NCBI RefSeq assembly: GCF_003284895.1
Contig: NZ_QMDV01000002.1
Coordinates: forward strand, 496,001-560,000
Origin: Pontibacter arcticus
Lineage (GTDB): Bacteria > Bacteroidota > Bacteroidia > Cytophagales > Hymenobacteraceae
DNA: 64,000 nt
Reading direction: 5' to 3'
Positions 1-64,000 of this stretch are shown here, piece by piece. The notes under the pieces are model-generated. The model was not told the DNA's origin, made no database searches, and worked only from the letters and a program-made list of their open reading frames with translations. Positions within the stretch are counted from its first letter, which is position 1, and every line of letters starts with the position of its first letter. A program made the position numbers and the translations under genes.

Positions 1-206
1 TTTACGGTAGCTGATTCAACCACTTCCTTGTCAATAGAAATCTGTTCTTCGATAACAGGGATGGTCATTTCCTTTTCTTCGGAATGTATGGTTTGATGCT
101 GTTCAGCTACCGGACCAGTTTGTTGTACAGGTTCGGTTTTTTGTGTACTTGCCTGAAGCTTTTGCTCAAACTCGGAAAGTTGTATTTTATCAGTTGATTC
201 AGCCAT
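1..206 (-). CDS. DUF2382 (YsnF/AvaK-type) protein, partial
   Basis: The gene begins with ATG at 206 on the minus strand and runs off the left edge, so only about 68 N-terminal residues are visible. They start MAESTDKIQLSEF. After a Gln/Thr/Glu-rich linker comes IPVIEEQISIDKEVVES, which matches the opening of the DUF2382 domain (typically a conserved stress-associated domain of the form IPVxEEzLxVxKrxVExG). The family is linked to general stress responses, but its biochemistry is unknown. No signal peptide or membrane segment is seen in this part. The rest of the domain lies outside the window. Confidence 0.6.
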   Translation of the reverse strand, partial: MAESTDKIQLSEFEQKLQASTQKTEPVQQTGPVAEQHQTIHSEEKEMTIPVIEEQISIDKEVVESATV

Positions 207-391
207 TACATGAATAAATTAGCATTTTAAAATATAGTTTTATTTAGACTATAGTGCTAAGTGTTTTTATTTTTACGGTCGAAATTCCTATAAGTTCGGA
301 CTAGGTAGCAATTAAAAGTTCAGTTAACTGCCAGCATACCTGCGTAGTCTTGTATTAAAGCTTAGGCGTACTAAGTTGGGTGAGAAGGGAG

Positions 392-438
392 AAAAAAAAG
401 ATGTTACAGATTAGCTAAATGCAATCTGTAACATCTTT
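392..438 (-). terminator. Rho-independent terminator of the small lipoprotein gene
   Basis: A perfect 16-bp inverted repeat (397-412 and 423-438, arm AAAGATGTTACAGATT) encloses a 10-nt loop. Read on the minus strand it is followed by a run of eight T (392-399). It lies just downstream of the minus-strand lipoprotein gene. The rest of 207-487 shows no gene. Confidence 0.85.
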
Positions 439-487
439 GAGGAAATTAGAGCGAAAGGAAAAGTATAACTATTTTAAATTAAGCCAA

Positions 488-769
488 TCAATTACCTCTT
501 GCTTTTGCCTGAGCTTCCAGTGCTTTCAGTTCATGTTTGGCAGCGCTTAAACGGTCTTTCGCAGCTTTTTCGCGTTGTTCAGCTTCTTCTTTATAGCGTT
601 CGGCTTCTTTTAGTTCCTGTTCCAGGTATTCAACTTGCTGCTGCTGCGCCGCTACAGCCGGATTGTTCGATAGACTGCTACCTCCGCCTAACATGCTGCA
701 ACTGCTCATCAAAAGAATAGCTAAAGCAGAAAGACTGGATTTATAAAAGGTGCGTGTAGTAGTTTTCAT
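488..769 (-). CDS. small coiled-coil lipoprotein
   Basis: A 93-residue exported protein. The N-terminus (MKTTTRTFYKSSLSALAILLMSSC) is a lipoprotein signal peptide with the acylated Cys at residue 24. After a short Gly/Ser/Asn linker, residues about 45-90 are a charged, Glu/Lys/Ala-rich heptad region (EYLEQELKEAERYKEEAEQ) that should form a coiled coil. This resembles short periplasmic lipoproteins such as Lpp or YgdI types only in general layout; no family is recognised. It is a single-gene unit with its own terminator downstream. The role is probably structural in the envelope, by inference. Confidence 0.7.
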   Translation of the reverse strand: MKTTTRTFYKSSLSALAILLMSSCSMLGGGSSLSNNPAVAAQQQQVEYLEQELKEAERYKEEAEQREKAAKDRLSAAKHELKALEAQAKARGN

Positions 770-912
770 AGGGTAGCATTTGTTGGTTTCCTTATATTAC
801 GGGCATACCAATGCATTAGTTTATAAAGCAATTGGTATTACAACAGGTTGCACCCTGCTTACAGGTTACTTTAAGATGCAATTGATTGGATTAACTAAAG
901 TATAAAAGCGTG

Positions 913-1083
913 CTAAGGCTTAGAAGTATAACTTATAATAGTTGAGAGTGCCAACGCAATTATATAAACGATCAAAAACCAATTAAAAAACTTCTTCCTG
1001 TTAACCGATCTTTTCAGGAGAGGGTAAAAAAGGAAAGAAGCTACGCCGATAGCTGCAAAAATATAAACGATCGCTTTTACCAC
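913..1083 (-). CDS. possible small two-helix membrane protein (GTG start)
   Basis: An open frame of 56 codons starts at GTG 1083 and stops at TAG 913-915. The product (VVKAIVYIFAAIGVASFLF ... FNWFLIVYIIALALSTII) has two clear hydrophobic segments separated by a basic loop (KRSVNRKK), so it looks like a real small inner-membrane protein. No ATG is available in frame and no Shine-Dalgarno is seen, which is common in this phylum. It lies 40 nt downstream of the minus-strand lipoprotein gene, so it could be its co-transcribed partner. The family is unknown and the call rests on hydrophobicity only. Confidence 0.35.
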   Translation of the reverse strand: MVKAIVYIFAAIGVASFLFYPLLKRSVNRKKFFNWFLIVYIIALALSTIISYTSKP

Positions 1084-1123
1084 TTTAGTTAAGTTAATCC
1101 GGTTTCCTGCAAACCACGAAATA

Positions 1124-1696
1124 TTATGGAAGTTTTACAAATTTGCCATTCTCAAAAACCAACGTTTCGGGTTGACAACCTGTGCACTTGGTGTAGTCAA
1201 TAGCATAATCGGTTGGGTTGATCGTGAAGACACGGCTGTTTTTGGTAAATGCCGCGCCGTATGTACTCTGAATTTTATCCAGCACTTTGCCGCTTTGTGC
1301 ATCCATTACATAATGCGTGTGGCAGTTAGTGCCGCAGTTTATACTTACCACCGCGTACTTTCCGGCAAAATTAACGCCTTTTGCTAATCCGGCCTGCAGT
1401 TCAGTTTTAAACTGAGCGGCATCTTTATGGCTGGCCACATCTAACACAGCCGTTTTTCCGGAGTATATTTCACCAACGGCATACTGTGTATTGTTTTGAT
1501 ATTCGTCCTGGGTTATGCGGTAGCGGCTGTAAAGGGCCGTGTCTTTCCCGGATTCCGCCGGAATGGTCAGGGAGTCTTTTGCCAGTTGCTCTTCCAGTTT
1601 AGGGTGTGTACTGGCGATGGTTTTTCCTTCGTCTGACCCGGATTGGCAGCTGAAAATGCCTAGTAATGGAAGTATGAACAGGTATGAAGTTTTCAT
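1124..1696 (-). CDS. uncharacterised lipoprotein with Cys pairs
   Basis: About 190 residues. I start it at the third Met (MKTSYLFILPLLGIFSC), because this gives an ideal lipoprotein signal peptide with lipobox Cys; longer starts up to 1717 add only seven residues. The mature part is soluble and contains two Cys pairs, NCGTNCHTHYVMD and KCTGCQPETLVFENG, which might form disulfides or bind metal. The segment FAGKYAVVSINCGTNC followed by a predicted beta-rich C-terminus is typical of small Bacteroidota/Gammaproteobacteria exported proteins of unknown role. It has its own upstream region, with AAGTATA motifs at 1743 and 1773. Confidence 0.75.
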   Translation of the reverse strand: MKTSYLFILPLLGIFSCQSGSDEGKTIASTHPKLEEQLAKDSLTIPAESGKDTALYSRYRITQDEYQNNTQYAVGEIYSGKTAVLDVASHKDAAQFKTELQAGLAKGVNFAGKYAVVSINCGTNCHTHYVMDAQSGKVLDKIQSTYGAAFTKNSRVFTINPTDYAIDYTKCTGCQPETLVFENGKFVKLP

Positions 1697-1831
1697 TATT
1701 TTCATTTGAATAAGCATGTGAATGTAAGTTGATCTGATTTTAAGTATACATTTTCAATTATTTAATCTTATTGTATACTTTAAAAACCATTCATAGATCC
1801 TCATACGGCAACATGCATATTTCAGTAAAAC

Positions 1832-1866
1832 AAAAAGCCTTTCCATACTTTGGAAAGGCTTTTTTA
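1832..1866. terminator. Rho-independent terminator (bidirectional)
   Basis: AAAAAGCCTTTCC, a 7-nt loop, then GGAAAGGCTTTTTTT. It lies 17 nt beyond the yidC stop on the minus strand and has A/T runs on both sides, so it can act in either direction. Confidence 0.85.
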
Positions 1867-1882
1867 AAAGTATAAATGGTGC

Positions 1883-3721
1883 TTATTTTTTGGCTTTGTT
1901 GCGTTTTTGCTGTTCTTTTTCCTGAGCGGCGCGCATCGCTGTCTGCATACGCTCTGAGAAAGACGGGCCACTTGTTGCCTTCTTTTCCTTTATCTTATCT
2001 TTGTTGGCATCCAGTTTAGCGCGCACTTTGCCTTCATCCACAAACTTACGGATAATGGCCTGCTGCCCGAAAGATACCATGTTCGATACAAAATAGTAGA
2101 ACGATAAACCAGCCGGGAAGGAGTTCAGTACAAACAGGAAGATAACCGGCATCAGATAGCTGTAGAACTTCATCGGCCCCTGCATCTGCGCATTCATCTG
2201 GTTGTTAGACCAGGTAAAAAGTATGGTAGAAGCCGTCATCAGCAACGTGAACATACTTACGTGGTCTCCATAGAAAGGAATCGTAAACGGCAGTCTGGCA
2301 AATACATCGTAGGTCGAAAGGTCGTTTGCCCACAGGAAGGCTTCCTGGCGTAACTCGATCGAGTTTGGGAAGAAATTGAACATCGCAAAAAGGATCGGCA
2401 TCTGCAACAGCATCGGAATACAGCCACTCAGCGGGTTAACACCCATTTCAGAGTATAGCTTCATGGTTTCCACCTGCGTTTTCTGCATATCGCCGTCGTT
2501 GCGCTCTTTTATCGCATCTATCTCCGGCTTCAGCACTTTCATTTTAGCCATCGATAAGTGCGACTTGTAAGTAAGTGGCAACAAAATGGTTTTAATGTAA
2601 AATACCAACAGGATAATAATGATACCGTAGCTGGCAAAATAGTTCTCCAGGAAATCAAACGCCGGGATAATGATCCACTTGTTTACATAGCCAAATATGC
2701 CCCAGCCCAAGTCCAGGTTCTTGTCAAAATCATGTCCGATCTTGTTCAGGATCTTGTAATCGTTTGGTCCGAAATAGAACATGAACTCCCCTTTACCGGA
2801 AAGCACATCCTGCGTCGGAATCAGCATCTGGGAAGAAAGTGTTTTAACAATCAAGCTATCAGCCGGATCAACTTTGGCTTCCAATTTAGCGCCGGCAAAG
2901 CTGTTGCTCGCAATGATACCTGCTGTAAAGAAGTTCTGCTTGTTTGCTACCCATTTAACCGGCTCAGCTAAGTTATCTGCCTCCGTTGTTTCAGAGATAG
3001 ACAGGTAATCGTAACCATCTTCAACTGTAGCGTAGTTGATCGTAGATTTAGCGCGGTTTTGCTTCAGGTCTTTTTCAAGCTGCTTTAACTGGTCGTTCCA
3101 GGTCAGGGTAATGTTATCGCCACTGATCTGGTTGTTCAAGCCATTAAAATTAAGTTTATATCCTAACTGAAAGCTCTCGTCAAACAAGGTATAAACCTGC
3201 TCAATGTACTGGCCATTGCCAAGTTCGGCACGGAAAGAAATTGTCTGGGCAGTAACTTTATCAGCTTGTGTTTTCTTTACAGCAGAAGGCGTAAAGTATA
3301 AATCTGATAAAAGAACATTCTTACCATCGTTCGTTTTAAAAGCTACATCCGTCTGGCTGCTTTCGCTGTCGAATAAGATCAGCGGCTTGCCATCATAGGT
3401 TTTGTAGTTTTTTAGTAAAACTTCTTCCACCTGTCCGCCTTTTGTGTTAAAAGTAACTTCCAGGTTTTGGTTATTCAGAGCGATCGTAGAGGCCTGGCCA
3501 GTTGCAGCTGCGCCAAAAGAACCTAAAGAGGCAGCTCTGCGCACCTGTGCCAGCGAGTCGTCCGGGGCAGGTGTAGTTGCAGTTGCAGTAGAGCTAAGTT
3601 GCTCTGTTTTGGCTTTTTGTGTTGCATCCTGCGCAGGTTGTTCAGGGCTCGCGAAAAAAAACGAGTATGCCAGCAGCAGTACTGCAATCAGGCCAAAGCC
3701 AATTGCTTGATTTCTATCCAT
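1883..3721 (-). CDS. yidC: membrane protein insertase YidC
   Basis: A 612-residue insertase of the YidC/Oxa1/Alb3 family, which inserts and folds inner-membrane proteins alone or with SecYEG. Residues about 5-25 (QAIGFGLIAVLLLAYSFFF) are the first transmembrane helix. A long periplasmic beta-sandwich domain follows to about residue 340, then the conserved membrane core: FGYVNKWIIIPAFDFLENYF, the helix with IKTILLPLTYKS, the cytoplasmic loop EMGVNPLSGCIPMLLQMPILFAMF, and the final helices around SYLMPVIFLFVLNSFPAGLSFYYFVSN. The basic C-terminal tail (KKATSGPSFSERMQ...KRNKAKK) suits ribosome contact. The length is usual for Gram-negative YidC. It lies 34 nt downstream of pyrG and is probably co-transcribed with it. 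Confidence 0.97.
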   Translation of the reverse strand: MDRNQAIGFGLIAVLLLAYSFFFASPEQPAQDATQKAKTEQLSSTATATTPAPDDSLAQVRRAASLGSFGAAATGQASTIALNNQNLEVTFNTKGGQVEEVLLKNYKTYDGKPLILFDSESSQTDVAFKTNDGKNVLLSDLYFTPSAVKKTQADKVTAQTISFRAELGNGQYIEQVYTLFDESFQLGYKLNFNGLNNQISGDNITLTWNDQLKQLEKDLKQNRAKSTINYATVEDGYDYLSISETTEADNLAEPVKWVANKQNFFTAGIIASNSFAGAKLEAKVDPADSLIVKTLSSQMLIPTQDVLSGKGEFMFYFGPNDYKILNKIGHDFDKNLDLGWGIFGYVNKWIIIPAFDFLENYFASYGIIIILLVFYIKTILLPLTYKSHLSMAKMKVLKPEIDAIKERNDGDMQKTQVETMKLYSEMGVNPLSGCIPMLLQMPILFAMFNFFPNSIELRQEAFLWANDLSTYDVFARLPFTIPFYGDHVSMFTLLMTASTILFTWSNNQMNAQMQGPMKFYSYLMPVIFLFVLNSFPAGLSFYYFVSNMVSFGQQAIIRKFVDEGKVRAKLDANKDKIKEKKATSGPSFSERMQTAMRAAQEKEQQKRNKAKK

Positions 3722-3755
3722 TTACTTGTTGTGAGAAGTGTATTTATTTCTTGAG

Positions 3756-5366
3756 TTAGTTTTTTGTGTAATTGATGGCAGCTTTTACAAACTTAACAAA
3801 AAGCGGGTGCGGATTAAGAACCGTGCTTTTTAATTCCGGGTGATATTGCGCCGCTACAAACCAAGGGTGGTTGTTCAGTTCGATCACTTCTACCAGCCCG
3901 GTGTCCGGGTTAATGCCGGTTGCCATCATGCCTGCGTTCTCAAAATCAGTTAAGTACTTGTTATTGAACTCGTAACGGTGGCGGTGGCGCTCCGAAATAC
4001 GCGACTTCCCGTAAATAGAATAAGCTTTAGAACCCTTTTTTAGTTCACAGATGTACGCTCCGAGTCGCATGGTGCCACCCATTTGTGTGATCTGCTTCTG
4101 GTCGGCCATCATGTCGATGATCGGGTGAGGCGTTTCAGGGTCCATTTCAGTAGAAGCGGCGTTGTCAAGTTTCAGTACGTTGCGGGCAAACTCTACGGCA
4201 GCGCATTGCATACCCAGGCAGATGCCCAGGAACGGGATGTTGTTTTCGCGTACATATTTAATGGCCTCCAGTTTCCCTTTAAAGCCACGTTCACCAAAAC
4301 CAGGGGCAACCAATACACCGTGTTTATCCTGCAGCAAAGAAGCTACGTTTTCTTCGTTGATAGTTTCTGACTGGAACCATTTGATATTTACTTTGCATTC
4401 GTTTGCCGAACCAGCATGTACAAAAGCTTCGATGATGGATTTATAAGCATCCGGAAGCTCTACATACTTTCCAACCAAAGCAATGTTCACTTCAGCAGTC
4501 GGGTTTTTTAAACGCCCCAGGAAATCTTTCCAGCTATCCAGGTTCGGGTCTGCGCGGTGTGGTAGTTTCAGTTTACCAATTACACGCTCGTCCAGCTTTT
4601 CTTTGCGCATCAGCAGCGGTACATCGTAAATAGTATCGGCATCTAAAGATTCTATAACAGAGTTGATCTTTACGTTACAGAACAAGGCGATTTTCTTGCG
4701 CAGGTCAGCCGGAATAGGGTACTCGGAGCGGCAAACCAGGATATCAGGCTGCACGCCAGCTTCTGAAAGATCGCGTACCGAGTGTTGTGTTGGCTTGGTC
4801 TTGAGTTCGCCGGCAGCTTTCAGGTAAGGTACCAGCGTCAGGTGAATAACGCAGGTTTCGTTTACGCCCAGTTCCCAGCGCAGCTGGCGCACGGCTTCCA
4901 CAAACGGCAACGACTCAATATCGCCCACGCAACCGCCAATTTCCGTGATGATGATATCAAACTCACCGGATTCGCCTAGCAACAACATACGGCGCTTAAT
5001 CTCATCGGTAATGTGCGGAATAACCTGTACGGTTTTACCCAGGTAGGCACCTTGTCTTTCCTGTGTGATAACGTGATTATAAATGCGGCCGGTGGTTACG
5101 TTGTTTGCCTGCGATGTCGCAACATTCAGGAAACGTTCATAATGGCCAAGATCCAGATCCGTTTCAGCACCGTCTTCGGTTACATAGCATTCGCCATGTT
5201 CGTAAGGGTTCAGTGTGCCCGGATCAATGTTAATGTAAGGATCAAATTTTTGAATGGTGACAGAAAAGCCTCTCGCCTGAAGTAATTTAGCAAGGGAAGC
5301 AGAAATAATGCCTTTTCCAAGGGATGAGGTAACGCCTCCGGTAACAAATATATATTTAGCAGCCAT
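3756..5366 (-). CDS. pyrG: CTP synthase (glutamine hydrolysing)
   Basis: A 536-residue PyrG that makes CTP from UTP, ATP and glutamine, the last step of pyrimidine nucleotide synthesis. The N-terminal synthetase domain opens with [17 protein letters not shown] (P-loop-like) and contains [20 protein letters not shown] and [16 protein letters not shown]. The C-terminal class I glutamine amidotransferase domain has the nucleophile motif [12 protein letters not shown] (Cys near residue 380), GGTMRLG, and the catalytic His/Glu motif [10 protein letters not shown]. All expected motifs are intact and the length is typical. It is the upstream gene of a likely pyrG-yidC unit; pyrE lies elsewhere in the window (47.8 kb). 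Confidence 0.98.
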
Positions 5367-5508
5367 AAGTTGGGTTAGTCTTATGGGCTGTAAAGTTACA
5401 GCGAATTATTTGATTTTCGGTAATAAGAGCGGATTCTTATCTTGATTGGTACACTATAACTTTAAAATAGGGAAGTATAAATCAGGAGGGAAGGAGAGAA
5501 ATTTATAC

Positions 5509-6588
5509 TTAAAAATCCAGGGTAAGCTGGTAGCCCTGTAGTTTATCGTGGGGGTAAAGCAGGCTCGAAACCGAAATGCCCAGCAACCTGACCGGGTAGT
5601 TAGGTAGGTGTGGCGTCCGCAATAACTCCCTGGCAATGGTGTAGATAACGTCGGTTGCGCTGAAGTCGCTCAGGTATGTTTTGCTGCGTGTGTTTTGCGT
5701 AAAATCGAAATATTTGATCTTGAGCGTAACCGTTTTGGCCGTAGCCTGCAGCCGTTCCATATCATGGGCCACTTCTTTAGCCAGAAAATCGAGTTGGGCC
5801 AGCATTTCTTCTTCTTCTGCAATATCCGTTTCAAAGGTTCGCTCCGAGCCAATGGATTTACGGATGCGGTGCGGCTGCACTTCGCGGTCGTCCTGGGCGC
5901 GGGAAATGTGGTAATAGTAATGGCCTGTTTTACCAAAGTGCTGCACCAGTTCCTGTTCGGTACGCTGGCGGAGATCAGCGCCGGTTAAAATGCCCATTCG
6001 CTGCATTTTAGCTGCCGTTACTTTACCAATTCCATGAAACTTTTCGATGGCAAGGCTGGCAACCAGCGCTTCGGCTTTATCAGGGGTTACAAGTGTAAAG
6101 CCGTCGGGTTTGTTCAGGTCTGACGCAATTTTAGCCAGAAATTTATTGAACGAAACGCCTGCTGAAGCGGTGAGTCCGGTTTCTTCTTTAATGCGTTTCC
6201 TGATTTCCTGGGCAATGATGCTGGCCGATGGCATTCCGATCTTGTTCTCGGTCACATCCAGGTAGGCTTCATCCAGCGAGAGTGGCTCTACAAGGTCTGT
6301 ATAGGCAAAGAATATCTCTCGGATCTGCCTGGAAACGGCGCTGTATACCTCGAAGCGGGGCTTCACAAAAATGAGCTGCGGACAACGCTGCGCAGCGATC
6401 TTGGAAGCTAACGCAGAATGCACGCCAAATTTTCGGGCTTCGTAACTGGCAGCCGCCACCACTCCTCTTGCCCTGGAGCCGCCCACAGCCACAGGTTTTC
6501 CGCGCAATTCAGGGTTATCCCGCTGCTCCACGGAAGCAAAAAAAGCGTCCATATCAATGTGAATGATCTTGCGAATCGGGTTTTCCAA
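5509..6588 (-). CDS. dinB: DNA polymerase IV (Y-family)
   Basis: A 359-residue Y-family translesion polymerase. The palm motif RKIIHIDMDAFFASVEQRDNP carries the first metal-binding Asp, and PLSLDEAYLDVTENK carries the second acidic cluster near residue 105. AGVSFNKFLAKIASDLNKPDG and the HhH segment EKFHGIGKVTAAKMQRMGI are both typical of DinB. The little-finger domain follows (about residues 240-350) and ends in DKLQGYQLTLDF. I see no canonical beta-clamp peptide with certainty, although the C-terminal QLTLDF resembles a clamp-binding motif. The protein is complete. The start (MENPIRKIIHIDMD) places the catalytic motif at the usual distance from the N-terminus. Confidence 0.96.
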   Translation of the reverse strand: MENPIRKIIHIDMDAFFASVEQRDNPELRGKPVAVGGSRARGVVAAASYEARKFGVHSALASKIAAQRCPQLIFVKPRFEVYSAVSRQIREIFFAYTDLVEPLSLDEAYLDVTENKIGMPSASIIAQEIRKRIKEETGLTASAGVSFNKFLAKIASDLNKPDGFTLVTPDKAEALVASLAIEKFHGIGKVTAAKMQRMGILTGADLRQRTEQELVQHFGKTGHYYYHISRAQDDREVQPHRIRKSIGSERTFETDIAEEEEMLAQLDFLAKEVAHDMERLQATAKTVTLKIKYFDFTQNTRSKTYLSDFSATDVIYTIARELLRTPHLPNYPVRLLGISVSSLLYPHDKLQGYQLTLDF

Positions 6589-6759
6589 GTGCTTCCAAAG
6601 TATAAATACAAAGATACGAATCTTAATTGAGGAGATTTCTTTCTGATTTGTTATTGCTCTTTTTTAAGGTTAAGTATTAAATAATCAGTTTATTACCATC
6701 GCAAAAAGAAGGCTTAGAAGTATAAGTTCAGGTCAGATTTTACAATTTAATAATTTACT

Positions 6760-6819
6760 TATTTGGAATTAATCTAAATAGTTAATTGCTTTGTCGGATA
6801 TTTAAAATCATTCTAAATA
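6760..6819. promoter_or_regulatory. two 21-bp palindromic operator candidates upstream of the siderophore receptor
   Basis: Two imperfect palindromes of the same design lie at 6760-6780 (arms TATTTGGA and TCTAAATA) and 6799-6819 (arms TATTTAAA and TCTAAATA, the latter preceded by AT). Their centres are 39 bp apart. They end 6 bp before the receptor ATG at 6825. The position, the pairing, and control of TonB-dependent siderophore receptors by iron repressors of the Fur/DtxR kind suggest an iron-responsive operator. The identity of the repressor is inference. Confidence 0.5.
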
Positions 6820-6824
6820 AGACT

Positions 6825-9287
6825 ATGAAAAAATTATACCTGCAACGCTTTACTGTAAAGCAGCTTGCCCTGATTGTGTGTTGTTTTATACTTTCCGTAA
6901 CGGTTGCCTTTGCGCAAACCGGCACAATAGAGGGTATCGTGAAAACAAGTGATGGCAAACCAGCCGGGTTTGTGAATGTGGCGCTAACCGAGCTTAACAA
7001 GGGAACTATGACAGCCGAGAACGGTACTTTCAGTATCAAAGGTGTGAAGCCCGGAAGTTATACGTTGAAATGCTCTTTTATCGGGCTCGAAAGCCAGGTA
7101 CAGACTGTTACTATTGAAGCAGGACAGACCGTAAATGCTCAAATAGCCTTACAGGAAAGCGCTTCCGAATTATCCGAAGTGGTTATCACGGGTGCCCGCA
7201 CGATCAACCGTAAGCCTGTAGAAGTTGGCAAAATAGCTATTAACCCGATCGATCTGCCACAAAGTATAACCATTGTAGGCAACGAAGTGATTACCAACCA
7301 ACAGGCTTCCCGCATGAGCGATGTGATCAGGAATGTAAACGGTGTAGCGCTGGGGACTACAAGGGGAGGTACGTCCGAAACATTTTTTGCGCGTGGCTAC
7401 AACCTTGGGGCAAACAGTATGATGAAAAACGGCTCGCGGTCTAACTCAGCAGTAATGCCGGAAGCCAGCACACTGGAGCGTGTAGAAGTTTTGAAAGGAA
7501 GTGCAGCCCTGCTTTACGGCAATGTATCGGGTGGAGCGGTTGTGAACATGGTTACCAAAAAGCCTAAGTTTGAGTATGGCGGCGAAGTTTCGATGCGTTT
7601 TGGAAGCTATAATCTCTTTAAACCTATTGTCGATCTGTATGGCCCCATCTCTAAGAATCTTGCCTTTAGAGTAGTAGGCACTTATGAGAATGCAGAAAGC
7701 TACCGCAACAGCGTTAAAACAGAACGCTTTTATGTTAACCCGTCTTTGCTCTATAAACTAGGTTCTAAAACCGATATTATAGTGCAGGCTGATTACCTGG
7801 ACCATAGTGCCAATCCTGATTTCGGTATTGGAACTGTAGCCGGAAAAATACCGACTTCAATTGATCGCTCAGCTTATTTTAACACCCCCTGGGCTTTTAA
7901 TGATGTAAAACAGACTTCCGTTTCGACTGATATCAATCACCAGTTTAACGACAACTGGAAGCTTAACTTTATAGGCTCACGCATGGAGATGAAGCGCGAC
8001 TATTTCTCTTCAGAAAGAATACAGGCGCAGGAGAATGGTAACTGGCCCCGTTCCTTAACCCGTTCCAGAATTTCAGAAGATTATTATAATGCCCAGCTTA
8101 ATTTAACCGGTACGTTCCAAACGGGAAGTATAAAACACCAGCTATTGGTTGGCACAGATGGCGAGCGTTACATCAATACAAGCGATGCCTTTAAAATCAA
8201 CCTTGACCGGGACAAATCTTATATCGTAAAAAATCCAAATGGGACTGAGACACTTTTCTATGACCTCTTTAACGTATTTGACCAAAGCGTAAACCAGGTA
8301 AATACTTATCAGCCTGGAGCAGTGCATACCGCAACAACAGAAGCACCCCGCTACCGGTTTGGTGCCTTTGCCCAGAACCTGATCAGCCTGAACGAGAAAT
8401 TTAAAGTGCTTGCCGGCCTGCGCTGGTCTTATGAGGAAGCTGCATCTCCAACAATAGCTTATACCAGCCCAGAGTTTGTACCTAACACACCGGCAGTTAT
8501 GGCTGTTCCCAAGTATGATAAAGCATTTTCGCCACGCCTGGGCTTGGTTTACCAGCCTATGGGTAACCTGTCTTTCTTTGCAAGTTACTCCAATAATTTT
8601 TCGCCAAACTCAGGGGTTGATATAAACAACCAGGCACTGGAACCCTCTATTATTGATCAGTATGAAATAGGCGTGAAAAGCGATCTGCTCAAAGACAAAT
8701 TATCGGCAAATGTTACGGTTTATAAAATCATAAATGATAACCTGGCTCAGCAAGCCCTGGATGCCTCCGGTAACCTGATTCCGAATGTACGCGCTTTGGT
8801 TGGCGAAACAACCAGCGACGGCGTAGAAGTAGATCTGAGCGGAACCATCGTGAACGGTTTATCTTTTATGGCCGGTTACAGCTACAACGATATGCGTTTT
8901 ACGAATACACCTGGTGGCAAAGGCAGCAACATAGAAGGGGAGCGCCTGGTAAGTATGCCTGCGCACACGGCTAACGGCACGCTGTTTTATACTTTCAGTT
9001 CCTCGTTTCTGAAAGATGTAAAAGTGGGATTCTCCGGGTTTTATACCGGAGAGCGTAATGCCGGCTGGAACAACACTGTAGCGCAGGTTCAGCCTGGTTC
9101 GCGCCTGATTCCGGTAAGCGGTTTTGCGACATTCGATATATCGCTTGGCTATACTTACAAAAAACTTGCCCTGCTAGGAAAGATATCCAACATCACAAAC
9201 GAGCTCAATTACTATGTACACGAAAACTACAGTGTTAACCCGATCCCGCCGCGCCAGTTCGTAACAACGCTTTCGTATAAATTTTAA
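6825..9287 (+). CDS. TonB-dependent siderophore receptor
   Basis: An 820-residue outer-membrane receptor. I use ATG 6825 (MKKLYLQRF), not the upstream TTG, because it gives a proper signal peptide ending VTVAFAQ. Domains in order: a CarboxypepD_reg-like beta-sandwich (about residues 25-110, IEGIVKTSDGKPAGFVNVAL), a plug (about 125-240) with DLPQSITIVGNEVITNQQ, the conserved VEVLKGSAALLYGNVSGGAVVNMVTK, then a 22-strand-type barrel ending in the C-terminal aromatic TLSYKF. The plug pattern is that of the TonB-siderophore receptor family (ferrichrome/hydroxamate type) rather than SusC. The substrate is likely a ferric siderophore. Two palindromic sites just upstream suggest iron control. No synthesis or ABC genes are adjacent. 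Confidence 0.93.
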   Translation: MKKLYLQRFTVKQLALIVCCFILSVTVAFAQTGTIEGIVKTSDGKPAGFVNVALTELNKGTMTAENGTFSIKGVKPGSYTLKCSFIGLESQVQTVTIEAGQTVNAQIALQESASELSEVVITGARTINRKPVEVGKIAINPIDLPQSITIVGNEVITNQQASRMSDVIRNVNGVALGTTRGGTSETFFARGYNLGANSMMKNGSRSNSAVMPEASTLERVEVLKGSAALLYGNVSGGAVVNMVTKKPKFEYGGEVSMRFGSYNLFKPIVDLYGPISKNLAFRVVGTYENAESYRNSVKTERFYVNPSLLYKLGSKTDIIVQADYLDHSANPDFGIGTVAGKIPTSIDRSAYFNTPWAFNDVKQTSVSTDINHQFNDNWKLNFIGSRMEMKRDYFSSERIQAQENGNWPRSLTRSRISEDYYNAQLNLTGTFQTGSIKHQLLVGTDGERYINTSDAFKINLDRDKSYIVKNPNGTETLFYDLFNVFDQSVNQVNTYQPGAVHTATTEAPRYRFGAFAQNLISLNEKFKVLAGLRWSYEEAASPTIAYTSPEFVPNTPAVMAVPKYDKAFSPRLGLVYQPMGNLSFFASYSNNFSPNSGVDINNQALEPSIIDQYEIGVKSDLLKDKLSANVTVYKIINDNLAQQALDASGNLIPNVRALVGETTSDGVEVDLSGTIVNGLSFMAGYSYNDMRFTNTPGGKGSNIEGERLVSMPAHTANGTLFYTFSSSFLKDVKVGFSGFYTGERNAGWNNTVAQVQPGSRLIPVSGFATFDISLGYTYKKLALLGKISNITNELNYYVHENYSVNPIPPRQFVTTLSYKF

Positions 9288-9324
9288 TTTACAATAGCAC
9301 TTACATCAATTATAATGTAAAAAC

Positions 9325-9363
9325 CAAAAGTCCTGTCGGTAGTAAGCCGGCAGGACTTTTTTA
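9325..9363 (+). terminator. Rho-independent terminator after the receptor gene
   Basis: The hairpin AAAAGTCCTGTCGG ... CCGGCAGGACTTTTTT lies about 40 nt after the receptor stop. It has a T-rich tail on the plus strand. Confidence 0.85.
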
Positions 9364-9401
9364 TATGAAGATTTTTTAGTTTTAAAAAGTATCCAACTGA
9401 T

Positions 9402-9453
9402 GCCCTCGCAGCGTGTTTTCACCTGCAAGCGTACAGGACACCAACAAGGGCAT
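9402..9453 (-). repeat. internally deleted copy of the 79-bp double-hairpin repeat
   Basis: GCCCTCGCAGCGTGTTTTCACCTGCAAGC followed by CACCAACAAGGGCA matches the two ends of the 79-bp repeat found whole at 12818, 36457, 39757 and 54211. About 27 bp in the middle, including most of the second hairpin, are missing. It is in the same orientation as the copies at 36457 and 39757. The rest of the 9364-9696 gap holds several AAGTATA motifs and no gene. Confidence 0.7.
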
Positions 9454-9696
9454 GTAGTTACTAACTAAACAGAGTGACTTTAAAGCTTAGGGCTACCTTT
9501 GAGCAAGTATACTTTCAGGTTGATAATTGAACGGCTGCCTGTGATGCTACTTTAAAGTATAAGTCTGTTAGGTTCATTACTAAGCATGAAGTTACACGTA
9601 ATTACAGTTCAGCAATTCAGGAATAAACAAAGTATACGTATACTTGTTAAATTGATGTACATACATTAAATTGAAGTATAAATTAAAATCGACCCC

Positions 9697-10554
9697 ATGC
9701 TCAGAAGTATAAAAAAACTACACAAAGCTATTGCCGCACCGATTGATGACCTGGTAACTTACCGGGCTATCCCCACGCAATCCATCGAATACCTTGATCC
9801 GTTTCTTTTCCTAAATCACCACGGTCCGCAAACTTACGGACCAAACAACAGGGGTTTGCCTTTTGGGCCGCATCCGCACAGGGGCTTCGAAACGCTTACT
9901 TTTATACTTGCCGGTGATATTATGCACCAGGATACAGGCGGCGGACAAAGTGTGATCGAAGCAGGCGGCGTACAATGGATGACAGCGGGCAGCGGCCTGA
10001 TCCATGCTGAAATTTCTTCGGATAAATTCAAGAAAACCGGTGGCCCTTTAGAAATTCTGCAGTTGTGGTTTAACCTGCCGGCCAAGTATAAAATGGTAGC
10101 ACCAACCTACAAAGGCCTTACCAAAGAAGAAATTCCGGTGGTGGAAGAAGACGGAGGCAAGGTAAAAGTGAATGTGGTCTCAGGAAGTTGGGGAGATGTA
10201 CAGGGCGGCATGCAATCGCTGAGCGATATACACATGGCAAGTATAAACCTGGAAGCAGGCGGCAGCTTCACCACAAGTATAGATGCGGCGCGCACCGTAT
10301 TTTTTTATGTGGTAAGTGGGCAAGTGCAGGTAAACAATAAAGTTGTTCCTAAGCTTAACCTGGTGGAGTTCGGGAATGATGGTAATGAAATAAAAGTGGA
10401 GGCTAGTGAAGATGCGGTTATACTTTTAGGACATGCCTTGCCTTATAACGAGCCGGTCGTGAGCCACGGTCCTTTTGTGATGAATACAGAGCAAGAGATC
10501 AGGGAAGCGTTCCGGGATTACCAGTTGGGTAAAATGGGAACATGGGAGGGATGA
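9697..10554 (+). CDS. pirin family protein
   Basis: A 285-residue bicupin of the pirin family. The N-terminal cupin carries the metal-site motifs PFGPHPHRGFETLTFILAG (His-x-His) and QWMTAGSGLIHAE (His, Glu), with the lead-in FLFLNHHGPQTYGPNNRGLP. The C-terminal cupin (about residues 165-280) is less conserved, as usual. Bacterial pirins bind Fe and some have quercetin 2,3-dioxygenase activity; the true substrate here cannot be told. It is cytoplasmic, with no signal peptide. cysM follows 94 nt downstream on the same strand, so the two may be co-transcribed, although no functional link is obvious. Confidence 0.93.
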   Translation: MLRSIKKLHKAIAAPIDDLVTYRAIPTQSIEYLDPFLFLNHHGPQTYGPNNRGLPFGPHPHRGFETLTFILAGDIMHQDTGGGQSVIEAGGVQWMTAGSGLIHAEISSDKFKKTGGPLEILQLWFNLPAKYKMVAPTYKGLTKEEIPVVEEDGGKVKVNVVSGSWGDVQGGMQSLSDIHMASINLEAGGSFTTSIDAARTVFFYVVSGQVQVNNKVVPKLNLVEFGNDGNEIKVEASEDAVILLGHALPYNEPVVSHGPFVMNTEQEIREAFRDYQLGKMGTWEG

Positions 10555-10648
10555 TTATACTTTATAGAACCTATTTGCTGCAAACCTGAGTATAGAGAAG
10601 CTTATTTTAGTAAGTACGCTCTAACCAGTTCACATTTTAACCCATTAC

Positions 10649-11530
10649 ATGAAAAGTTTAGTTGATTTTATTGGCAATACGCCGCTTATCGAACTTAAAA
10701 ATATATCACCCAACCCGGCCGTAAAGCTTTTGGCTAAACTCGAAGGCAATAATCCGGGTGGCAGCGTAAAAGACAGAGCCGCTTATAGCATGATAAAAGG
10801 TGCGCTGGATAGAGGAGAACTAACACCGGGCACTAAACTGATCGAAGCGACCAGCGGTAACACAGGCATTGCCTTGGCGATGATTGCCAATTTGTTTGAC
10901 GTTGAGATTGAACTGGTGATGCCGGCCAGTGCTACCAAAGAACGCGTGTTAACCATGGAAGCTTTTGGTGCCAAAGTTACGCTTACACCAGCCGAAGGCT
11001 CCATGGAAGCTGCCATTGACTATGTTCATCATAAAGTAGCGCAAGGTGGCTATTTGATGCTGAACCAATTTGCAAACCCGGATAATTACGGAGCACACTA
11101 CCAGACAACCGGCCCCGAGATCTGGCGCGATACCCAGGGCACGGTAACACACTTTGTTTCGTCGATGGGCACGACCGGTACCATTATGGGCGTATCGCGT
11201 TACCTGAAAGAACAGAACATTGCCATACAAATTGTAGGAGCACAGCCTGTAGCCGGTTCTCAGATACCGGGCATCCGCCGTTGGCCCGAAGAATATTTAC
11301 CTAAGATTTTTGATAAAAGCAGGGTAGACCAGACCATAGATGTGAGCCAGGCGGAAGCCACCGCCATGACGCGCCGGCTTGCCCGCGAAGAAGGCGTTTT
11401 TGCCGGCATGAGTAGCGGCGGTGCCGTACATGTTGCTACTAAACTGATAGAAAACTTAGAATCTGGAGTAGTGGTTTGTATTATCTGCGATCGCGGAGAC
11501 CGCTACCTTTCTTCTGACCTTTTCGGATAA
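10649..11530 (+). CDS. cysM: cysteine synthase B (O-acetylserine sulfhydrylase family)
   Basis: A 293-residue PLP fold-type II enzyme that makes cysteine from O-acetylserine (or a related donor) and sulfide or thiosulfate. The PLP Lys is in NNPGGSVKDRAA (near residue 42). The substrate loop ATSGNTGIALAM and the phosphate-binding SSMGTTGTIMG are present, and the C-terminus has EEGVFAGMSSGGAVHVA. The short length and the start DFIGNTPLIEL favour CysM over CysK, but the two are not fully separable by eye. A strong terminator follows. It is complete, with no oddities. Confidence 0.92.
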   Translation: MKSLVDFIGNTPLIELKNISPNPAVKLLAKLEGNNPGGSVKDRAAYSMIKGALDRGELTPGTKLIEATSGNTGIALAMIANLFDVEIELVMPASATKERVLTMEAFGAKVTLTPAEGSMEAAIDYVHHKVAQGGYLMLNQFANPDNYGAHYQTTGPEIWRDTQGTVTHFVSSMGTTGTIMGVSRYLKEQNIAIQIVGAQPVAGSQIPGIRRWPEEYLPKIFDKSRVDQTIDVSQAEATAMTRRLAREEGVFAGMSSGGAVHVATKLIENLESGVVVCIICDRGDRYLSSDLFG

Positions 11531-11550
11531 GCAGCTTATACTTTAAAATG

Positions 11551-11588
11551 AAAAATCCCTCTGTACATAAAGCACAGAGGGATTTTTA
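11551..11588. terminator. bidirectional terminator between cysM and rluF
   Basis: AAAAATCCCTCTGT, loop, then ACAGAGGGATTTTT between two convergent genes, with A and T runs on both sides. It should serve both cysM (plus) and the pseudouridine synthase (minus). Confidence 0.88.
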
Positions 11589-11605
11589 TGTATAAAACTA
11601 ACGTG

Positions 11606-12613
11606 TTATCTTTTCTTGGATGCGCCTCGCTGCGGGCCGGAGGAGCGTCCGGAACCACCTTTAGCAGCCCCGCGGCTGCCGGATGCGCTTTTCGATTTGC
11701 TTCTGAAATCGCTGCTTTTACCTGGCTTGGATGTATTACCAAAATCTTTGCTTTTGCCGGAGCTGCTTTTGGTATTGCCTTTCCCGAAAGCACCTGTTTT
11801 ACTGCCTGTTGCTGTTCTGCGCGGTTTAAAAGCATTGCTTCTGGCTGGTTTGTCAGGAGTATTGCTGGCGGCTTTTTTCTTTCCGATTGAGCCTTCCTCC
11901 GTCTTCGTAGATTCGGAAACCATACTATGCAGCACTTCTATTTCAGATTCGGTTAAATAGCGCCACTGGCCCAAAGGCAGTTTGGTAAGCGTGATGTTCA
12001 TGATCCGGATACGCTGCAAGGCCACTACTTCGTAATTTAGCGCTTCGCACATGCGACGTATCTGGCGGTTCATGCCTTGGGTAAGTATGATCCTGAATTT
12101 GAAAGGCGTTTCCTGGGCTACAAAACACTTTTTTGTGTTCACACCAAGTATGGATACGCCGCTTCCCATCTTCGTAATAAAATCCGGGGTAATCGGTTTA
12201 TCAACTGTTACGATGTACTCTTTTTCGTGCTTGTTGCCAGCCCTTAGGATCTTGTTTACAATGTCGCCGTTGTTGGTCAGGAAAATCAGTCCTTCCGAAT
12301 CTTTATCAAGTCTGCCGATCGGGAAGATGCGCTCCGGGTAATTTACAAACCGGATAATGTTATCGCGTTGCGAAAGGTCAGTTGTGGTTTCGATACCGGC
12401 CGGTTTATTCAGCGCAAGGTAAACAGGCTCCACTTCGTTAATATTGATTTGTTTGCCGTCCACCATCACCTTGTCGCGGTTGGTAACTTTGGAGCCAACT
12501 CCCGGAATTTTGCCGTTCACCAGCACACGGCCCTGCTCGATCAGTTTATCGGCTTCGCGACGTGAACAGGTACCGGATTCACTTATAAATTTATTTAATC
12601 GGATGGGTTCCAT
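11606..12613 (-). CDS. rluF: 23S rRNA pseudouridine synthase (RluF type) with basic tail
   Basis: A 335-residue RsuA/RluF-family enzyme that isomerises a uridine in 23S rRNA. An N-terminal S4 RNA-binding domain ([29 protein letters not shown]) is followed by the catalytic domain. The active-site motif [16 protein letters not shown] has the catalytic Asp at about residue 103, and [15 protein letters not shown] is the conserved motif near 180-190. Residues after about 230 form a roughly 105-residue low-complexity Lys/Arg/Ser/Gly tail that is absent from the E. coli enzyme and probably binds rRNA. A paralogue with altered motifs lies directly upstream (12969-13991), so this copy is the likely catalytic one. 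Confidence 0.92.
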
Positions 12614-12781
12614 ATAGGGCGGCTAGCGTGGTAATGATGTGGGAGCAGGAATAATCTGCGAAACAAGTATAAACTCAAAATTACAAAAATCCGGAGACTT
12701 TAGCAGGGAAGTATAACGGATGGTTTTACAAGGATCAGTTAACGAAAACTAAAAGTATAAAACTGATGCTTTTTTAATGAT

Positions 12782-12932
12782 GAAGCTGTTTAGCGTTTTC
12801 AATAATAGTAGCTTAACCTGCCGTTGTTGGTGTTTTCACCGACAACTATACTTTCACTAACAGGAGCTTGCTGGTGAAAACACGCAGCAAGGGCAGCAGT
12901 AATTTATTTATTTAAATTCTTAACAGCCTCAA
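12782..12932 (+). repeat. copy of ~150-bp MITE-like repeat with 79-bp double-hairpin core
   Basis: The core 12818-12896 is exactly 79 bp. Hairpin 1 is GTTGTTGGTG-TTTT-CACCGACAAC, followed by the spacer TATACTTTCAC, and hairpin 2 is TTGCTGGTG-AAAA-CACGCAGCAA; the ends are CTGCC and GGCAG. Flanks begin GCTGTTTAGCGTTTT (12785) and end with the reverse form AACAGCCTCAA near 12932, giving rough outer inverted repeats. It sits between the two pseudouridine synthase genes. Orientation is the same as at 54211 and opposite to 36457 and 39757. Confidence 0.88.
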
Positions 12933-12968
12933 TATGAAAAACTCAGATTTTATACTTTCGTGCAGTAC

Positions 12969-13991
12969 TTATCTTGGTTTTCTGGATGTGTTTTTCGAAG
13001 AAGCACTTCGGTTAGTAGCCGGTTTTGATGCTGTATTTCTGCCCGCCCCTTTCGGCGCATCCTTACTGAACGTTCTTTTGGATTCCGGTTTCGCAGCTGC
13101 GTTTCTGGGAGTGCTTTTAGAAGCGCTTGCGGCACGTTTGCTGTTTACTCTTTCCGTTTTTGATTTGGAAGTGGCAGGTTTTCCAGCTGATCTGTTTTTA
13201 TCGAATGTCTTGGTTCTGGCGGCCAGCTCTCTTCTTCGGGCTTCCGCAAATTCATCCTGGTTTGCTTCCTGCTTGCGGCTGCTTTTACCGGAAACAGTTT
13301 CAATCAAAACATCAATTTCAGGCTGAGACAAGGTACGCCAATGCCCGTTAGCCAGTTTAGCCAGCGATATGTTCTGAATACGGGTGCGCTGCAAATGCAC
13401 CACTTTATACCCCAGCGTTTCGCACAAACTCTTAATATGATGATCAGCATTTGGCTCGAGCAAAATCCTGAACTTTGAAGGGCCTTCTTTGGTAACTGTA
13501 TGTTTGCGTTGTACTTCGCCTGGTTCCGGCGGACCCATATAACTTATCTTATCCAGAAATTCAGGGGTGATCACCTTATCTACTTTCAGGATATATTCTT
13601 TCTGAAGCCTGTTATCGCCTCGCACCAGCTTGCGCACCAACTCCGTATCGTTACTCAGAAAGATAAGACCTTCGCCGTCGCGGTCCAGCTGCCCGATTGG
13701 TTGCAGGGAAGCAGGGTAGTTAAGAGCGCGGATAATGTTATTCTTTACCGAATCGTCTGTTTTGGTAGAAATGCCAGCGGGCTTGTTAAAGGCCAGAAAA
13801 ACCGGAACTTCCTCGCGTACGCGCAGCATCTGGTCATCAATCCGTACTTTATCTTTTGGTGTTACTTTCGTACCGGCATCGGGAAGTTTGTTGTTTACTG
13901 TTACGCGGCCTTCCTCAATCAGCCTATCGGCCTCGCGGCGGGAGCAGAACCCGGTGTCGCTTATAAATTTGTTTAATCTCTTCGGTTCCAT
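12969..13991 (-). CDS. divergent RluF-like paralogue with altered active-site motifs
   Basis: A 340-residue tandem paralogue of the downstream rluF. It has the same layout: S4 domain (RLNKFISDTGFCSRREADRLIEEG), catalytic-type domain, and a basic Ser/Lys/Arg/Ala tail after about residue 235. The fold motifs are kept (FLAFNKPAGI, GEGLIFLSN), and the catalytic-position Asp103 remains. However, the near-invariant Arg before it is Gln (PIGQLDRDGEG against [11 protein letters not shown]). The motif [12 protein letters not shown] of the sister is replaced by ADHHIKSLCETL. Either the substrate changed or the protein binds RNA without catalysis. The frame is fully intact, so it is under selection rather than decaying. 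Confidence 0.85.
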   Translation of the reverse strand: MEPKRLNKFISDTGFCSRREADRLIEEGRVTVNNKLPDAGTKVTPKDKVRIDDQMLRVREEVPVFLAFNKPAGISTKTDDSVKNNIIRALNYPASLQPIGQLDRDGEGLIFLSNDTELVRKLVRGDNRLQKEYILKVDKVITPEFLDKISYMGPPEPGEVQRKHTVTKEGPSKFRILLEPNADHHIKSLCETLGYKVVHLQRTRIQNISLAKLANGHWRTLSQPEIDVLIETVSGKSSRKQEANQDEFAEARRRELAARTKTFDKNRSAGKPATSKSKTERVNSKRAASASKSTPRNAAAKPESKRTFSKDAPKGAGRNTASKPATNRSASSKNTSRKPR

Positions 13992-14122
13992 GTAGTTAGG
14001 GCGCCAGGTATAGTTACTATCCTGTAAATACCTGTTTTAGATGCCGCTGGTTTAATTCAAAAATCAAAATTACGTAAAACCGTTGATTTCTCAACCTGAA
14101 CCCGGTATCTCCTTAAATGAAA

Positions 14123-14149
14123 AGAGGCTGCCTGTTATGGGCAGCCTCT
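14123..14149. terminator. strong hairpin, probable terminator of the M57 protease gene
   Basis: AGAGGCTGCC-TGTTAT-GGGCAGCCTCT lies 32 nt past the protease stop on the minus strand. Only short A/T runs follow, so intrinsic termination is likely but not certain. Confidence 0.65.
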
Positions 14150-14181
14150 GAAAAGGTAAGGTATATTTTTAAAGTATAAGG

Positions 14182-14982
14182 CTAGTATAAGTAACCTAAA
14201 GCAGTTTTATCATTTGTATTGAACGGACGATTCTGCCCGGAACCGATACATGCCAACATCCAGGAGTTTGGATCAGCTGATGCTGGTGTTCCCGGGACCT
14301 GGATAGCACCCACTGTGCTGGCTCCTTCGTTGGTATAACCGCCACCACAAGAGTAGCTTCTGTCCATGTAATCTGTATGGCGGAAACCAATGCAATGGCC
14401 TATCTCATGTGCCAGAATTGTAGCCAGCCAGCTTCTGTTAGGGTTGGTACCAATATGGCGTGTAGCAATTTTAACTTCGTTATGAGGCTGACCAGCAGAA
14501 GTAGGGAAGCCAGCTGAAGCTAGGTACTGTGCATTTTTAGGCGCAGCAACAAGGTTAATAGAAGCACCTGATGTAACACGCTGGAATGTAAGCTGAATTC
14601 CTTCTGCATTATAACGGGCAAGCGCTTCATCTACCGCAGCAACATAAGACGCAGGCAATTTCGGATCAACTGAAACAGTGATTACCCTTGGCAACCCTGT
14701 TACTAAATTTGTGGTGCGGTATTGCTCTGCTTCGCCAACACGCAGTGCCTGCACTTTACCCGCATCCCGCAGATCACTCTCTTTTAATATAATATCACCC
14801 TCAACCAGGTAACCCCCTTCAGCACGTTGTACATTTTGTGTACTGAAACCCATTGTTTTTATGGCGTTTATCGTTTGCTCAGATATTTCACTGCTGCTGG
14901 TAACTTCTTCTTCATTCTGGCAGGATGTAAGGCTGAATGATGCTGCCATAAAGGCAAATACAAGTACACGGTTAAATTTCAT
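14182..14982 (-). CDS. M57-type zinc metalloprotease lipoprotein
   Basis: A 266-residue exported protease. The signal peptide MKFNRVLVFAFMAASFSLTSC has a lipobox Cys at residue 21. The zincin motif HEIGHCIGFRH (about residues 192-202) is of the HExxHxxGxxH metzincin form, and the HEIGH spelling is that of the peptidase M57 family described from myxobacteria. A later SWML could be the Met-turn. Conserved N-terminal features are YLVEGDIIL and a YRTTNLV segment typical of these Bacteroidota proteins. It is likely anchored in the outer membrane and active on extracellular protein. The 360 bp upstream (14983-15345) are AT-rich and show no gene. A stable hairpin follows the stop. Confidence 0.88.
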   Translation of the reverse strand: MKFNRVLVFAFMAASFSLTSCQNEEEVTSSSEISEQTINAIKTMGFSTQNVQRAEGGYLVEGDIILKESDLRDAGKVQALRVGEAEQYRTTNLVTGLPRVITVSVDPKLPASYVAAVDEALARYNAEGIQLTFQRVTSGASINLVAAPKNAQYLASAGFPTSAGQPHNEVKIATRHIGTNPNRSWLATILAHEIGHCIGFRHTDYMDRSYSCGGGYTNEGASTVGAIQVPGTPASADPNSWMLACIGSGQNRPFNTNDKTALGYLY

Positions 14983-15345
14983 CTGTTTTAAGGTTTAGGG
15001 TTTCACATTTGTTCAATGTAGCAATAAATATGGGTAGTAAAAAAATATTAACTAATTATTAATCAGGATATTATAAAATATTAACCACTATCCAGCTATA
15101 CTTCTGCTTTATTGGTACAGGAGACAATGTTTCTTCTGAAAAAGAATAGAAGAAATGATTTTAAAAATTTTAAGTGCAATAGATGAGGTTGGTAAATTAG
15201 ATAGGGGATTTAACGAAGTCAGATAACATAGGTTGCACGTAAAATGGGTAATAATGAGAAACATAGCTAAGAGAAATCTGGAAATTATGAAAACGGAGAT
15301 GAGGCAAATCAATATCACACGGTGCTCTGCTGGATTTTCCAAATA

Positions 15346-15378
15346 AAATAGCCACTACCCGCAAGGCAGTGGCTATTT
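15346..15378. terminator. hairpin terminator of the MauG-type gene
   Basis: AAATAGCCACT, a loop of 11 nt, then AGTGGCTATTT, 24 nt beyond the stop of the minus-strand cytochrome c peroxidase gene. The A/T flanks support termination. Confidence 0.8.
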
Positions 15379-15401
15379 ATAGAGTACTAGTAAACTTCTA
15401 A

Positions 15402-17192
15402 TTAATTGGCATAGGTATCGTCTGTGAGCGTCTGCAGAAAGGCAATAATGGCTTGTATCTCGTCCTCGCGCAGGTTAAGCGGATCAGAAGGAAGTGTCTG
15501 GTTTTCCAGTATCAGCCCCATGCCAGCGGCGCCTCCTTTGTTATAGAAGTCCATTACCTGTTCCAAACCAGTATAAGCACCGTTGTGCATGTAAGGTGCG
15601 GTTTTAGCTATGTTTCGCACAGTTGGCGTCTTAAAAGAGTAACAGAGTTCGGCCAGCTGGTTCTGGACATACCGCCCTTCATCAGCATCTAGCTTGGGCA
15701 AAGCTGCGTTTGGGTTTTGCAGTACACCAATTACTTCCCCTTCGGTATTGTTAAAGGCAGGGGCAGCTGTGCCGTTAAATACAGGCATAAAATGGCAGGT
15801 ACCACATTTGGCTTTGCCCATAAATAAGTTAAATCCTTTCACCTCTTCTACTGATAAAAGCTCTTTTTCTCCGCGCATGTGCCTGTCGAACCTGGAGTTG
15901 AAGGGGGCCAACGACCTTACATAACTGGCCAGTGCTATCATAACGTGCTTTGGCGTTACTTCCGCCTTTATTTCCGGAAAAGCCTCCTGGAAAGCCTGCA
16001 AATAGTTTTGCTGTCGGTTCAGTCGGTTGGCAGCTTCCGTTACCGAACCATGCATTTCCTCTTTATTCAGAATAACCGCTTCTGCCTGGCTCTCCAGGGA
16101 AGTCGCACGCATGTCATAAAACTGGGCATGTTGCAGACCGGCATAAAGCAGGGTGGGTGCATTGCGCTGCACAACTTTACCTGCCTCTATGGCAGCGCTT
16201 TTTGGCATACCATCTGTAAAAGCCAGCTCTGGTCTGTGGCAGGTTCCGCAGGTACGTGTGCCACCCGCTACCACCGGATCAAAGAATAACATTTTACCTA
16301 ACTTTATTTTAGCAGGAGTGGCCTGAGCTTCTGAGGATCCGGCAAAATAATTTATGTTTACAGCATCCTGATCAAAGAGGGTAGTGGCTATGGGGTTTAG
16401 AACAGATTGTGCATCTGCTGCTGGAATGTTTAGCTCTGTCTGCCAGTTTGTTAAGGATCGTGTAATAGGGTTTGCAAAACGCATGATAAATGCCATCCTA
16501 TCGAAGCTATCGAAATTATGCTGCTGCGAAGTATAAACGATGGCTTCGTATAACAACTTTTCCAGTTCCGGATTTTCTCCAAAAAAGCTTAGCACTTCTT
16601 TAACAGCTGTTAATGCTACAGATGCTTCCTGAATGCCGGTAGCTGCAAGCGGTGTGTCAAATCCTGCCATTCCCAGAACCATGATCCGGTAGATTTCCTG
16701 TTTGCAGGCACTCAGCAGATGCGCTTCTGTAAATTCTGTACTTTCCAGCACATTGCGGGCGCGACCAAGTATGGAAATGAATTTTTTAATTTCCCGCACC
16801 AGCTCTTTGCGGTTACTTTCTTCATAAACCGGATACAAGTGTTCTTCTATCACCTGCAAGCCGGATGGCTCAAACGTTTTTGTTTCTTCTACTTCAATCT
16901 CAGGCAGCGCCGCACCATTCAGTTCTTTACTTGCAGTAGGGGCATAATATTCTGTAAAGAGCTCTACCTGCTTATAAGCCATCCGCGTTTCAGCAAATGC
17001 TATACGAATAGAGTCTGAAGGACCAGCACTCGCAAGGCGCAGCAACTTGTGTTCGGCAATATGAGCTAAGGTATCCATTTCGGCCAGCACATAAGTTTTC
17101 GCTTTTTGCGAAGGGGTGAGAGGGGCATCGGGCGTGCAACACAGCAAGATTAAATTCAAAAGAACTGCAGCGGTAAGTATAAACTTTTTCAT
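15402..17192 (-). CDS. di-haem cytochrome c peroxidase (MauG/CcpA family) fused to imelysin-like domain
   Basis: A 596-residue exported lipoprotein (MKKFILTAAVLLNLILLCC). Residues about 25-270 are helical, with EVEETKTFEPSGLQVIEEHLYP and repeated conserved helices as in the imelysin/EfeO-like fold. Residues about 290-590 are a di-haem peroxidase with two CxxCH sites, RTCGTCHRPELAFTDG (Cys315, Cys318, His319) and KCGTCHFMP (Cys463, Cys466, His467), plus FKTPTVRNIAKTAPYMHNGAY. Such proteins reduce peroxide or carry out MauG-like oxidation in the periplasm. The fusion suggests metal or haem capture next to redox chemistry. It lies 83 nt downstream of the PhoX-like gene; a terminator-like hairpin sits between, so linkage may be partial. 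Confidence 0.88.
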   Translation of the reverse strand: MKKFILTAAVLLNLILLCCTPDAPLTPSQKAKTYVLAEMDTLAHIAEHKLLRLASAGPSDSIRIAFAETRMAYKQVELFTEYYAPTASKELNGAALPEIEVEETKTFEPSGLQVIEEHLYPVYEESNRKELVREIKKFISILGRARNVLESTEFTEAHLLSACKQEIYRIMVLGMAGFDTPLAATGIQEASVALTAVKEVLSFFGENPELEKLLYEAIVYTSQQHNFDSFDRMAFIMRFANPITRSLTNWQTELNIPAADAQSVLNPIATTLFDQDAVNINYFAGSSEAQATPAKIKLGKMLFFDPVVAGGTRTCGTCHRPELAFTDGMPKSAAIEAGKVVQRNAPTLLYAGLQHAQFYDMRATSLESQAEAVILNKEEMHGSVTEAANRLNRQQNYLQAFQEAFPEIKAEVTPKHVMIALASYVRSLAPFNSRFDRHMRGEKELLSVEEVKGFNLFMGKAKCGTCHFMPVFNGTAAPAFNNTEGEVIGVLQNPNAALPKLDADEGRYVQNQLAELCYSFKTPTVRNIAKTAPYMHNGAYTGLEQVMDFYNKGGAAGMGLILENQTLPSDPLNLREDEIQAIIAFLQTLTDDTYAN

Positions 17193-17214
17193 TGAGGCAA
17201 ATCAATTAAACCAG

Positions 17215-17252
17215 AAAGCAAAGCCCTCCCGAGACCGGTAAGGCTTTGCTTT
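17215..17252. terminator. terminator after the PhoX-like gene
   Basis: AAAGCAAAGCC, a 15-nt loop, then GGCTTTGCTTT (17215-17225 and 17241-17251), placed 24 nt beyond the PhoX-like stop on the minus strand. It may attenuate rather than separate transcription from the downstream peroxidase gene. Confidence 0.75.
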
Positions 17253-17275
17253 GATAACGGGTATGAAGTATGAAA

Positions 17276-18778
17276 TTAGCGTGGTACGTTGGTCAGGATT
17301 ACTGTTTGGCCGCCTTCTTTATTAGAGGAAAGTCCGCTGCCATCGGCATTCAGGAATTTGTTATCCTGCCAGGTATGCGGGTGAATGTTTACGATGAAAG
17401 TACCGGGTTTCCCAGTCAGGTCCGAAATATCAACCATGGCCCCATACTCCCAGGAGCTGAGTTTGTTTGAGTTGGCAGTATTATACTTGGCATTGAAAGT
17501 AGCATCCTCACGTCGGTGGTTCATTTCCAGCATTGGCTTCAGGGCCTTGGTTCTCAGGTCGTATTGCCAGATGCGGCCATCGTGGTTGTTGGCGTTATAA
17601 AAAGAGTCGCCATCTTCCTGGATGTACACATAATTTTCGGTTACGCAGATATTGTCAGGGTTTACAATGCTGTTGCCCGGGTTCTCATTGCCATCAATTA
17701 GCGCCGTGATTTTGCCTTTCAGTGGGTTGCTGGCATCCATTTCGAGTTTGTAAACGCGCCCCCACATGGTCAGGCCAGGGGCAGGATTAGTTTTGTCGGG
17801 GCTCACGCCAGTAGAGGTAAAGTATAAATTACGGTTATTGGCCGCACTGCCTTTTCCATAATCCAGGTCTTCTACGCGGGCAAACTGGATGGCTTTCTGC
17901 TCAATTGTTTGTGCTACTAACTGTGATCCTGTGCTGGATTTCACATCTTTATACTTTACAAATTCAATATCATAGCTTTTGCCAACCTCCATGTCGGTTT
18001 CAGTAACGTTGAGGTCTGAGCGGCGCAGCATGTAAAGTTCTCCGTTATTCAGGTCGCCGGGAGTTTGGCCAAGGTACAGGTTTACCTGCCCCATGCTGTT
18101 AGCCGGATTGCTCTCATCTTCACCTACAAAAATGACTGTTTTACCAGGATAAGCATTTTTTGGAAGTGGTACGGCATTTTCGGCACTGCACTTACCCAGT
18201 GCAGGAAGGGTGCGGTCGTTGCGGCTTCTGTCGCCAATACTTCCAAGCGGATCAATTGCATGGATCATCGATTCGACGCCACTCTCGCCAGCTGTCAGGA
18301 AAACCGGCCCGAAACCGTGCTCCTGCGGAGTGGCCAGTGTAGCAGAGCAAAGCCGCCACATACCGCCTGCACCGTTCACAATGTATTCTCCTTTCTTGGG
18401 TTTCAGGTTTTTATCTAAATATACCCGCGAAACAGCTTGCAGAATCTCGTGGTTGGTTATCATCAGAAAGCCATCGCTGTTCGGGTCTTTCATCAAACCG
18501 GCACCATCAGGCTGCGCGCCATACACAAACTCAGGCGATCCTTCCAGGCGGTCGTCGCTGCTGATGAGCGTGGTAATTTTAACCCCATCAAAACCAGTCA
18601 AAGTCTTTACCAAGGAGGGGTTAACAGAATAGTCTTTGATGGCGATTTCCTGAAGATTGCCGTTTTCTAACTGGTCGTCATCATTTTTACAGGATGTAAC
18701 AAACATAGTGGCAGCCAGCGTAAGGGCCAGTCCAAATGTAGGAAGTTGTGAGTGCTGCATAGCAAAGGTCTTTTTCAT
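17276..18778 (-). CDS. PhoX-family (DUF839) lipoprotein
   Basis: A 500-residue exported lipoprotein (signal with lipobox MFVTSC, Cys near residue 30). The sequence is that of the PhoX/DUF839 group: SDGFLMITNHEI, GGMWRLCSATLATPQEH, VFVGEDES, YVYIQEDGD, NPDNICVTENYVY and WEYGAMVDISDLTG. It probably folds as a six-bladed propeller binding Ca2+ and Fe3+. True PhoX enzymes are calcium-dependent alkaline phosphatases; members in this phylum, often called DUF839 proteins, are not all shown to be phosphatases. It lies upstream of the MauG/imelysin gene on the same strand. A role in phosphate scavenging is inference. Confidence 0.8.
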   Translation of the reverse strand: MKKTFAMQHSQLPTFGLALTLAATMFVTSCKNDDDQLENGNLQEIAIKDYSVNPSLVKTLTGFDGVKITTLISSDDRLEGSPEFVYGAQPDGAGLMKDPNSDGFLMITNHEILQAVSRVYLDKNLKPKKGEYIVNGAGGMWRLCSATLATPQEHGFGPVFLTAGESGVESMIHAIDPLGSIGDRSRNDRTLPALGKCSAENAVPLPKNAYPGKTVIFVGEDESNPANSMGQVNLYLGQTPGDLNNGELYMLRRSDLNVTETDMEVGKSYDIEFVKYKDVKSSTGSQLVAQTIEQKAIQFARVEDLDYGKGSAANNRNLYFTSTGVSPDKTNPAPGLTMWGRVYKLEMDASNPLKGKITALIDGNENPGNSIVNPDNICVTENYVYIQEDGDSFYNANNHDGRIWQYDLRTKALKPMLEMNHRREDATFNAKYNTANSNKLSSWEYGAMVDISDLTGKPGTFIVNIHPHTWQDNKFLNADGSGLSSNKEGGQTVILTNVPR

Positions 18779-19003
18779 GATCCAAAACTAGGGCAGCACT
18801 GTTAGTAGAGGGTTAATGAAAAGTTATGATTCCGTTAAGTTGCTTCAAAGCTATACAATACCTATAAAGTATATATATAAATAAAGTATAAATCTCTATT
18901 TTAAAGGAGTGAAGTATACATTGTAGAGTAACCTACTGGTAGTTTATCATTTTATTAATCAGGGGAAGTATAAACTAATAAATTACCTGCTGTATCAATC
19001 TAT

Positions 19004-19056
19004 AAAGTATGATTACGCCCCTGCTAACTAAGCTAACAGGGGCGTAATCATACTTT
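19004..19056 (-). terminator. very stable terminator with 20-bp perfect stem
   Basis: Arms 19004-19023 and 19037-19056 (AAAGTATGATTACGCCCCTG and its complement) enclose a 13-nt loop. It lies 17 nt past the stop of the minus-strand metalloprotease. The 18779-19003 gap holds five AAGTATA-like motifs and no gene. Confidence 0.85.
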
Positions 19057-19073
19057 ATAGGCAGAATTCTGTG

Positions 19074-21512
19074 TTACTCACAGCCCATCGTTTCACTGCT
19101 TCCGATCGGAGCTCCGGGTGGTAAGTCGATTTGTTTGGCAGGTTTGATGTCTTCCGGATTTTCTATTCTGGCTAGAATAAAAGCCAGATGCGCTTTATAA
19201 GCTGCATTTCGGGTTCTGCGTTCTTCGCGGCTTGCGAAACTCTTAATAGCCTGTAGCGAAGCATTTGCAACAGCACGGGCCTGGTAAGACGCGTTCGCGT
19301 TTTGCGTTAAGCCCATTAAATGGGTAACATACAGCTGCTCCGTCAGGAATTGTAGTTGCCCTTCCATGCCGGATTTGCGGTTCGCTTTAAACGTCTGATC
19401 CATTAGTTGCTCAGTTACTTCATGCAGGCTAAGGTTATTGCCTCTTGCGCCCAACTCTACCAAACGAGAAGCTCTTTCAGGATGCAGCAAAAAAGAGAAC
19501 GTAAAATCTGCAGACGCTTCAGCCGCAGCCAGTGGGTCGAATGTCACACCGGTTCTTTTGGAGAACAGCTCACGGTTATTTCTAAGACCGGGCGCACGGG
19601 GCGGAATCAGATTAATAATTTTTTCGGGTAACATCAGTACATCCGGCGAAATGGTTTGCAACAAAGCATCAAGCGCTTGCTGCTGGTCTTTTTTAGGCAC
19701 AACCTCAGTAACTACCTGCTTATCGCCACGCACGGCATACGTATAATTTACGCCACCTACCAGTTTGGCTGCCGCTTCGGTCTGGTAGCGGTGGTAGTTA
19801 TAGATCGGTACCAGTACATCTTCCAGCGTACTCATGGCAGCACCTGTTTTGATATTATCCTCTGAAAACTTCTTAAGCGCCTCTTTTCTCACTTTAAGCA
19901 CATGCAGTAGTTCGTCTGTTGCATTGCTGCCATTGTCCCAGAGGTGAGCTGTTGGGTGCGCACCGCCGGCTGCGCGTGCATCCCTGTCAGAAATAAAAGC
20001 TAAGCCACGTTTTCTACCGTCTTCCAGAATCTGGTCTAACGCTTTTTTCTCGTCAGTACGGTTTCCGAAATCCTGGTAACCGTAAGCAACCGCTACTTTG
20101 TCCCATTCTCCAATACCGGTGCCGTACGCCTGGCTGAGGTCGATGTTGCCGGCACGATCCAGTTTAACCTGCGGATGCGGGTAATCCATCACAGAAGCAT
20201 TGTTGTTGGCAGCGTAGTTGTGCATGATACCAAGCGTATGGCCCAGTTCGTGTGCTGAAAGCTGTCTGATGCGCGCAATGGCCATGTCCATCATTGCTTT
20301 GTTGCCGGTTTTGTTGTTTCCGTAAGGAGCCAGCAATCCTTCCGCAATCAGATAATCCTGGCGAACGCGCAATGACCCCAACGACACATGCCCTTTAATA
20401 ATTTCGCCTGTACGTGGGTCCTGCACAGTAGCGCCATACGACCAGCCCCGCGTGCTGCGGTGCACCCACTGAATCATATTATAGCGGATATCCATTGGGT
20501 CAGCGGAGTCGGGCAATATTTCTACCTGGAATGCATCTTTGTAACCAGCAGCTTCAAAAGCCTGGTTCCACCAGCGGGCACCGTCCAAAAGGGCAGAGCG
20601 GATGGGTTCCGGTGCGCCGTTATCTACATAATAAATAATGGGCTTAACCGCCTCGGATATTTTAGCATTGGGGTTCTTCTTTTGGAGGCGGTGCCGGGCA
20701 ATAAAGGTTTTGTTGATAGGCTCATCAACAGGCGTGGCATAATCAAAGTAGGAGAGTCCGAAATAACCGGCGCGCGGGTCGGCTACTCTGGGCTTATACT
20801 GCGCATCGGGCAACTGCACAAAAGAATGGTGCTGGCGAAGAGTTAACGCCTGCACATCAGGAGCTACTTCGCGCACAAAGTTTCCGGCATCATCGCCTCC
20901 GGTAAAGGTAAGTGTGGCTTCAAACTCAGTGTTCTTCGGAAAATTTTTGGTGCGGGGCAAGTATAGCGCAGACCGGCTGGCATCCATTTTATAAGTGCCC
21001 TGGCGGCTGCGTTTTATACTTCCGGTTACATCGTGGGCATCGCGCAGCAAAAAATCTGTGGCATCAACCAGCACTTTATTACCGTCGGTAGCTTCGGCTT
21101 TAAACCCCCAAAGTATGGATTTGGCAAACGATTCGTCAACAGCTCTTTTTTCGTTTTTATTTTCGGTGATGGCCCGGTAGTCGAGGTTGGGTTGCACCAG
21201 CATCACTTTCGGGCCTACTTTTTCGAAGTAAACCAGCCGTTGCCCGCCCAGCTGGCCTCTGTCCAGGCCAATATCATTAGAGCCCAGCCCGCCCGGAAGC
21301 GAATTTATATACAGGAAATCCTGGTTAAACTTATCGATCTCGAGCCATACTTTGCCGGCAGCTTCATCCCAGTAAAAAGTATAAAAACCATCGTATTTCT
21401 TAAGTCCGGCTGTTTTACTGGCTATGTCGGGGAATTTTTGTGCAAACGCCATGTGCGAAAGTAAAGGCAGCAACAGTAATAGCCAACGCTTCTGGGTAAG
21501 GATGGTTTTCAT
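19074..21512 (-). CDS. zinc-dependent metalloprotease (DUF5118/DUF5117/DUF4953 type)
   Basis: An 812-residue secreted protease. The signal peptide is MKTILTQKRWLLLLLPLLSHMAFAQ. The N-terminal part (KYDGFYTFYWDEAAGKVWLEIDK, FLYINSLPGGLGSND) matches the DUF5118/DUF5117 domains. The zinc site SAHELGHTLGIMHNYAAN is near residue 420, and the downstream NASVMDYPHP is Met-turn-like (DUF4953). The C-terminal region is helical. These large zincins are abundant in Bacteroidota, and their substrates are mostly unknown. Its upstream side holds an orphan lipoprotein gene and then the inactivated 5' part of a second copy (23110-23412), so this family was once tandemly duplicated here. Confidence 0.93.
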   Translation of the reverse strand: MKTILTQKRWLLLLLPLLSHMAFAQKFPDIASKTAGLKKYDGFYTFYWDEAAGKVWLEIDKFNQDFLYINSLPGGLGSNDIGLDRGQLGGQRLVYFEKVGPKVMLVQPNLDYRAITENKNEKRAVDESFAKSILWGFKAEATDGNKVLVDATDFLLRDAHDVTGSIKRSRQGTYKMDASRSALYLPRTKNFPKNTEFEATLTFTGGDDAGNFVREVAPDVQALTLRQHHSFVQLPDAQYKPRVADPRAGYFGLSYFDYATPVDEPINKTFIARHRLQKKNPNAKISEAVKPIIYYVDNGAPEPIRSALLDGARWWNQAFEAAGYKDAFQVEILPDSADPMDIRYNMIQWVHRSTRGWSYGATVQDPRTGEIIKGHVSLGSLRVRQDYLIAEGLLAPYGNNKTGNKAMMDMAIARIRQLSAHELGHTLGIMHNYAANNNASVMDYPHPQVKLDRAGNIDLSQAYGTGIGEWDKVAVAYGYQDFGNRTDEKKALDQILEDGRKRGLAFISDRDARAAGGAHPTAHLWDNGSNATDELLHVLKVRKEALKKFSEDNIKTGAAMSTLEDVLVPIYNYHRYQTEAAAKLVGGVNYTYAVRGDKQVVTEVVPKKDQQQALDALLQTISPDVLMLPEKIINLIPPRAPGLRNNRELFSKRTGVTFDPLAAAEASADFTFSFLLHPERASRLVELGARGNNLSLHEVTEQLMDQTFKANRKSGMEGQLQFLTEQLYVTHLMGLTQNANASYQARAVANASLQAIKSFASREERRTRNAAYKAHLAFILARIENPEDIKPAKQIDLPPGAPIGSSETMGCE

Positions 21513-21792
21513 TTATTTCGTTTGTTGAGAGATAAAAATTGTGTTTTGAATAGGGTAAGATAAGAATTTTAAAATATAGTCGTATATAAGTGAAGCTATT
21601 AAGTTGAGCAGGAGATCTAACAAGAGTTTCTAATTGGCAGTTGAAATGAAGATTTGTAGCAAGAAATGATTAAGACCGAAATATCACTGGATTTCTAAAA
21701 TTCTGATAAACTTACTAATAGCAAAAACAAATAAATATAGACGTTAAGTGTTTATATTCATATCTTTAAGATCTGTTAATCTTGTTTAAAAA

Positions 21793-22926
21793 ATGAATAA
21801 AAATTTACTACTATTACTGTGTTGTGTTCAGTTTTTGCTAATAGCATGTGAGAAAGAGGATGCTGCTAGCAAAATGAAAATTAAATTTTCTGATCCTCAA
21901 GCTATTATTTACAAAGAAGCAGGTGCAAATAGTACTGCTTCTAACAGCACAACTACCAATGCCTCTCAGGCAGATGATGCATCAAAACTATTTCAGATTG
22001 ATAAGCAAGGTAATGTTACAGCTGTCATTGAGGGAGTAGATGTTTCATTGGTTTATCCCTTTTCTGATGGGTTAATCATTTACCTTAGCTCTGGTGAAAT
22101 ATACAGTGTTTATCTGGACAATTCTTACCTGCAACTACCTTCTAATGTGGGGGACTTCAGTGGAGAGAATGATAACGGCGACTTGTTTTTTTCAAATGGA
22201 TATTTTTTGAGAAAATCAAGCCATGCGATTGAAAAGGTTCAAACAACTTTAACTATGCCTTATATACAATATGTTACCGGCAACTTTGCTATATTAAGCG
22301 GGGACAATATTACACAGGCCTTCAATACGGTTAGCAATGAGCGCTTTAATATTGGTAATTGTTCATCCCAATTAGTTGCCTTAAGTAGAGAACGGGCTTT
22401 GGTGAAGGGCTGTGAGGGAACCTCTGTTATGGACATGAAAACCGGAAGTAAGTCTGAGGCAGACATTTTTACAATGAATGGCGAAGCAATTTATACTGGT
22501 AATGGTGCTATTGTCCTAACTCCAGAGGCTGCAAATATGGCAAACATTTATGATCAGGGTGTGTACGGCTTAGGGTTTATAGATACAAATGGAAAGATGG
22601 TCCTTTTATCAAATGAAGGGTTTAAGCCTGGTTCCATGTCTTGCATGAATTGTGGTGAACCTAACACAGTTTTATTTGCTTCCGGGAATTATTATATTGT
22701 TAGAGAGCTTGATAAAGTTTCGGTTGTAAGAAAAGGAGATATTAGCAAAAAAGTAATTCTGACTGGTTATAATGTTACAAGTGTTTCGATAAATAATAAT
22801 AAAGTTTATTTCATTGCAGAAGATAAGTATGGAGTTAGGATAGCAGGTGTTTATAACCTATTAGACAACTCTACTCAGATGTTGGAAACACAGGAAGAAT
22901 TTGATCGGGTTTTCACCCTAAAATAA
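21793..22926 (+). CDS. orphan lipoprotein, probable beta-propeller
   Basis: A 377-residue lipoprotein (MNKNLLLLLCCVQFLLIAC, lipobox LIAC). A Ser/Thr/Asn-rich linker (about residues 35-60) precedes repeated beta-rich units such as LFQIDKQGNVTAVIEG, DGLIIYLSSGEIYSVYLDN and NNKVYFIAEDKYGVRIAGVYNL, suggesting a surface-exposed propeller. I recognise no family. The gene is clearly richer in A/T than its neighbours, reads opposite to the flanking protease gene and its remnant, and fills the place where the rest of a duplicated protease would have been. Acquisition by transfer is likely but inferred. The 280 bp before it show no other gene. Confidence 0.75.
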   Translation: MNKNLLLLLCCVQFLLIACEKEDAASKMKIKFSDPQAIIYKEAGANSTASNSTTTNASQADDASKLFQIDKQGNVTAVIEGVDVSLVYPFSDGLIIYLSSGEIYSVYLDNSYLQLPSNVGDFSGENDNGDLFFSNGYFLRKSSHAIEKVQTTLTMPYIQYVTGNFAILSGDNITQAFNTVSNERFNIGNCSSQLVALSRERALVKGCEGTSVMDMKTGSKSEADIFTMNGEAIYTGNGAIVLTPEAANMANIYDQGVYGLGFIDTNGKMVLLSNEGFKPGSMSCMNCGEPNTVLFASGNYYIVRELDKVSVVRKGDISKKVILTGYNVTSVSINNNKVYFIAEDKYGVRIAGVYNLLDNSTQMLETQEEFDRVFTLK

Positions 22927-23040
22927 AATATACTGATTAAGTTCTTTTATATAGAATTCCAAATTATTTGATCTTTATGATTATAAGTTCTGAAGGGGAT
23001 TGTAATTAAAACTGTGTTACTTCACTTTTTTATTTGCTGG

Positions 23041-23080
23041 TCCTTTTGCTGTTACGGCGTGAGTCCTAATGGCAAAAGGA
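23041..23080. terminator. possible hairpin between orphan lipoprotein and protease remnant
   Basis: TCCTTTTGC and GCAAAAGGA form a 9-bp stem with a 22-nt loop, 114 nt after the lipoprotein stop. No T run follows, so its role is uncertain. Confidence 0.35.
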
Positions 23081-23109
23081 TCAAACCCTGAAGTACTATT
23101 CCCTTTAAT

Positions 23110-23412
23110 ACCTACCTTCTCGAAGTATACCAGTCGTTGGCCGCTCAACTAGCCTCTGTCCAGGCCAATATCATTGGAGCCCAGCCCGCCCGGCAACGAA
23201 TTTACATACAGGAAATCCTGGTTAAACTTATCGATCTCGAGCCATACTTTGCCACCGGCCTCATCCCAGTAAAAAGTATAAAAGCCCATATATTTTTTAA
23301 ATCCTGCCGTTTTACTGGCGATATCTGGTAGTTTCTGTGGCATTGCCTGCACCGTAAGCAGCGGAAATAGCAAGAGCAGCAGCCAATTGTTGTAGCGTAA
23401 GACTTTTTTCAT
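23110..23412 (-). pseudogene. truncated, nonsense-mutated copy of the DUF5117 metalloprotease 5' end
   Basis: Read on the minus strand, the first 87 codons (MKKVLRYNNWLLLLLFPLLTV...) encode a signal peptide and then a near copy of the start of the complete protease at 21512: KLPDIASKTAGFKKYMGFYTFYWDE, VWLEIDKFNQDFLYVNSLPGG, SNDIGLDRG. A TAG at 23149-23151 stands where the intact gene has a Gln codon (CAG). After the stop, homology goes on (LSGQRLVYFEKVG) for about 13 codons and then ends near 23110. Everything downstream, including the zinc site, is gone. It is a remnant of a former tandem paralogue. Confidence 0.88.
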
Positions 23413-23532
23413 TCGTTCAGGTTAGATTATGAGTGGTCTAAGATAATGAAATACCCAGTTGCCCGTACACCCTTTTAACTTTCTTATGCTTTGACCTAAA
23501 AAAGTATAAGCGCTCATAGTATAAAATTTATA

Positions 23533-24456
23533 ATGGAGACTCCTAACAAACAGGCAATGAGTTCAGATCAAGAAGCAACATGCATTTTAAAAGAGAACGC
23601 CATACTTGGCGAAGGCGCATTGTGGCACCCGATAGCGCAGGTATTATATTGGGTTGATATCGAAGGAAAGGCCCTCCATATCTATGACCCCGAAAAACAG
23701 GAAGACAGGCTATATGATGTAAATTCCCGCATCGGAACGGTGGTACCAGTAGAGGAAGGAGGCGCGATTGTAGCTTTGGAAAGCGGCATTCATCACATCG
23801 ATATCAAAACGGGTAACTTAACATTGCTGACTAACCCACTTAAAAAGCAACCTGGCATCAGGTTTAACGACGGCAAGTGCGGGCCCGATAACAGATTCTG
23901 GGTGGGCACCATGGCACTGGATAAACGCGAAGGAGCTGCCGTACTTTACAAAATGGAGGCCGATGGAAGTATAAAACAGATGCTGGATAACCTGACCATA
24001 TCGAATGGCATTGCCTGGTCTTTGGATGCCAAGACTATGTACCTGTCCGATACGCCCACACAAACCATTTTTGCTTTCGATTTTAATTCTGAAAAAGGGG
24101 AGATCAGTAACAGAAGGAAATGTATTGAAATCCCGAAATCTGAAGGCTCTCCTGACGGTATGACTCTGGATGCAGCCGGTAACCTCTGGATCGCTTTGTT
24201 TGGTGGAGCTGCCGTAGCCTGTTATGCTCCGGAAACAGGTAAAATGATTTCTAAAGTAAAAGTACCCGCCCCCAACGTAACCTCCTGTGCATTTGGCGGG
24301 CCGGAACTTGATGTACTTTATATAACAACAGGCTGGGAAGGCTTAAGCGATGAACAACTGCAAAAGTACCCGGATAGCGGCAATTTATTTTCTGTAAAAA
24401 CGGGGTCAAAAGGGATAGCAGCCAATTTTTATAAAATGGAGAAACAGGTCTCTTAA
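23533..24456 (+). CDS. SMP-30/gluconolactonase family protein
   Basis: A 307-residue six-bladed propeller of the SMP-30/gluconolactonase/LRE (regucalcin) family, which hydrolyses sugar lactones using one divalent metal. The expected metal ligands are present: Glu in ILGEGALWHP, Asn in LTISNGIAWS, Asp in GSPDGMTLDAAGNLW; RFNDGKCGPDNRFWVGTM is also characteristic. There is no signal peptide, so it is cytoplasmic. Either MET or the later Met (MSSDQE) could be the start. It leads a plus-strand series with a cytochrome c lipoprotein (157 nt on) and a zinc alcohol dehydrogenase, which suggests oxidation of sugars or alcohols; that link is inference. Confidence 0.9.
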   Translation: METPNKQAMSSDQEATCILKENAILGEGALWHPIAQVLYWVDIEGKALHIYDPEKQEDRLYDVNSRIGTVVPVEEGGAIVALESGIHHIDIKTGNLTLLTNPLKKQPGIRFNDGKCGPDNRFWVGTMALDKREGAAVLYKMEADGSIKQMLDNLTISNGIAWSLDAKTMYLSDTPTQTIFAFDFNSEKGEISNRRKCIEIPKSEGSPDGMTLDAAGNLWIALFGGAAVACYAPETGKMISKVKVPAPNVTSCAFGGPELDVLYITTGWEGLSDEQLQKYPDSGNLFSVKTGSKGIAANFYKMEKQVS

Positions 24457-24613
24457 ACTAATTCTGAAGTATAAATTATAGATTTGCCCCTACTTTATTC
24501 AGGCATCCCATAAACATTTAAGGAAACCAGATGTTAACTCCAGCAGTATTTACTTAACGCGGTTCTCCGAATGATAAAATGGTAACTGCTGTTAACTTTA
24601 ATACTACCTTACT

Positions 24614-25054
24614 ATGAAAAAAATACTGAGTGCCTTAAGCATATGCATCGTTCTTGGTTCTTGTAACAGCAATAAGTCAGAATACGAGAATGTGTATGAA
24701 AATAAAAACCAGGCTGCTGCAGAAGTGGAAGCCGAAGTCGAAGTAACTGATAAAGACAATGCCAAAGTTGTAGACGAAGCAACGCCAGTTGTAAATGCCA
24801 TTGCGAAAGGCGAAAAACTCATCAGCCTATCGGATTGTATGTCGTGCCACAACATTGAAAATAAAATTATAGGCCCCGGCTACAAGGAAGTTGCTCAAAA
24901 GTATGAGAACACGCCAGAGAACATCGATTACCTGGCTGGAAAAATAATAACCGGCGGCAAAGGTGTCTGGGGCGAAGTACCCATGACGCCACACCCTGAT
25001 CTGAGCCGGGAAGATGCCAAGCAGATGGCGCAATACATACTTTCGCTTCGCTAA
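24614..25054 (+). CDS. class I c-type cytochrome lipoprotein
   Basis: A 146-residue lipoprotein (MKKILSALSICIVLGSC, Cys17). An acidic Glu/Val-rich linker (about 25-60) tethers a single haem domain: CMSCH at residues 75-79, then NKIIGPGYKEVAQKY. A Met ligand in GEVPMTPHPDLS and a C-terminal helix EDAKQMAQYILSLR follow. This is the cytochrome c551/c552 pattern. It probably carries electrons in the periplasm between a membrane complex and a dehydrogenase or oxidase. The next gene is an NAD(P)-type alcohol dehydrogenase that would not itself need a cytochrome, so direct partnership is unproven. Confidence 0.9.
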   Translation: MKKILSALSICIVLGSCNSNKSEYENVYENKNQAAAEVEAEVEVTDKDNAKVVDEATPVVNAIAKGEKLISLSDCMSCHNIENKIIGPGYKEVAQKYENTPENIDYLAGKIITGGKGVWGEVPMTPHPDLSREDAKQMAQYILSLR

Positions 25055-25131
25055 TACAATCCAGCTCAGACGCTTTCCGGATTCAAATATCAACGTATAA
25101 ATTCTATCATTTCCATATAAAAAGACAAACT

Positions 25132-26181
25132 ATGATACCAGCTAAAGCATACGCAGCTTTTGATGCGACAAGCCCGCTCGCGCCCCATACCCTGGAGCGA
25201 AGAGAGGTAGGAGAATTCGATGTTCAGATCGAAATATTGTTTTGCGGTGTATGCCATTCTGATCTGCACCAGGCGCGCAACGAGTGGGGCGGCTCTATGT
25301 ATCCGCTTGTGCCGGGCCACGAAATTGTAGGCCGTGTGAGCAAAGTAGGAACAAAGGTTTCTAAATTTAAAGAAGGAGACTTTGCCGGTATTGGCTGCTT
25401 TGTAGATTCGTGCCGCGAGTGCCATAGCTGCAAAGAAGGCCTGGAGCAATACTGCGAAGTACATAACGTAGGTACTTACAACAGCTATGAACTCGATAAT
25501 AAAACTATTACCTATGGCGGTTATTCTTCGCAGATTGTGGTGGATGAAAAGTATACGTTAAAGGTATCAGAAAATATGGACCTTTCGCGTGTTGCGCCTT
25601 TATTGTGTGCCGGTATTACCACGTATTCGCCTATTATGCAATGGAACATTGAGGCTGGCCACCGGGTAGGAATTGTTGGTTTGGGCGGATTAGGCCACAT
25701 GGCTGTTAAAATTGCAGCTTCCAAAGGCGCAGATGTAACCGTTCTGAGCACGTCGCCTTCTAAAAAGCAGGATGCCCTGGATTTAGGTGCACACAATTTT
25801 GCTGTTACCAAAGATCCGGAAGAGCTAAACAAACTGCGTAACTCCTTCGATTTTATCATCGATACCGTGTCAGCGCCACACGACTATAATTTATACTTAT
25901 CAATGCTGCGACGCGATGGAACGATGATCTTGCTTGGTGCGCCGCCGGAGCCATCTACCGTTGCTGGTTTCAGTTTAATTGCCCGTCGTAAGCGACTGGT
26001 TGGTTCTATGATCGGAGGTATTGCTGAAACACAGGAAATGCTGGATTACTGCGCTGCGCATAACATACTTTCTGATGTGGAAGTTATTCCGATCCAGGAG
26101 ATCAATACAGCTTATGAGCGCATGCTGAAAAGCGACGTGAAGTATAGATTTGTGATCGATATGGCCAGTCTGAAAGAGTAA
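25132..26181 (+). CDS. zinc-dependent NAD(P) alcohol dehydrogenase (YahK/CAD-like)
   Basis: A 349-residue medium-chain dehydrogenase. Catalytic zinc ligands are in FCGVCHSDLHQ and PLVPGHEIVG. The structural zinc site is DSCRECHSCKEGLEQYC. The Rossmann motif GIVGLGGLGHMAVKIA precedes TVLSTSPSKKQDA, where a Ser after the second strand favours NADPH. This is the cinnamyl-alcohol/YahK-like aldehyde reductase group, acting on broad aldehydes in the cytoplasm. It is complete and of normal length. A 160-bp inverted-repeat element with a terminator begins four bases after its stop. Confidence 0.93.
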   Translation: MIPAKAYAAFDATSPLAPHTLERREVGEFDVQIEILFCGVCHSDLHQARNEWGGSMYPLVPGHEIVGRVSKVGTKVSKFKEGDFAGIGCFVDSCRECHSCKEGLEQYCEVHNVGTYNSYELDNKTITYGGYSSQIVVDEKYTLKVSENMDLSRVAPLLCAGITTYSPIMQWNIEAGHRVGIVGLGGLGHMAVKIAASKGADVTVLSTSPSKKQDALDLGAHNFAVTKDPEELNKLRNSFDFIIDTVSAPHDYNLYLSMLRRDGTMILLGAPPEPSTVAGFSLIARRKRLVGSMIGGIAETQEMLDYCAAHNILSDVEVIPIQEINTAYERMLKSDVKYRFVIDMASLKE

Positions 26182-26184
26182 GCT

Positions 26185-26344
26185 GGTTAACTTTTTGACA
26201 AAAGAGATTTTGCCTAAGGATTAAAGACAAAGTATAAATATTGTATAAAAAAAGCCCGGCAGGTATACTTGCCGGGCTTTTTTATTGGATGATATTAAAA
26301 GTCTTTTGTCAAGAGTTCAAAAATATCTTTTGTCAAAATTAACC
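26185..26344. repeat. 160-bp element with GACAAAAGA-type terminal inverted repeats
   Basis: The left end (26185-26205) is GGTTAA-CT-TTTTGACAAAAGA. The right end (26326-26344) is the complement, TCTTTTGTCAAAATTAACC, differing by only a 2-nt gap. A further TCTTTTGTCAA lies at 26302. The element spans the whole gap between the adh stop and the regulator stop; the right end includes the regulator stop codon. A similar set of GACAAAAGA/TCCTTTGTCAA pieces lies at 30824-30905. Whether it is mobile or a regulatory repeat is unknown. Confidence 0.55.
26246..26284. terminator. bidirectional terminator between adh and the regulator
   Basis: AAAAAAAGCCCGGC, loop AGGTATACTT, GCCGGGCTTTTTT between convergent genes, with A/T runs on both sides. 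The loop is itself an AAGTATA-type sequence. Confidence 0.88.
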
Positions 26345-27505
26345 AACCACTGGCCTTGCGTAGGCTTTAGCATCCTCAGCCGTAATTTCAGTGCCGCTCA
26401 TAATAACGAGGCGTTCTACCACATTGCGCAGTTCGCGCACGTTGCCACGCCAGTCCAGGTCCTGTAAATAGGCGAGGGCATCTTTGGTGATGGTTTTCGG
26501 TTTGTTACCGTAGTCCTTGGCAATGTCATTCAGAAACTTGCTGACCAGATCCGGAATATCTTCGCGACGTTCGTTTAAAGGCGGCACGTGCACCAGAATA
26601 ACACCCAGACGGTGGTAAAGGTCTTCGCGGAAAGTGCGGGCTTCAATTTCTTCGAGCAGGTTTTTATTTGTTGCTGCCAGCACACGCACATCTACTTGTA
26701 TATCCTTATCGCCGCCTACGCGCGTAATCTTATGCTCCTGAAGGGCACGCAAAACTTTTGCCTGCGCCGACAAACTCATGTCGCCTACTTCATCCAGAAA
26801 CAAGGTACCACCGTGTGCCTGCTCAAACTTACCGATGCGTTGCTTTACTGCCGATGTAAAAGAGCCTTTCTCGTGCCCGAACAATTCACTCTCGATCAAC
26901 TCGCTTGGGATGGCGGCGCAGTTTACTTCAATTAAAGGTCCGTGGGCGCGGTTGCTTCCTTCGTGCAGGGCGCGGGCAACCAGTTCCTTACCCGATCCGT
27001 TGGGGCCTGTTATAAGTACGCGGGCATCAGTCGGAGCCACTTTATCAATAGCCTGTTTCACCCTGGAAAGTGCCGGCGAATTGCCCACCATCTCGTAGGT
27101 TTTAGAAATCTTTTTCTTGAGGATCTTGGTTTCCGTTACCAAACTTGCTTTATCTAGAGCATTGCGCACACTGATCAGCAAACGGTTCAGGTCGGGCGGT
27201 TTCTGCAGAAAATCATAGGCACCTTTCTTGGTGGCTTCCACAGCGGTATCAATGGTACCGTGCGCCGATATCATAATAAAAGGGGTGTCAGGTACGAGTT
27301 CCATTGCTTTTTCGAGCAGTTCGATCCCATCCATGCCCGGCATTTTTATATCGCAAAGCACCACATCATACTTTGATTTACCTAGTTGGTCCAAGCCACG
27401 TGCTCCGTCTTCAGCTTCGTCTACCGCATATCCTTCAAATTCAAGAATCTCCTTTAAAGTGCTGCGGATTGCGCGTTCATCATCTACAATTAATATTTTA
27501 GGCAT
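26339..27505 (-). CDS. NtrC-family response regulator lacking a DNA-binding domain
   Basis: A 388-residue protein. The receiver domain (residues 1-115) has the acidic pocket VDDE, phospho-acceptor Asp52 (VLCDIKMPGMDG), the Thr/Ser site MISAHG and the Lys in LQKPP. The AAA+ domain has Walker A GPNGSGKE (167-174), Walker B GTLFLDEVGD and the arginine region FREDLYHRLGVI. Two things are odd. The sigma54-contact loop GAFTGA reads GSFTSA (214-219). The protein also ends at RPVVG, with no Fis-type helix-turn-helix. It may control transcription without direct DNA binding, or through another protein. The paired kinase is not nearby. The stop codon lies inside an inverted-repeat end. Confidence 0.9.
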   Translation of the reverse strand: MPKILIVDDERAIRSTLKEILEFEGYAVDEAEDGARGLDQLGKSKYDVVLCDIKMPGMDGIELLEKAMELVPDTPFIMISAHGTIDTAVEATKKGAYDFLQKPPDLNRLLISVRNALDKASLVTETKILKKKISKTYEMVGNSPALSRVKQAIDKVAPTDARVLITGPNGSGKELVARALHEGSNRAHGPLIEVNCAAIPSELIESELFGHEKGSFTSAVKQRIGKFEQAHGGTLFLDEVGDMSLSAQAKVLRALQEHKITRVGGDKDIQVDVRVLAATNKNLLEEIEARTFREDLYHRLGVILVHVPPLNERREDIPDLVSKFLNDIAKDYGNKPKTITKDALAYLQDLDWRGNVRELRNVVERLVIMSGTEITAEDAKAYARPVVG

Positions 27506-27639
27506 AAAGCGCTCTTAGTTTTATCTGTGGCGAAGTATAAACAAAAAACAGCCACTTGTCAAGGTGGCTGCTGATTAGTACGGTAAAACGGAAAAAGTAT
27601 AACCGGGTTCTGAGATTCTAAATAAGTATACTTTTAACG

Positions 27640-28533
27640 TTATTTTGTAAAGGTTATTACGCTGTAAAGCTCCGGCTCCAGAAACGGACCGCCCGGGTAA
27701 GAGGCGGTATAATCGAAGTTGATCCAAAGGTCGCCGTTGGTTTCGTGGAAGTGAATTTTTCCGCCTGCCACTTCATCCGGGAACAAGGTACGGATGGCAT
27801 AAGTCACTTTTTCGATATCCTCGGTGGTGCCGACTTTTACTTCGGTGTACATATGCGATGGCGAAACAACCACACGGGCCTCGCCGCCAATCGCCATCAC
27901 AGAAGACGCCATCAGAATCGCATAATCATCGCAGTCGCCGGCAAGCAAGCCCATACTTTCGGTGGGAGGCGAGTAGTAATCCATGCCCAGCGGGTCGTTC
28001 ACATACTTCCAGTTAAGCCGGATATGCTTGAATAAGGAAAAGTAGCGCGTCATTTTATTGAACTTGCTGTAATACTCGTCATTAAAGTAGCGTGTAGAGT
28101 TCTCGACAGCAAATGCACGCACTTTGGGGTGTGTTGGTTGCATGGCACCTTTCACGCGTTGGTTCTGAAAGTAAGTACCACGAACAGGCTTGAAGTAAGA
28201 TACATTATGGGCGTTACTGGTCATGTTTACCAGCATGGCGTTATAATCCCCGTAAATGCCATCCAACGTTTTATCTTTCAGGGTGCTGTTATAGAATAGC
28301 GTACCTAGTATTCCAAAAAACATGAACACGATCAACTTGCGGCTATACTTGGTTACCAAAACAGAAATGGTCGTAGCCAGCAACAGGCAAAGCAGGAAGT
28401 GCATCTCGTACTCCATGGAGTTGTACGGTGGCAGGTAAAAGCTCAGCAATACGGCCATCGGCAATACAATAATGATCTGTATGAACCGAACGGCAAAATT
28501 AACAAAAGGCGAAAATTGTAAAGAAGGCGTCAT
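27640..28533 (-). CDS. membrane protein with transglutaminase-like domain
   Basis: About 297 residues from Met at 28533 (MTPSLQFSPFVNFAVRF); the longer frame adds 14 unlikely residues. The N-terminal part has three hydrophobic segments (FIQIIIVLPMAVLLSFYL, MHFLLCLLLATTISVLV, RKLIVFMFFGILGTLFY). The outer domain carries a transglutaminase-like catalytic pattern: Cys in LLAGDCDDYAILMAS, His in SPSHMYTEVKVG, and a later Asp/Asn in GDLWINFDYT. Such domains act as cysteine proteases or have lost activity. It has no partner genes: the NtrC-type regulator ends the run 135 nt downstream. The 456-bp region upstream (28534-28989) is AT-rich and shows no gene. Confidence 0.8.
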   Translation of the reverse strand: MTPSLQFSPFVNFAVRFIQIIIVLPMAVLLSFYLPPYNSMEYEMHFLLCLLLATTISVLVTKYSRKLIVFMFFGILGTLFYNSTLKDKTLDGIYGDYNAMLVNMTSNAHNVSYFKPVRGTYFQNQRVKGAMQPTHPKVRAFAVENSTRYFNDEYYSKFNKMTRYFSLFKHIRLNWKYVNDPLGMDYYSPPTESMGLLAGDCDDYAILMASSVMAIGGEARVVVSPSHMYTEVKVGTTEDIEKVTYAIRTLFPDEVAGGKIHFHETNGDLWINFDYTASYPGGPFLEPELYSVITFTK

Positions 28534-28989
28534 GTAAACCAAAATTAATGGTGGTGGCGCTAAATTTTTCGGCAAATCTTATGATGAAAGATCAGGCAGA
28601 AACGCTCTTAGTTGAGTAACGCAAAAGCCTTGCCTTTTAAATCCTTTTCAGCCAAAAAAATATTTATTATTATTTAGCCCTAATCTCAGAATGGTTTAAT
28701 ACCATATTTATACTTTGAACAGGCTAAACAGCGTCTGATTTGTTCTGAAGATACAAAAATTCTACGTCATACTTTGGTTTAATCTTTAAAAGTATGATAG
28801 CCTGGTATCGTTAAAAAATCGTTGCTGGTTAAGCATATTTTTGGTCTGGATTTATACCTGGTTTTTAAAAAGTTGTCACTTACAGTAGCTTTATACTTTT
28901 AAATCTGTTCATCCGGAAGCTGAAAATCTTAACTTTTGTAAAATCTGAACCGCTTTTCTTCTTAACTTTGTCTTTCGTATAAGATATTT

Positions 28990-30774
28990 ATGAAGAACAT
29001 TCGCAATTTCTGCATCATCGCCCACATCGACCACGGTAAAAGTACTTTGGCCGACCGCCTGCTTGAGTTTACTAGAACGGTGGCGGAGCGTGAGATGCAA
29101 CACCAGTTGCTCGATAACATGGACCTGGAGCGCGAGCGCGGCATTACCATCAAGAGCCACGCCATCCAGATGAACTACTTTTACAAAGGCGAAGAGTATG
29201 TGCTCAACCTGATCGATACACCAGGCCACGTAGACTTTTCGTATGAGGTTTCCCGCTCGATTGCTGCCTGCGAAGGTGCGCTTCTGATCGTGGATTCGTC
29301 GCAGGGAATTGAGGCACAGACCATTTCTAACTTATACTTAGCAATTGGCAACGACCTTGAAATTATCCCGGTTCTGAACAAGATCGACCTCCCGCATGCG
29401 ATGCCCGAGGAAGTTTCGGACCAGGTAATTGAGCTGATCGGTTGCGACAAAGACGATATCATTCATGCATCAGGTAAAGCAGGTATTGGCATCGAAGAAA
29501 TTCTGAACGCCATATGCGACCGTATTCCGGCACCGAAAGGCGATCCGGAAGCACCCTTGCAAGCCCTTATATTCGACTCTGTTTTTAACTCTTACAGAGG
29601 CATCGAAGTATACTTCCGTATTTTTAACGGTACCCTTAAGAAAGGCGAGAAAGTAAAATTCATTAACTCCGGTAAAACGTATGAAGCCGATGAAATCGGC
29701 GTGCTGAAGTTAAACCAGGAGTCCCGTCCTGTGATGGGAGCGGGCAACGTGGGGTATCTGATCTCCGGAATTAAAAATGCCAAAGAAGTAAAGGTTGGCG
29801 ATACGATTACACACGTAGAGCGTCCCGGCGAATCCATTCAGGGTTTCGAGGATGTGAAGCCGATGGTTTTTGCCGGTATTTATCCGGTTGAAACAACGGA
29901 GTACGAAGAACTGCGTGGTGCCATGGAAAAGCTCCAACTTAACGATGCCTCACTGGTATGGGAGCCTGAGACTTCAGCTGCACTCGGCTTTGGTTTCCGT
30001 TGCGGCTTCCTGGGTATGCTGCACATGGAAATTGTGCAGGAGCGTTTGGAGCGTGAGTTCGACATGACGGTAATCACAACGGTACCAAGTGTGCAGTTCC
30101 ATGTGTTTACCACCAAAAACCAGATGATCAAGGTGAGTGCACCTTCCGAGATGCCCGAGCCAAACTACATCGACCACATCGAAGAACCGTTCATCAAAGC
30201 GCAGATCATTTCCAAATCAGAGTTTGTTGGCCCGATCATCACACTTTGTATGGATAAGCGCGGTATCCTGAAAAACCAGACCTACTTAACCAGCGATAGG
30301 GTAGAGCTAACGTTCGAAATGCCGCTTGCTGAGATCGTTTTCGACTTTTTCGATAAACTGAAGACGATTTCGCGCGGGTATGCTTCCCTGGATTATGAAC
30401 TGATCGGCTTCCGACAGTCGAATATGGTAAAACTGGATGTGATGCTGAATGGCGAAGCGGTTGATGCACTATCCGCCATCGTGCACCGCGATAAAGCCTA
30501 CGATTGGGGCAAGCGACTTTGCGAGAAATTACGCGAGCTGCTGCCTCGCCAGATGTTCGAAATTGCGATACAGGCTGCCATTGGTCAGAAAATTATTGCC
30601 CGCGAAACAGTGAAGGCACTACGCAAAAACGTATTGGCCAAATGCTACGGAGGTGATATTTCGCGTAAACGCAAGCTCCTCGAGAAACAGAAAAAAGGAA
30701 AGAAACGCATGCGCCAGGTAGGCAACGTGGAAATTCCGCAGGAAGCCTTCTTAGCTGTGCTAAAACTAGACTAA
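28990..30774 (+). CDS. lepA: elongation factor 4 (LepA)
   Basis: A 594-residue translational GTPase that acts on the ribosome (back-translocation or initiation quality). G motifs: [16 protein letters not shown] (G1), [10 protein letters not shown] (G2), DTPGHVDF (G3), NKIDLP (G4), SGKAGIG (G5). The LepA-specific C-terminal domain is present, with the tail [36 protein letters not shown]. The start [16 protein letters not shown] is the usual one. It is complete and of typical length, with a strong terminator right behind the stop. Confidence 0.98.
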
Positions 30775-30775
30775 A

Positions 30776-30817
30776 ACAACAAGCCCCAATGTGCCCTGCG
30801 CGTTGGGGCTTGTTGTT
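30776..30817 (+). terminator. Rho-independent terminator after lepA
   Basis: ACAACAAGCCCCAA, loop, TTGGGGCTTGTTGT begins two bases after the lepA stop and ends in a T-rich tail. Confidence 0.88.
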
Positions 30818-30823
30818 TATCAG

Positions 30824-30940
30824 ACAAAAGATTTTTTTGACGTAGGACAAAAGATAAATATTGAGGTTGTCCTTTAAAATTTCTCAAAGTCCTTTGTCAA
30901 TCAACCCAATTCGTAATTCATAATTCGTAATTCATAATTA
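30824..30940 (+). repeat. intergenic repeat tract before folD (GACAAAAGA pieces, AATTCGTAATTCAT tandem)
   Basis: GACAAAAGA occurs twice (30825, 30847) and the inverse form TCCTTTGTCAA once (30892). It is followed by a tandem of two 14-mers, AATTCGTAATTCAT (30908-30935), ending five bases before the folD ATG. The first half resembles the ends of the element at 26185-26344. The tandem recalls the CATAATTCTTAACTCATAACTCAT run directly before the helicase gene at 52148. Confidence 0.6.
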
Positions 30941-30945
30941 AAAAG

Positions 30946-31827
30946 ATGACCCTTCTTGACGGAAAAAAAACATCCGAAACCATTCAGCAAGAGATTGCTG
31001 CTGACGTAGCCGAGATAAAAGCAAATGGAGGCAAGGTGCCGCACCTGGCAGCCATTCTGGTTGGCAATGATGGCGGTTCGGTAACGTATGTAACGAACAA
31101 AGTGCTGGCATGCGAACGCGTAGGTTTTGGCTCTACGCTTATTCGCTATGAGGATGATGTAACAGAAGATGAATTGCTGGCTAAGATTGAGGAGTTAAAT
31201 AACGATGATGAAATTGATGGCTTTATTGTGCAGTTGCCGCTTCCAAAGCACATCAACACAGATAAGGTTCTTGAAGCGGTAGATCCTAAAAAAGACGTAG
31301 ACGGTTTTCACCCAACGAACGTAGGCCGCATGGTAGCTGGTTTATCTGCTTATTTACCTGCCACGCCGGCAGGTATTCTGCAACTGCTTGCCCGTTACGA
31401 GATCGAAACAAAAGGAAAACATTGCGTGGTCGTTGGCAGAAGCAATATAGTAGGCTCGCCTATGAGCATCCTGATGTCGAAACCAAATTACCCGGGCAAC
31501 TGCACCGTTACCCTTTGCCACCGCAATACCGTTAACCTGGCTTATCATACGTTACAAGCCGATATTATTATTGCAGCCGTTGGCATACCGGGTTTAATTA
31601 CAGCGGAAATGGTAAAAGAGGGTGCCGTAGTAATTGATGTGGGCACAACGCGCGTAGCGGATGAAACCCGAAAAGCTGGTTACCGGTTACGCGGCGATGT
31701 GGATTTTGACAATGTAGCGCCGAAGTGCAGCTTTATTACCCCGGTACCGGGTGGTGTGGGGCCTTTAACGATTGCCATGTTGCTTAAAAATACACTCAGA
31801 GCTGCCAAACGCGAAGTATACGCTTAA
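30946..31827 (+). CDS. folD: methylenetetrahydrofolate dehydrogenase/cyclohydrolase
   Basis: A 293-residue bifunctional FolD that interconverts 5,10-methylene-, methenyl- and 10-formyl-tetrahydrofolate with NADP. The catalytic Tyr/Lys motif is in [35 protein letters not shown], the dinucleotide loop [14 protein letters not shown] and the C-terminal [15 protein letters not shown] are all present. The length is normal. It is expressed alone, between a repeat-rich leader and a terminator. Confidence 0.97.
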
Positions 31828-31844
31828 TACAAAAGTATAAATCA

Positions 31845-31885
31845 CAAAAAAGCCTCCTGCTAGCTAAAGTATGGAGGCTTTTTTT
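31845..31885 (+). terminator. Rho-independent terminator after folD
   Basis: AAAAAAGCCTCC, a loop that includes CTAAAGTATG, then GGAGGCTTTTTTT, 18 nt past the stop. Confidence 0.87.
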
Positions 31886-32066
31886 ATAGATACGATTAGG
31901 TCAGGAGCCGGATAGAAATAAGGGAACACAACACACTATAAACTATGTTGCTTTTTTAATTAACTTTGTAAGTTAAAGGCTGATTCAATCTTAAAATTAA
32001 GAGTTCAGCTTAATTAACTATTTTTCAGAAGGTTATACTTTTAAAGTAGACCGTAGCAGTACAATT

Positions 32067-32720
32067 TTGGAAGTAACGAAAGCATACAAAACAGCCTCCA
32101 TACACCAGGTGCCAAAAGATGGCAGCGAATTACCGTTGATGGAAGCTTTTTATACCATACAAGGCGAAGGGGCAAATACAGGCACAGCCGCTTATTTTAT
32201 TCGGTTGGGTGGTTGCGATGTAGGTTGCCATTGGTGCGATGTTAAAGAAAGCTGGGACGCCGAGTCTCATCCTTTAACTCCTACAAGCGAGATAGTAAGT
32301 ATGGCTTCCCCTTTTCCGGGAAAAACGGTGGTGATCACGGGCGGCGAGCCGCTGCTTTACAACCTGCTTCCGCTTACCTCACAGTTGCAGCAACAAGGTA
32401 TCCGCACCATGATCGAAACCTCAGGAGCGCACCCGGTTAGCGGGCAATGGGACTGGATCTGCTTATCGCCTAAAAAGTTTAAAGCGCCTGATTTATCAGT
32501 TTACCCGGTTGCAGATGAACTGAAGGTGATCATCTTCAATAAAAGTGATTTCGCCTGGGCCGAAGAACATGCAGCCAGAGTGGGCGAAAAATGTAAATTA
32601 TACTTACAACCTGAGTGGAGCAAAGCTACCGAGCTAACCCCACTTATAGTTGAATATGTAAAGAACAACCCGCAATGGCGTGTTTCTTTGCAAACGCATA
32701 AATACATGGATATTCCGTAA
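32067..32720 (+). CDS. queE: 7-carboxy-7-deazaguanine synthase (QueE)
   Basis: A 217-residue radical-SAM enzyme of the queuosine/7-deazapurine pathway; it turns carboxytetrahydropterin into 7-carboxy-7-deazaguanine. The hallmark EAFYTIQGEGANTG is followed by the cluster motif GGCDVGCHWCDV (Cys50, Cys54, Cys57), then TGGEPLLYNL and SPKKFKAP. The frame's first usable start is TTG 32067; the next ATG (32139) would begin right at the conserved EAFYTIQGEG block and seems too late, so TTG is preferred. It ends 9 nt before the PorE-like gene and is probably co-transcribed with it. queC, queD and queF are not in the window. Confidence 0.93.
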   Translation: MEVTKAYKTASIHQVPKDGSELPLMEAFYTIQGEGANTGTAAYFIRLGGCDVGCHWCDVKESWDAESHPLTPTSEIVSMASPFPGKTVVITGGEPLLYNLLPLTSQLQQQGIRTMIETSGAHPVSGQWDWICLSPKKFKAPDLSVYPVADELKVIIFNKSDFAWAEEHAARVGEKCKLYLQPEWSKATELTPLIVEYVKNNPQWRVSLQTHKYMDIP

Positions 32721-32729
32721 CACTTGCTT

Positions 32730-34655
32730 ATGCTCTACAGATCTTTGCTTTTATGGGTGGCGCTGCTTTTGAGTACGGCCGCTTTTGCACAACAAAACAG
32801 CCTATCAACCAAATCTAAAAAAGCAGAGAGCTTATACCACAAAGCTGACGAGTATACACGTGCCCGCGACTTTGACCGCGCTTTGGAGGTGCTGGACGAA
32901 GCATTGGCTAAAGATCCGGCCTTTGGCGAAGCCTACCTGCGTGCTGCAAACCTCAACAAGATTTTAGGCCGAAACTCAGTGGCGCAATCTCAGTTGGAGA
33001 AAGGCTTAGCACTTTTACCTTATAGCGCAGCGTACACCAACTTTTACTTTGATCTGGCTGAGTTATCGTTTGACAAAGGCAATTACGAGCAGGCAAAAGC
33101 AAATTACCAATCCTTTCTGAAAGGCAAAGCAAAAAACACCAAACAGATCGAATGGGCTAATAGGCAGCTTAAAACTATTGAATATGCTTTAGTGGCTATT
33201 CAAAAGCCCGTTAACTTTAGCCCTTCTTTGCTACCTGCTACCATCAATAAATTTGGGCTGCAATACTTTCCGTATACCACCGCCGACCAGCGTTCTTTTA
33301 TTTACACGGCCCGTGCCGGCATCAATCCCACTCAGGACGAGAACATTTTTATCAGCAAAAAGAAAGGCGAAGACTGGCAAAATCCGGTTTCAATTTCCGA
33401 AGTGATCAACACATCAGCCAACGAGGGCGCTGCTACTATTTCCGGAGACGGACGAACACTGGTTTTTGCATCCTGTAACCGACCTGACACCCAAGGTGAT
33501 TGTGATCTTTACATTTCCCTAAAAACCGGTGAGGAGTGGAGCAAGCCAGTAAACATGGGTACAACCGTCAATTCAAAAGCCTGGGATTCGCAGCCAAGTT
33601 TGTCCGCTGATGGTCGCACGTTATACTTTACCTCTACCAGAGGTGGTGGCGTGGGCAAAGAAGATATCTGGGTCACATATATGGCTGCTGACGGAATTTG
33701 GCTTAAACCCGAAAACCTGGGCCGCAATGTAAATACCACCGCCCGCGACATGGCACCATCTATCCATAGCAGTGGCTCTACGTTATACTTTGTAAGCGAT
33801 GGCCATTTGGGATTTGGTGGGCTGGATGTTTTTAAAACGACACGTACTAAAGGCAAAAACTGGAGCGAACCGGCCAATATGGGTTATCCGCTTAATACCT
33901 TTGCCGATGAAGGTTCTCTGTTCATTTCTCCGGACAATAAAAAAGGCTTTTACTCACGCCAGGTAGGGTCCGATATGGCTACAGCAAGCATACAATTGTA
34001 CAGCTTTGATGTGCCTGCCGAATGGCGCAGCCTGGAAAACAGCACCTACGCGCAAGGCCGTGTATTTGATGAGGCTACTAAAAAGCCATTAGGCGCAGTG
34101 GTACAGCTTTACGATGTTGCTTCTGACTCCTTGATCCAGCAGGTTAGTTCCGATAAAGTATCCGGAGAATATACGGTAGTGCTGACAGAAGGAAAACAAT
34201 ATGCCCTTTATGTAAGTGCGCCTAAGTACCTGGTTAACAGTTTAAGTTTTGATTATACTTCGGCTAAAGCTTTAACTCCTGTTGCGCTGGATGTATACTT
34301 AAAACCTGTAAAATCCGGGGCGGCTGTTGTATTGAGTAATCTGTTTTTTGATACAAACAAGTATAAACTCGACCCGAAATCGAAGACAGAACTGGACAAA
34401 CTGATCAGCTTTATCAAACAGAACCAAAGTATAAAACTGGAGATTTCTGGCCATACAGATGATGTGGGTTCAGACCAGGCCAACCTCGAACTTTCAAGTA
34501 AAAGAGCACAGGCAGTAGTAGATTATCTGGTTAGCCAGGGAGTTCCGAAAAACCTGATCGTATCGAAAGGCTACGGCGAAAGCAAACCTGTAAAACCGAA
34601 CACATCCGAAGAAAACCGACAGCTTAACCGACGAATAGAAATGCGGGTTTTATAG
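32730..34655 (+). CDS. porE: PorE-like OmpA-family protein (TPR, propeller, CRD, OmpA)
   Basis: About 641 residues from ATG 32730; a TTG two codons earlier is not needed. The signal peptide ends STAAFAQ. Domain order: TPR repeats (about 25-150, YHKADEYTRARDFDRALEVLDEALAKDP), a PD40/WD40-like propeller (175-420, repeats such as DSQPSLSADGRTLYFTSTRGGG), a carboxypeptidase-regulatory-like beta domain (430-510, YAQGRVFDEATKKPLGAVVQ), and a C-terminal OmpA peptidoglycan-binding domain (EISGHTDDVGSDQANLELSSKRA). This exact order is that of PorE, which anchors the type IX secretion apparatus to peptidoglycan. PorE of P. gingivalis is a lipoprotein; here no lipobox is seen, so assignment as a PorE homologue is likely but not certain. 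Confidence 0.8.
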   Translation: MLYRSLLLWVALLLSTAAFAQQNSLSTKSKKAESLYHKADEYTRARDFDRALEVLDEALAKDPAFGEAYLRAANLNKILGRNSVAQSQLEKGLALLPYSAAYTNFYFDLAELSFDKGNYEQAKANYQSFLKGKAKNTKQIEWANRQLKTIEYALVAIQKPVNFSPSLLPATINKFGLQYFPYTTADQRSFIYTARAGINPTQDENIFISKKKGEDWQNPVSISEVINTSANEGAATISGDGRTLVFASCNRPDTQGDCDLYISLKTGEEWSKPVNMGTTVNSKAWDSQPSLSADGRTLYFTSTRGGGVGKEDIWVTYMAADGIWLKPENLGRNVNTTARDMAPSIHSSGSTLYFVSDGHLGFGGLDVFKTTRTKGKNWSEPANMGYPLNTFADEGSLFISPDNKKGFYSRQVGSDMATASIQLYSFDVPAEWRSLENSTYAQGRVFDEATKKPLGAVVQLYDVASDSLIQQVSSDKVSGEYTVVLTEGKQYALYVSAPKYLVNSLSFDYTSAKALTPVALDVYLKPVKSGAAVVLSNLFFDTNKYKLDPKSKTELDKLISFIKQNQSIKLEISGHTDDVGSDQANLELSSKRAQAVVDYLVSQGVPKNLIVSKGYGESKPVKPNTSEENRQLNRRIEMRVL

Positions 34656-34694
34656 CCAGATTTATACTTTGTAAAAATCAATTTATACTTTAAA

Positions 34695-34736
34695 ACAAGA
34701 AAGGCCGGTTACAGTAACCGGCCTTTCTTGTTTTTA
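34695..34736. terminator. bidirectional terminator between porE-like and gltA
   Basis: ACAAGAAAGGCCGGTT, 5-nt loop, AACCGGCCTTTCTTGT: a perfect 16-bp stem with T and A runs on its two sides, between convergent genes. Confidence 0.9.
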
Positions 34737-34750
34737 TACTTTCAGAATTA

Positions 34751-36037
34751 CTATCTGTTAGCGATATCAATATAATCACGCTCCGTAGCACCGGTATAAA
34801 CCTGACGCGGACGGCCAATTGGCTCTTTCTGCTCACGCATTTCTTTCCACTGTGCGATCCAGCCTGGTAAACGGCCAAGGGCAAACATCACGGTAAACAT
34901 ATCAGTCGGGATGCCGATAGCACGGTAAATGATACCAGAGTAAAAGTCTACGTTCGGGTATAATTTACGATCTACAAAGTATGGATCGTTCAGTGCAGCT
35001 TCTTCCAGTTCTTTGGCAATGTTCAGGATCGGATCGTTTACACCAAGGGCAGTTAACACATCGTCAGCTGCTTTCTTAATGATAGTTGCGCGTGGGTCGA
35101 AGTTTTTGTAAACGCGGTGTCCGAAGCCCATCAAACGGAACGGATCGTCTTTATCTTTTGCTTTGGCAATGTATTTCTTAGAATCGCCGCCATCAGCTTT
35201 AATAGCTTCCAGCATTTCGATTACCGCCTGGTTAGCGCCACCGTGTAGTGGTCCCCAAAGAGCGTTAATACCAGCAGAAACAGAAGAGTAAAGGCTTGCG
35301 TTAGCAGAACCTACCAGACGAACCGTAGAAGTAGAGCAGTTTTGCTCGTGATCGGCATGCAGGATAAGCAGTTTGTTTAATGCGCTAACAACAACCGGGT
35401 TGATTTCATATTCTTCCGTTGGATAAGCGAACATCATGTGCAGGAAGTTCGAGCAATAATCCAGCTTGTTTTTTGGGTAGTTAACCGGGTGGCCGATCGA
35501 GTTTTTATAAGACCAGGCAGCAATCGTAGAAATTTTAGCGATCAAACGGATAATCGAAAGATCAACTTCTTCTTTTGGCTGGTTCGGGTTAAGCGACTCC
35601 GGGTAGAAAGCAGTTAAGGAGCTGATCAGGGCAGATAAAATACCCATCGGGTGCGCTGCAGATGGGAAACCGTCTAAAATTTTGCGCATATCTTCGTTTA
35701 CCAAAGTATGCATTTTGATCTTGTTGCTGAAGTCTTCCAGTTCCTGTATCGTTGGAAGCGAGTCGTAGATCAACAGGTAAGCAACTTCTAAAAAGTTTGA
35801 TTTTTCAGCTAATTGCTCAATCGGATAGCCTCTGTAGCGTAATATACCCAGTTCGCCATCCAGGAAGGTGATCGCGCTTTGCGTAGCGCCGGTGTTCTTA
35901 TATCCTGAATCTAATGTGATGTAGCCACTTTCTGAACGAAGATTAGCAATATCAATTGCTTTTTCGTTTTCTGAACCTACTACTACGGGTAGCTTGTAGG
36001 ATTTTCCCTCTAAAATAATCTCAGCGAAATCTGACAT
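34751..36037 (-). CDS. gltA: citrate synthase
   Basis: A 428-residue type II citrate synthase that condenses oxaloacetate and acetyl-CoA at the entry of the TCA cycle. Conserved active-site blocks: LLILHADHEQNCSTSTVR, NALWGPLHGGANQAVIEML, MGFGHRVYKNFDPRA (catalytic His), PNVDFYSGIIYRAIGIPTDMFT (catalytic Asp). The N-terminal DSGYKNTGATQSAITFLDGELGILRYRGYPIEQLAE is typical. It is complete. It is transcribed alone from a 700-bp intergenic region that also holds a copy of the double-hairpin repeat. Confidence 0.98.
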   Translation of the reverse strand: MSDFAEIILEGKSYKLPVVVGSENEKAIDIANLRSESGYITLDSGYKNTGATQSAITFLDGELGILRYRGYPIEQLAEKSNFLEVAYLLIYDSLPTIQELEDFSNKIKMHTLVNEDMRKILDGFPSAAHPMGILSALISSLTAFYPESLNPNQPKEEVDLSIIRLIAKISTIAAWSYKNSIGHPVNYPKNKLDYCSNFLHMMFAYPTEEYEINPVVVSALNKLLILHADHEQNCSTSTVRLVGSANASLYSSVSAGINALWGPLHGGANQAVIEMLEAIKADGGDSKKYIAKAKDKDDPFRLMGFGHRVYKNFDPRATIIKKAADDVLTALGVNDPILNIAKELEEAALNDPYFVDRKLYPNVDFYSGIIYRAIGIPTDMFTVMFALGRLPGWIAQWKEMREQKEPIGRPRQVYTGATERDYIDIANR

Positions 36038-36420
36038 TTTGTATTTGGTTTATGTCTGTTGTTTGTGTCTCGGAAAGCGAAATTATATAAAAAAGTAAAA
36101 AAAAGAAATCTATTGTAAGTTAAACTCCTCAATTAACAATTAGATAAACTTGCTTATGCAAAACCTTACTTATTAACGGCTGCTAAATAAAATGTTACAA
36201 AAAAATTATAACTAACTAATTACCAGTTTCAAACACCGGTTTTTAAAATTATAATCCTGAAGCGGCCACTATAAGTTTAAGTAAGATTTACCTTAAAAAT
36301 ATACTTTATGTTAAAAATAACCTACACTCAGCAGATAATCGAATAGTAATATTTATTATGCTAATTAAACCGAATGTATGTTTCTGGCTTAAAATCTTAA
36401 CATCCGGTTCATTTTATACT

Positions 36421-36567
36421 TTGAGGCTGTTTAGCGTTTAAACAAATAAATTACTGCTGCCCTTGCTGCGTGTTTTCACTAGCAAGCTACAGTTGGTGAA
36501 AGTATAGTTGTCGGTGAAAACACCAACAACGGCAGGTAATTTACCGCCTTCATCTTTTAAACATAGC
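36421..36567 (-). repeat. copy of ~150-bp MITE-like repeat with 79-bp double-hairpin core
   Basis: The core 36457-36535 is exactly 79 bp, and its reverse complement matches 12818-12896 except in the middle ten bases and one stem base. The left flank TTGAGGCTGTTTAGCGTTTA...AAATAAATTACTG matches the reverse of the right flank at 12897-12932, which shows that similarity extends beyond the core. The rest of the gap 36038-36736, between gltA and the DUF4268 gene, is AT-rich without a gene. Confidence 0.88.
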
Positions 36568-36736
36568 ACTCCCTTTTATAAGTGGCTTGTTATTAACAGT
36601 AAGCAACTTGGTGTTTAAATTGTTTTTGAAAATTCAGGTTTTGCGAAAATTCTTCGTCGTAACTTTATGATTTCAGGTAATCAGCCTTCATTAAAAGCAG
36701 GTTCTTTTACTATCTAAACTTAATTTATACTTTAAA

Positions 36737-37198
36737 ATGTATACAAGAGAACAGGCATCCCAATTAAGGCAGGCTTTCTGGACGGCGTTCGGGCAGTATA
36801 TAGCCCCGCATCTTTCGGCAGAAGGTATAAAAGTTAGCTGGCTTAATTACAACACGGGGTTCAAGCATGTTTACTTCCGGATGCAGGCCGATAAAAAAAC
36901 GGCTTCTATCGCCATTGAACTTACGCACCCCGATACCGAAATGCAGCAGTTGTTTTTCGAGCAGTTCGAAGCCCAGAAAAGTATACTGCACGATCAGTTG
37001 GGCGAAGCTTGGGAGTGGGACCTGCATACCGAAGACGAAAACGGGAAAACGATCAGCAGAATTTACAAAGAAATAAAACCGGTAAATGTATTCAATAAAG
37101 AAGACTGGCCAGCTATAATCTCGTTCCTGAAACCCCGGATTATAGCGCTGGATGAATTCTGGAGTATGGCACAGTATAGTTTTGAAGAACTGAAATAG
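36737..37198 (+). CDS. DUF4268 domain protein
   Basis: A 153-residue soluble protein that fits DUF4268 across its length: an aromatic/basic start (MYTREQASQLRQAFWTAFGQY), the block GIKVSWLNYNTGFKHVYFRM, EWDLHTEDENGKTISRIYKEI and a C-terminal LDEFWSMAQYSFEEL. The family is common in Bacteroidota, has no known activity, and is often found near or fused to nuclease-like domains; no catalytic residues are evident here. It is a single-gene unit with terminator. TTTATACTTTAAA lies just before the ATG. Confidence 0.82.
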   Translation: MYTREQASQLRQAFWTAFGQYIAPHLSAEGIKVSWLNYNTGFKHVYFRMQADKKTASIAIELTHPDTEMQQLFFEQFEAQKSILHDQLGEAWEWDLHTEDENGKTISRIYKEIKPVNVFNKEDWPAIISFLKPRIIALDEFWSMAQYSFEELK

Positions 37199-37204
37199 AA
37201 GTAT

Positions 37205-37244
37205 AAAAAAAGCCCTGCCAAACGTAATTGGCAGGGCTTTTTTT
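37205..37244. terminator. bidirectional terminator after the DUF4268 gene
   Basis: AAAAAAGCCCTGCCA, loop, TGGCAGGGCTTTTTTT between convergent genes. Confidence 0.9.
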
Positions 37245-37258
37245 AGGATAAGCTGGGC

Positions 37259-37693
37259 TTAGTTACCAGGCCACGCGTTCCAGGGAATACGGGCAAGTAT
37301 AAGAATCAGACCGATGCCGTAAAAAATGTAAATGTTACGGAAGCCTTTATTACTTCCGATCGAGCGTTTTGCTCGCGCATAACCAATTGTAATCAGTATA
37401 ACGGCCAGGATCATCATCAGTGGGTGCTCCAGCATATAAAGTCTGGCTACCGAATCTTTCATGTTTGGCCCTGAAAAATTTGACATCCCAAGCGGAGAAA
37501 CAAAGTATAAAATCAGGCCGATAACCCATTGCAGGTGCGTCGGGATCAAACCTAACAAAGCCATTTTGCGGTTGCTGTCGGTAAATGGTTTGTTGCCGGA
37601 GCTGCCCATAAAGGCACCGATAATGGCAACCAGAAGGCCTGCAATAACCAGATAAGCCAGGTACGAATGCAGATGCTGTAAACCTGTATACAT
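37259..37693 (-). CDS. four-helix integral membrane protein
   Basis: A 144-residue protein with four hydrophobic helices (HSYLAYLVIAGLLVAIIGAFM, MALLGLIPTHLQWVIGLILYFVS, LEHPLMMILAVILITIGYA, NIYIFYGIGLILILARIPW). Conserved-looking His residues within or next to helices (HLHSYLAY, PTHLQW, LEHPLMM) suggest haem b or metal binding, as in small cytochrome b-like proteins and Cox15-like folds of this phylum. No family is firmly assigned. It is monocistronic. The start MYTGLQHLHSYL is the only sensible one. Confidence 0.75.
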   Translation of the reverse strand: MYTGLQHLHSYLAYLVIAGLLVAIIGAFMGSSGNKPFTDSNRKMALLGLIPTHLQWVIGLILYFVSPLGMSNFSGPNMKDSVARLYMLEHPLMMILAVILITIGYARAKRSIGSNKGFRNIYIFYGIGLILILARIPWNAWPGN

Positions 37694-37848
37694 TTTTTAA
37701 TAGTTTTAAAGGTGAAAGAAGAGTTTCTAAGTCAGGCAAAAATACACCAATTTCCGAATATTACGCCTGTTGCCTGTATTGCTTTGGTAAGAAGTATAAA
37801 AACCTTTCCACCCGAATCGGCTTATACTTTATTAAACGCAAGTATAAA

Positions 37849-38301
37849 ATGGCAGAAGAATCAGTAAACCCCGGAGTTGTAACGGTACGTGTGGCAGGCA
37901 ACAATGCCCTAGTAGCCAATATTGCAGTTGGCAACCAACGTATACAGATAGATGAATCAGTAGAAGGAGTACAGCATGGAAGCTTAAACCCTTACGACCA
38001 TATTCTGAGTGCCTTGGGTGCCTGCACAGCCATAACGGTACAGATGTATGCGCAACGTAAAAACTGGCCGCTCGAACTGGTAGAAGTATACTTAAGCCAC
38101 GAACGCCGCCACCCCAATGACTGCGCCAATTGCCAGGACGACAATGCAAAGCTCAGCCATATTAAAAAGCAAATTCGGTTTGTAGGTGATCTTACGCCAG
38201 AACAAAAACAGCGTTTAGAACAGATTTCGTCGCGTTGTCCGGTTCAGAAAACATTGCAGGCCGGTATTGCCATTTCATCTGTTTTATTGGATGAAGTATA
38301 A
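37849..38301 (+). CDS. OsmC family peroxiredoxin-like protein
   Basis: A 150-residue OsmC/Ohr-fold protein. The redox Cys pair is Cys59 (SALGACTAITVQMYAQRKNWPLE) and Cys130 (ISSRCPVQKTLQAG). The typical lead-in is SLNPYDHILSALGAC. An insertion HERRHPNDCANCQDDNAKLSHI adds one more Cys pair, seen in the YhfA-like branch. OsmC proteins reduce organic hydroperoxides with thiol donors in the cytoplasm. An AAGTATAAA motif directly precedes the ATG. The DUF5103 gene follows 110 nt downstream on the same strand. Confidence 0.93.
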   Translation: MAEESVNPGVVTVRVAGNNALVANIAVGNQRIQIDESVEGVQHGSLNPYDHILSALGACTAITVQMYAQRKNWPLELVEVYLSHERRHPNDCANCQDDNAKLSHIKKQIRFVGDLTPEQKQRLEQISSRCPVQKTLQAGIAISSVLLDEV

Positions 38302-38410
38302 AACCGGAATCTTGAAGCCATTCGTATTTCAGCGCAACATTTTCTTATCTTAGCTGCAAATCAAGTATATGTTCCTGCAACCAGACCGGTGTGGGAAACA
38401 GCAATTCAGC

Positions 38411-39730
38411 ATGACACACAAAAAACTTTATACCTATTTACTGGCATCCATACTTGCCGGTGGCCTTTATGGCTGCGTTCCGATTGAGCAGCAGGGGCAA
38501 AGCAGCAGTGGTGTAGCCCAAGTGCCGCTTCGCTATGAAGATTATACTTATAACCAAAGTATAAAATCGGTACAACTGTATGCAGCCACCGGCGGACAAG
38601 AAGAAGTTTTGGAACCAGCCGTGATCTCGATAAGCCAAGAGCGACCTGTCATGCTGGAGTTTGATAGGTTGAACATGGGGCCGCAGCGTTTGGTAGCTAA
38701 ACTGATTCACTGCAACGCCAACTGGACACCATCGGGCTTAAACGAAACACAATACCTGAACGATTTTAATGAGTTTTTCATCACCGATGTTCAGAATTCA
38801 GTGAACACGCGTGTGCCGTTTGTGCACTACCGGTTCAGGTTGCCGCGCGTAAAATTAAGTGGCAATTACCTGGTTCAGGTGCAGGAAGAGGGCGGCGGTT
38901 TGTTGCTAACCAAGCGGTTTATGGTCTATGAAAAAGCGGTATCGGTAACAGCCAAACTAGGCGCACCGGTAGGGCCGGGTGGCCGGGAATCTCGCCAGCA
39001 GGTAGAGTTTAATATCTTTTATAACGATTACCCGATCGTAAACCCATCGCAGGAAGTGAAAGTAGTGATGCGCCAGAACCACCGCTGGGACAATGCTAAA
39101 AACTACCCACGTCCCACTTTTGTACGGGATGCGCAGCGCAGGCTGGAATATGTGTTCTTCGAGCCAAAAGAGAATTTTAAAGGCTTAAGCGAGTTCCGCC
39201 CATTCGATACCAGAAGTATACGCTACCGTGGCATTGGCGTAAGCAACGTAAACCTGGAAGTAAACCCGGTGCAGGTAACATTAGAGCAAGACCAGAGCCG
39301 CCAGAGCGAGGTATACAGCCAGGACCCGGACATCAACGGCAAGCAGATCTTTGGTAACCGCGAGTATGGCAATGCCATCGTAAATGCAGATTATACCTGG
39401 GTTGATTTTGAGTTGAAATCAGAAAGCGAAGCGCCGGGCAGCGTGTATATTTTAGGCGAACTCACCAACTGGCAACTGACAGAAGAAAGCCGTATGAAGT
39501 ATAACGCAGAATCACAAACTTACAACGGCCGCATGCTCCTGAAACAAGGTTACTACAATTACTATTATACGTTGAAACCAAGCGGCGCTGGCGAAGCCGA
39601 CGCCAGTTACTTTGAAGGCAGCCATTTCCAGACAGATAATACCTACGATATATTAGTATACTACCGCCCACCCGGAACAAGAGCAGATCTGCTGATCGGG
39701 TACGAAGAGTTTTTCTTCAACAGGAAATAG
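38411..39730 (+). CDS. DUF5103 protein, type IX secretion plug homologue
   Basis: About 439 residues from ATG 38411 (MTHKKLYTYLLASILAGGLYGC), which gives a lipoprotein signal; the earlier start at 38369 does not. The sequence covers the full DUF5103 pattern: YNQSIKSVQLYAATGG, ERPVMLEFDRLNMGPQRL, the HCNANWTPS block, LNDFNEFFITD, PFVHYRFRLPRVKLSGNYLVQV, and the C-terminal beta domain GSVYILGELTNWQLTEESRM, DILVYYRPPG and LIGYEEFFFN. In Flavobacterium the DUF5103 protein (Plug) closes the lateral opening of the SprA translocon. It is expected at the periplasmic side of the outer membrane. Together with the PorE-like gene it shows that this organism has type IX secretion. Confidence 0.85.
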   Translation: MTHKKLYTYLLASILAGGLYGCVPIEQQGQSSSGVAQVPLRYEDYTYNQSIKSVQLYAATGGQEEVLEPAVISISQERPVMLEFDRLNMGPQRLVAKLIHCNANWTPSGLNETQYLNDFNEFFITDVQNSVNTRVPFVHYRFRLPRVKLSGNYLVQVQEEGGGLLLTKRFMVYEKAVSVTAKLGAPVGPGGRESRQQVEFNIFYNDYPIVNPSQEVKVVMRQNHRWDNAKNYPRPTFVRDAQRRLEYVFFEPKENFKGLSEFRPFDTRSIRYRGIGVSNVNLEVNPVQVTLEQDQSRQSEVYSQDPDINGKQIFGNREYGNAIVNADYTWVDFELKSESEAPGSVYILGELTNWQLTEESRMKYNAESQTYNGRMLLKQGYYNYYYTLKPSGAGEADASYFEGSHFQTDNTYDILVYYRPPGTRADLLIGYEEFFFNRK

Positions 39731-39756
39731 CTGCACGTATAAAATAATTGTCTTAG

Positions 39757-39835
39757 TTGCCCTTGCTGTGTGTTTTCACCAGCAAGCACCTTTTTGTGAT
39801 AGCATGGTTGTCGATGAAAACACCAATAACGGCGG
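39757..39835 (-). repeat. 79-bp double-hairpin repeat (most diverged full-length copy)
   Basis: Exactly 79 bp. The reverse complement starts CCGCCGTTATTGGTGTTTTC and keeps both hairpins and the TTTT/AAAA loops. The central bases (AAAAAGGTGC) are closest to the copy at 54211. Flanks lack the GCTGTTTAGC sequence seen at three other copies. It lies between the convergent DUF5103 and ychF genes. Confidence 0.88.
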
Positions 39836-39868
39836 GTTTTTCTTCAACAGAAAATAGGAATCAAGTAT

Positions 39869-39912
39869 AAAAGAGAAAAGGCCGGTACTTAAACCAGCCT
39901 TTTCTCTTTTAT
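39869..39912. terminator. bidirectional terminator between DUF5103 gene and ychF
   Basis: AAAAGAGAAAAGGCCGGT, loop, ACCAGCCTTTTCTCTTTT with one mismatch in the stem, between convergent genes. Confidence 0.87.
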
Positions 39913-39930
39913 AAAGTATGAGTTATAAAC

Positions 39931-41028
39931 TTACACGTTGAAACGGAAGTGCATGATATCACCATCCTGTACCACGTATTCTTTTCCTTCTACGGCCATT
40001 TTACCGGCTTCTTTAATTTTCGCTTCTGATTTGTATTCCTGGTAATCAGCTAGTTTAATAACTTCCGCACGAATAAAGCCTTTCTCAAAATCGGTGTGGA
40101 TGACGCCGGCAGCTTGTGGAGCTTTCCAGCCTTTTTCAATTGTCCAGGCGCGTACTTCTTTTACACCAGCGGTAAAGTACGTTACCAGGTTAAGCAATTC
40201 GTAAGAGGCCCGGATTAGTTTATTTAAGCCAGACTCTTTCAGGCCATACTCTGCCAGAAACATTTCTTTTTCTTCCGGCTCGGTTAGTTCTGCAATCTGT
40301 GCTTCGATAGAGGCCGAGATCAGTACTACCTGCGTGTTTTCATTCTTCACGTGTTCGGCAAGCGTTTTAGAAAACTCGTTGCCATCGTTCATCGAGTCTT
40401 CGTCTACGTTAGCTGCGTAAATCACTGGTTTTTCAGTCAGTAAGTTCAGGTCGGCAACGGCTTCTTTGTCGTCTTCGGTCACATCCAGGCTGCGCACGTT
40501 CAGACCGGCTTCGAGGTGGTTTTTATACTTTTCTAAACTCGCGAATTCTTTTTTTGCTTTGGCATCGCCGGCTTTGGCCGAACGCTGTACTTTTAAAAGC
40601 TTTTTCTCTACAGAATCCAGGTCTTTTAACTGCAACTCGGTATCAATAATTTCTTTGTCAGAAATAGGATCAACTTTACCGGCTACGTGTACAATATTCG
40701 GGTCTTCGAAGCAGCGCACCACATGTATAATGGCATCAACCTCCCGGATGTTTGCCAGGAATTTGTTGCCCAGGCCTTCGCCTTTGCTTGCGCCTTTTAC
40801 AAGGCCTGCAATATCCACAAACTCGATGACGGTTGGCAGCACGCGTTCCGGGTGTACCAGTTCTTCCAATATCTGCAAACGCTCATCGGGCACGGTAATA
40901 ATGCCTACGTTTGGTTCTATGGTGCAAAAAGGATAGTTGGCAGATTCTGCCTTAGCGTTCGAAATAGCGTTAAACAGCGTAGACTTGCCTACATTTGGCA
41001 ATCCTACAATTCCGCATCTTAGTCCCAT
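39931..41028 (-). CDS. ychF: redox-regulated ATPase/GTPase YchF
   Basis: A 365-residue Obg-like P-loop protein (YchF/OLA1), which binds ATP and associates with ribosomes and is linked to oxidative stress. G1: GLPNVGKSTLFNAISN. G3: VDIAGLVKGASKGEGLGNKFL. The helical coiled-coil insert follows (about 130-200). The C-terminal TGS domain has VTYFTAGVKEVRAWTIEKG, AAGVIHTDFEKGFIRAEVI and VQDGDIMHFRFNV. It is complete and normal. It is the only gene between two repeat-rich gaps. Confidence 0.97.
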   Translation of the reverse strand: MGLRCGIVGLPNVGKSTLFNAISNAKAESANYPFCTIEPNVGIITVPDERLQILEELVHPERVLPTVIEFVDIAGLVKGASKGEGLGNKFLANIREVDAIIHVVRCFEDPNIVHVAGKVDPISDKEIIDTELQLKDLDSVEKKLLKVQRSAKAGDAKAKKEFASLEKYKNHLEAGLNVRSLDVTEDDKEAVADLNLLTEKPVIYAANVDEDSMNDGNEFSKTLAEHVKNENTQVVLISASIEAQIAELTEPEEKEMFLAEYGLKESGLNKLIRASYELLNLVTYFTAGVKEVRAWTIEKGWKAPQAAGVIHTDFEKGFIRAEVIKLADYQEYKSEAKIKEAGKMAVEGKEYVVQDGDIMHFRFNV

Positions 41029-41083
41029 TGATATTTAGCGTTAATTTACAGGCCGCAAAGATACGGTTTTTGTTTATTCTTCT

Positions 41084-41245
41084 AAGTATAAAACCAAAAC
41101 CTTTCCATCCGAAATCGCCATTCAAAGTATAAAACAGCTTCGAACAAAGTATAAACGGTCATCTATATACTTTGCAGGAAGGGTAGGAGCAAGTATAAAT
41201 CTGAAACCAGTTGGTTATACTTTGGTACAGCAACTGGAAAGTATA
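41084..41245. repeat. cluster of seven AAGTATA motifs upstream of ychF
   Basis: AAGTATA or its complement starts at 41084, 41125, 41147, 41166 (reverse), 41191, 41216 (reverse) and 41239. Most continue as AAGTATAAA. Spacings are 41, 22, 19, 25, 25 and 23 bp, close to two turns of DNA. The remaining sequence of the 41029-41304 gap shows nothing else. Confidence 0.8.
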
Positions 41246-41304
41246 AAACTAAAAAAGCCCATGGTGATACCACAGGCTCCGTATTTATAAGGGATGCGGG
41301 AGGG

Positions 41305-41655
41305 TTATTCCCACTTCAATTCTTCGTTGAAAGAAGTTGCTGGTTCCACTTCCACTTCTTCGCCGATTGGCAGCGGATTTTCTAGCGAGGCGAGGGCTTC
41401 TTCCGTTAGCAATTCAGATTTAACGTGCTCCACAGTTTCCTGCAGGGCTTCCAGAAATTTGGCAAAATCTTCTTTGTACAAAAAGATCTTGTGTTTCTCA
41501 TAAGAGAAAGTCTCATCTTTAAACTTTCGCTTGCTCTCTGTTATGGTCACATAATAGTCGTTTGAGCGAGTTGATTTTACATCAAAGAAATACGTTCTCT
41601 TCCCGGCTCTTACTCTTTGGGAATAAATTTCTGCTTTTTCGTTGTTCTCTTCCAC
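41305..41655 (-). CDS. PUR-alpha-type nucleic-acid-binding protein (DUF3276)
   Basis: A 116-residue single PUR repeat: the beta strands KAEIYSQRVRAGKRTYFFDVKS, NDYYVTITESKRKF and HKIFLYKEDFAKFLEALQETVEHVK helix, then an acidic tail. Bacterial PUR proteins (for example BpuR of Borrelia) bind DNA and RNA and act as dimers. It is highly conserved in Bacteroidota and likely has a general regulatory role. The upstream gap to the RlpA gene carries a divergent promoter region; the downstream gap holds the motif cluster. Confidence 0.88.
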   Translation of the reverse strand: MEENNEKAEIYSQRVRAGKRTYFFDVKSTRSNDYYVTITESKRKFKDETFSYEKHKIFLYKEDFAKFLEALQETVEHVKSELLTEEALASLENPLPIGEEVEVEPATSFNEELKWE

Positions 41656-41787
41656 CGTTTAATAGACGTTAAATTCAACTTAATGAACCTAAAAGTAGGA
41701 TATAGTTCTGATATATAAAAATTTTTGAATTTAAAATTGGTTAAATTATTTTCTCTTATATTTGCCGATGTACCAAACTAGTATAGC

Positions 41788-42201
41788 ATGAATTTATGTT
41801 CAATTCTATTACTTTTATGGCTTTCGGTAACCGGTAGTTCGGCCAGTTATATAGCAGAGGGCAAGGCCTCTTTTTATTCCGATCGGATGCAGGGACACCG
41901 CACCGCAAACGGCGAACGCTACAACAAAACATTGCTTACGGCCGCGCACGCCACCCTTCCTTTCAATACCAAAGTGCGTGTTACCAACCTTAAAAACGGC
42001 AAAAGTGTAGTAGTTAAGATCAACGACCGCATGGCCCGCAACCGTCACAACATCATCGACCTTTCCAAAGCAGCAGCCAAACAGATCGATATTATCAGGG
42101 CTGGCTACGGCACTGTTAAACTTACACATGCAATAGGAGAGGAAACCGAACAACAAGCTGCGCCGCCAGCCGTTACGGAAGGAGACGCTATTACCAAATA
42201 A
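41788..42201 (+). CDS. RlpA-like double-psi beta-barrel protein
   Basis: A 137-residue exported protein (signal MNLCSILLLLWLSVTGSSA). The RlpA barrel is complete: GKASFYSDRMQGHRTANGERYN, LTAAHATLPFNTKVRVTNLKNGK, VVVKINDRMARNRHNIIDLSKAAAKQI. It lacks the SPOR domain of E. coli RlpA. RlpA proteins act on glycan strands or help daughter-cell separation; lytic transglycosylase activity has been shown for P. aeruginosa RlpA. The DUF58 gene begins 12 nt downstream, so the two form a likely operon. Confidence 0.9.
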   Translation: MNLCSILLLLWLSVTGSSASYIAEGKASFYSDRMQGHRTANGERYNKTLLTAAHATLPFNTKVRVTNLKNGKSVVVKINDRMARNRHNIIDLSKAAAKQIDIIRAGYGTVKLTHAIGEETEQQAAPPAVTEGDAITK

Positions 42202-42213
42202 TTTCCTCCGGAC

Positions 42214-43125
42214 ATGAAAAAGCCCCTTACCCTTGCCGATGTGCAGCAATTCGAGAACATGGAATTTCTGGCAAAGCAACTGGTAGAGGGCTTTATTACA
42301 GGTCTGCACCAATCGCCATACCACGGGTTTTCGGTGGAGTTTTCGGAGCACCGCCTTTATAACAGCGGCGATAGCACCCGCCACATCGACTGGAAAGTTT
42401 TTGCCCGCACCGACAAGCTTTTTGTAAAACGCTACGAAGAAGAAACCAACCTGCGCACGCATATTCTGCTGGATGTGTCGGCTTCGATGTATTACCCGAC
42501 CGAGAATAACGGCAAACTAACTTTTTCGGCACTTTGTTCTGGCGCGTTGGCTACGCTTTTAAGAAGGCAGCGCGATGCCGTAGGCCTGGTTACCTTTGCA
42601 GATGCCATTCAATTGCAAACTCCGGTTCGTTCTACTTCCTCACATTTGCATACCTTGTTGTTATTGCTGCAACAGCAATTGGAGCGCCAACCGGTAGCCA
42701 GCGATACCAACGTGGCCGACGTAATCCACCAGATCGCGCAGCAAATTCCGAAGCGCTCGCTGGTTATACTTTTCTCGGATATGCTGAGCCACCACGACGA
42801 CAGCGAAGCCATTTTTGCAGCCCTACAGCACTTAAAACACCAGAAACACGAAGTACTTATTTTCCATGTGATGGACCGCAAAACAGAGGAGGAGTTTGAT
42901 TTTGCCGAGCGGCCTTATGTATTTGTGGACATGGAAACCGGCCAGGAACTGAAATTGCAACCATCCCAGGTACGCGACCATTACCGAAGTGCCGTTGAGA
43001 AGTTTAAACAGGATTTCGCGCTGAAATGCGGCCAGTATAAAATCGATTTTGTACCCGTTGATATCAGCGAACCGTTTGATAAAGTGCTGTATTCCTATTT
43101 GGTGAAGCGGGCGAAAGTGAGATAG
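42214..43125 (+). CDS. DUF58 domain protein (von Willebrand A-like)
   Basis: A 303-residue protein with the DUF58 signature FSEHRLYNSGDSTRHIDWKVFARTDKLFVKRYEEETN and a vWA-like fold with the metal-site motif LLDVSASMYY. Family members are usually encoded next to a MoxR AAA+ ATPase and act in envelope or metal-centre assembly; here no MoxR gene is nearby. It follows rlpA-like by 12 nt. A second, different DUF58 protein lies at 58779. The 3' end overlaps a small minus-strand frame (43095-43274). Confidence 0.9.
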   Translation: MKKPLTLADVQQFENMEFLAKQLVEGFITGLHQSPYHGFSVEFSEHRLYNSGDSTRHIDWKVFARTDKLFVKRYEEETNLRTHILLDVSASMYYPTENNGKLTFSALCSGALATLLRRQRDAVGLVTFADAIQLQTPVRSTSSHLHTLLLLLQQQLERQPVASDTNVADVIHQIAQQIPKRSLVILFSDMLSHHDDSEAIFAALQHLKHQKHEVLIFHVMDRKTEEEFDFAERPYVFVDMETGQELKLQPSQVRDHYRSAVEKFKQDFALKCGQYKIDFVPVDISEPFDKVLYSYLVKRAKVR

Positions 43126-43274
43126 GCTACCCATGCTATTGCAAATCCAATAACATAATATGCTGCTGCTCTCAGACCAGCTTTTATAAATTCTTTTTCC
43201 AATTCATAACTGTTTTCACACCAACAGTACTCGTACATGAGGTGAGCGAGGCTTTCAGCTGAAGCTTTGCTCAT
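43095..43274 (-). CDS. possible 59-residue membrane protein
   Basis: ATG 43274 to TAG 43095 encodes 59 residues: a polar start (MSKASAESLAHLMYEYCWCENS), a charged helix (YELEKEFIKAGLRAA) and one transmembrane helix (YYVIGFAIAWVAYLTF). It overlaps the last 31 bases of the plus-strand DUF58 gene tail to tail. The layout, a soluble part with a Cys pair and a C-terminal anchor, is protein-like, and the region outside the overlap has no other coding explanation. It lies 34 nt downstream of the minus-strand lipoprotein. No family is recognised. Confidence 0.4.
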   Translation of the reverse strand: MSKASAESLAHLMYEYCWCENSYELEKEFIKAGLRAAAYYVIGFAIAWVAYLTFARFTK

Positions 43275-43308
43275 GTGCTTTGTTAAGCGATTGTTTTCTA
43301 CCCTTCTT

Positions 43309-43731
43309 TTAGAACTTAATAGAATCGAAAATTTTCATCAAAGTGTCTTCATTTTTGATGTCTCTACCATAAAGACTCAATTTGTTCTGGCTATCTACTT
43401 GAATGAATACACCTATAATGCCTTTTCCTTTCTCTATAGGTTTTACTATCAAGGCAGGCTTTCCATCAATGGTAGTTGTAATTCGAATATGTGTAGCTGT
43501 GGTTTCATTCTTGAAATTATAGGAATACCAACCATAGTCATAGTCTAATTTATCCTTTCCATTCGTTATGCCTCCAGTTTTTGAATCAATACCCTGGCTT
43601 GTAAAGCTTTCCCAGTTAGATGGTACATCAATTGTAAACTGCTCAAAGTCTAAGGTCTTACTCAATTCTTCTTTCTTACAACTCAAGAGCAGTAGCGATA
43701 GGAGACACACTAACTTTAATTGATTTTTCAT
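43309..43731 (-). CDS. small uncharacterised lipoprotein
   Basis: A 140-residue lipoprotein (MKNQLKLVCLLSLLLLSC, lipobox Cys18). The mature part, DFEQFTIDVPSNWESFTSQGIDSKTGGI ... THIRITTTIDGKPALIVKP ... KLSLYGRDIKNEDTLMKIFDSIKF, has the VPSNW start typical of small exported beta domains of the PsbP/DUF1795 kind, with a final helix ending IFDSIKF. It is AT-rich relative to neighbours. It belongs to an orphan-gene patch with an imperfect palindrome on its upstream side. The function is unknown. Confidence 0.7.
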   Translation of the reverse strand: MKNQLKLVCLLSLLLLSCKKEELSKTLDFEQFTIDVPSNWESFTSQGIDSKTGGITNGKDKLDYDYGWYSYNFKNETTATHIRITTTIDGKPALIVKPIEKGKGIIGVFIQVDSQNKLSLYGRDIKNEDTLMKIFDSIKF

Positions 43732-43792
43732 AATTATTATCTTTTATAATTACTGAGCCTATATATTAATAACTGGTTGCACTGTAATCTAA

Positions 43793-43869
43793 CTACAGCA
43801 CAACGGTTAGTATAAAAAACGTGCAAGGCCGTCGGCCGAAGCATGATTTTTATATAATGTTAGCAGTAG
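43793..43869. repeat. 77-bp imperfect palindrome, attC-like
   Basis: The two arms begin CTACAGCACAACGG (left) and CTACTGCTAACATTA (right, read in complement), share TATAAAAA and meet at GGCC-GTC-GGCC. They pair along about 35 nt with several unpaired bases on one side. It starts 61 nt above the lipoprotein start and ends 10 nt below the stop of the next minus-strand gene. Size, central loop, end AAC/GTT and bulges recall integron attC sites, but the canonical end boxes do not fit well. Confidence 0.5.
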
Positions 43870-43879
43870 GCATTTCTTT

Positions 43880-44473
43880 TTAGTTTAGTGAGCAAAGACG
43901 CCCATTTTCTATTTCTTGATAAGCTGTTGGGAAAGCATAAATTTCTTTTTTCCCTCTGGAGTCATTGCATCTTGGAATTTGTGTCGCTTCCATTTTAGCC
44001 ATGCGTTTCAGTTTATTCCAGAACTTCTCCGTCGTTTTGTCGGCACCGTTTCCGATTATCCTGTAGTGATTGCCTATCCAACCAAAGTTAGATATAGGAA
44101 CTTCGCCTTCGTCCGCAATTTTGATTTCAAGGTGAATTACACCAGGATAACCCGCGCCGAAATAAGGAATAGCAGTATTGGCTCCTGGCCTTATTTCTGT
44201 CCATCCTGCCCACGGGTCTGTTATTTGTGTGCTTGCTTCTGAATACAAATCCAGAAGTGGTAACGGTCCAGAAGGTACATGCCACAATTTATACTCTACA
44301 TAGCCCAATCCTGATTTCTGGGAGGCTAAATCTGTACTTATGCCGTGTTCTTTTTTGGCAACCCATTTTCTGTTTCCGTTTGAAATGAGAAATGCCAGCT
44401 CCTCTGCTTTATTGAGCCAGTTGTTTAGTAGCTCAACGTCTTGTTGCGCCAAATACATTGGTAACCATGCCAT
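43880..44473 (-). CDS. orphan protein of unknown function
   Basis: About 197 residues from ATG 44473 (MAWLPMYLAQQDVELLNNWLNK); an upstream TTG would add nine residues reaching into an inverted repeat. It is a soluble protein, with ELAFLISNGNRKWVAKKEH, YVEYKLWHVPSGPLPLLD and PGVIHLEIKIADEGEVPISNFGWIGNHYRIIG. The last part suggests a beta-rich enzyme-like domain, and CNDSRGKKEIYAFPTAYQEI ends it. I recognise no family. It is flanked on both sides by imperfect palindromes, as gene cassettes are, and is AT-rich. No toxin or defence motif is visible. Confidence 0.65.
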   Translation of the reverse strand: MAWLPMYLAQQDVELLNNWLNKAEELAFLISNGNRKWVAKKEHGISTDLASQKSGLGYVEYKLWHVPSGPLPLLDLYSEASTQITDPWAGWTEIRPGANTAIPYFGAGYPGVIHLEIKIADEGEVPISNFGWIGNHYRIIGNGADKTTEKFWNKLKRMAKMEATQIPRCNDSRGKKEIYAFPTAYQEIENGRLCSLN

Positions 44474-44494
44474 TCTTTTGTTCTTATTGCTTGC

Positions 44495-44534
44495 TGCCAA
44501 CTACTGGAAAAGCGTAAACATACGGTTATTGGCA
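44495..44534. repeat. imperfect inverted repeat upstream of orphan gene
   Basis: TGCCAACTA at 44495 and the complement TTATTGGCA ending at 44534 enclose AAAGCGTAAACATACGG. It is short and imperfect; noted because it lies on the other side of the orphan gene from the 77-bp palindrome. Confidence 0.35.
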
Positions 44535-44626
44535 TTATATATAGCCTTAAAAGCTTATTATGCCTAATCCTTTTTACTGCAGAAGAAATATAGAAAATTA
44601 TTCTTAACCCTAAAAGTCTAAATTTC

Positions 44627-45247
44627 TTACTTCGGCATGTTATCCAAGGACTGCCACAAATATTTGCTGGCAATGGTGCGGTAAGGGCGCCAGTTCTCGG
44701 CAATTTCTACCATCTTCAGGCGCAAGGCTTTTCCGGTTTCTTCCAGTTTGTAGTGGCGTTTCATAGCGTTTTGTATACCCAGGTCATCCACTGGGAAAAC
44801 GTCTGGTCGTTCCAGCGCAAACATCAGCAGCATTTCTACGGTCCAGCGGCCTACGCCTTTAATTTGTGTCAGGTGCTTAATTAAAGGCTCATCTTCGAGC
44901 GAGCTGATGGTGGTATGGTCCAGGTTTCCGGCTTGGGCAAAAGCGGCTACGTTACGCACATACCCAATCTTTTGAAACGACAAACCGGCACCGCGAAGCG
45001 TCTCATCGGGCGCTTGCAGCAAAAGTTCGGGATGTGGGTAGTTGTCCGGAAATAAAGCTGTAAAACGCTTAAAAATAGTAGCGGCCGCTTTGGTACTCAA
45101 CTGCTGCGAAACAATAGAACTCAGCAATTGAAAGTATAGATCTTCGGATGCGGAAGAAGTAAGCGGTTTACCGTCCCTGATAATGGAAAGTATTACCGTG
45201 TCTTTACTAAGTACTTCCATTATTTCAGGAGAAGAGGTAAACGCCAT
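44627..45247 (-). CDS. DNA-3-methyladenine glycosylase II (AlkA-like)
   Basis: A 206-residue HhH-GPD base-excision glycosylase that removes alkylated purines. HhH motif: LTQIKGVGRWTVEMLLMFAL; catalytic Asp in VFPVDDLGIQNAMKRHY. An N-terminal helical domain has SSIVSQQLSTKAAATIFKRF. It is shorter than E. coli AlkA because the N-terminal extra domain is absent, as is common for this branch. No methyltransferase domain is attached. Upstream of its ATG lies a 175-bp palindromic element, then ltaE. Confidence 0.93.
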   Translation of the reverse strand: MAFTSSPEIMEVLSKDTVILSIIRDGKPLTSSASEDLYFQLLSSIVSQQLSTKAAATIFKRFTALFPDNYPHPELLLQAPDETLRGAGLSFQKIGYVRNVAAFAQAGNLDHTTISSLEDEPLIKHLTQIKGVGRWTVEMLLMFALERPDVFPVDDLGIQNAMKRHYKLEETGKALRLKMVEIAENWRPYRTIASKYLWQSLDNMPK

Positions 45248-45260
45248 AGTTATAGATTTA

Positions 45261-45435
45261 TTTGTAGGGACAGGTCGCGACCTGTCCGAATCGTTCCTGA
45301 TAATTTTCTATCTTTATCAGGGTACCTTCCCCAGGATTTTCAGGATAAAAAAGATACACAGAATTTACCCGAATGTATAATTTATGCTTTGTAAAACAGT
45401 CATCGTGCGGACAGGTCGCGACCTATCCCTACAAA
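45261..45435. mobile_element. 175-bp MITE-like element with 27-bp terminal inverted repeats
   Basis: The left end (45261-45287) reads TTTGTAGGGACAGGTCGCGA and then CCTGTCC. The right end (45409-45435) is its inverse with one mismatch (26 of 27). Each end holds the palindrome GGACAGGTCGCGACCTGTCC, perfect on the left. Inside is a small hairpin CCTGATAA...TTATCAGG (45296-45321) and AGGATTTTCAGGATAAAAAAG. It encodes nothing and carries no clear target duplication. It fills the gap between ltaE and the glycosylase gene. Confidence 0.75.
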
Positions 45436-45442
45436 TGCCATT

Positions 45443-46468
45443 CTACAGTTTCTTCAACATTTCCAGCGTGCGCTCCAACATGTCATCGGAAATATCGAGG
45501 TGCGTTACAAACCGGATCATTTGCGGACCAAAACTTGAAGCGGCTATACCTTGCTGGGCCAGTGCGGCTACAAAAGCGGCATCGGTATACTTCTCATTCA
45601 GCTTGAAAATAACAATGTTGGTTTCTACGGAAAGTACGCTCTCTACATAACCAGCTTCCAGCAGCGTTTTTTCTAAAAGCTTTGCTTTCGCATGGTCTTC
45701 AGTGAGGCGTTCTACATGATGGTCTAAGGCGTAGATTCCCGCTGCGGCCAGGTAACCGCCCTGACGAATGCCGCCTCCTAAAACCTTACGGATGCGCTTA
45801 CTTTGCTTGATAAAATCCTTGGTGCCCAACAAAACAGAACCTACCGGCGCTCCCAAACCTTTAGACAGGCAAATGGAAATGCTATCAAAATATAAACCGT
45901 AATTTTTTGCGTCCTCACCGGATGCAACCAACGCATTAAAAACACGCGCGCCATCTAAATGCAGCGCCAGGTTATGGCATTTGCATACGTCGGATATGGC
46001 TGCAATTTCGGGTAATGTATAAAATGCGCCGCCGCCTTTGTTACAGGTATTTTCAAGGGCCACCAATCTGGTTTCCGGGAAATGGATATTATCCGCCGGG
46101 CGAATATGGGCTTCTACCTGCTGTGGTGTTATTTTTCCCCTGTTACCGTGTATCAGCGCTACCGATGCGCCGGAGTTAAAAGAAATGCCACCGCCTTCGT
46201 ACTGGTAAATATGGGCTGTTACGTCGCAGATCACTTCGGTAAGCGGTTGCGTATGTGCTTTGATGGCGATCTGGTTTGTCATGGTGCCGGAAGGGCAGAA
46301 GAGGCCGGCTTCCATCCCGAACATAGCGGCTGCTTTGGCCTCCAGTGCATTAATGGTCGGGTCTTCGCCATACACATCATCGCCCACCTGTGCGGCAAAC
46401 ATGGCCTCCAGCATGGCAGGCGTTGGTTTGGTTACGGTATCGGAGCGGAAATCAATTACGTGTTTCAT
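45443..46468 (-). CDS. ltaE: low-specificity L-threonine aldolase
   Basis: A 341-residue PLP enzyme (fold type I) that splits threonine or allo-threonine into glycine and acetaldehyde. The start HVIDFRSDTVTKPTPAML, the GDDVYGEDPTINALE block, the FCPSGTMTNQIAIKAH cofactor-ring motif, LHLDGARVFNA (Asp contacting PLP N1) and SICLSKGLGAPVGSVLLG (PLP Lys) are all present. It is complete. Upstream is a short divergent promoter region shared with the small basic protein gene. Confidence 0.95.
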   Translation of the reverse strand: MKHVIDFRSDTVTKPTPAMLEAMFAAQVGDDVYGEDPTINALEAKAAAMFGMEAGLFCPSGTMTNQIAIKAHTQPLTEVICDVTAHIYQYEGGGISFNSGASVALIHGNRGKITPQQVEAHIRPADNIHFPETRLVALENTCNKGGGAFYTLPEIAAISDVCKCHNLALHLDGARVFNALVASGEDAKNYGLYFDSISICLSKGLGAPVGSVLLGTKDFIKQSKRIRKVLGGGIRQGGYLAAAGIYALDHHVERLTEDHAKAKLLEKTLLEAGYVESVLSVETNIVIFKLNEKYTDAAFVAALAQQGIAASSFGPQMIRFVTHLDISDDMLERTLEMLKKL

Positions 46469-46604
46469 ACTTTAGTTCGTTGAGCCGGTTTAGAAGGTGA
46501 GGCAGTATAGCCTCCGGGAACGAAATTTAAACATACTCCCGGAAATACTTTACTTTGTTAAAATAAAAACTTACTTTTGCCCATCAAATTTAAACATTGC
46601 ACCG

Positions 46605-46787
46605 ATGGGAGTTACTAGACTTAAAAGAAAAGACCGTAAAAATAAGGCAAGAGCAAACAACAGAGTAGCGAGAATTAAGCAATTGTTGTTAACGCCAGTT
46701 ATCAAAAACGTTGACATGGACGAGCTGCGTGCTCAGTTCGGCGAAGCTCCTAAGAATAAGCAAGTTGAAGAAGAAGCTGCTGCTTAA
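46605..46787 (+). CDS. small basic conserved protein
   Basis: 60 residues starting MGVTRLKRKDRKNKARANNR (ATG 46605; the longer frame to 46497 is not coding). The first half is very rich in Lys/Arg and the second has TPVIKNVDMDELRAQFGEAP and an acidic Glu/Ala end. Short proteins starting MGVTRLKRK are conserved in Bacteroidota, in my recollection, and such basic composition points to RNA or ribosome binding. No assigned ribosomal family fits. It stands alone, divergent from ltaE. Confidence 0.75.
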   Translation: MGVTRLKRKDRKNKARANNRVARIKQLLLTPVIKNVDMDELRAQFGEAPKNKQVEEEAAA

Positions 46788-46869
46788 TTCTGTTTTTACG
46801 ACAAAGTAAAACCATCTGCCTGCCAACGCTGTGAAAGCTTCGGGTGGTGGGTTTTAGAAAGATCTTCAG

Positions 46870-46900
46870 AAGTATGCTTGTTCCGCAGGCATACTTTTTT
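46870..46900. terminator. terminator between the small basic gene and yfcE
   Basis: AAGTATGC, loop TTGTTCCGCAG, GCATACTT plus a run of T. It lies between convergent genes; the yfcE stop follows directly. Confidence 0.82.
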
Positions 46901-47394
46901 TATGCCCTTTTCCCCAGCTCGATTACCTGCAAATCCTGTATCTTGCCGTCGATAATCGAGAAACGCATCATGGTCCGCACCTGATGGAAGCCATGTTTGC
47001 CCGCTGCACCCGGGTTCAGATGCAATAAACCGATACTTTTATCCGGCATCACTTTAAGTATGTGTGAGTGGCCGGTGATAAATAATTTCGGAGGATTGTC
47101 TTTTATACTTTGCCTTACGTCCGGGTGGTATTTGCCGGGATAACCGCCAATGTGCGTCATCAGCACGTCCAGTCCATTGGCATTAAACCGAAGCACTTTT
47201 GGATGAACCACCCGCACATCCTGCCCGTCAATATTGCCATATACGCCACGTACTGGAGCTACCTTACTTAACCTATCCGATACCTCAATCGTCCCGAAAT
47301 CGCCGGCATGCCATACTTCGTCGCAGCCATCCAGCAGCCTTAAAATCTGGTCGTCGAGGTAAGAATGGGTATCGGAAAGCAAGGCTATTTTCAT
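46900..47394 (-). CDS. YfcE/MJ0936-family metallophosphoesterase
   Basis: A 164-residue calcineurin-like phosphodiesterase with all dimetal motifs: LLSDTHSY, EVWHAGDFGTI, VYGNIDGQ, MTHIGGYP and FITGHSHI, then LNPGAAGKHG. It is cytoplasmic. E. coli YfcE hydrolyses phosphodiesters with Mn2+, but no natural substrate is known. Monocistronic. The 423-bp stretch upstream (47395-47817) shows no gene; it contains several AAGTATA motifs and a GTCATCCTGAAAGGATC / GATCCCGAAGGATTTCGGA pair typical of dispersed non-coding repeats in this phylum. Confidence 0.93.
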   Translation of the reverse strand: MKIALLSDTHSYLDDQILRLLDGCDEVWHAGDFGTIEVSDRLSKVAPVRGVYGNIDGQDVRVVHPKVLRFNANGLDVLMTHIGGYPGKYHPDVRQSIKDNPPKLFITGHSHILKVMPDKSIGLLHLNPGAAGKHGFHQVRTMMRFSIIDGKIQDLQVIELGKRA

Positions 47395-47817
47395 GTTCAG
47401 GACTTTTATTGTTATATGGCTGATTGTTGAAGTATAAACCTAAGTTCTGCAGCAAGTTTTAGCACAGCGGCAACTTGTGGTTGTGTATGGCTAGACGTTT
47501 TCAACTTCTTTGCTTTTGCAAAAGCAAGTATGGCAGATGCTTATACTTTAGTTATTGCTCCTGAAGTATAAGAACTGGATTTCCCGTTTCGTCATCCTGA
47601 AAGGATCCTGGTAGCAAGTTGCAATACAGCACGACCAAACTCAATAACGATTTCTGCACGCGTAATTTTCTGCTCTGGCAGAAATGTCGCAGATCCCGAA
47701 GGATTTCGGAGCAAGTAGAATACTTGCGTAATGCACCACCACAAGTTACCGCTGCGCTCAAACTTGCGGTAGAACTCTATACTTCAACCATTAAGCCTTC
47801 AACAATTCCATCATCCA

Positions 47818-48456
47818 TCAAACACCCCAGGTTTCAGGAGATGTACGCCATTTGGCCAAAGCCTCCATTTCAGCTTCTGCAATATATCCGTTCTGCAGCG
47901 CAGCTTCGGTAAGGGCATTGTAATTACTCAGGCAGTAAAGCGGAATACCGGCCTTCTTAAAGTTCTCTTCAGCAAGTATAAATCCGTAGGTAAAAATAGC
48001 AGCCATCCCGATTACTTCGGCACCCGCAGCACGTACCGCTTCAGCAGCCTTCAGCGAGCTTCCACCCGTCGAGATAAGGTCTTCTACCAGCACCACTTTT
48101 TGGCCAGCCAGCAGCTTGCCTTCTATCTGGTTGCCCATGCCATGTTTCTTTGGCTCAGGCCGAACATACAGGAACGGCATTTCCAGCAGATCGGCTACTA
48201 ATCCGCCTTGTGCAATACCAGCCGTGGCTACACCGGCAATGGCATCGGCCTCCGGGAAATTAGTTTTAATCAACTCAGCCAACTCTTGCTTGATGTAACT
48301 GCGTATATATGGGAAGGAGAGGGTAACGCGGTTGTCGCAGTAAATAGGCGAATTCCAGCCGCTGCTCCACTTAAATGGCGTGGCAGGACTAAGTTTAACG
48401 GCCTCCGTTTCGAGCAGGAAAGAGGCTACCTGGTGTGCTGTTGTCGTAGAATCCAT
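47818..48456 (-). CDS. pyrE: orotate phosphoribosyltransferase
   Basis: A 212-residue PyrE that forms OMP from orotate and PRPP in pyrimidine synthesis. The PRPP-binding motif is KVVLVEDLISTGGSSLKAAEAV. An N-terminal ASFLLETEAVKLSPATPFKWSSGWNSPIYCDNR and the loop YVRPEPKKHGMGNQIEG (catalytic Lys region) are present. Complete. It is divergent from the Nudix gene; a further pyrimidine gene, pyrG, lies at 3.8 kb. Confidence 0.96.
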   Translation of the reverse strand: MDSTTTAHQVASFLLETEAVKLSPATPFKWSSGWNSPIYCDNRVTLSFPYIRSYIKQELAELIKTNFPEADAIAGVATAGIAQGGLVADLLEMPFLYVRPEPKKHGMGNQIEGKLLAGQKVVLVEDLISTGGSSLKAAEAVRAAGAEVIGMAAIFTYGFILAEENFKKAGIPLYCLSNYNALTEAALQNGYIAEAEMEALAKWRTSPETWGV

Positions 48457-48563
48457 GGCCGAATTTACAGAAATATTCAGGCTTTTTAAGCTGCTATGTT
48501 TTCTTTAACCCGATTTATTTATTCATTTGTGAGATTATTGACTTAACCGAGGCACCCGAACGT

Positions 48564-49244
48564 ATGAACGTTTTCATTAATGACATTCCTTTGATCATCA
48601 AAAAAGCCACGGAAAAGGTTTACAAACACGAATACGACCTTATTCTGAAGTCTTCAGATACGTTTACTTCCAAAGACCTGATCGGCGATGTGCTGTTAAA
48701 AGACGTTGACAATGCTATGATCGACCGGATCGTGCGGCTGATGGAAGTTAAAAAGCTTAAAAAGCTGAATTCCCTGACCCTTGTTACTGATAAAAACAAA
48801 AAGCTGGCAGATCACCTCAAAGATCAGTTCAAGATCGTGAAAGCTGCCGGCGGCCTGGTGGTAAAAGATGGCAAAATCCTGATGATTTACCGCCTGGGCG
48901 TTTGGGATTTACCGAAAGGGAAACTCAACAAAAAAGAAGATACAGACCTGGGTGCGCTGCGTGAGGTAGAGGAGGAGTGCAACATTCAGGTAGAGATTCT
49001 GGATAAGCTGCCCACTACCTGGCATTCGTATGCTTACAAAGGCAATAAGATTCTGAAGAAAACGAACTGGTTCTTGATGAGCTGCTCCGACGATAGCCTG
49101 ATGAAGCCGCAAGCCGAGGAGTTTATAGAAGAAGTGCGCTGGATGACACCCGAAGAAGTAGTGGAAGTTTTACCGGATGCTTATACTTCTATCCGATTTG
49201 TGGTGCGTCATTACCTTCAATCTCTGAAAACCGGAAAGGTATAA
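48564..49244 (+). CDS. Nudix hydrolase with N-terminal extension
   Basis: A 226-residue protein. Residues 1-90 form an N-terminal module (MNVFINDIPLIIKKATEKVYKHEYDLIL) that I cannot assign. The Nudix domain (about 92-220) has the box GKLNKKEDTDLGALREVEEECNI, which keeps G-x5-E-x7-REVxEE; the usual Gly near the end is Asn. VWDLPKGKL sets it in the ADP-ribose/diadenosine-type group. Its last 56 bases overlap the end of coaD on the other strand, so both proteins share a 3' segment in antisense. Confidence 0.88.
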   Translation: MNVFINDIPLIIKKATEKVYKHEYDLILKSSDTFTSKDLIGDVLLKDVDNAMIDRIVRLMEVKKLKKLNSLTLVTDKNKKLADHLKDQFKIVKAAGGLVVKDGKILMIYRLGVWDLPKGKLNKKEDTDLGALREVEEECNIQVEILDKLPTTWHSYAYKGNKILKKTNWFLMSCSDDSLMKPQAEEFIEEVRWMTPEEVVEVLPDAYTSIRFVVRHYLQSLKTGKV

Positions 49245-49677
49245 AATCATCCACGTTGCCGCCAAACCGGTGAATTTCACGGATAATAGTGGAGCTGATC
49301 GCGGCCAGTAACGGCGAGGTAATGATAAATATACTTTCGAGGTCGGGGTTGAGGTGGCGGTTGGCCTGGGCAATGGTGTTTTCGTATTCGAAATCGGTGG
49401 TGTTGCGCAGGCCTCGCAGTAAAAACTGCGCGCCAACTTCCTGGGCAAACGTAGCGGTCAGGCCTTTAAAAGACTGTACTTTGATATTCGGCTGGTCCTG
49501 GAAAATGCGGGCGATCACTTTTTCCATTTTATCCACGGGAATATATCTCTGCTTGCTGCTGTTGTTTCCGATCGCTACAATCACTTCATCAAATAGCTTC
49601 GCTCCACGCATCACAACATCGTAATGGCCGTTCGTAAACGGATCGAAAGAACCTGGAAAAAGCGCTATTCTTTTCAT
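49189..49677 (-). CDS. coaD: pantetheine-phosphate adenylyltransferase
   Basis: A 162-residue CoaD from ATG 49677 (MKRIALFPGSFDPFTNGHYDVV); the long upstream extension is not coding. It makes dephospho-CoA from 4'-phosphopantetheine and ATP. The TNGH nucleotide-binding motif, the block LLRGLRNTTDFEYENTIAQANRHL and the ISSTIIREIHRFGGNVDDFIP motif are all present. The C-terminus continues for about 15 residues past the usual end (FRFSEIEGNDAPQIG) and lies antisense to the end of the Nudix gene. It is co-directional with the DUF3822 gene 22 nt upstream, as usual in this phylum. Confidence 0.96.
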   Translation of the reverse strand: MKRIALFPGSFDPFTNGHYDVVMRGAKLFDEVIVAIGNNSSKQRYIPVDKMEKVIARIFQDQPNIKVQSFKGLTATFAQEVGAQFLLRGLRNTTDFEYENTIAQANRHLNPDLESIFIITSPLLAAISSTIIREIHRFGGNVDDFIPFRFSEIEGNDAPQIG

Positions 49678-49699
49678 GTTGATCTGATTTATACTTGGA

Positions 49700-50587
49700 T
49701 TATTCGCAAAGGTGCAGGCTGTATAGCTCAAAGTAACGGTGCTCGAACAGATCGTTAAATTTGTAGCTATACTCAATGGCCGTAGGGCGTTCCCCGAATT
49801 TTACGTGCCGGATGTACTTTTTAAGGATATTGAAAAGCGCAGAATCATGCATGATGTCGCCCCACACCGTGACCGTTTCCTGCTCCGGGTTTAGCTTCTG
49901 TTCCTGCATCACAAACACAATGTAGTAGATAAAATCTTCGGGGCTCAGGTAATGAAAAATATTACAGAACTCCAACCCATCTGTGCCGATCACTAAGATT
50001 GTAACATAATTAGTTTCTACAAAAGCATACAGCTGCGGCTGCGTTACTCTGCCCACTGCGTGCAGCATACTTCTTATAAGCGGACTGGTTTGATGTACCA
50101 GTTGCAGCGGCGCATCCAGGAAAGCCTGTTGCAAAGCTTGGTAAACAGCACTGTCTACAGCAAAAATGTTAACTGCTCCTAAACTATTATGCCGGTACGA
50201 TAAGACCAGATCCTGCTTTTGGTTGAGGTTGCTGTGCAGCTTTAAATAATCAGATTGATGCAGCGGATCGTAGAGCGTTTCGGGTACCAGTGTAAAATGC
50301 AGGTTGCTAATGGATACCCGAACCAACTGCCAGCGCTGTTCCTGCAGCAAAGGATTTTCTGCCGCGATCAGCCTGATCTGTTCGGCCAGTTGCTGCGGCG
50401 TAAAAATGGAGAGCAGCTCATAATCCTCTAATACCACAAACTTGTTGCGCTCCATATCAGCAACTGCCAGCCGGATACTTTTTAGGCTTACAGACAAGTA
50501 TAAATTACATTTACCGGCCTGCGACAAAGTAAAAGCTTCGTCCTGGATCTGATGTGCTAAGCGGAAATACGTATTGGTCTTGTTCAA
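49700..50587 (-). CDS. DUF3822 family protein
   Basis: A 295-residue cytoplasmic protein of the DUF3822 family, typically found beside coaD in Bacteroidota. Key parts: CNLYLSVSLKSIRLAVADMERNKFVVLEDYEL, RVSISNLHFTLVPETLY and a C-terminal VWGDIMHDSALFNILKKYIRHVKF. The paired half-domain pattern resembles an actin-like (ASKHA) fold, as in type IV pilus PilM-type proteins, though no nucleotide motif is obvious. Function unknown; the place beside coaD suggests co-expression only. Confidence 0.85.
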   Translation of the reverse strand: MNKTNTYFRLAHQIQDEAFTLSQAGKCNLYLSVSLKSIRLAVADMERNKFVVLEDYELLSIFTPQQLAEQIRLIAAENPLLQEQRWQLVRVSISNLHFTLVPETLYDPLHQSDYLKLHSNLNQKQDLVLSYRHNSLGAVNIFAVDSAVYQALQQAFLDAPLQLVHQTSPLIRSMLHAVGRVTQPQLYAFVETNYVTILVIGTDGLEFCNIFHYLSPEDFIYYIVFVMQEQKLNPEQETVTVWGDIMHDSALFNILKKYIRHVKFGERPTAIEYSYKFNDLFEHRYFELYSLHLCE

Positions 50588-50670
50588 GGTACTGGATTAT
50601 AAGCAGGAAAAAAGCGCTGTTGAAAGTAGCTGCAAGTATAAAAAAAATATGCCAATCGGGCAGCACGAAA

Positions 50671-51156
50671 TCAGTTACTGAAATAATGGCTCATGCCAAA
50701 CAGATCATCAAAGGAAAATAAATGCTGCAGAATACGGTGCTTGTCGCTGGTTGGTATTTCGCGGAGCTGGGGCAGGGTTAGCAGTTGCACGTTTTCAATC
50801 AACTGTTCGTCCTCAGCGGCTTCCGGGTCGGTTCCGGTAATTATTTTTCCGCCCGTAGCCCGCACCTCAAAAAACAGTTCGATGGCGTGCAACGGATTTT
50901 CCAGAAATTCATTTACGAACAGGAAACGTACCACTTCTACTTCAATGCCGGTTTCTTCTAAAAACTCCCGTTTCAGGCAATCGTGTACTTTTTCGCCAAA
51001 CTCCAGTCCGCCGCCCGGAGGTGCCCAGAATGCTTTATTATTAATGGTCTTGCCATGTTTGGCCAGCACAAGCTTCTTATCGATCACGCAGATACCGCTG
51101 ACACGCACGCGTAACTGATGGGCATATGGGGCAACTGGGGGAGTTAGTTCATTCAT
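50671..51156 (-). CDS. Nudix hydrolase (MutT-like)
   Basis: About 161 residues from Met at 51156 (MNELTPPVAPYAHQLRVRVSG); the longer frame to 51204 would overlap the divergent thioesterase start. The Nudix box GGLEFGEKVHDCLKREFLEETGI is fully canonical. The sequence FWAPPGGG ahead of it and the substrate loop VNEFLENPLHAIELFFEV suit a general nucleoside diphosphate hydrolase. Substrate unknown. It shares a short divergent promoter with the thioesterase. Confidence 0.9.
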   Translation of the reverse strand: MNELTPPVAPYAHQLRVRVSGICVIDKKLVLAKHGKTINNKAFWAPPGGGLEFGEKVHDCLKREFLEETGIEVEVVRFLFVNEFLENPLHAIELFFEVRATGGKIITGTDPEAAEDEQLIENVQLLTLPQLREIPTSDKHRILQHLFSFDDLFGMSHYFSN

Positions 51157-51195
51157 AAAATTGTGCACAAAAAGTAAACTGGGTAACTTTGCCTC

Positions 51196-51651
51196 ATGAT
51201 ACAAACGTACAACCCGGATTTTGAAGCCGACATACGCGAGAAATTAGAGCGTCAGGAATTCATGAAGCTCATGGGCTTCGAAGTTACTAAAATAGAAGCA
51301 GGAAGAATAGAAGGCCAGTTAATTTTAGAACAAAAGCACCGCCAGCACAAAGGTTTTACGCACGGTGGGGTAATTGCCTCGCTAGCCGATATTGTGGCGG
51401 GCTTTGCCGCAGTTAGCCTTGTTCCAAAAGATCACCACGTGGTTACAGCCGAAATCAAAGTATCTTATTTTCATCCGGGGATAGGGGATAAACTGCTGGC
51501 AAAAGGCTATGTAATTAAGCAGGGGCGCAAGTTAAATTTCTGCGAAGCCGAAGTATACAGTGTAACAGGTGCAGGCGAACCGCTGTTGATTGCAAAAGCC
51601 AGCGCCTCGATGGCGACCATAACCCCGGAAGATATTAAGCGTAGAGGATAA
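51196..51651 (+). CDS. PaaI-type hotdog thioesterase
   Basis: A 151-residue single hotdog domain. The active-site stretch HKGFTHGGVIASLADIVAGFAAVSL is typical of PaaI/YigI thioesterases that hydrolyse acyl- or aryl-CoA. The strand VVTAEIKVSYFHPGIGDKLLAKGYV and LNFCEAEVYSVTG follow. Cytoplasmic and probably tetrameric. It is divergent to the Nudix gene, and the cold-shock gene follows 125 nt downstream. Confidence 0.9.
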   Translation: MIQTYNPDFEADIREKLERQEFMKLMGFEVTKIEAGRIEGQLILEQKHRQHKGFTHGGVIASLADIVAGFAAVSLVPKDHHVVTAEIKVSYFHPGIGDKLLAKGYVIKQGRKLNFCEAEVYSVTGAGEPLLIAKASASMATITPEDIKRRG

Positions 51652-51776
51652 TATTGCTTTATTTTAAGGATGCGTGTGTGGCAATCTTCTTTCCAGTAAC
51701 CGCCCGTACAAATTATTTAAATTTAAAGAGGAAGTCTCAGCAGGATTTTATATTTTTGAATAACTAAATTAATAAA

Positions 51777-51968
51777 ATGAACAAAGGCGTAGTAAAATTT
51801 TTTAATGAGAGCAAAGGATTTGGCTTCATTAAAGAGGAAGGTTCTGGAACAGAATATTTCGTACATGTAACTGGTCTGGTAGATCAGATCAGAGAAAACG
51901 ATGAAGTAACGTTTGAACTGAAAGAAGGAAAAAAAGGTATGAATGCAGTTAACGTTAAACGCGCTTAG
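51777..51968 (+). CDS. cspA: cold-shock domain protein
   Basis: A 63-residue cold-shock protein with both RNP motifs (KGFGFI and YFVHV), preceded by MNKGVVKFFNESKG. It binds single-stranded RNA or DNA and acts as an RNA chaperone. The leader of about 100 nt is AT-rich and begins after ATTTAAATTTAAAG, which may fold; no classical cold-box can be claimed. A terminator lies 27 nt after the stop. Confidence 0.95.
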   Translation: MNKGVVKFFNESKGFGFIKEEGSGTEYFVHVTGLVDQIRENDEVTFELKEGKKGMNAVNVKRA

Positions 51969-51994
51969 TTTAACCTGACTTGTTTTTAAATTTT

Positions 51995-52024
51995 TAAGCC
52001 TTACCTCGTGTAAGGTTTTTTTTT
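51995..52024 (+). terminator. Rho-independent terminator after cspA
   Basis: CCTTACCTCGTGTAAGG stem-loop followed by nine T. Confidence 0.88.
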
Positions 52025-52147
52025 GCCCATTACTGATGCAATCGTTTTATTTATACTTCCGACAATCAAGTATAAAGTATAAATAAGAAAGTCTGTAAAA
52101 ATGATTTCTCTTACTGACTCATAATTCTTAACTCATAACTCATCCAA

Positions 52148-53554
52148 ATGCGTCCTGCAGAAGCATTAAAAGCTAATTTCCCGTTCGAGCCTACCCAGGA
52201 CCAGGCCATGCTCTTCTTGAAACTCGACCAGTTTATACTTGAAAAACAGGAAGAAAGGCAGGTTTTTTTATTGAAAGGATACGCCGGTACCGGTAAAACA
52301 ACGGTTGTAACCTCGCTCGTAAAGATTCTCAACAAGTATAATTACAAGTATGTGCTACTTGCCCCAACAGGTCGTGCAGCCAAAGTAATGGCCAGTTACA
52401 GCGGCAAGCCTGCTTTTACCATTCATAAGAAGATTTACCGCCCATCTTCCAACCCCTACGCCGAAGGCCTCGCTTTTACCCGCCAGCCAAATAAAGCAGA
52501 TAATACGATTTATATTATCGATGAGGCATCCATGATTTCGGATGACAGCGGGTTCGGCCAGAACGGTTTGCTGCAGGATTTACTAAACTTTGTATTCGAT
52601 AAAAAGAACAACAAACTGTTACTGATAGGTGATACCGCCCAGTTACCGCCTGTCGGGCAAACGCTGAGCCCGTCTTTGGATGCCGGTTACCTGAGCCAGA
52701 ACTTTAGGAGCTTTGTGCAGGAAATGGAGCTGAAGCACGTCATGCGCCAGGCCGAGCAATCCGGTATTCTGATGAACGCCACCAACCTGCGCAACCAGCT
52801 GAAACAAGAACCGCTCAATATCCAACTCATCACCAAAGGCTGGCGCGATATCTACAAAATTACCGGCGAAAAACTGGAAGACGGCTTGCGCTATGCTTAC
52901 GATAAATTTGGTGTAGAAGGCAGTATCGTTATCTGCCGGTCAAATAAAATGGCCAACCAGTATAACCAGCATATCAGGCGGCGCATCTTTTTTTCGGAAG
53001 ATGAAATTGGCGTGGGCGATTACCTGATGATCGTGCGGAATAACTATTTCTGGCTGGCAAAAGATTCGGATATCGGGTTTATGGCGAACGGGGATTTTGT
53101 GGAGATCACCAAAATTATCCGGTACGAAGACATGTACGGTTTCCGGTTTGCCGATGTGCGGTTGCGCTTTGTTGATTACCCGGATGCGCAGGAAGAAGAA
53201 GTAAAGATCATGCTGGATACACTTTACACCGATGCGCCCGCTTTGCCCGCAGATCAGAATAAGAAATTATACGAAGAAGTTTTAAAAGACCATGCTGATA
53301 TAACGAACAGGCGCGAAAAAGCTAAAGAGATAAAGAAAAGCCCGTACCTGAATGCCCTCCAGGTAAAATTTGCGTATGCCTTAACCTGCCACAAAGCCCA
53401 GGGCGGCCAGTGGAAAGCCGTATTCGTAGACCAGGGTTTCCTGAAGGAAGACATGATAAACGAAGAGTTTGCCCGTTGGCTTTACACAGCTTTAACCCGA
53501 TCATCGGAAGAGCTTTACCTTCTGAACTTTAACCCGCAGTTATTAGTTAATTAA
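52148..53554 (+). CDS. RecD/Pif1-like ATP-dependent DNA helicase
   Basis: A 468-residue superfamily 1B helicase. Walker A in LKGYAGTGKTTVVTSLV, motif Ia APTGRAAKVMASYSG, Walker B IYIIDEASMISD, motif III LLIGDTAQLPPVG, and the C-terminal motif LTCHKAQGGQWKAVFVDQG near the end, with FARWLYTALTRSSEELYLL. It is smaller than RecD2 and lacks a long N-terminal region, so it is a RecD/Pif1-family member rather than a RecBCD subunit. It is likely a 5'-3' helicase in recombination or replication repair. A CATAATTCTTAACTCATAACTCAT run lies directly before its ATG. Confidence 0.92.
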   Translation: MRPAEALKANFPFEPTQDQAMLFLKLDQFILEKQEERQVFLLKGYAGTGKTTVVTSLVKILNKYNYKYVLLAPTGRAAKVMASYSGKPAFTIHKKIYRPSSNPYAEGLAFTRQPNKADNTIYIIDEASMISDDSGFGQNGLLQDLLNFVFDKKNNKLLLIGDTAQLPPVGQTLSPSLDAGYLSQNFRSFVQEMELKHVMRQAEQSGILMNATNLRNQLKQEPLNIQLITKGWRDIYKITGEKLEDGLRYAYDKFGVEGSIVICRSNKMANQYNQHIRRRIFFSEDEIGVGDYLMIVRNNYFWLAKDSDIGFMANGDFVEITKIIRYEDMYGFRFADVRLRFVDYPDAQEEEVKIMLDTLYTDAPALPADQNKKLYEEVLKDHADITNRREKAKEIKKSPYLNALQVKFAYALTCHKAQGGQWKAVFVDQGFLKEDMINEEFARWLYTALTRSSEELYLLNFNPQLLVN

Positions 53555-53631
53555 GCAGCTAAAAATGTATATTGCGGCATTAAATTTGAATACGCTTTTC
53601 ACCATTCATAAAACACATACAAGATCATAAA

Positions 53632-54078
53632 ATGAAAAAAGTTATCCTTTCATTTGCTTTCGCAGCCCTTGTTGCTGGTGGAGCAGCAGCCCAAACTAAA
53701 CCGGTATCTCAGGTTAGCGAACTGAACAAACAAAAAAGCGGTCCGGCCCTTACGTTTGAAGAAGCCGAGTATAACTTTGGTGATATCGTACAAGGCGATG
53801 TGGTAGAACATACGTTCAAATTCAAGAACACAGGAACGCAGCCACTGGTTATTAAGGATGTAATTGTTTCGTGTGGCTGCACTACGCCAAGCTGGACAAA
53901 AGAGCCTGTAATGCCAGGTAAAACCGGAACATTGGTTGCTAAATTTGATAGCGCCGGCAAACTGGGCCAGCAGAAAAAAGCAATCACGATTATGTCTAAC
54001 GCTGCGGAAGGTGCCAAGTATGTGTACATCGTAACCAACATTAATGAGAAAGGTGCTCCTGCATCTGCTAAACAATAA
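53632..54078 (+). CDS. DUF1573 exported protein
   Basis: A 148-residue secreted protein (signal MKKVILSFAFAALVAGGAAAQ). The DUF1573 domain (Ig-like, ASH/MSP-like fold) has FEEAEYNFGDIVQGDVVEHTFKFKNTGTQPLVIKDVIVSCGCTTPSW, PVMPGKTGTLVAKFDSAGK and a final beta pair. The Cys-Gly-Cys is typical of the family. Its role is unknown; these domains are common in exported Bacteroidota proteins. Monocistronic, with terminator. Confidence 0.92.
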   Translation: MKKVILSFAFAALVAGGAAAQTKPVSQVSELNKQKSGPALTFEEAEYNFGDIVQGDVVEHTFKFKNTGTQPLVIKDVIVSCGCTTPSWTKEPVMPGKTGTLVAKFDSAGKLGQQKKAITIMSNAAEGAKYVYIVTNINEKGAPASAKQ

Positions 54079-54097
54079 GTTTATACTTTGATACTAT

Positions 54098-54129
54098 AAA
54101 AAAGGCTCCTTTAAGAAGGAGCCTTTTTT
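54098..54129 (+). terminator. terminator after the DUF1573 gene
   Basis: AAAAAAGGCTCCTTT, loop, AAGGAGCCTTTTTT. Nearly the same sequence, with GTTAG behind it, recurs at 54984-55015. Confidence 0.9.
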
Positions 54130-54169
54130 GTTAGGTAGTACCTGCTTTAAAACTGCTTAAAATAATAAA

Positions 54170-54311
54170 GCTGTTTAGCGTTTTAAAGTAAACGGTTTTT
54201 GCGGCCTTGGTCGCCGTTGTTGGTGTTTTCACCGACAACTATACTTTCACGAAAAGGTGCTTGCTGGTGAAAACACACAGCAAGGGCAGGTTTTGCTTTC
54301 AATAGCGCTAT
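54170..54311 (+). repeat. copy of ~150-bp MITE-like repeat with 79-bp double-hairpin core
   Basis: The core 54211-54289 is exactly 79 bp, with GTTGTTGGTG-TTTT-CACCGACAAC and TTGCTGGTG-AAAA-CACACAGCAA. The left flank begins GCTGTTTAGCGTTTTAAA (54172) as at 12785; the right flank ends near ATAGCGCTATT. It lies between the DUF1573 and beta-barrel genes, in the same orientation as the 12818 copy. Nothing else is seen in 54130-54393. Confidence 0.88.
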
Positions 54312-54393
54312 TAAAATATATATAGTTTTTATAATGTAAATTTGGTAGTTTAGTTAGCTTAGTATTTACGCTATTAGCCTTCATATTTGCCTT

Positions 54394-54981
54394 ATGAGAC
54401 CAGCCATACTTTGTTTACTGCTTTTCTTCTTTACACTGAGAGAGGGGGCAAAAGCGCAGGGACTACCTATAGAGCAACCAGAAATCCGACGCCACGAAGT
54501 TTCTTTAGGTTATGGTGTGCTGGGCACTCCTCAATTAGTGTCCGGCTTAGGGGATGTTTTTACCTTTTTCATTTTCTCCCAAAACACAGAAAGACATACA
54601 ACCGGCCCGGCTATATTTGGCTACCATTACCGCCTGAGCCAAAAGGTTAGTCTAGGATTTTCTGCCTCTTATACACAACTCAAATCGAGGTATAGAGATA
54701 CCGGCGAGAATGCCGGCCAGGTTGATTATTATACTTTTTTGCCACGCTTTTCTTACTACTGGGCAAGAAATCCGGCGGTGGAAGTATACTCTGGCATTGG
54801 GCTGGGCGCTAGTTACCTCAACAGAAACAGCAACTATGAACCAGATGAGCCGAACGAATTTGTCTTTACAACACAGCTAACAGCCATGGGTATTAGGGCA
54901 GGCCGTAAAACAGGTTTCTTTATGGAACTGGGCCTGGGTATGAATGGACTTCTGAATGCGGGCATGGACAGACGATTTTAA
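54394..54981 (+). CDS. small outer-membrane beta-barrel protein
   Basis: A 195-residue exported protein (MRPAILCLLLFFFTLREGAKAQ). The mature part has alternating beta-strand patterns (HEVSLGYGVLG, PAIFGYHYRLSQKVSLGFSASYTQLKSRY, YYTFLPRFSYYWA, VEVYSGIGLGASYLN, TQLTAMGIRAGRKTGFFMELGLGMNG) and ends in Phe, as outer-membrane barrels do. It should make 8 strands or so. Function unknown; it is similar in kind to small outer-membrane proteins of this phylum. A terminator begins three bases after its stop. Confidence 0.8.
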   Translation: MRPAILCLLLFFFTLREGAKAQGLPIEQPEIRRHEVSLGYGVLGTPQLVSGLGDVFTFFIFSQNTERHTTGPAIFGYHYRLSQKVSLGFSASYTQLKSRYRDTGENAGQVDYYTFLPRFSYYWARNPAVEVYSGIGLGASYLNRNSNYEPDEPNEFVFTTQLTAMGIRAGRKTGFFMELGLGMNGLLNAGMDRRF

Positions 54982-54983
54982 AC

Positions 54984-55015
54984 AAAAAAGGCTCCTTTTA
55001 GAAGGAGCCTTTTTT
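54984..55015. terminator. bidirectional terminator between barrel gene and DUF423 gene
   Basis: AAAAAAGGCTCCTTTT, loop, AAGGAGCCTTTTTT directly before the DUF423 stop on the other strand. It differs from the terminator at 54098 in one base over some 35 bp. Confidence 0.9.
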
Positions 55016-55016
55016 G

Positions 55017-55394
55017 TTAGAGTACTTTAGAGATGGCGTAGAACAAAGCGCCCCAGCCGGCTATCAGTAAGGCGCCGCCGATGGGCGTAATGGCACCAAG
55101 CCAGGTTACTCCCGTAAGGCATAGCGTGTACAAAGAGCCTGAAAAAACGAGTACACCTAATATAAAACACCACGCTGCAACCTGTAAAGCCGGATGCTCG
55201 ATTTTAAAAAGCAACAAGCCAACAACCAGTAAGGCCAGCGTATGGTACATCTGGTATTTTACCGCGGTTTCATACGTTTCGAGGCGGTTGCTGGCACGCA
55301 ACATCGGCCCGAGCGCATGTGCCCCGAAGGCACCAAAAACAACTGTTAAAGCACCAAGTAAACTGGCCAGTAAAAGTATGATCTTCTGTGTCAT
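55017..55394 (-). CDS. DUF423 (YgdD/TMEM256) membrane protein
   Basis: A 125-residue inner-membrane protein with four helices, the first starting ILLLASLLGALTVVFGAFGAHAL. The family hallmarks are FGAFGAHALGPML, YQMYHTLALLVVGLL, FILGVLVFSGSLYTLCLTG and PIGGALLIAGWGALFY. Found from bacteria to animals; function unknown. The DUF2750 gene lies 32 nt upstream on the same strand, so the pair may share a transcript. Confidence 0.93.
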   Translation of the reverse strand: MTQKIILLLASLLGALTVVFGAFGAHALGPMLRASNRLETYETAVKYQMYHTLALLVVGLLLFKIEHPALQVAAWCFILGVLVFSGSLYTLCLTGVTWLGAITPIGGALLIAGWGALFYAISKVL

Positions 55395-55426
55395 GTAGTT
55401 CTAAAGTATAAAAGCTTGAATTAAAA

Positions 55427-55885
55427 TTAAGCTTCTTCCTCGCCGCCTTCCAGCGCTTCCATTACCTGTTCTTCAAACTCCTGCTGGCTATCGTACTGCG
55501 TAAATTCAAGTTCTTTGCCTTTGGCTTTCAAAGCATTAACTACTTCCATCGCAATTTCCAGGGGTTCTACTTCTGTGCCTGTTAAATCAGCGTTCCAGTT
55601 CGGGCCAACTAAAAGTGCATCGCCATACATACCCACGCACCAGTTTTCCAGAAATTCGACCAACGTAATTGACTCTGGTTTATACTCCTGCCAATCGTCT
55701 TCGGCACAGGCTTTCGCACCTTCTTCCATAGACCAGAAAAGTATAACTTCTGTGTCTTCGAACTCAGCAGAGCTCGATGTGGCCCAGGTCTCGTCTTTTG
55801 TAAGCCCCCATACTTTGTTTGTTTCTACGATCGTTGAAATAAAAGCAGCGGAGCCATTCTGATTATTTTGGTTATTATCTGTCAT
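55427..55885 (-). CDS. DUF2750 domain protein
   Basis: A 152-residue acidic cytoplasmic protein. The DUF2750 pattern is clear: AAFISTIVETNKVWGLTKDETWA, VILFWSMEEGAKACAEDDWQEYKPESITLVEFLENWCVGM and ALLVGPNWNADLTG. The C-terminal tail is strongly acidic (EALEGGEEEA). Function unknown; resembles immunity-like or regulatory domains only in size. Probably leads the DUF423 gene. Confidence 0.85.
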   Translation of the reverse strand: MTDNNQNNQNGSAAFISTIVETNKVWGLTKDETWATSSSAEFEDTEVILFWSMEEGAKACAEDDWQEYKPESITLVEFLENWCVGMYGDALLVGPNWNADLTGTEVEPLEIAMEVVNALKAKGKELEFTQYDSQQEFEEQVMEALEGGEEEA

Positions 55886-56055
55886 GTGATGTATTTCTAA
55901 AGTTATGTTTTACTTAGCTATTCTGTTTCAGCAAATATACTACTTCCTGCCCGATAAAGTATAGCAATTGGAAGCTGGCAGGTTTTGTTACAATTAAAGT
56001 ATTAATGCTTACATTATTAACTTTATACTTTCAAAAAGCTGGGGCAAGTATGAAT

Positions 56056-56739
56056 TTACTTTTGATAGGTGCGTGTTCCGAAAATACCGCTGCCCACGCG
56101 TAACAATGTACTGCCTTCTTCCAGGGCCAGTTCCCAGTCCGAGGTCATACCCATCGATAGCTCGCTAAAATCCTGATTGGCAAAAAAGAAGGTCTCTTTT
56201 AATTTCTGAAAACAATCACGCAGATACCGGAACTCACCGCGTAATTTGTCCTGATCATCGGTGTTGGTGGCAATGCCCATCACACCAGTTATCCGGATAT
56301 ACTTCATGGCTCTGTATTCTTCTGATTGCAGGAAGGCCACTGCCTCTTCGTAATCCATGCCATACTTAGTTTCTTCATCGGCGATAGAAATCTGCAGCAT
56401 GCAGTTTATCGGCAACGTACGGTTATGCATTTCGGCGCGCTTGTTAATTTCCTGCAACAACTTCAGGCTGTCCACAGACTGGATGGTATCGATAAACTCG
56501 GCGATATACTTAACCTTGTTTGTTTGCAAATGGCCGATGAGATGCCAGGAAATATCATGTGGCAGGACCGGGTATTTTTCAATCAGCTCCTGTACTTTAT
56601 TTTCCCCGAAAAGGCGGTGGCCGGCTTCATAGGCTTCCATGATCTTGTCGGGAGCGTGTGTTTTAGAAACTGCTACCAGGCGGCAGGGTGTGTTTTTTAA
56701 TCTTTCATCAAAAAAAAGAATATTGTCTTTTATGCTCAT
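56056..56739 (-). CDS. PLP homeostasis protein (YggS/PLPBP family)
   Basis: About 227 residues from ATG 56739 (MSIKDNILFFDERLKN). A fold type III PLP-binding barrel without known catalysis; it helps keep vitamin B6 pools balanced. The PLP Lys lies in CRLVAVSKTHAPDKI; HRLFGENKVQELIEK, WHLIGHLQTNKVKYI, LQISIADEETKYGM and FSELSMGMTSDWELALEEGSTLLRVGSGIFG are the standard family blocks. It lies 99 nt downstream of the BatA-like gene, on the same strand. Confidence 0.95.
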   Translation of the reverse strand: MSIKDNILFFDERLKNTPCRLVAVSKTHAPDKIMEAYEAGHRLFGENKVQELIEKYPVLPHDISWHLIGHLQTNKVKYIAEFIDTIQSVDSLKLLQEINKRAEMHNRTLPINCMLQISIADEETKYGMDYEEAVAFLQSEEYRAMKYIRITGVMGIATNTDDQDKLRGEFRYLRDCFQKLKETFFFANQDFSELSMGMTSDWELALEEGSTLLRVGSGIFGTRTYQK

Positions 56740-56838
56740 AGTTATAGGTTTGGATAGGCAGGACATTTGTACTTACAGGTTAAAGCGCAAAAGCGTTATG
56801 TTCCGGCGATCTTTATACTTCTAAAAGTATGATTTAGC

Positions 56839-57891
56839 TTAATCTTCCAGCACATTGGTAACGAACGTATTTTTAAGAAACATCCAGAAAAGCAGCAGCA
56901 GCAAGGCCCATTTAAGGTAAACCTGGTAAAAATCGCGCGTATCCCGAAAACGCCTGACCGATATTTCGGTTTTTTCGAGGGTGTTGATGCGCTGAAAAAC
57001 ATCTTGTAATGCCGTTTTGCTGTCTGCGCGGTAAAATTTTCCTTCGCCAATTTCGGCTATACTTTTCAGAGAGGTTTCGTCGAGTTCCGTTGTGATATAA
57101 ACCGTTTTGCCGGTCGAGTCTGGGTCCAAAGCAACCTGCCCGTCTTTGCCAATGCCGATAGAATAAAGTTTTATCGAATAAGCTGCGGCCAGGCGGGCTG
57201 CCATTTCCGGGTCTAAACTTCCGGCTGTGTTTTCGCCATCGCTTATTAGGATGATCACTTTACTTTTTGCAGTTGACTCGCGCATTCTGTTAACAGCTAC
57301 CGCCAGCGCACTCCCGATGGCGGTGCCATCGTTGGGTATCATTTTTAGTTGGATGTTATTTATACTTTCACGCAGCAGTTTATAATCGGTGGTAAGCGGG
57401 GCAAGGGAGTAGGCATCTCCGGCAAAAACCACCAACCCGATGCGGTCCTGTACGCGGCCGTTTATAAAATCGAGAGCCACTTCCTTGGCAACTTCCAGGC
57501 GGTTGGGTTTAAAATCCTGCAGCTCCATCGAGCCCGAAACATCCAGCACCAGCACAATATCTATTCCTTCGGCAGACTGCTCTATCTGTTCGTTTATGCG
57601 TTGCGGACGGGCCAGTGCCACCAATACCAGCATGATGAAAAGTATAAAAACCAGCGTAGGGACAAAGCGCAGCAAACTGCTCCACTGCCAGGCAATGTGG
57701 CCTTCGAACATGGCCATATCCAGTTTGTTTCTGGATTTTTGCCTGAGCCAGGTTTTAATTACATAAATCAAAGGCACCAACAGCAATGCATACAGCACCA
57801 CCGGGTATACCCAGTCGAAGGAGCGGAGTGTGTTGTAACTGAACCATTCCAGGCTCAGCCAATCCCAGGTTTCAGCGCTGCTTTCTAACAT
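56839..57891 (-). CDS. batA: BatA-like von Willebrand A membrane protein
   Basis: A 350-residue inner-membrane protein. Two helices near the N-terminus (WVYPVVLYALLLVPLIYVI and SLLRFVPTLVFILFIMLVLVALA) lead to a vWA domain with the metal-site motif IVLVLDVSGSMELQDF, the TDYKLL block and ILISDGENTAGSL, and a final anchor helix (YLKWALLLLLFWMFL). This is BatA of the Bacteroides aerotolerance operon type. It overlaps the preceding gene by 20 nt. The other usual members, moxR and batB to batE, are not beside it. Confidence 0.9.
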   Translation of the reverse strand: MLESSAETWDWLSLEWFSYNTLRSFDWVYPVVLYALLLVPLIYVIKTWLRQKSRNKLDMAMFEGHIAWQWSSLLRFVPTLVFILFIMLVLVALARPQRINEQIEQSAEGIDIVLVLDVSGSMELQDFKPNRLEVAKEVALDFINGRVQDRIGLVVFAGDAYSLAPLTTDYKLLRESINNIQLKMIPNDGTAIGSALAVAVNRMRESTAKSKVIILISDGENTAGSLDPEMAARLAAAYSIKLYSIGIGKDGQVALDPDSTGKTVYITTELDETSLKSIAEIGEGKFYRADSKTALQDVFQRINTLEKTEISVRRFRDTRDFYQVYLKWALLLLLFWMFLKNTFVTNVLED

Positions 57892-58786
57892 TCTTGGTTA
57901 TCTCTCTTCTTATTTTATAGCGGCTTTTTGCAAACTTGCGTAGCTCCAGCAAGGCCGTATTTGTCTCGGTATCAGGTTCGTTTACCAGGTTGCCGTAAAT
58001 GGCTTTATCGCATAAACGCAGGGCAGTACTCACGTCTTCATCGTCGTGGTAATATTCTACAATTTCTTTTGTGGTGAAGGAGTTGATAGCACTGCGCTCC
58101 AGTTTGGTCAGGTAGTTTTTCCAGAGCGAAATGGCCTTTTCTATACTTTGCGAAGCACCGGATTTTGCAAACCGGTCGATGTGGGCGTTGTAACGGGAAG
58201 TAAAGAAAGAATGATCCTGGCGCAGGCGGTACAGTTTATACTTGGTAATAATGCTTTGCCCGAAAATAAACCAGATCAGACTCAGGAAAGTAGCGCCTGC
58301 CACAATCCAGATCAAGAGCACAGGCCAGTCGAAGCGCTCTTCAACCGTTGCCAGGCCGGTTTCAGCTTTCACGGCCAGCGGCTCTGTTACTGCGTTTACC
58401 AGTTGCTGCACTGCCACCGAGTGTGCTTCCGAGAAAACCTCTATGGTATCTGCATCCTGAAGTATGTAAACAGGCAAAGCCAGTTGCTGCACCGGGTAAG
58501 TTTCGAAAGTGCGCACGGTATATACCACGCTGTCGGTGCTGATGCCGGCGCGCGTGGAAGTAGGGTAGAACTCTTTCCGGACAAACTCGAACGGCGCAAA
58601 ATTATAGCTGGTATCAGGCAAGATAACTTCCTGGGTTGGGGCATGTCGCAATACCAGCGTATAGCGCAGCAACTCACCAATTTTAACCGTATCGGAGCTG
58701 AAACTGCCTACCGGTTTCGGAGCCTGTTGCCCTAAAACCAATGTCTGTGCCAGCCAGCAAAGTATAAAAAGTATAAACTTACGCAC
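57872..58786 (-). CDS. Bat-cluster membrane protein, unknown
   Basis: A 304-residue protein with signal MRKFILFILCWLAQTLVLG, a beta-rich periplasmic part (RYTLVLRHAPTQEVILPDTSYNFAPFEFVRKEFYPT, PVQQLALPVYILQDADTIEV), one transmembrane helix near residue 158-180 (WPVLLIWIVAGATFLSLIWFIF) and a cytoplasmic helical domain with ISLWKNYLTKLERSAINSFTTKEI. The layout resembles a BatD-like or DUF4381-type subunit. It overlaps both neighbours (8 and 20 nt), so translation is probably coupled. Confidence 0.75.
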   Translation of the reverse strand: MRKFILFILCWLAQTLVLGQQAPKPVGSFSSDTVKIGELLRYTLVLRHAPTQEVILPDTSYNFAPFEFVRKEFYPTSTRAGISTDSVVYTVRTFETYPVQQLALPVYILQDADTIEVFSEAHSVAVQQLVNAVTEPLAVKAETGLATVEERFDWPVLLIWIVAGATFLSLIWFIFGQSIITKYKLYRLRQDHSFFTSRYNAHIDRFAKSGASQSIEKAISLWKNYLTKLERSAINSFTTKEIVEYYHDDEDVSTALRLCDKAIYGNLVNEPDTETNTALLELRKFAKSRYKIRREITKNVRKQR

Positions 58787-59660
58787 TCTTTTTTATTGAT
58801 CTGTTTCGGAGCCTGAACAGGTTAACCAGTTGCGGCACATAATCTTCGTTAGTCTGGATGGCGAGGTAATTTGCCTGGTATTTCTGACACACACGCGTTA
58901 CCATTTCCTGGTTTTGGGCATATTGGGCCAGGTATTTTTTCTGAAACTCCGCACCCGAAGTGTTCAGCCAAATCGTTTTGCCGGTTTCTTTGTCCAGCAC
59001 GGGCGCAATGCCCATTGGTGGCAGTTTTCGTTCACGCACATCCAGCAGTTGTAGCACGATCAGGTCGTGGCGGCGGGCCAGCATGGTTAATTCTTTCTCG
59101 TAATTCACATCAATAAAATCAGAAATGAGCAGAATAATGCTGCGCCTTTTAATTATATCAAGTGTTAATTTAATGCCGCTTGCCAGGCTGGTTTTAGCTG
59201 ATTTGGGTTCGAGCTCGCTTAAAGCTTTGATAATAGTATAGGCCTGCTCAATGCCTTTGGCGGGTTTAATGTATTTTTCTTTCTGATCGGAAAAGCAGAT
59301 GATGCCGATCTGGCTTTGCTGGCGTGCAGCAGATAGTGCCAGTACACCGCAAATCTCTTTGCCCACATCCAGTTTATGTTGCAAACCGGTACCAATACGC
59401 TGCGAGGCGCTTACATCCAGCATCAGAAAGACGGATTGTTCTTTTTCTTCGCGGTAGGTTTTTACGAAGGTGCCATGCCCTTTAGCTGATACGTTCCAAT
59501 CAATGGAGCGCACATCGTCTCCGTACTGATACGCGCGTACGTCGTCGAACTCCAGCCCGGTTCCTTTAAAAACAGAATGGAAATCGCCGTGCATCTGCGA
59601 CGTAATAGCTTTACGGATGCGTATTTCAAACTTTCGTAGCTTTTGAACGAGCTCTTTCAT
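58779..59660 (-). CDS. DUF58 domain protein of the Bat cluster
   Basis: About 293 residues from ATG 59660 (MKELVQKLRKFEIRIRKAI); upstream residues of the long frame are non-coding. The family signature is HSVFKGTGLEFDDVRAYQYGDDVRSIDWNVSAKGHGTFVKTYREEKE, then the vWA-like motif FLMLDVSASQRI and IILLISDFIDVNYEKEL. First gene of an overlapping three-gene run (DUF58, membrane protein, BatA). In other genomes a MoxR ATPase precedes it; here the upstream gene is divergent and unrelated. Confidence 0.92.
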   Translation of the reverse strand: MKELVQKLRKFEIRIRKAITSQMHGDFHSVFKGTGLEFDDVRAYQYGDDVRSIDWNVSAKGHGTFVKTYREEKEQSVFLMLDVSASQRIGTGLQHKLDVGKEICGVLALSAARQQSQIGIICFSDQKEKYIKPAKGIEQAYTIIKALSELEPKSAKTSLASGIKLTLDIIKRRSIILLISDFIDVNYEKELTMLARRHDLIVLQLLDVRERKLPPMGIAPVLDKETGKTIWLNTSGAEFQKKYLAQYAQNQEMVTRVCQKYQANYLAIQTNEDYVPQLVNLFRLRNRSIKKSA

Positions 59661-59716
59661 AGCTTTGCACGTAACCTCAGTTTTAAAATTATCACATATT
59701 CCGTTAACATACACCC

Positions 59717-60145
59717 GTGAAAAGACTTTTCTGCATACTTTTTTGTGTAAGCCTATGGAGTTGCTCCGAAAAGGAAGCTGATAAACCGGCCGGGATGGTG
59801 CCACAGGAAAAAATGGTTCAGATTTTAGCAGATGTGCATACGGCTGAGGCTCAGATTGAACAGCGCATAAACTATCCCGATACAGCCATGATGGCCTTTA
59901 ACGCTGAACAGGCCAAAATCCTGAAAAAGTATGGCGTACAACAAAATGCTTTCCGGGAAACGTATAACTATTATATCAGGAACCTGGCTGAAATGGACAA
60001 GCTCTACGAAATTATTGTAGATACGCTTACGGTCCGGGAATCAAAAATGAATGCGAAAGCTGGGATCGAAAACCTGGAAACAGACGAAGGCAGACAGGAA
60101 GACCCGTATATCCCGGACGAGTCGGAGCTTGAAATGCAGAACTAG
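59717..60145 (+). CDS. DUF4296 lipoprotein
   Basis: A 142-residue lipoprotein (MKRLFCILFCVSLWSC, lipobox LWSC). The DUF4296 domain is clear: MVPQEKMVQILADVHTAEAQI followed by a helical stretch and KKYGVQQNAFRETYNYYIRNLAEMDKLYEIIVDTL. Helical, in the periplasm or on the outer membrane. Function unknown; restricted to Bacteroidota. Its stop codon shares the tetranucleotide CTAG with the stop of csaA on the other strand. Confidence 0.88.
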   Translation: MKRLFCILFCVSLWSCSEKEADKPAGMVPQEKMVQILADVHTAEAQIEQRINYPDTAMMAFNAEQAKILKKYGVQQNAFRETYNYYIRNLAEMDKLYEIIVDTLTVRESKMNAKAGIENLETDEGRQEDPYIPDESELEMQN

Positions 60146-60477
60146 ATCAGCTTGCTTCCGTTTGGTACTTTCGAAGCTGGCTGGGCAAGTATAATATCAC
60201 CGTTCTCATCAGCAAAACCCGTCACCAACACCTCCGACATATAAGTACCAATTTGTTTTTTACCGAGATTGGTTACACACAACACCTGCCTGCCGATTAA
60301 CTCTTCTGGTGTGTAATGTACCGTTACCTGCGCGCTGGACTTTTTTATTCCCAAAGGCCCCAGGTCAACTACTATTTTATAAGCCGGTTTTCGCGCGCCT
60401 ATAAAGTCTGTTGCTTCCAGTATAGTGCCAACGCGAATATCTGTTTGCTCGAAATGCTGCCAGGTGATTTGTTCCAT
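60142..60477 (-). CDS. csaA: CsaA-type tRNA-binding protein
   Basis: A 111-residue OB-fold protein of the EMAP II/tRNA-binding family: TWQHFEQTDIRVGTILEATDF, YKIVVDLGPLGIKKSSAQVTVHY, LIGRQVLCVTNLGKKQIGTYMSEVLVTGF. CsaA acts as a dimer, with chaperone- and tRNA-related roles. Complete. Convergent with the DUF4296 gene; the stops overlap. Confidence 0.94.
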   Translation of the reverse strand: MEQITWQHFEQTDIRVGTILEATDFIGARKPAYKIVVDLGPLGIKKSSAQVTVHYTPEELIGRQVLCVTNLGKKQIGTYMSEVLVTGFADENGDIILAQPASKVPNGSKLI

Positions 60478-60649
60478 TGTATTTTGAGTGATGCGTGCTA
60501 TTGTAGTTATAGTAACGGTCAGGCTAAAATGCGATTAAATATTTTTTAGTTTGCGTTAGCTGCTCTTATTTTCAAATTAAGTATAAAACCAAATAGGTTG
60601 TTAAAATAGCTCCTTTATTTCAACAACCTATCAATGAGAATTAAAAATA

Positions 60650-61528
60650 TTAACCGTAAATCTTTGCTATAAATTGGTTCACGCTGGCTGGCTTTCTTCC
60701 TAATAAAGATTCTAAAGTGTTGTCTTCCAGATCCATCATACCTTCGCCTAAAGCAGTGCCCCACATAATAAACATACCTATGTACATTTCCGGAACACCA
60801 GCTTTTTCAAGAATGGTTTTAAACGTTTCCACCTCTGGGGTAATATAACTTACTTCTTTACCTAAAGCTTCCGAGATATAGGTAGCTATTTTCTCAAAAC
60901 CTACCGATGTATTGTTAGTCAAATTATAGGTTCTATTTTCATGCCCTTGTGTTGTTAGTACGTTTACTGCTACTTCAGCAAGTTCTTCACGGAGTACCCA
61001 ACTCGCTTTACCATTTTGGGCCGGAAATAAAATAGTACCTGTTTCGGCAACTTTATCGCCTACGAAGGCAAGAATCATTTCCTGATAAATACCGTTTTGC
61101 AGAATAGTATAGTTTAAACCACTTTCTTTTAAAAACTTTTCTGATGCAACATGAGAATTCTGAAAACCAGCTATAGCAGAGTTTTCATAACCATTCTTCC
61201 TTACAAAAGAGGTATAAACAATATGCTTAACGTTAGCTTGTTTAGCAGCTGTAATGGCATTGATGTGGTGTTTTGTACGGTTTTCAATAGCACCCCGGTC
61301 ATTACTGGAAACTAATAATAGTTTATCCACTCCTGCAAAAGCTTTTACCATAGAATCAATATCAGCATAATCGCCTACTCTAATATTAATCCCTTGTTCT
61401 TCTAAGGCTTGGTAATTTTCTTCATTTCTTACCAATGCTGCAATATTGGTTGCGGCTACTCCCTTTTTTAATAAATATGCAATGGCTTTCGAACCATAGT
61501 TTCCTGTTGCACCTGTAACTAAAATCAT
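60650..61528 (-). CDS. NmrA/QOR2-like NAD(P)H quinone reductase
   Basis: A 292-residue atypical short-chain reductase: Rossmann loop MILVTGATGNYGSKAIAYLLKKG, then AALVRNEENYQALEEQGINIRVGDYAD and the middle VYTSFVRKNGYENSAIAGFQNSHVASEKFLKESGLNYTILQNGIY. Similar proteins (QOR2) reduce quinones with NADPH. The gene is AT-rich for this window. It is divergent from an HxlR regulator with two operator-like palindromes in between, so it is the probable target of that regulator. Confidence 0.9.
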   Translation of the reverse strand: MILVTGATGNYGSKAIAYLLKKGVAATNIAALVRNEENYQALEEQGINIRVGDYADIDSMVKAFAGVDKLLLVSSNDRGAIENRTKHHINAITAAKQANVKHIVYTSFVRKNGYENSAIAGFQNSHVASEKFLKESGLNYTILQNGIYQEMILAFVGDKVAETGTILFPAQNGKASWVLREELAEVAVNVLTTQGHENRTYNLTNNTSVGFEKIATYISEALGKEVSYITPEVETFKTILEKAGVPEMYIGMFIMWGTALGEGMMDLEDNTLESLLGRKPASVNQFIAKIYG

Positions 61529-61567
61529 AATTATTTATTTTGGTTAAGTGCCAAAGCTACGGAGCTT

Positions 61568-61621
61568 ACTATACTTTTTATACTTTGTTCTTAATAATAA
61601 GTAGTATACTTTTGTATAGTG
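61568..61621. promoter_or_regulatory. operator candidates of the HxlR regulator
   Basis: ACTATACTTTTTATACTTT and AGTATACTTTTGTATAGTG (starting near 61568 and 61602) are the same half-site-TTTT-half-site design, 34 bp apart, in the gap between the divergent genes. HxlR regulators bind short TACT/AGTA-type dyads. They cannot be told with full confidence from the genome-wide AAGTATA motif. Confidence 0.45.
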
Positions 61622-61641
61622 AATTAGACAAACTGATAAAG

Positions 61642-62007
61642 ATGAGTGATTTTAAGGGAATTATACAGCAAGCAGGAGCAACGGAGCGATGTCCGCAAAA
61701 CTATGTATTGGCTTTAACAGACACGATGAATGTTATTAGCGGCAAGTGGAAGTTGCCTATTATTGCTTCTTTGTTACGTGGCAAAATCCGGTTTAAAGAT
61801 TTACTGGATAATATAGAAAAGATTACTCCCCGCATGCTTTCTAAAGAATTAAAAGAACTGGAGATAAATAGTATTGTGGTGCGTAAAGTATACAATCAAA
61901 CCCCGGTTTTAATTGAATACCAACTAACAGAATCTGGTAGAAGCTTGCTTAATCTTATTGATACTATGATTGACTGGGGGTTGACGCATCGAAGTAATGT
62001 ATGGTAA
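61642..62007 (+). CDS. HxlR family transcriptional regulator
   Basis: A 121-residue regulator from ATG 61642 (MSDFKGIIQQAGATERCPQNYVL). The HxlR winged helix is complete: GKWKLPIIASLLRGKIRFKDLLDNIEKITPRMLSKELKELEI and VLIEYQLTESGRSLLNLIDTMIDWG. Cys17, at the start of the DNA-binding domain, is at the place used by thiol-sensing members such as YodB and QorR, so sensing of quinones or electrophiles is likely. It is divergent from the quinone reductase gene. Confidence 0.93.
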   Translation: MSDFKGIIQQAGATERCPQNYVLALTDTMNVISGKWKLPIIASLLRGKIRFKDLLDNIEKITPRMLSKELKELEINSIVVRKVYNQTPVLIEYQLTESGRSLLNLIDTMIDWGLTHRSNVW

Positions 62008-62033
62008 TAGAAACTTTTGCCGTTCGAAATTTT

Positions 62034-62061
62034 CTGCTAACGTTCCGCGGCAATGGCGCAG
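62034..62061. repeat. short CTGCTAACGTT / GCGCAG palindromic piece
   Basis: CTGCTAACGTTCCGCGGCAA followed by TGGCGCAG has ends CTGC/GCAG and a central CCGCGG. Its start CTGCTAAC is the same as in the right arm of the 43793-43869 palindrome. It lies just after the HxlR gene. Confidence 0.35.
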
Positions 62062-62137
62062 TTTATACTTTTACCTTTTTCTGATTCAGCCTTCTGTTTT
62101 TTATGTTGCCTAAGGCTATTTCTATCAAACAGCAATA

Positions 62138-63646
62138 TTATAAGTCATAACCATACTTCAAAAGAAACGCTTTTCTGAGGTTAGCCACTGTTCCGGAAAA
62201 ACTCCTGTCGTACCAAATGTAGTGCGGCGCACCATCTAAAGTATGAAATTCGAATGTATTGTTCAGTCGCTTCATTTCATTTGAAAAAGCTTTCGCAGAA
62301 GTATAAGCTACACTCTGGTCGTTGGTACCGTGAATGATTAATGCCGGAGGAAGGCCAAGTGTAAGCAAATGTTGCGGCGATATCTTTTTAACGAGCGTTT
62401 TATCTTTCTGTCCTTTGCTGATCCAGTCTGTGCTTCCGTCAGCATATAAATTATAAACTCCACTATTAACCAGCAACAGGTCAGGCACAGCGCTAATCGC
62501 CTGGTTGTCTGTTTTCTCATTTATTTCGCTGGATAAGGCTGCTGACAATACCAGATGCCCGCCAGCAGAATTACCTGAAGCAACTATTCTGCTGGGGTCA
62601 ATAGTATAAGTTGCTGCATGCTGGCGTAGCCATCTGATCGCACTTCTGGCATCCTTAACAGCTTCAAACGGAGTGGTTTCGTGCCGGTCTGCCACCCTGT
62701 ATTCTACTGCCACAGCTACCCAGCCTTTTTTAGCGTAGTTCTCACAGTTATAAAAATCCCATTCGGGCGTTCCTTTCGTCCAGCTGCCTCCGCTAAAATA
62801 AACCATGACTGGCCTTTTTGTAGTTCTGAAGGCACTGTCAGGCAGGAAAATATGCAGGTCCAGCTCAGAACCGTCTACTGTTTTATAGGTCTTAATTATG
62901 TGCCCTTTATAAGTACTGGCACTTGCTGTATAAATGCTGTCTACGGTTTTTTTATACTCTGCATTGGTAGCAGTAGCCAGAAATGATTTAACAGCCTTTT
63001 CGGTATTCTTACTTCCCCAATCATCGAGGTGTGCTATTAGGTAATGGTATTGCCAGTATTCCTTGCACGTCTGCTTTTTAAAATATGCAGGAATTAAGCT
63101 GAGATATGCGTCTAATCGTTTGTTATCTGATTTTCTGTACTTGGGTTTATTAACTTCTATAGTAGATTGATGTCGTAGGAATGCTTGAACGTAGCCCTTG
63201 AAATCGGAACTGGATAAGAGTTCAGGGGTATTAAAATCCTTTACATGCTGGTCTAACCTGGTTTGTTCTGCTTTCGATAATTTTACTTTTCTACCGGTAT
63301 GGTTTTCATGAAAGTAGGGGTAGTTCACAATGATCTGATCGAAAAAGTAACCGATATCACGTTTTTCATGAAGTATAAAATCAGCATCTACCGATTGAAA
63401 TCGGGATGAATACTTATCCGTAACAGCAACGAATGGTTTCTTTAAAGCTTCTACTTTCTGAAGAAATGGCTTTTCGGCTAATGAATAAATTTCTGGTCTG
63501 TTAAGATAGAATGCTTCTGTAAATACATCACTCGCCACTTTCATTTCTGATAGGTAGGCATTCTTTAAGGAATCAGCTTGCCCACTGGCCTGCCCAAAAC
63601 AAGTTAAAAAGGAGAAAGTAAACAAAAATGCCAGCAGAACCTTCAT
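62138..63646 (-). CDS. alpha/beta hydrolase (esterase) with N-terminal helical domain
   Basis: A 502-residue secreted protein (signal MKVLLAFLFTFSFLTCFGQ). Residues about 25-245 are helical, with no family recognised. From about 250 it is a hormone-sensitive-lipase/BD-FAE-type esterase: oxyanion motif VMVYFSGGSWTKGTP, nucleophile IVASGNSAGGHLVLSAAL, Asp in IHGTNDQSVAYTSAK and His in LDGAPHYIWYD. It may act on acylated polysaccharides outside the cell, by analogy. The gene is AT-rich, like the HxlR pair beside it. Confidence 0.88.
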   Translation of the reverse strand: MKVLLAFLFTFSFLTCFGQASGQADSLKNAYLSEMKVASDVFTEAFYLNRPEIYSLAEKPFLQKVEALKKPFVAVTDKYSSRFQSVDADFILHEKRDIGYFFDQIIVNYPYFHENHTGRKVKLSKAEQTRLDQHVKDFNTPELLSSSDFKGYVQAFLRHQSTIEVNKPKYRKSDNKRLDAYLSLIPAYFKKQTCKEYWQYHYLIAHLDDWGSKNTEKAVKSFLATATNAEYKKTVDSIYTASASTYKGHIIKTYKTVDGSELDLHIFLPDSAFRTTKRPVMVYFSGGSWTKGTPEWDFYNCENYAKKGWVAVAVEYRVADRHETTPFEAVKDARSAIRWLRQHAATYTIDPSRIVASGNSAGGHLVLSAALSSEINEKTDNQAISAVPDLLLVNSGVYNLYADGSTDWISKGQKDKTLVKKISPQHLLTLGLPPALIIHGTNDQSVAYTSAKAFSNEMKRLNNTFEFHTLDGAPHYIWYDRSFSGTVANLRKAFLLKYGYDL

Positions 63647-63865
63647 AGTTTAATCCCGATTAATATTTTACAAGTAAAGTACAGAAATAAATCAGCCGAA
63701 TATAGAGAATCTAATGATATTATCATTATTCTAATACTATTCTATACTTTAACGAGCCCGAAATCTGGTTTTAGCAACATAACCAAATACACGCCGTACT
63801 CCTAATTCAACATGCTTTAATCCTTATCTGCATGTAATCTAGACACAAACAGCCGCTATAAAACT

Positions 63866-64000
63866 ATGAAAAGAGAATCCGGAGCAAGTTTATCAGTATG
63901 GGTGGATGAAGTTAGTATGCCACCAACCACCACCCTTACAGAAAACATAACATGCGATGTGTGCGTGGTAGGGGCCGGTATTGCAGGCCTTACGACAGCC
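63866..64000 (+). CDS. FAD-dependent oxidoreductase (DAO family), partial
   Basis: ATG 63866 opens MKRESGASLSVWVDEVSMPP, then ENITCDVCVVGAGIAGLTTA, an FAD-binding GxGxxG Rossmann motif. The gene runs off the right edge after 45 codons. The N-terminus is that of DAO-type oxidoreductases which in this phylum often end in a Rieske [2Fe-2S] domain; that part is not in the window. No gene is seen in 63647-63865. Confidence 0.82.
   Translation, partial: MKRESGASLSVWVDEVSMPPTTTLTENITCDVCVVGAGIAGLTTA

Follow-up and report, generated by a model that had tools for sequence, protein, structure and literature searches.

The locus examined here raises the question of why a genome should keep, directly upstream of a normal rluF gene, a second RluF-like gene whose active-site motifs have been rewritten. 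The window, the whole stretch of 64,000 nucleotides from Pontibacter arcticus that was analysed, carries both the altered copy (called A below) and the canonical one (B), with the following features:

11606 to 12613, minus strand: canonical rluF (B), 335 amino acids, every catalytic motif intact, exceeding the NCBIfam RluF and TIGR00093 cut-offs
12969 to 13991, minus strand: RluF paralogue (A), 340 amino acids, catalytic motifs degenerate, frame intact
12972 to 13271, minus strand: basic low-complexity C-terminal tail of A, residues 241-340
13323 to 13799, minus strand: pseudouridine-synthase fold of A, approximately residues 65-223
13425 to 13448, minus strand: motif III of A, ADHHIKSL, in place of MNRQIRRM; His184 and Lys187 are fixed in 52/52 A copies
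13593 to 13595, minus strand: Tyr133 of A (in KEY), the active-site Tyr equivalent, kept here and lost in 14/52 orthologues
13677 to 13700, minus strand: motif II of A, PIGQLDRD, with the base-flipping Arg replaced by Gln101 and the catalytic-type Asp103 present
13845 to 13979, minus strand: S4 RNA-binding domain of A, residues 5-49, strictly conserved across the A clade
14123 to 14149, minus strand: stem-loop resembling a terminator, situated between A and the peptidase gene upstream of it, 10 pairs, 7 of them GC

A lies upstream of B on the same strand with 355 bp between them, begins with ATG and reads without interruption in the window sequence. The two proteins were 43% identical over 341 columns in a pairwise alignment, co-linear from residue 1, which confirmed the intact-frame RluF paralogue reported in a preliminary description of this DNA. 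The motifs quoted there were also correct, PIGQLDRD in A for PIGRLDKD in B and ADHHIKSL for MNRQIRRM, and its statement that the Arg before the catalytic Asp is nearly invariant was borne out by all 64 canonical RluF proteins compared, which have this Arg two positions ahead of the Asp, and by the 8 other pseudouridine synthases of the window's genome, in which motif II reads [GH]R[LI]D; GQLD was found solely in A. The gene directly upstream of A (14182 to 14982, minus strand) encodes a secreted-looking HEIGH-type metallopeptidase (Pfam Peptidase_M57, 154.6 bits). Terminator-like sites such as the one between these two genes occurred in the region at about the level of chance (5 found, 3.7 in shuffles).

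The fold, the S4 domain and the basic tail remain in A, as had been claimed. Pfam recognised S4 (44.1 bits) and PseudoU_synth_2 (46.1 bits, residues 65-153) in A, both above cut-off, and the same two domains in B, the latter with 68.8 bits over residues 65-191. The C-terminal tails had a median length of 95.5 amino acids and a charge of +0.19 per residue in A proteins, and 94 amino acids and +0.23 in B proteins. The closest PDB structure to A was E. coli RluF with RNA (3dh3; sequence E 2e-58), and an AlphaFold model of residues 1-238, built from six sequences (pLDDT 77.9) and used for fold confirmation only, matched 3dh3 with a predicted-fold E of 2e-23; a full-length model from four sequences (pLDDT 48.9) was discarded. 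Residue equivalences between E. coli RluF and the window A were Arg105/Gln101, Asp107/Asp103, Tyr137/Tyr133, Arg187/His184, Arg190/Lys187 and Arg21/Arg18. Arg18, in the S4 domain, is also the counterpart of RluB Arg17, which anchors the RNA loop, an equivalence read from the match to RluB, which begins without gaps. The NCBIfam RluF equivalog model NF007784 requires at least 318 bits; the window B reached 364.1, the window A 223.8 and ten other A copies 193.5-252, a result that alone says little, since two proteins of another subfamily with intact motifs also failed (205.4 and 203.8). TIGR00093 gave no clean separation of the A clade, with 4 of 11 A proteins tested passing its cut-off and 7 failing.

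A was next defined across 150 genomes of the family as any protein closer to the window copy than to canonical RluF. By this definition 52 orthologues were obtained, from 45 of the 50 genomes of the window's genus and 7 of the 8 genomes of its sister genus. The one sister-genus genome lacking A (G039) is a 78% complete assembly, and five genomes of the window's genus (G002, G008, G013, G113 and G115) had the canonical copy only. In the other 92 genomes of the family A was absent by score: no best match there exceeded 226.5 bits, and each A scored 306 or more. Among 291 genomes of the order, a search with an A profile found no A-type protein beyond the two genera: A proteins scored at least 481 bits, the best other protein, a B, 390, and the best outside the genus 321.

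A tree was built of the 52 A proteins and 64 canonical copies (all 42 from genomes with both genes, plus 22 selected among the 98 that lack A), with the motif columns excluded. The A proteins formed a single clade (SH-aLRT 100) on a long stem of 0.61 changes per column, and this clade joined 40 B rows from the window's genus at SH-aLRT 96, 39 of which came from A-bearing genomes. A is thus an old paralogue of the local RluF. The window's own A sat on a long terminal branch (0.5). The altered motifs proved to be shared clade-wide, by 52 orthologues in two genera, when the phylogenetic check proposed in the preliminary description was made; being a property of the whole clade, they are neither a sequencing slip nor a private mutation. 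The B copies of three genomes, G023, G127 and G034 (L091, L090 and L092), branched deeper, outside the local B clade, and may have been reacquired from another source once the native copy had been lost.

The active site of the clade was then compared with that of the canonical enzymes, in E. coli RluF numbering. The combination Arg105, Asp107, Tyr137 and Arg190 was present in 64/64 B proteins and in 0/52 A proteins, and no A protein retained even Arg, Asp and Tyr jointly. Arg105 was missing from 50 of the 52, and the two exceptions lacked either the Tyr (G046) or the Asp (G095). Eight residues occupied position 105 in A (Met 13, His 10, Lys 9, Tyr 7, Phe 6, Leu 3, Gln 2, Arg 2), while position 107 was acidic throughout (Asp 28, Glu 24), the catalytic Asp being present in 64/64 B proteins and in the window A (as Asp103). 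Position 137 was Tyr in 38 A proteins, Leu in 10, Phe in 3 and Ile in 1. Position 190 was Lys and position 187 His in all 52. With Gln-Asp-Tyr-Lys at positions 105, 107, 137 and 190, the window A is among the less degenerate copies.

These losses recurred within the clade. On the A tree the Asp/Glu trait changed at least 6 times, 5 of these changes being forced by well-supported branches, Tyr137 was lost in 5 changes, all 5 forced, and position 105 changed 11 times; none of the three positions changed on the B tree, which is of similar length (9.3 against 9.4 for A). By entropy, position 105 was at the 98th percentile in A, that is, among the 2% most variable sites, and by number of changes it ranked above 78% of sites and position 107 above 59%.

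The A genes are nonetheless under purifying selection. No frame was broken among the 52 orthologues, whose lengths ranged from 313 to 387 amino acids. Among genomes carrying both genes, 77 close pairs (A identity at least 78%, dS below 1.5 in both copies) gave a median dN/dS by the Nei-Gojobori method of 0.041 for A and 0.042 for B. Across the 42 genomes with both copies, S4 identity was higher in A (82.6%) than in B (78.1%), with A the lower of the two in 240 of 861 pairs, whereas for the catalytic domain the order was reversed (61.3% in A, 82.1% in B; A the lower in 820 of 861 pairs). Changes per site were 3.1 in A and 5.8 in B for S4, and 6.3 in A and 4.9 in B for the catalytic domain, on a B tree that includes the 22 copies from genomes without A. 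The S4 Arg pair that includes the RluB Arg17 equivalent was invariant in 52/52 A proteins. Judged from sequence conservation, A is holding its putative RNA grip harder than the active enzyme does, while its catalytic face drifts.

Other residues were fixed in A: H187, K190 and D130 in all 52 proteins, S117 in 51, P183 in 50, D56 in 49 and R124 in 47. The loop 128-135, which is turned towards the bulge A2602 in RluB and RluF according to the available part of PMC3919597, is altered throughout the clade, with Asp130 present and His133 replaced in 52/52. The signature residues and the altered loop speak for a conserved new binding face in A, so that A may grip the RluF hairpin in a different way or bind a different RNA. 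The acid at 107 and Lys190, both constant, suggest a charged pair retained for structure; they may also leave the door open to unusual catalysis.

Counterparts of the residues lost from A have been mutated in other family members. According to the available part of PMC3919597, the equivalent of Arg105 in RluB intercalates in the stem and takes the place of the flipped-out uridine, its replacement in R108A reduces activity to 0.6%, and Met or Lys in place of this Arg inactivates RluA. The same source reports that mutation of the Asp kills activity in TruA, TruB, RluA and RsuA, and that replacement of Tyr140 of RluB by Phe leaves 3% activity. By the yardstick of these mutants, which come from other family members, the majority of A proteins would be expected to have little or no activity. 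In the literature searched, no test of an Asp to Glu change at the catalytic site (e.g. Asp60 of TruA) was found, and no pseudouridine synthase with a catalytic Glu was met.

The reading that we favour, with somewhat more confidence than doubt, is that A represents a pseudoenzyme lineage derived from RluF, a non-catalytic RNA binder and probably a factor for rRNA folding or 50S assembly. The sequence record is one of duplication, clade-wide degeneration of the active site, purifying selection and retention of the S4 domain and fold, and catalytic residues lost under purifying selection are the marks by which the A clade is, as far as comparison can tell, classed as pseudoenzymatic. Standard pseudouridine synthesis is unlikely for the clade taken together. 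Taken alone, the window copy has lost just the Arg and the motif III residues, and the case for its own inactivity rests on these two changes; with Asp103 and Tyr133 kept, its standard synthesis is probably impaired, and residual or altered activity is possible.

Under the pseudoenzyme reading, rluF would have been duplicated in the ancestor of the window's genus and its sister genus. One duplicate would have lost two features, the Arg that flips the base and the NRQIRR side of motif III; constraint on the catalytic Asp and Tyr presumably relaxed afterwards, with purifying selection continuing to act on S4 and on the fold in general. Through S4, A may then bind either the hairpin recognised by RluF, nucleotides 2587-2607 of 23S rRNA, or a related RNA, where it might help the folding or timing of peptidyl-transferase-centre assembly, or shield the hairpin.

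Of the two functions offered in the preliminary description, a role as an rRNA-binding assembly factor fits better, with catalytic residues that vary and an S4 domain more conserved than in B, and by analogy with known systems it is a probable role for A. The suggestion that A modifies another site fits worse, as an enzyme of new specificity should hold its catalytic Asp. Two observations that the preliminary description had named as telling against its account of A, frames broken in relatives (0/52 orthologues) and active relatives with the same motifs (no such paper in the literature searched), were not encountered.

The analogies come from several families. According to the available text of PMC11301382, inactive TruB still rescues and acts as a tRNA chaperone; the D102N mutant of RsuA partially rescues the phenotype (PMC10525438, available part), and inactive RlmB and RlmL stimulate 50S assembly (PMC11194073, available part). 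These four resemble A, as read here, in a function without catalysis, which inactive mutants have shown for them, but they are active, bifunctional enzymes, whereas A is a separate, dedicated copy. In human cells, RPUSD3 has lost the catalytic Asp, RPUSD3 and TRUB2 are without activity, and a role in mitochondrial large-subunit assembly has been suggested for TRUB2 (PMC12716993, available part). Each of the two resembles A in having an active synthase as its paralogue, in its degenerate active site and in having been kept by evolution; they differ in belonging to the RluA and TruB families of a eukaryote, and in RPUSD3 the Asp has become Gly, whereas the site in A is still acidic. RluF itself (23S rRNA pseudouridine 2604, and also position 35 of tRNA-Tyr) shares with A the order of S4 and RsuA-type domains and the basic tail, and A differs from it by the lost base-flipping Arg, the lost NRQIRR, often the Asp or Tyr, and the altered bulge-binding loop. 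RluB (23S rRNA pseudouridine 2605) shares the S4 Arg anchor and binds the same hairpin as RluF, but its active site is complete, unlike that of A; the structure 9cl9 is, as its title reads, of RluB on a 50S assembly intermediate.

Several points stand against the pseudoenzyme reading. The Asp is kept in 28/52 A proteins, the window copy included, and the Tyr in 38/52. RsuA normally carries a Lys in motif III (YHQVKRM), and TruB flips its base with a His (PMC3919597, available part), a residue that 10/52 A proteins have at position 105. The charged pair of acid 107 and Lys190, kept in 52/52, argues against pure loss of function. An assembly role without catalysis is opposed by RluC, which when inactive gives no stimulation of 50S assembly, the catalytic Asp being needed (PMC11194073, available part). 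With the bulge-binding loop altered (Asp130 gained, His133 replaced), the RluF hairpin may no longer be the ligand of A.

Some of the same points feed the strongest alternative, that A is an active synthase directed to another uridine by the changes in its motifs II and III and in the bulge-binding loop, the acid (Asp or Glu) serving as catalyst and Lys standing in for Arg in motif III. The acid and Lys190 kept in every A protein, the Tyr kept in 38, the precedents of the RsuA Lys and the TruB His, and H187, K190 and D130 fixed in 52/52 and P183 in 50/52, like a new binding face, would all suit such an enzyme. It is nevertheless unlikely, as eight different residues occupy position 105 within one clade (98th percentile of variability), Glu has arisen in 24/52 and the Tyr has been lost in 14/52 by repeated changes, replacement of the Arg kills activity in RluA and RluB, and no synthase with a catalytic Glu was met in the literature searched.

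Less probable again is a competitor or regulator of RluF and RluB, whose S4 domain would occupy hairpin 2587-2607 and thereby set the amount or timing of U2604/U2605 modification. The S4 anchor is the same as that of B in 52/52 A proteins, B accompanies A in 42 of the 52 genomes, and the hairpin sequence was unchanged in 19 of the 21 genomes checked. Against this, A occurs in ten genomes without B, five of them without any complete RluF-type protein (E <= 1e-25), and A and B are distant from each other in 17 of the 42.

A weak backup enzyme for pseudouridine 2604 or tRNA-Tyr position 35 is very improbable: the window copy keeps Asp and Tyr, and RluB retains 3% activity as Y140F and 0.6% as R108A (PMC3919597, available part), but Glu is as frequent in A where B is missing (4/10 against 20/42 genomes, Fisher p 0.74). 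A decaying duplicate on its way to a pseudogene, which the faster catalytic domain and the lost catalytic residues might suggest, was rejected as hardly credible given 52/52 intact frames, a dN/dS of about 0.04, stronger conservation of S4 than in active B, and the retention of A in 10 genomes without B.

If the pseudoenzyme reading is right, A would be a dedicated non-catalytic duplicate of RluF that binds the peptidyl-transferase-centre hairpin across a whole clade, kept even without canonical RluF, a bacterial counterpart of RPUSD3/TRUB2; we give this fuller statement about even chances. The putative pseudoenzyme branch of RluF is what is new here, the inactive human mitochondrial RPUSD3 and TRUB2 being already known. 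In the literature searched, from which subscription papers were mostly absent, no inactive bacterial pseudouridine-synthase paralogue was found described, nor was any publication on Pontibacter and pseudouridine found. It is a live question whether rRNA-modification enzymes matter by their chemistry or by RNA binding and folding. Earlier studies had to inactivate the active site by mutation; here evolution has apparently done so and kept the protein, and as 42 of the 52 genomes hold an active sister, the putative binding role can be studied on its own. The annotation of A as 'RluF' or 'pseudouridine synthase' may be wrong in these two genera.

The distance between the A and B starts in the 42 genomes with both was at most 3 kb in 21 and at most 15 kb in 4, with the copies elsewhere in the remaining 17, so linkage does not hold the two genes together. 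No sign was seen that A takes over where B has been lost: with Glu107 as frequent in A-only genomes as elsewhere, nothing points to A having assumed RluF chemistry. In five of the ten A-only genomes (G019, G014, G003, G009 and G029) a third RluF-like protein was present (L172-L176, 233-251 amino acids); it lacks both the basic tail and the CSRRE that opens the S4 domain, but its motifs are intact (GRLDK[DE]SEGL, KEY and NRQIRRM). The two of these that were tested missed the NCBIfam RluF cut-off (205.4 and 203.8 against 318 bits). The other five (G024, G073, G095, G109 and G125) had no complete RluF-type protein at E <= 1e-25 and retained just A and one RluB-like protein.

Alteration of U2604 or its hairpin where B was lost was ruled out, as the 23-nucleotide stretch of the U2604 hairpin had 0 mismatches in 19 of 21 genomes, whether B was present or absent. 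No match allowing up to 3 mismatches was found in G095 and G046, most likely because the rRNA is absent from these assemblies. Genus g5 (14 of the 150 genomes, e.g. G021 and G031) had no A match at E <= 1e-35 and only weak matches to canonical RluF (best E approximately 1e-41 to 1e-44); rluF seems to have been lost there, and the U2604 hairpin was intact in both g5 genomes checked (G021 and G031). The window's genome has its own RluB-like protein, L006 (G000:C1:909352-909747; motif GRLDRNTTGL), which, like L181 of G024, is approximately 590-610 amino acids long. In L181 the synthase domain is at residues 355-584, with a long N-terminal extension ahead of it.
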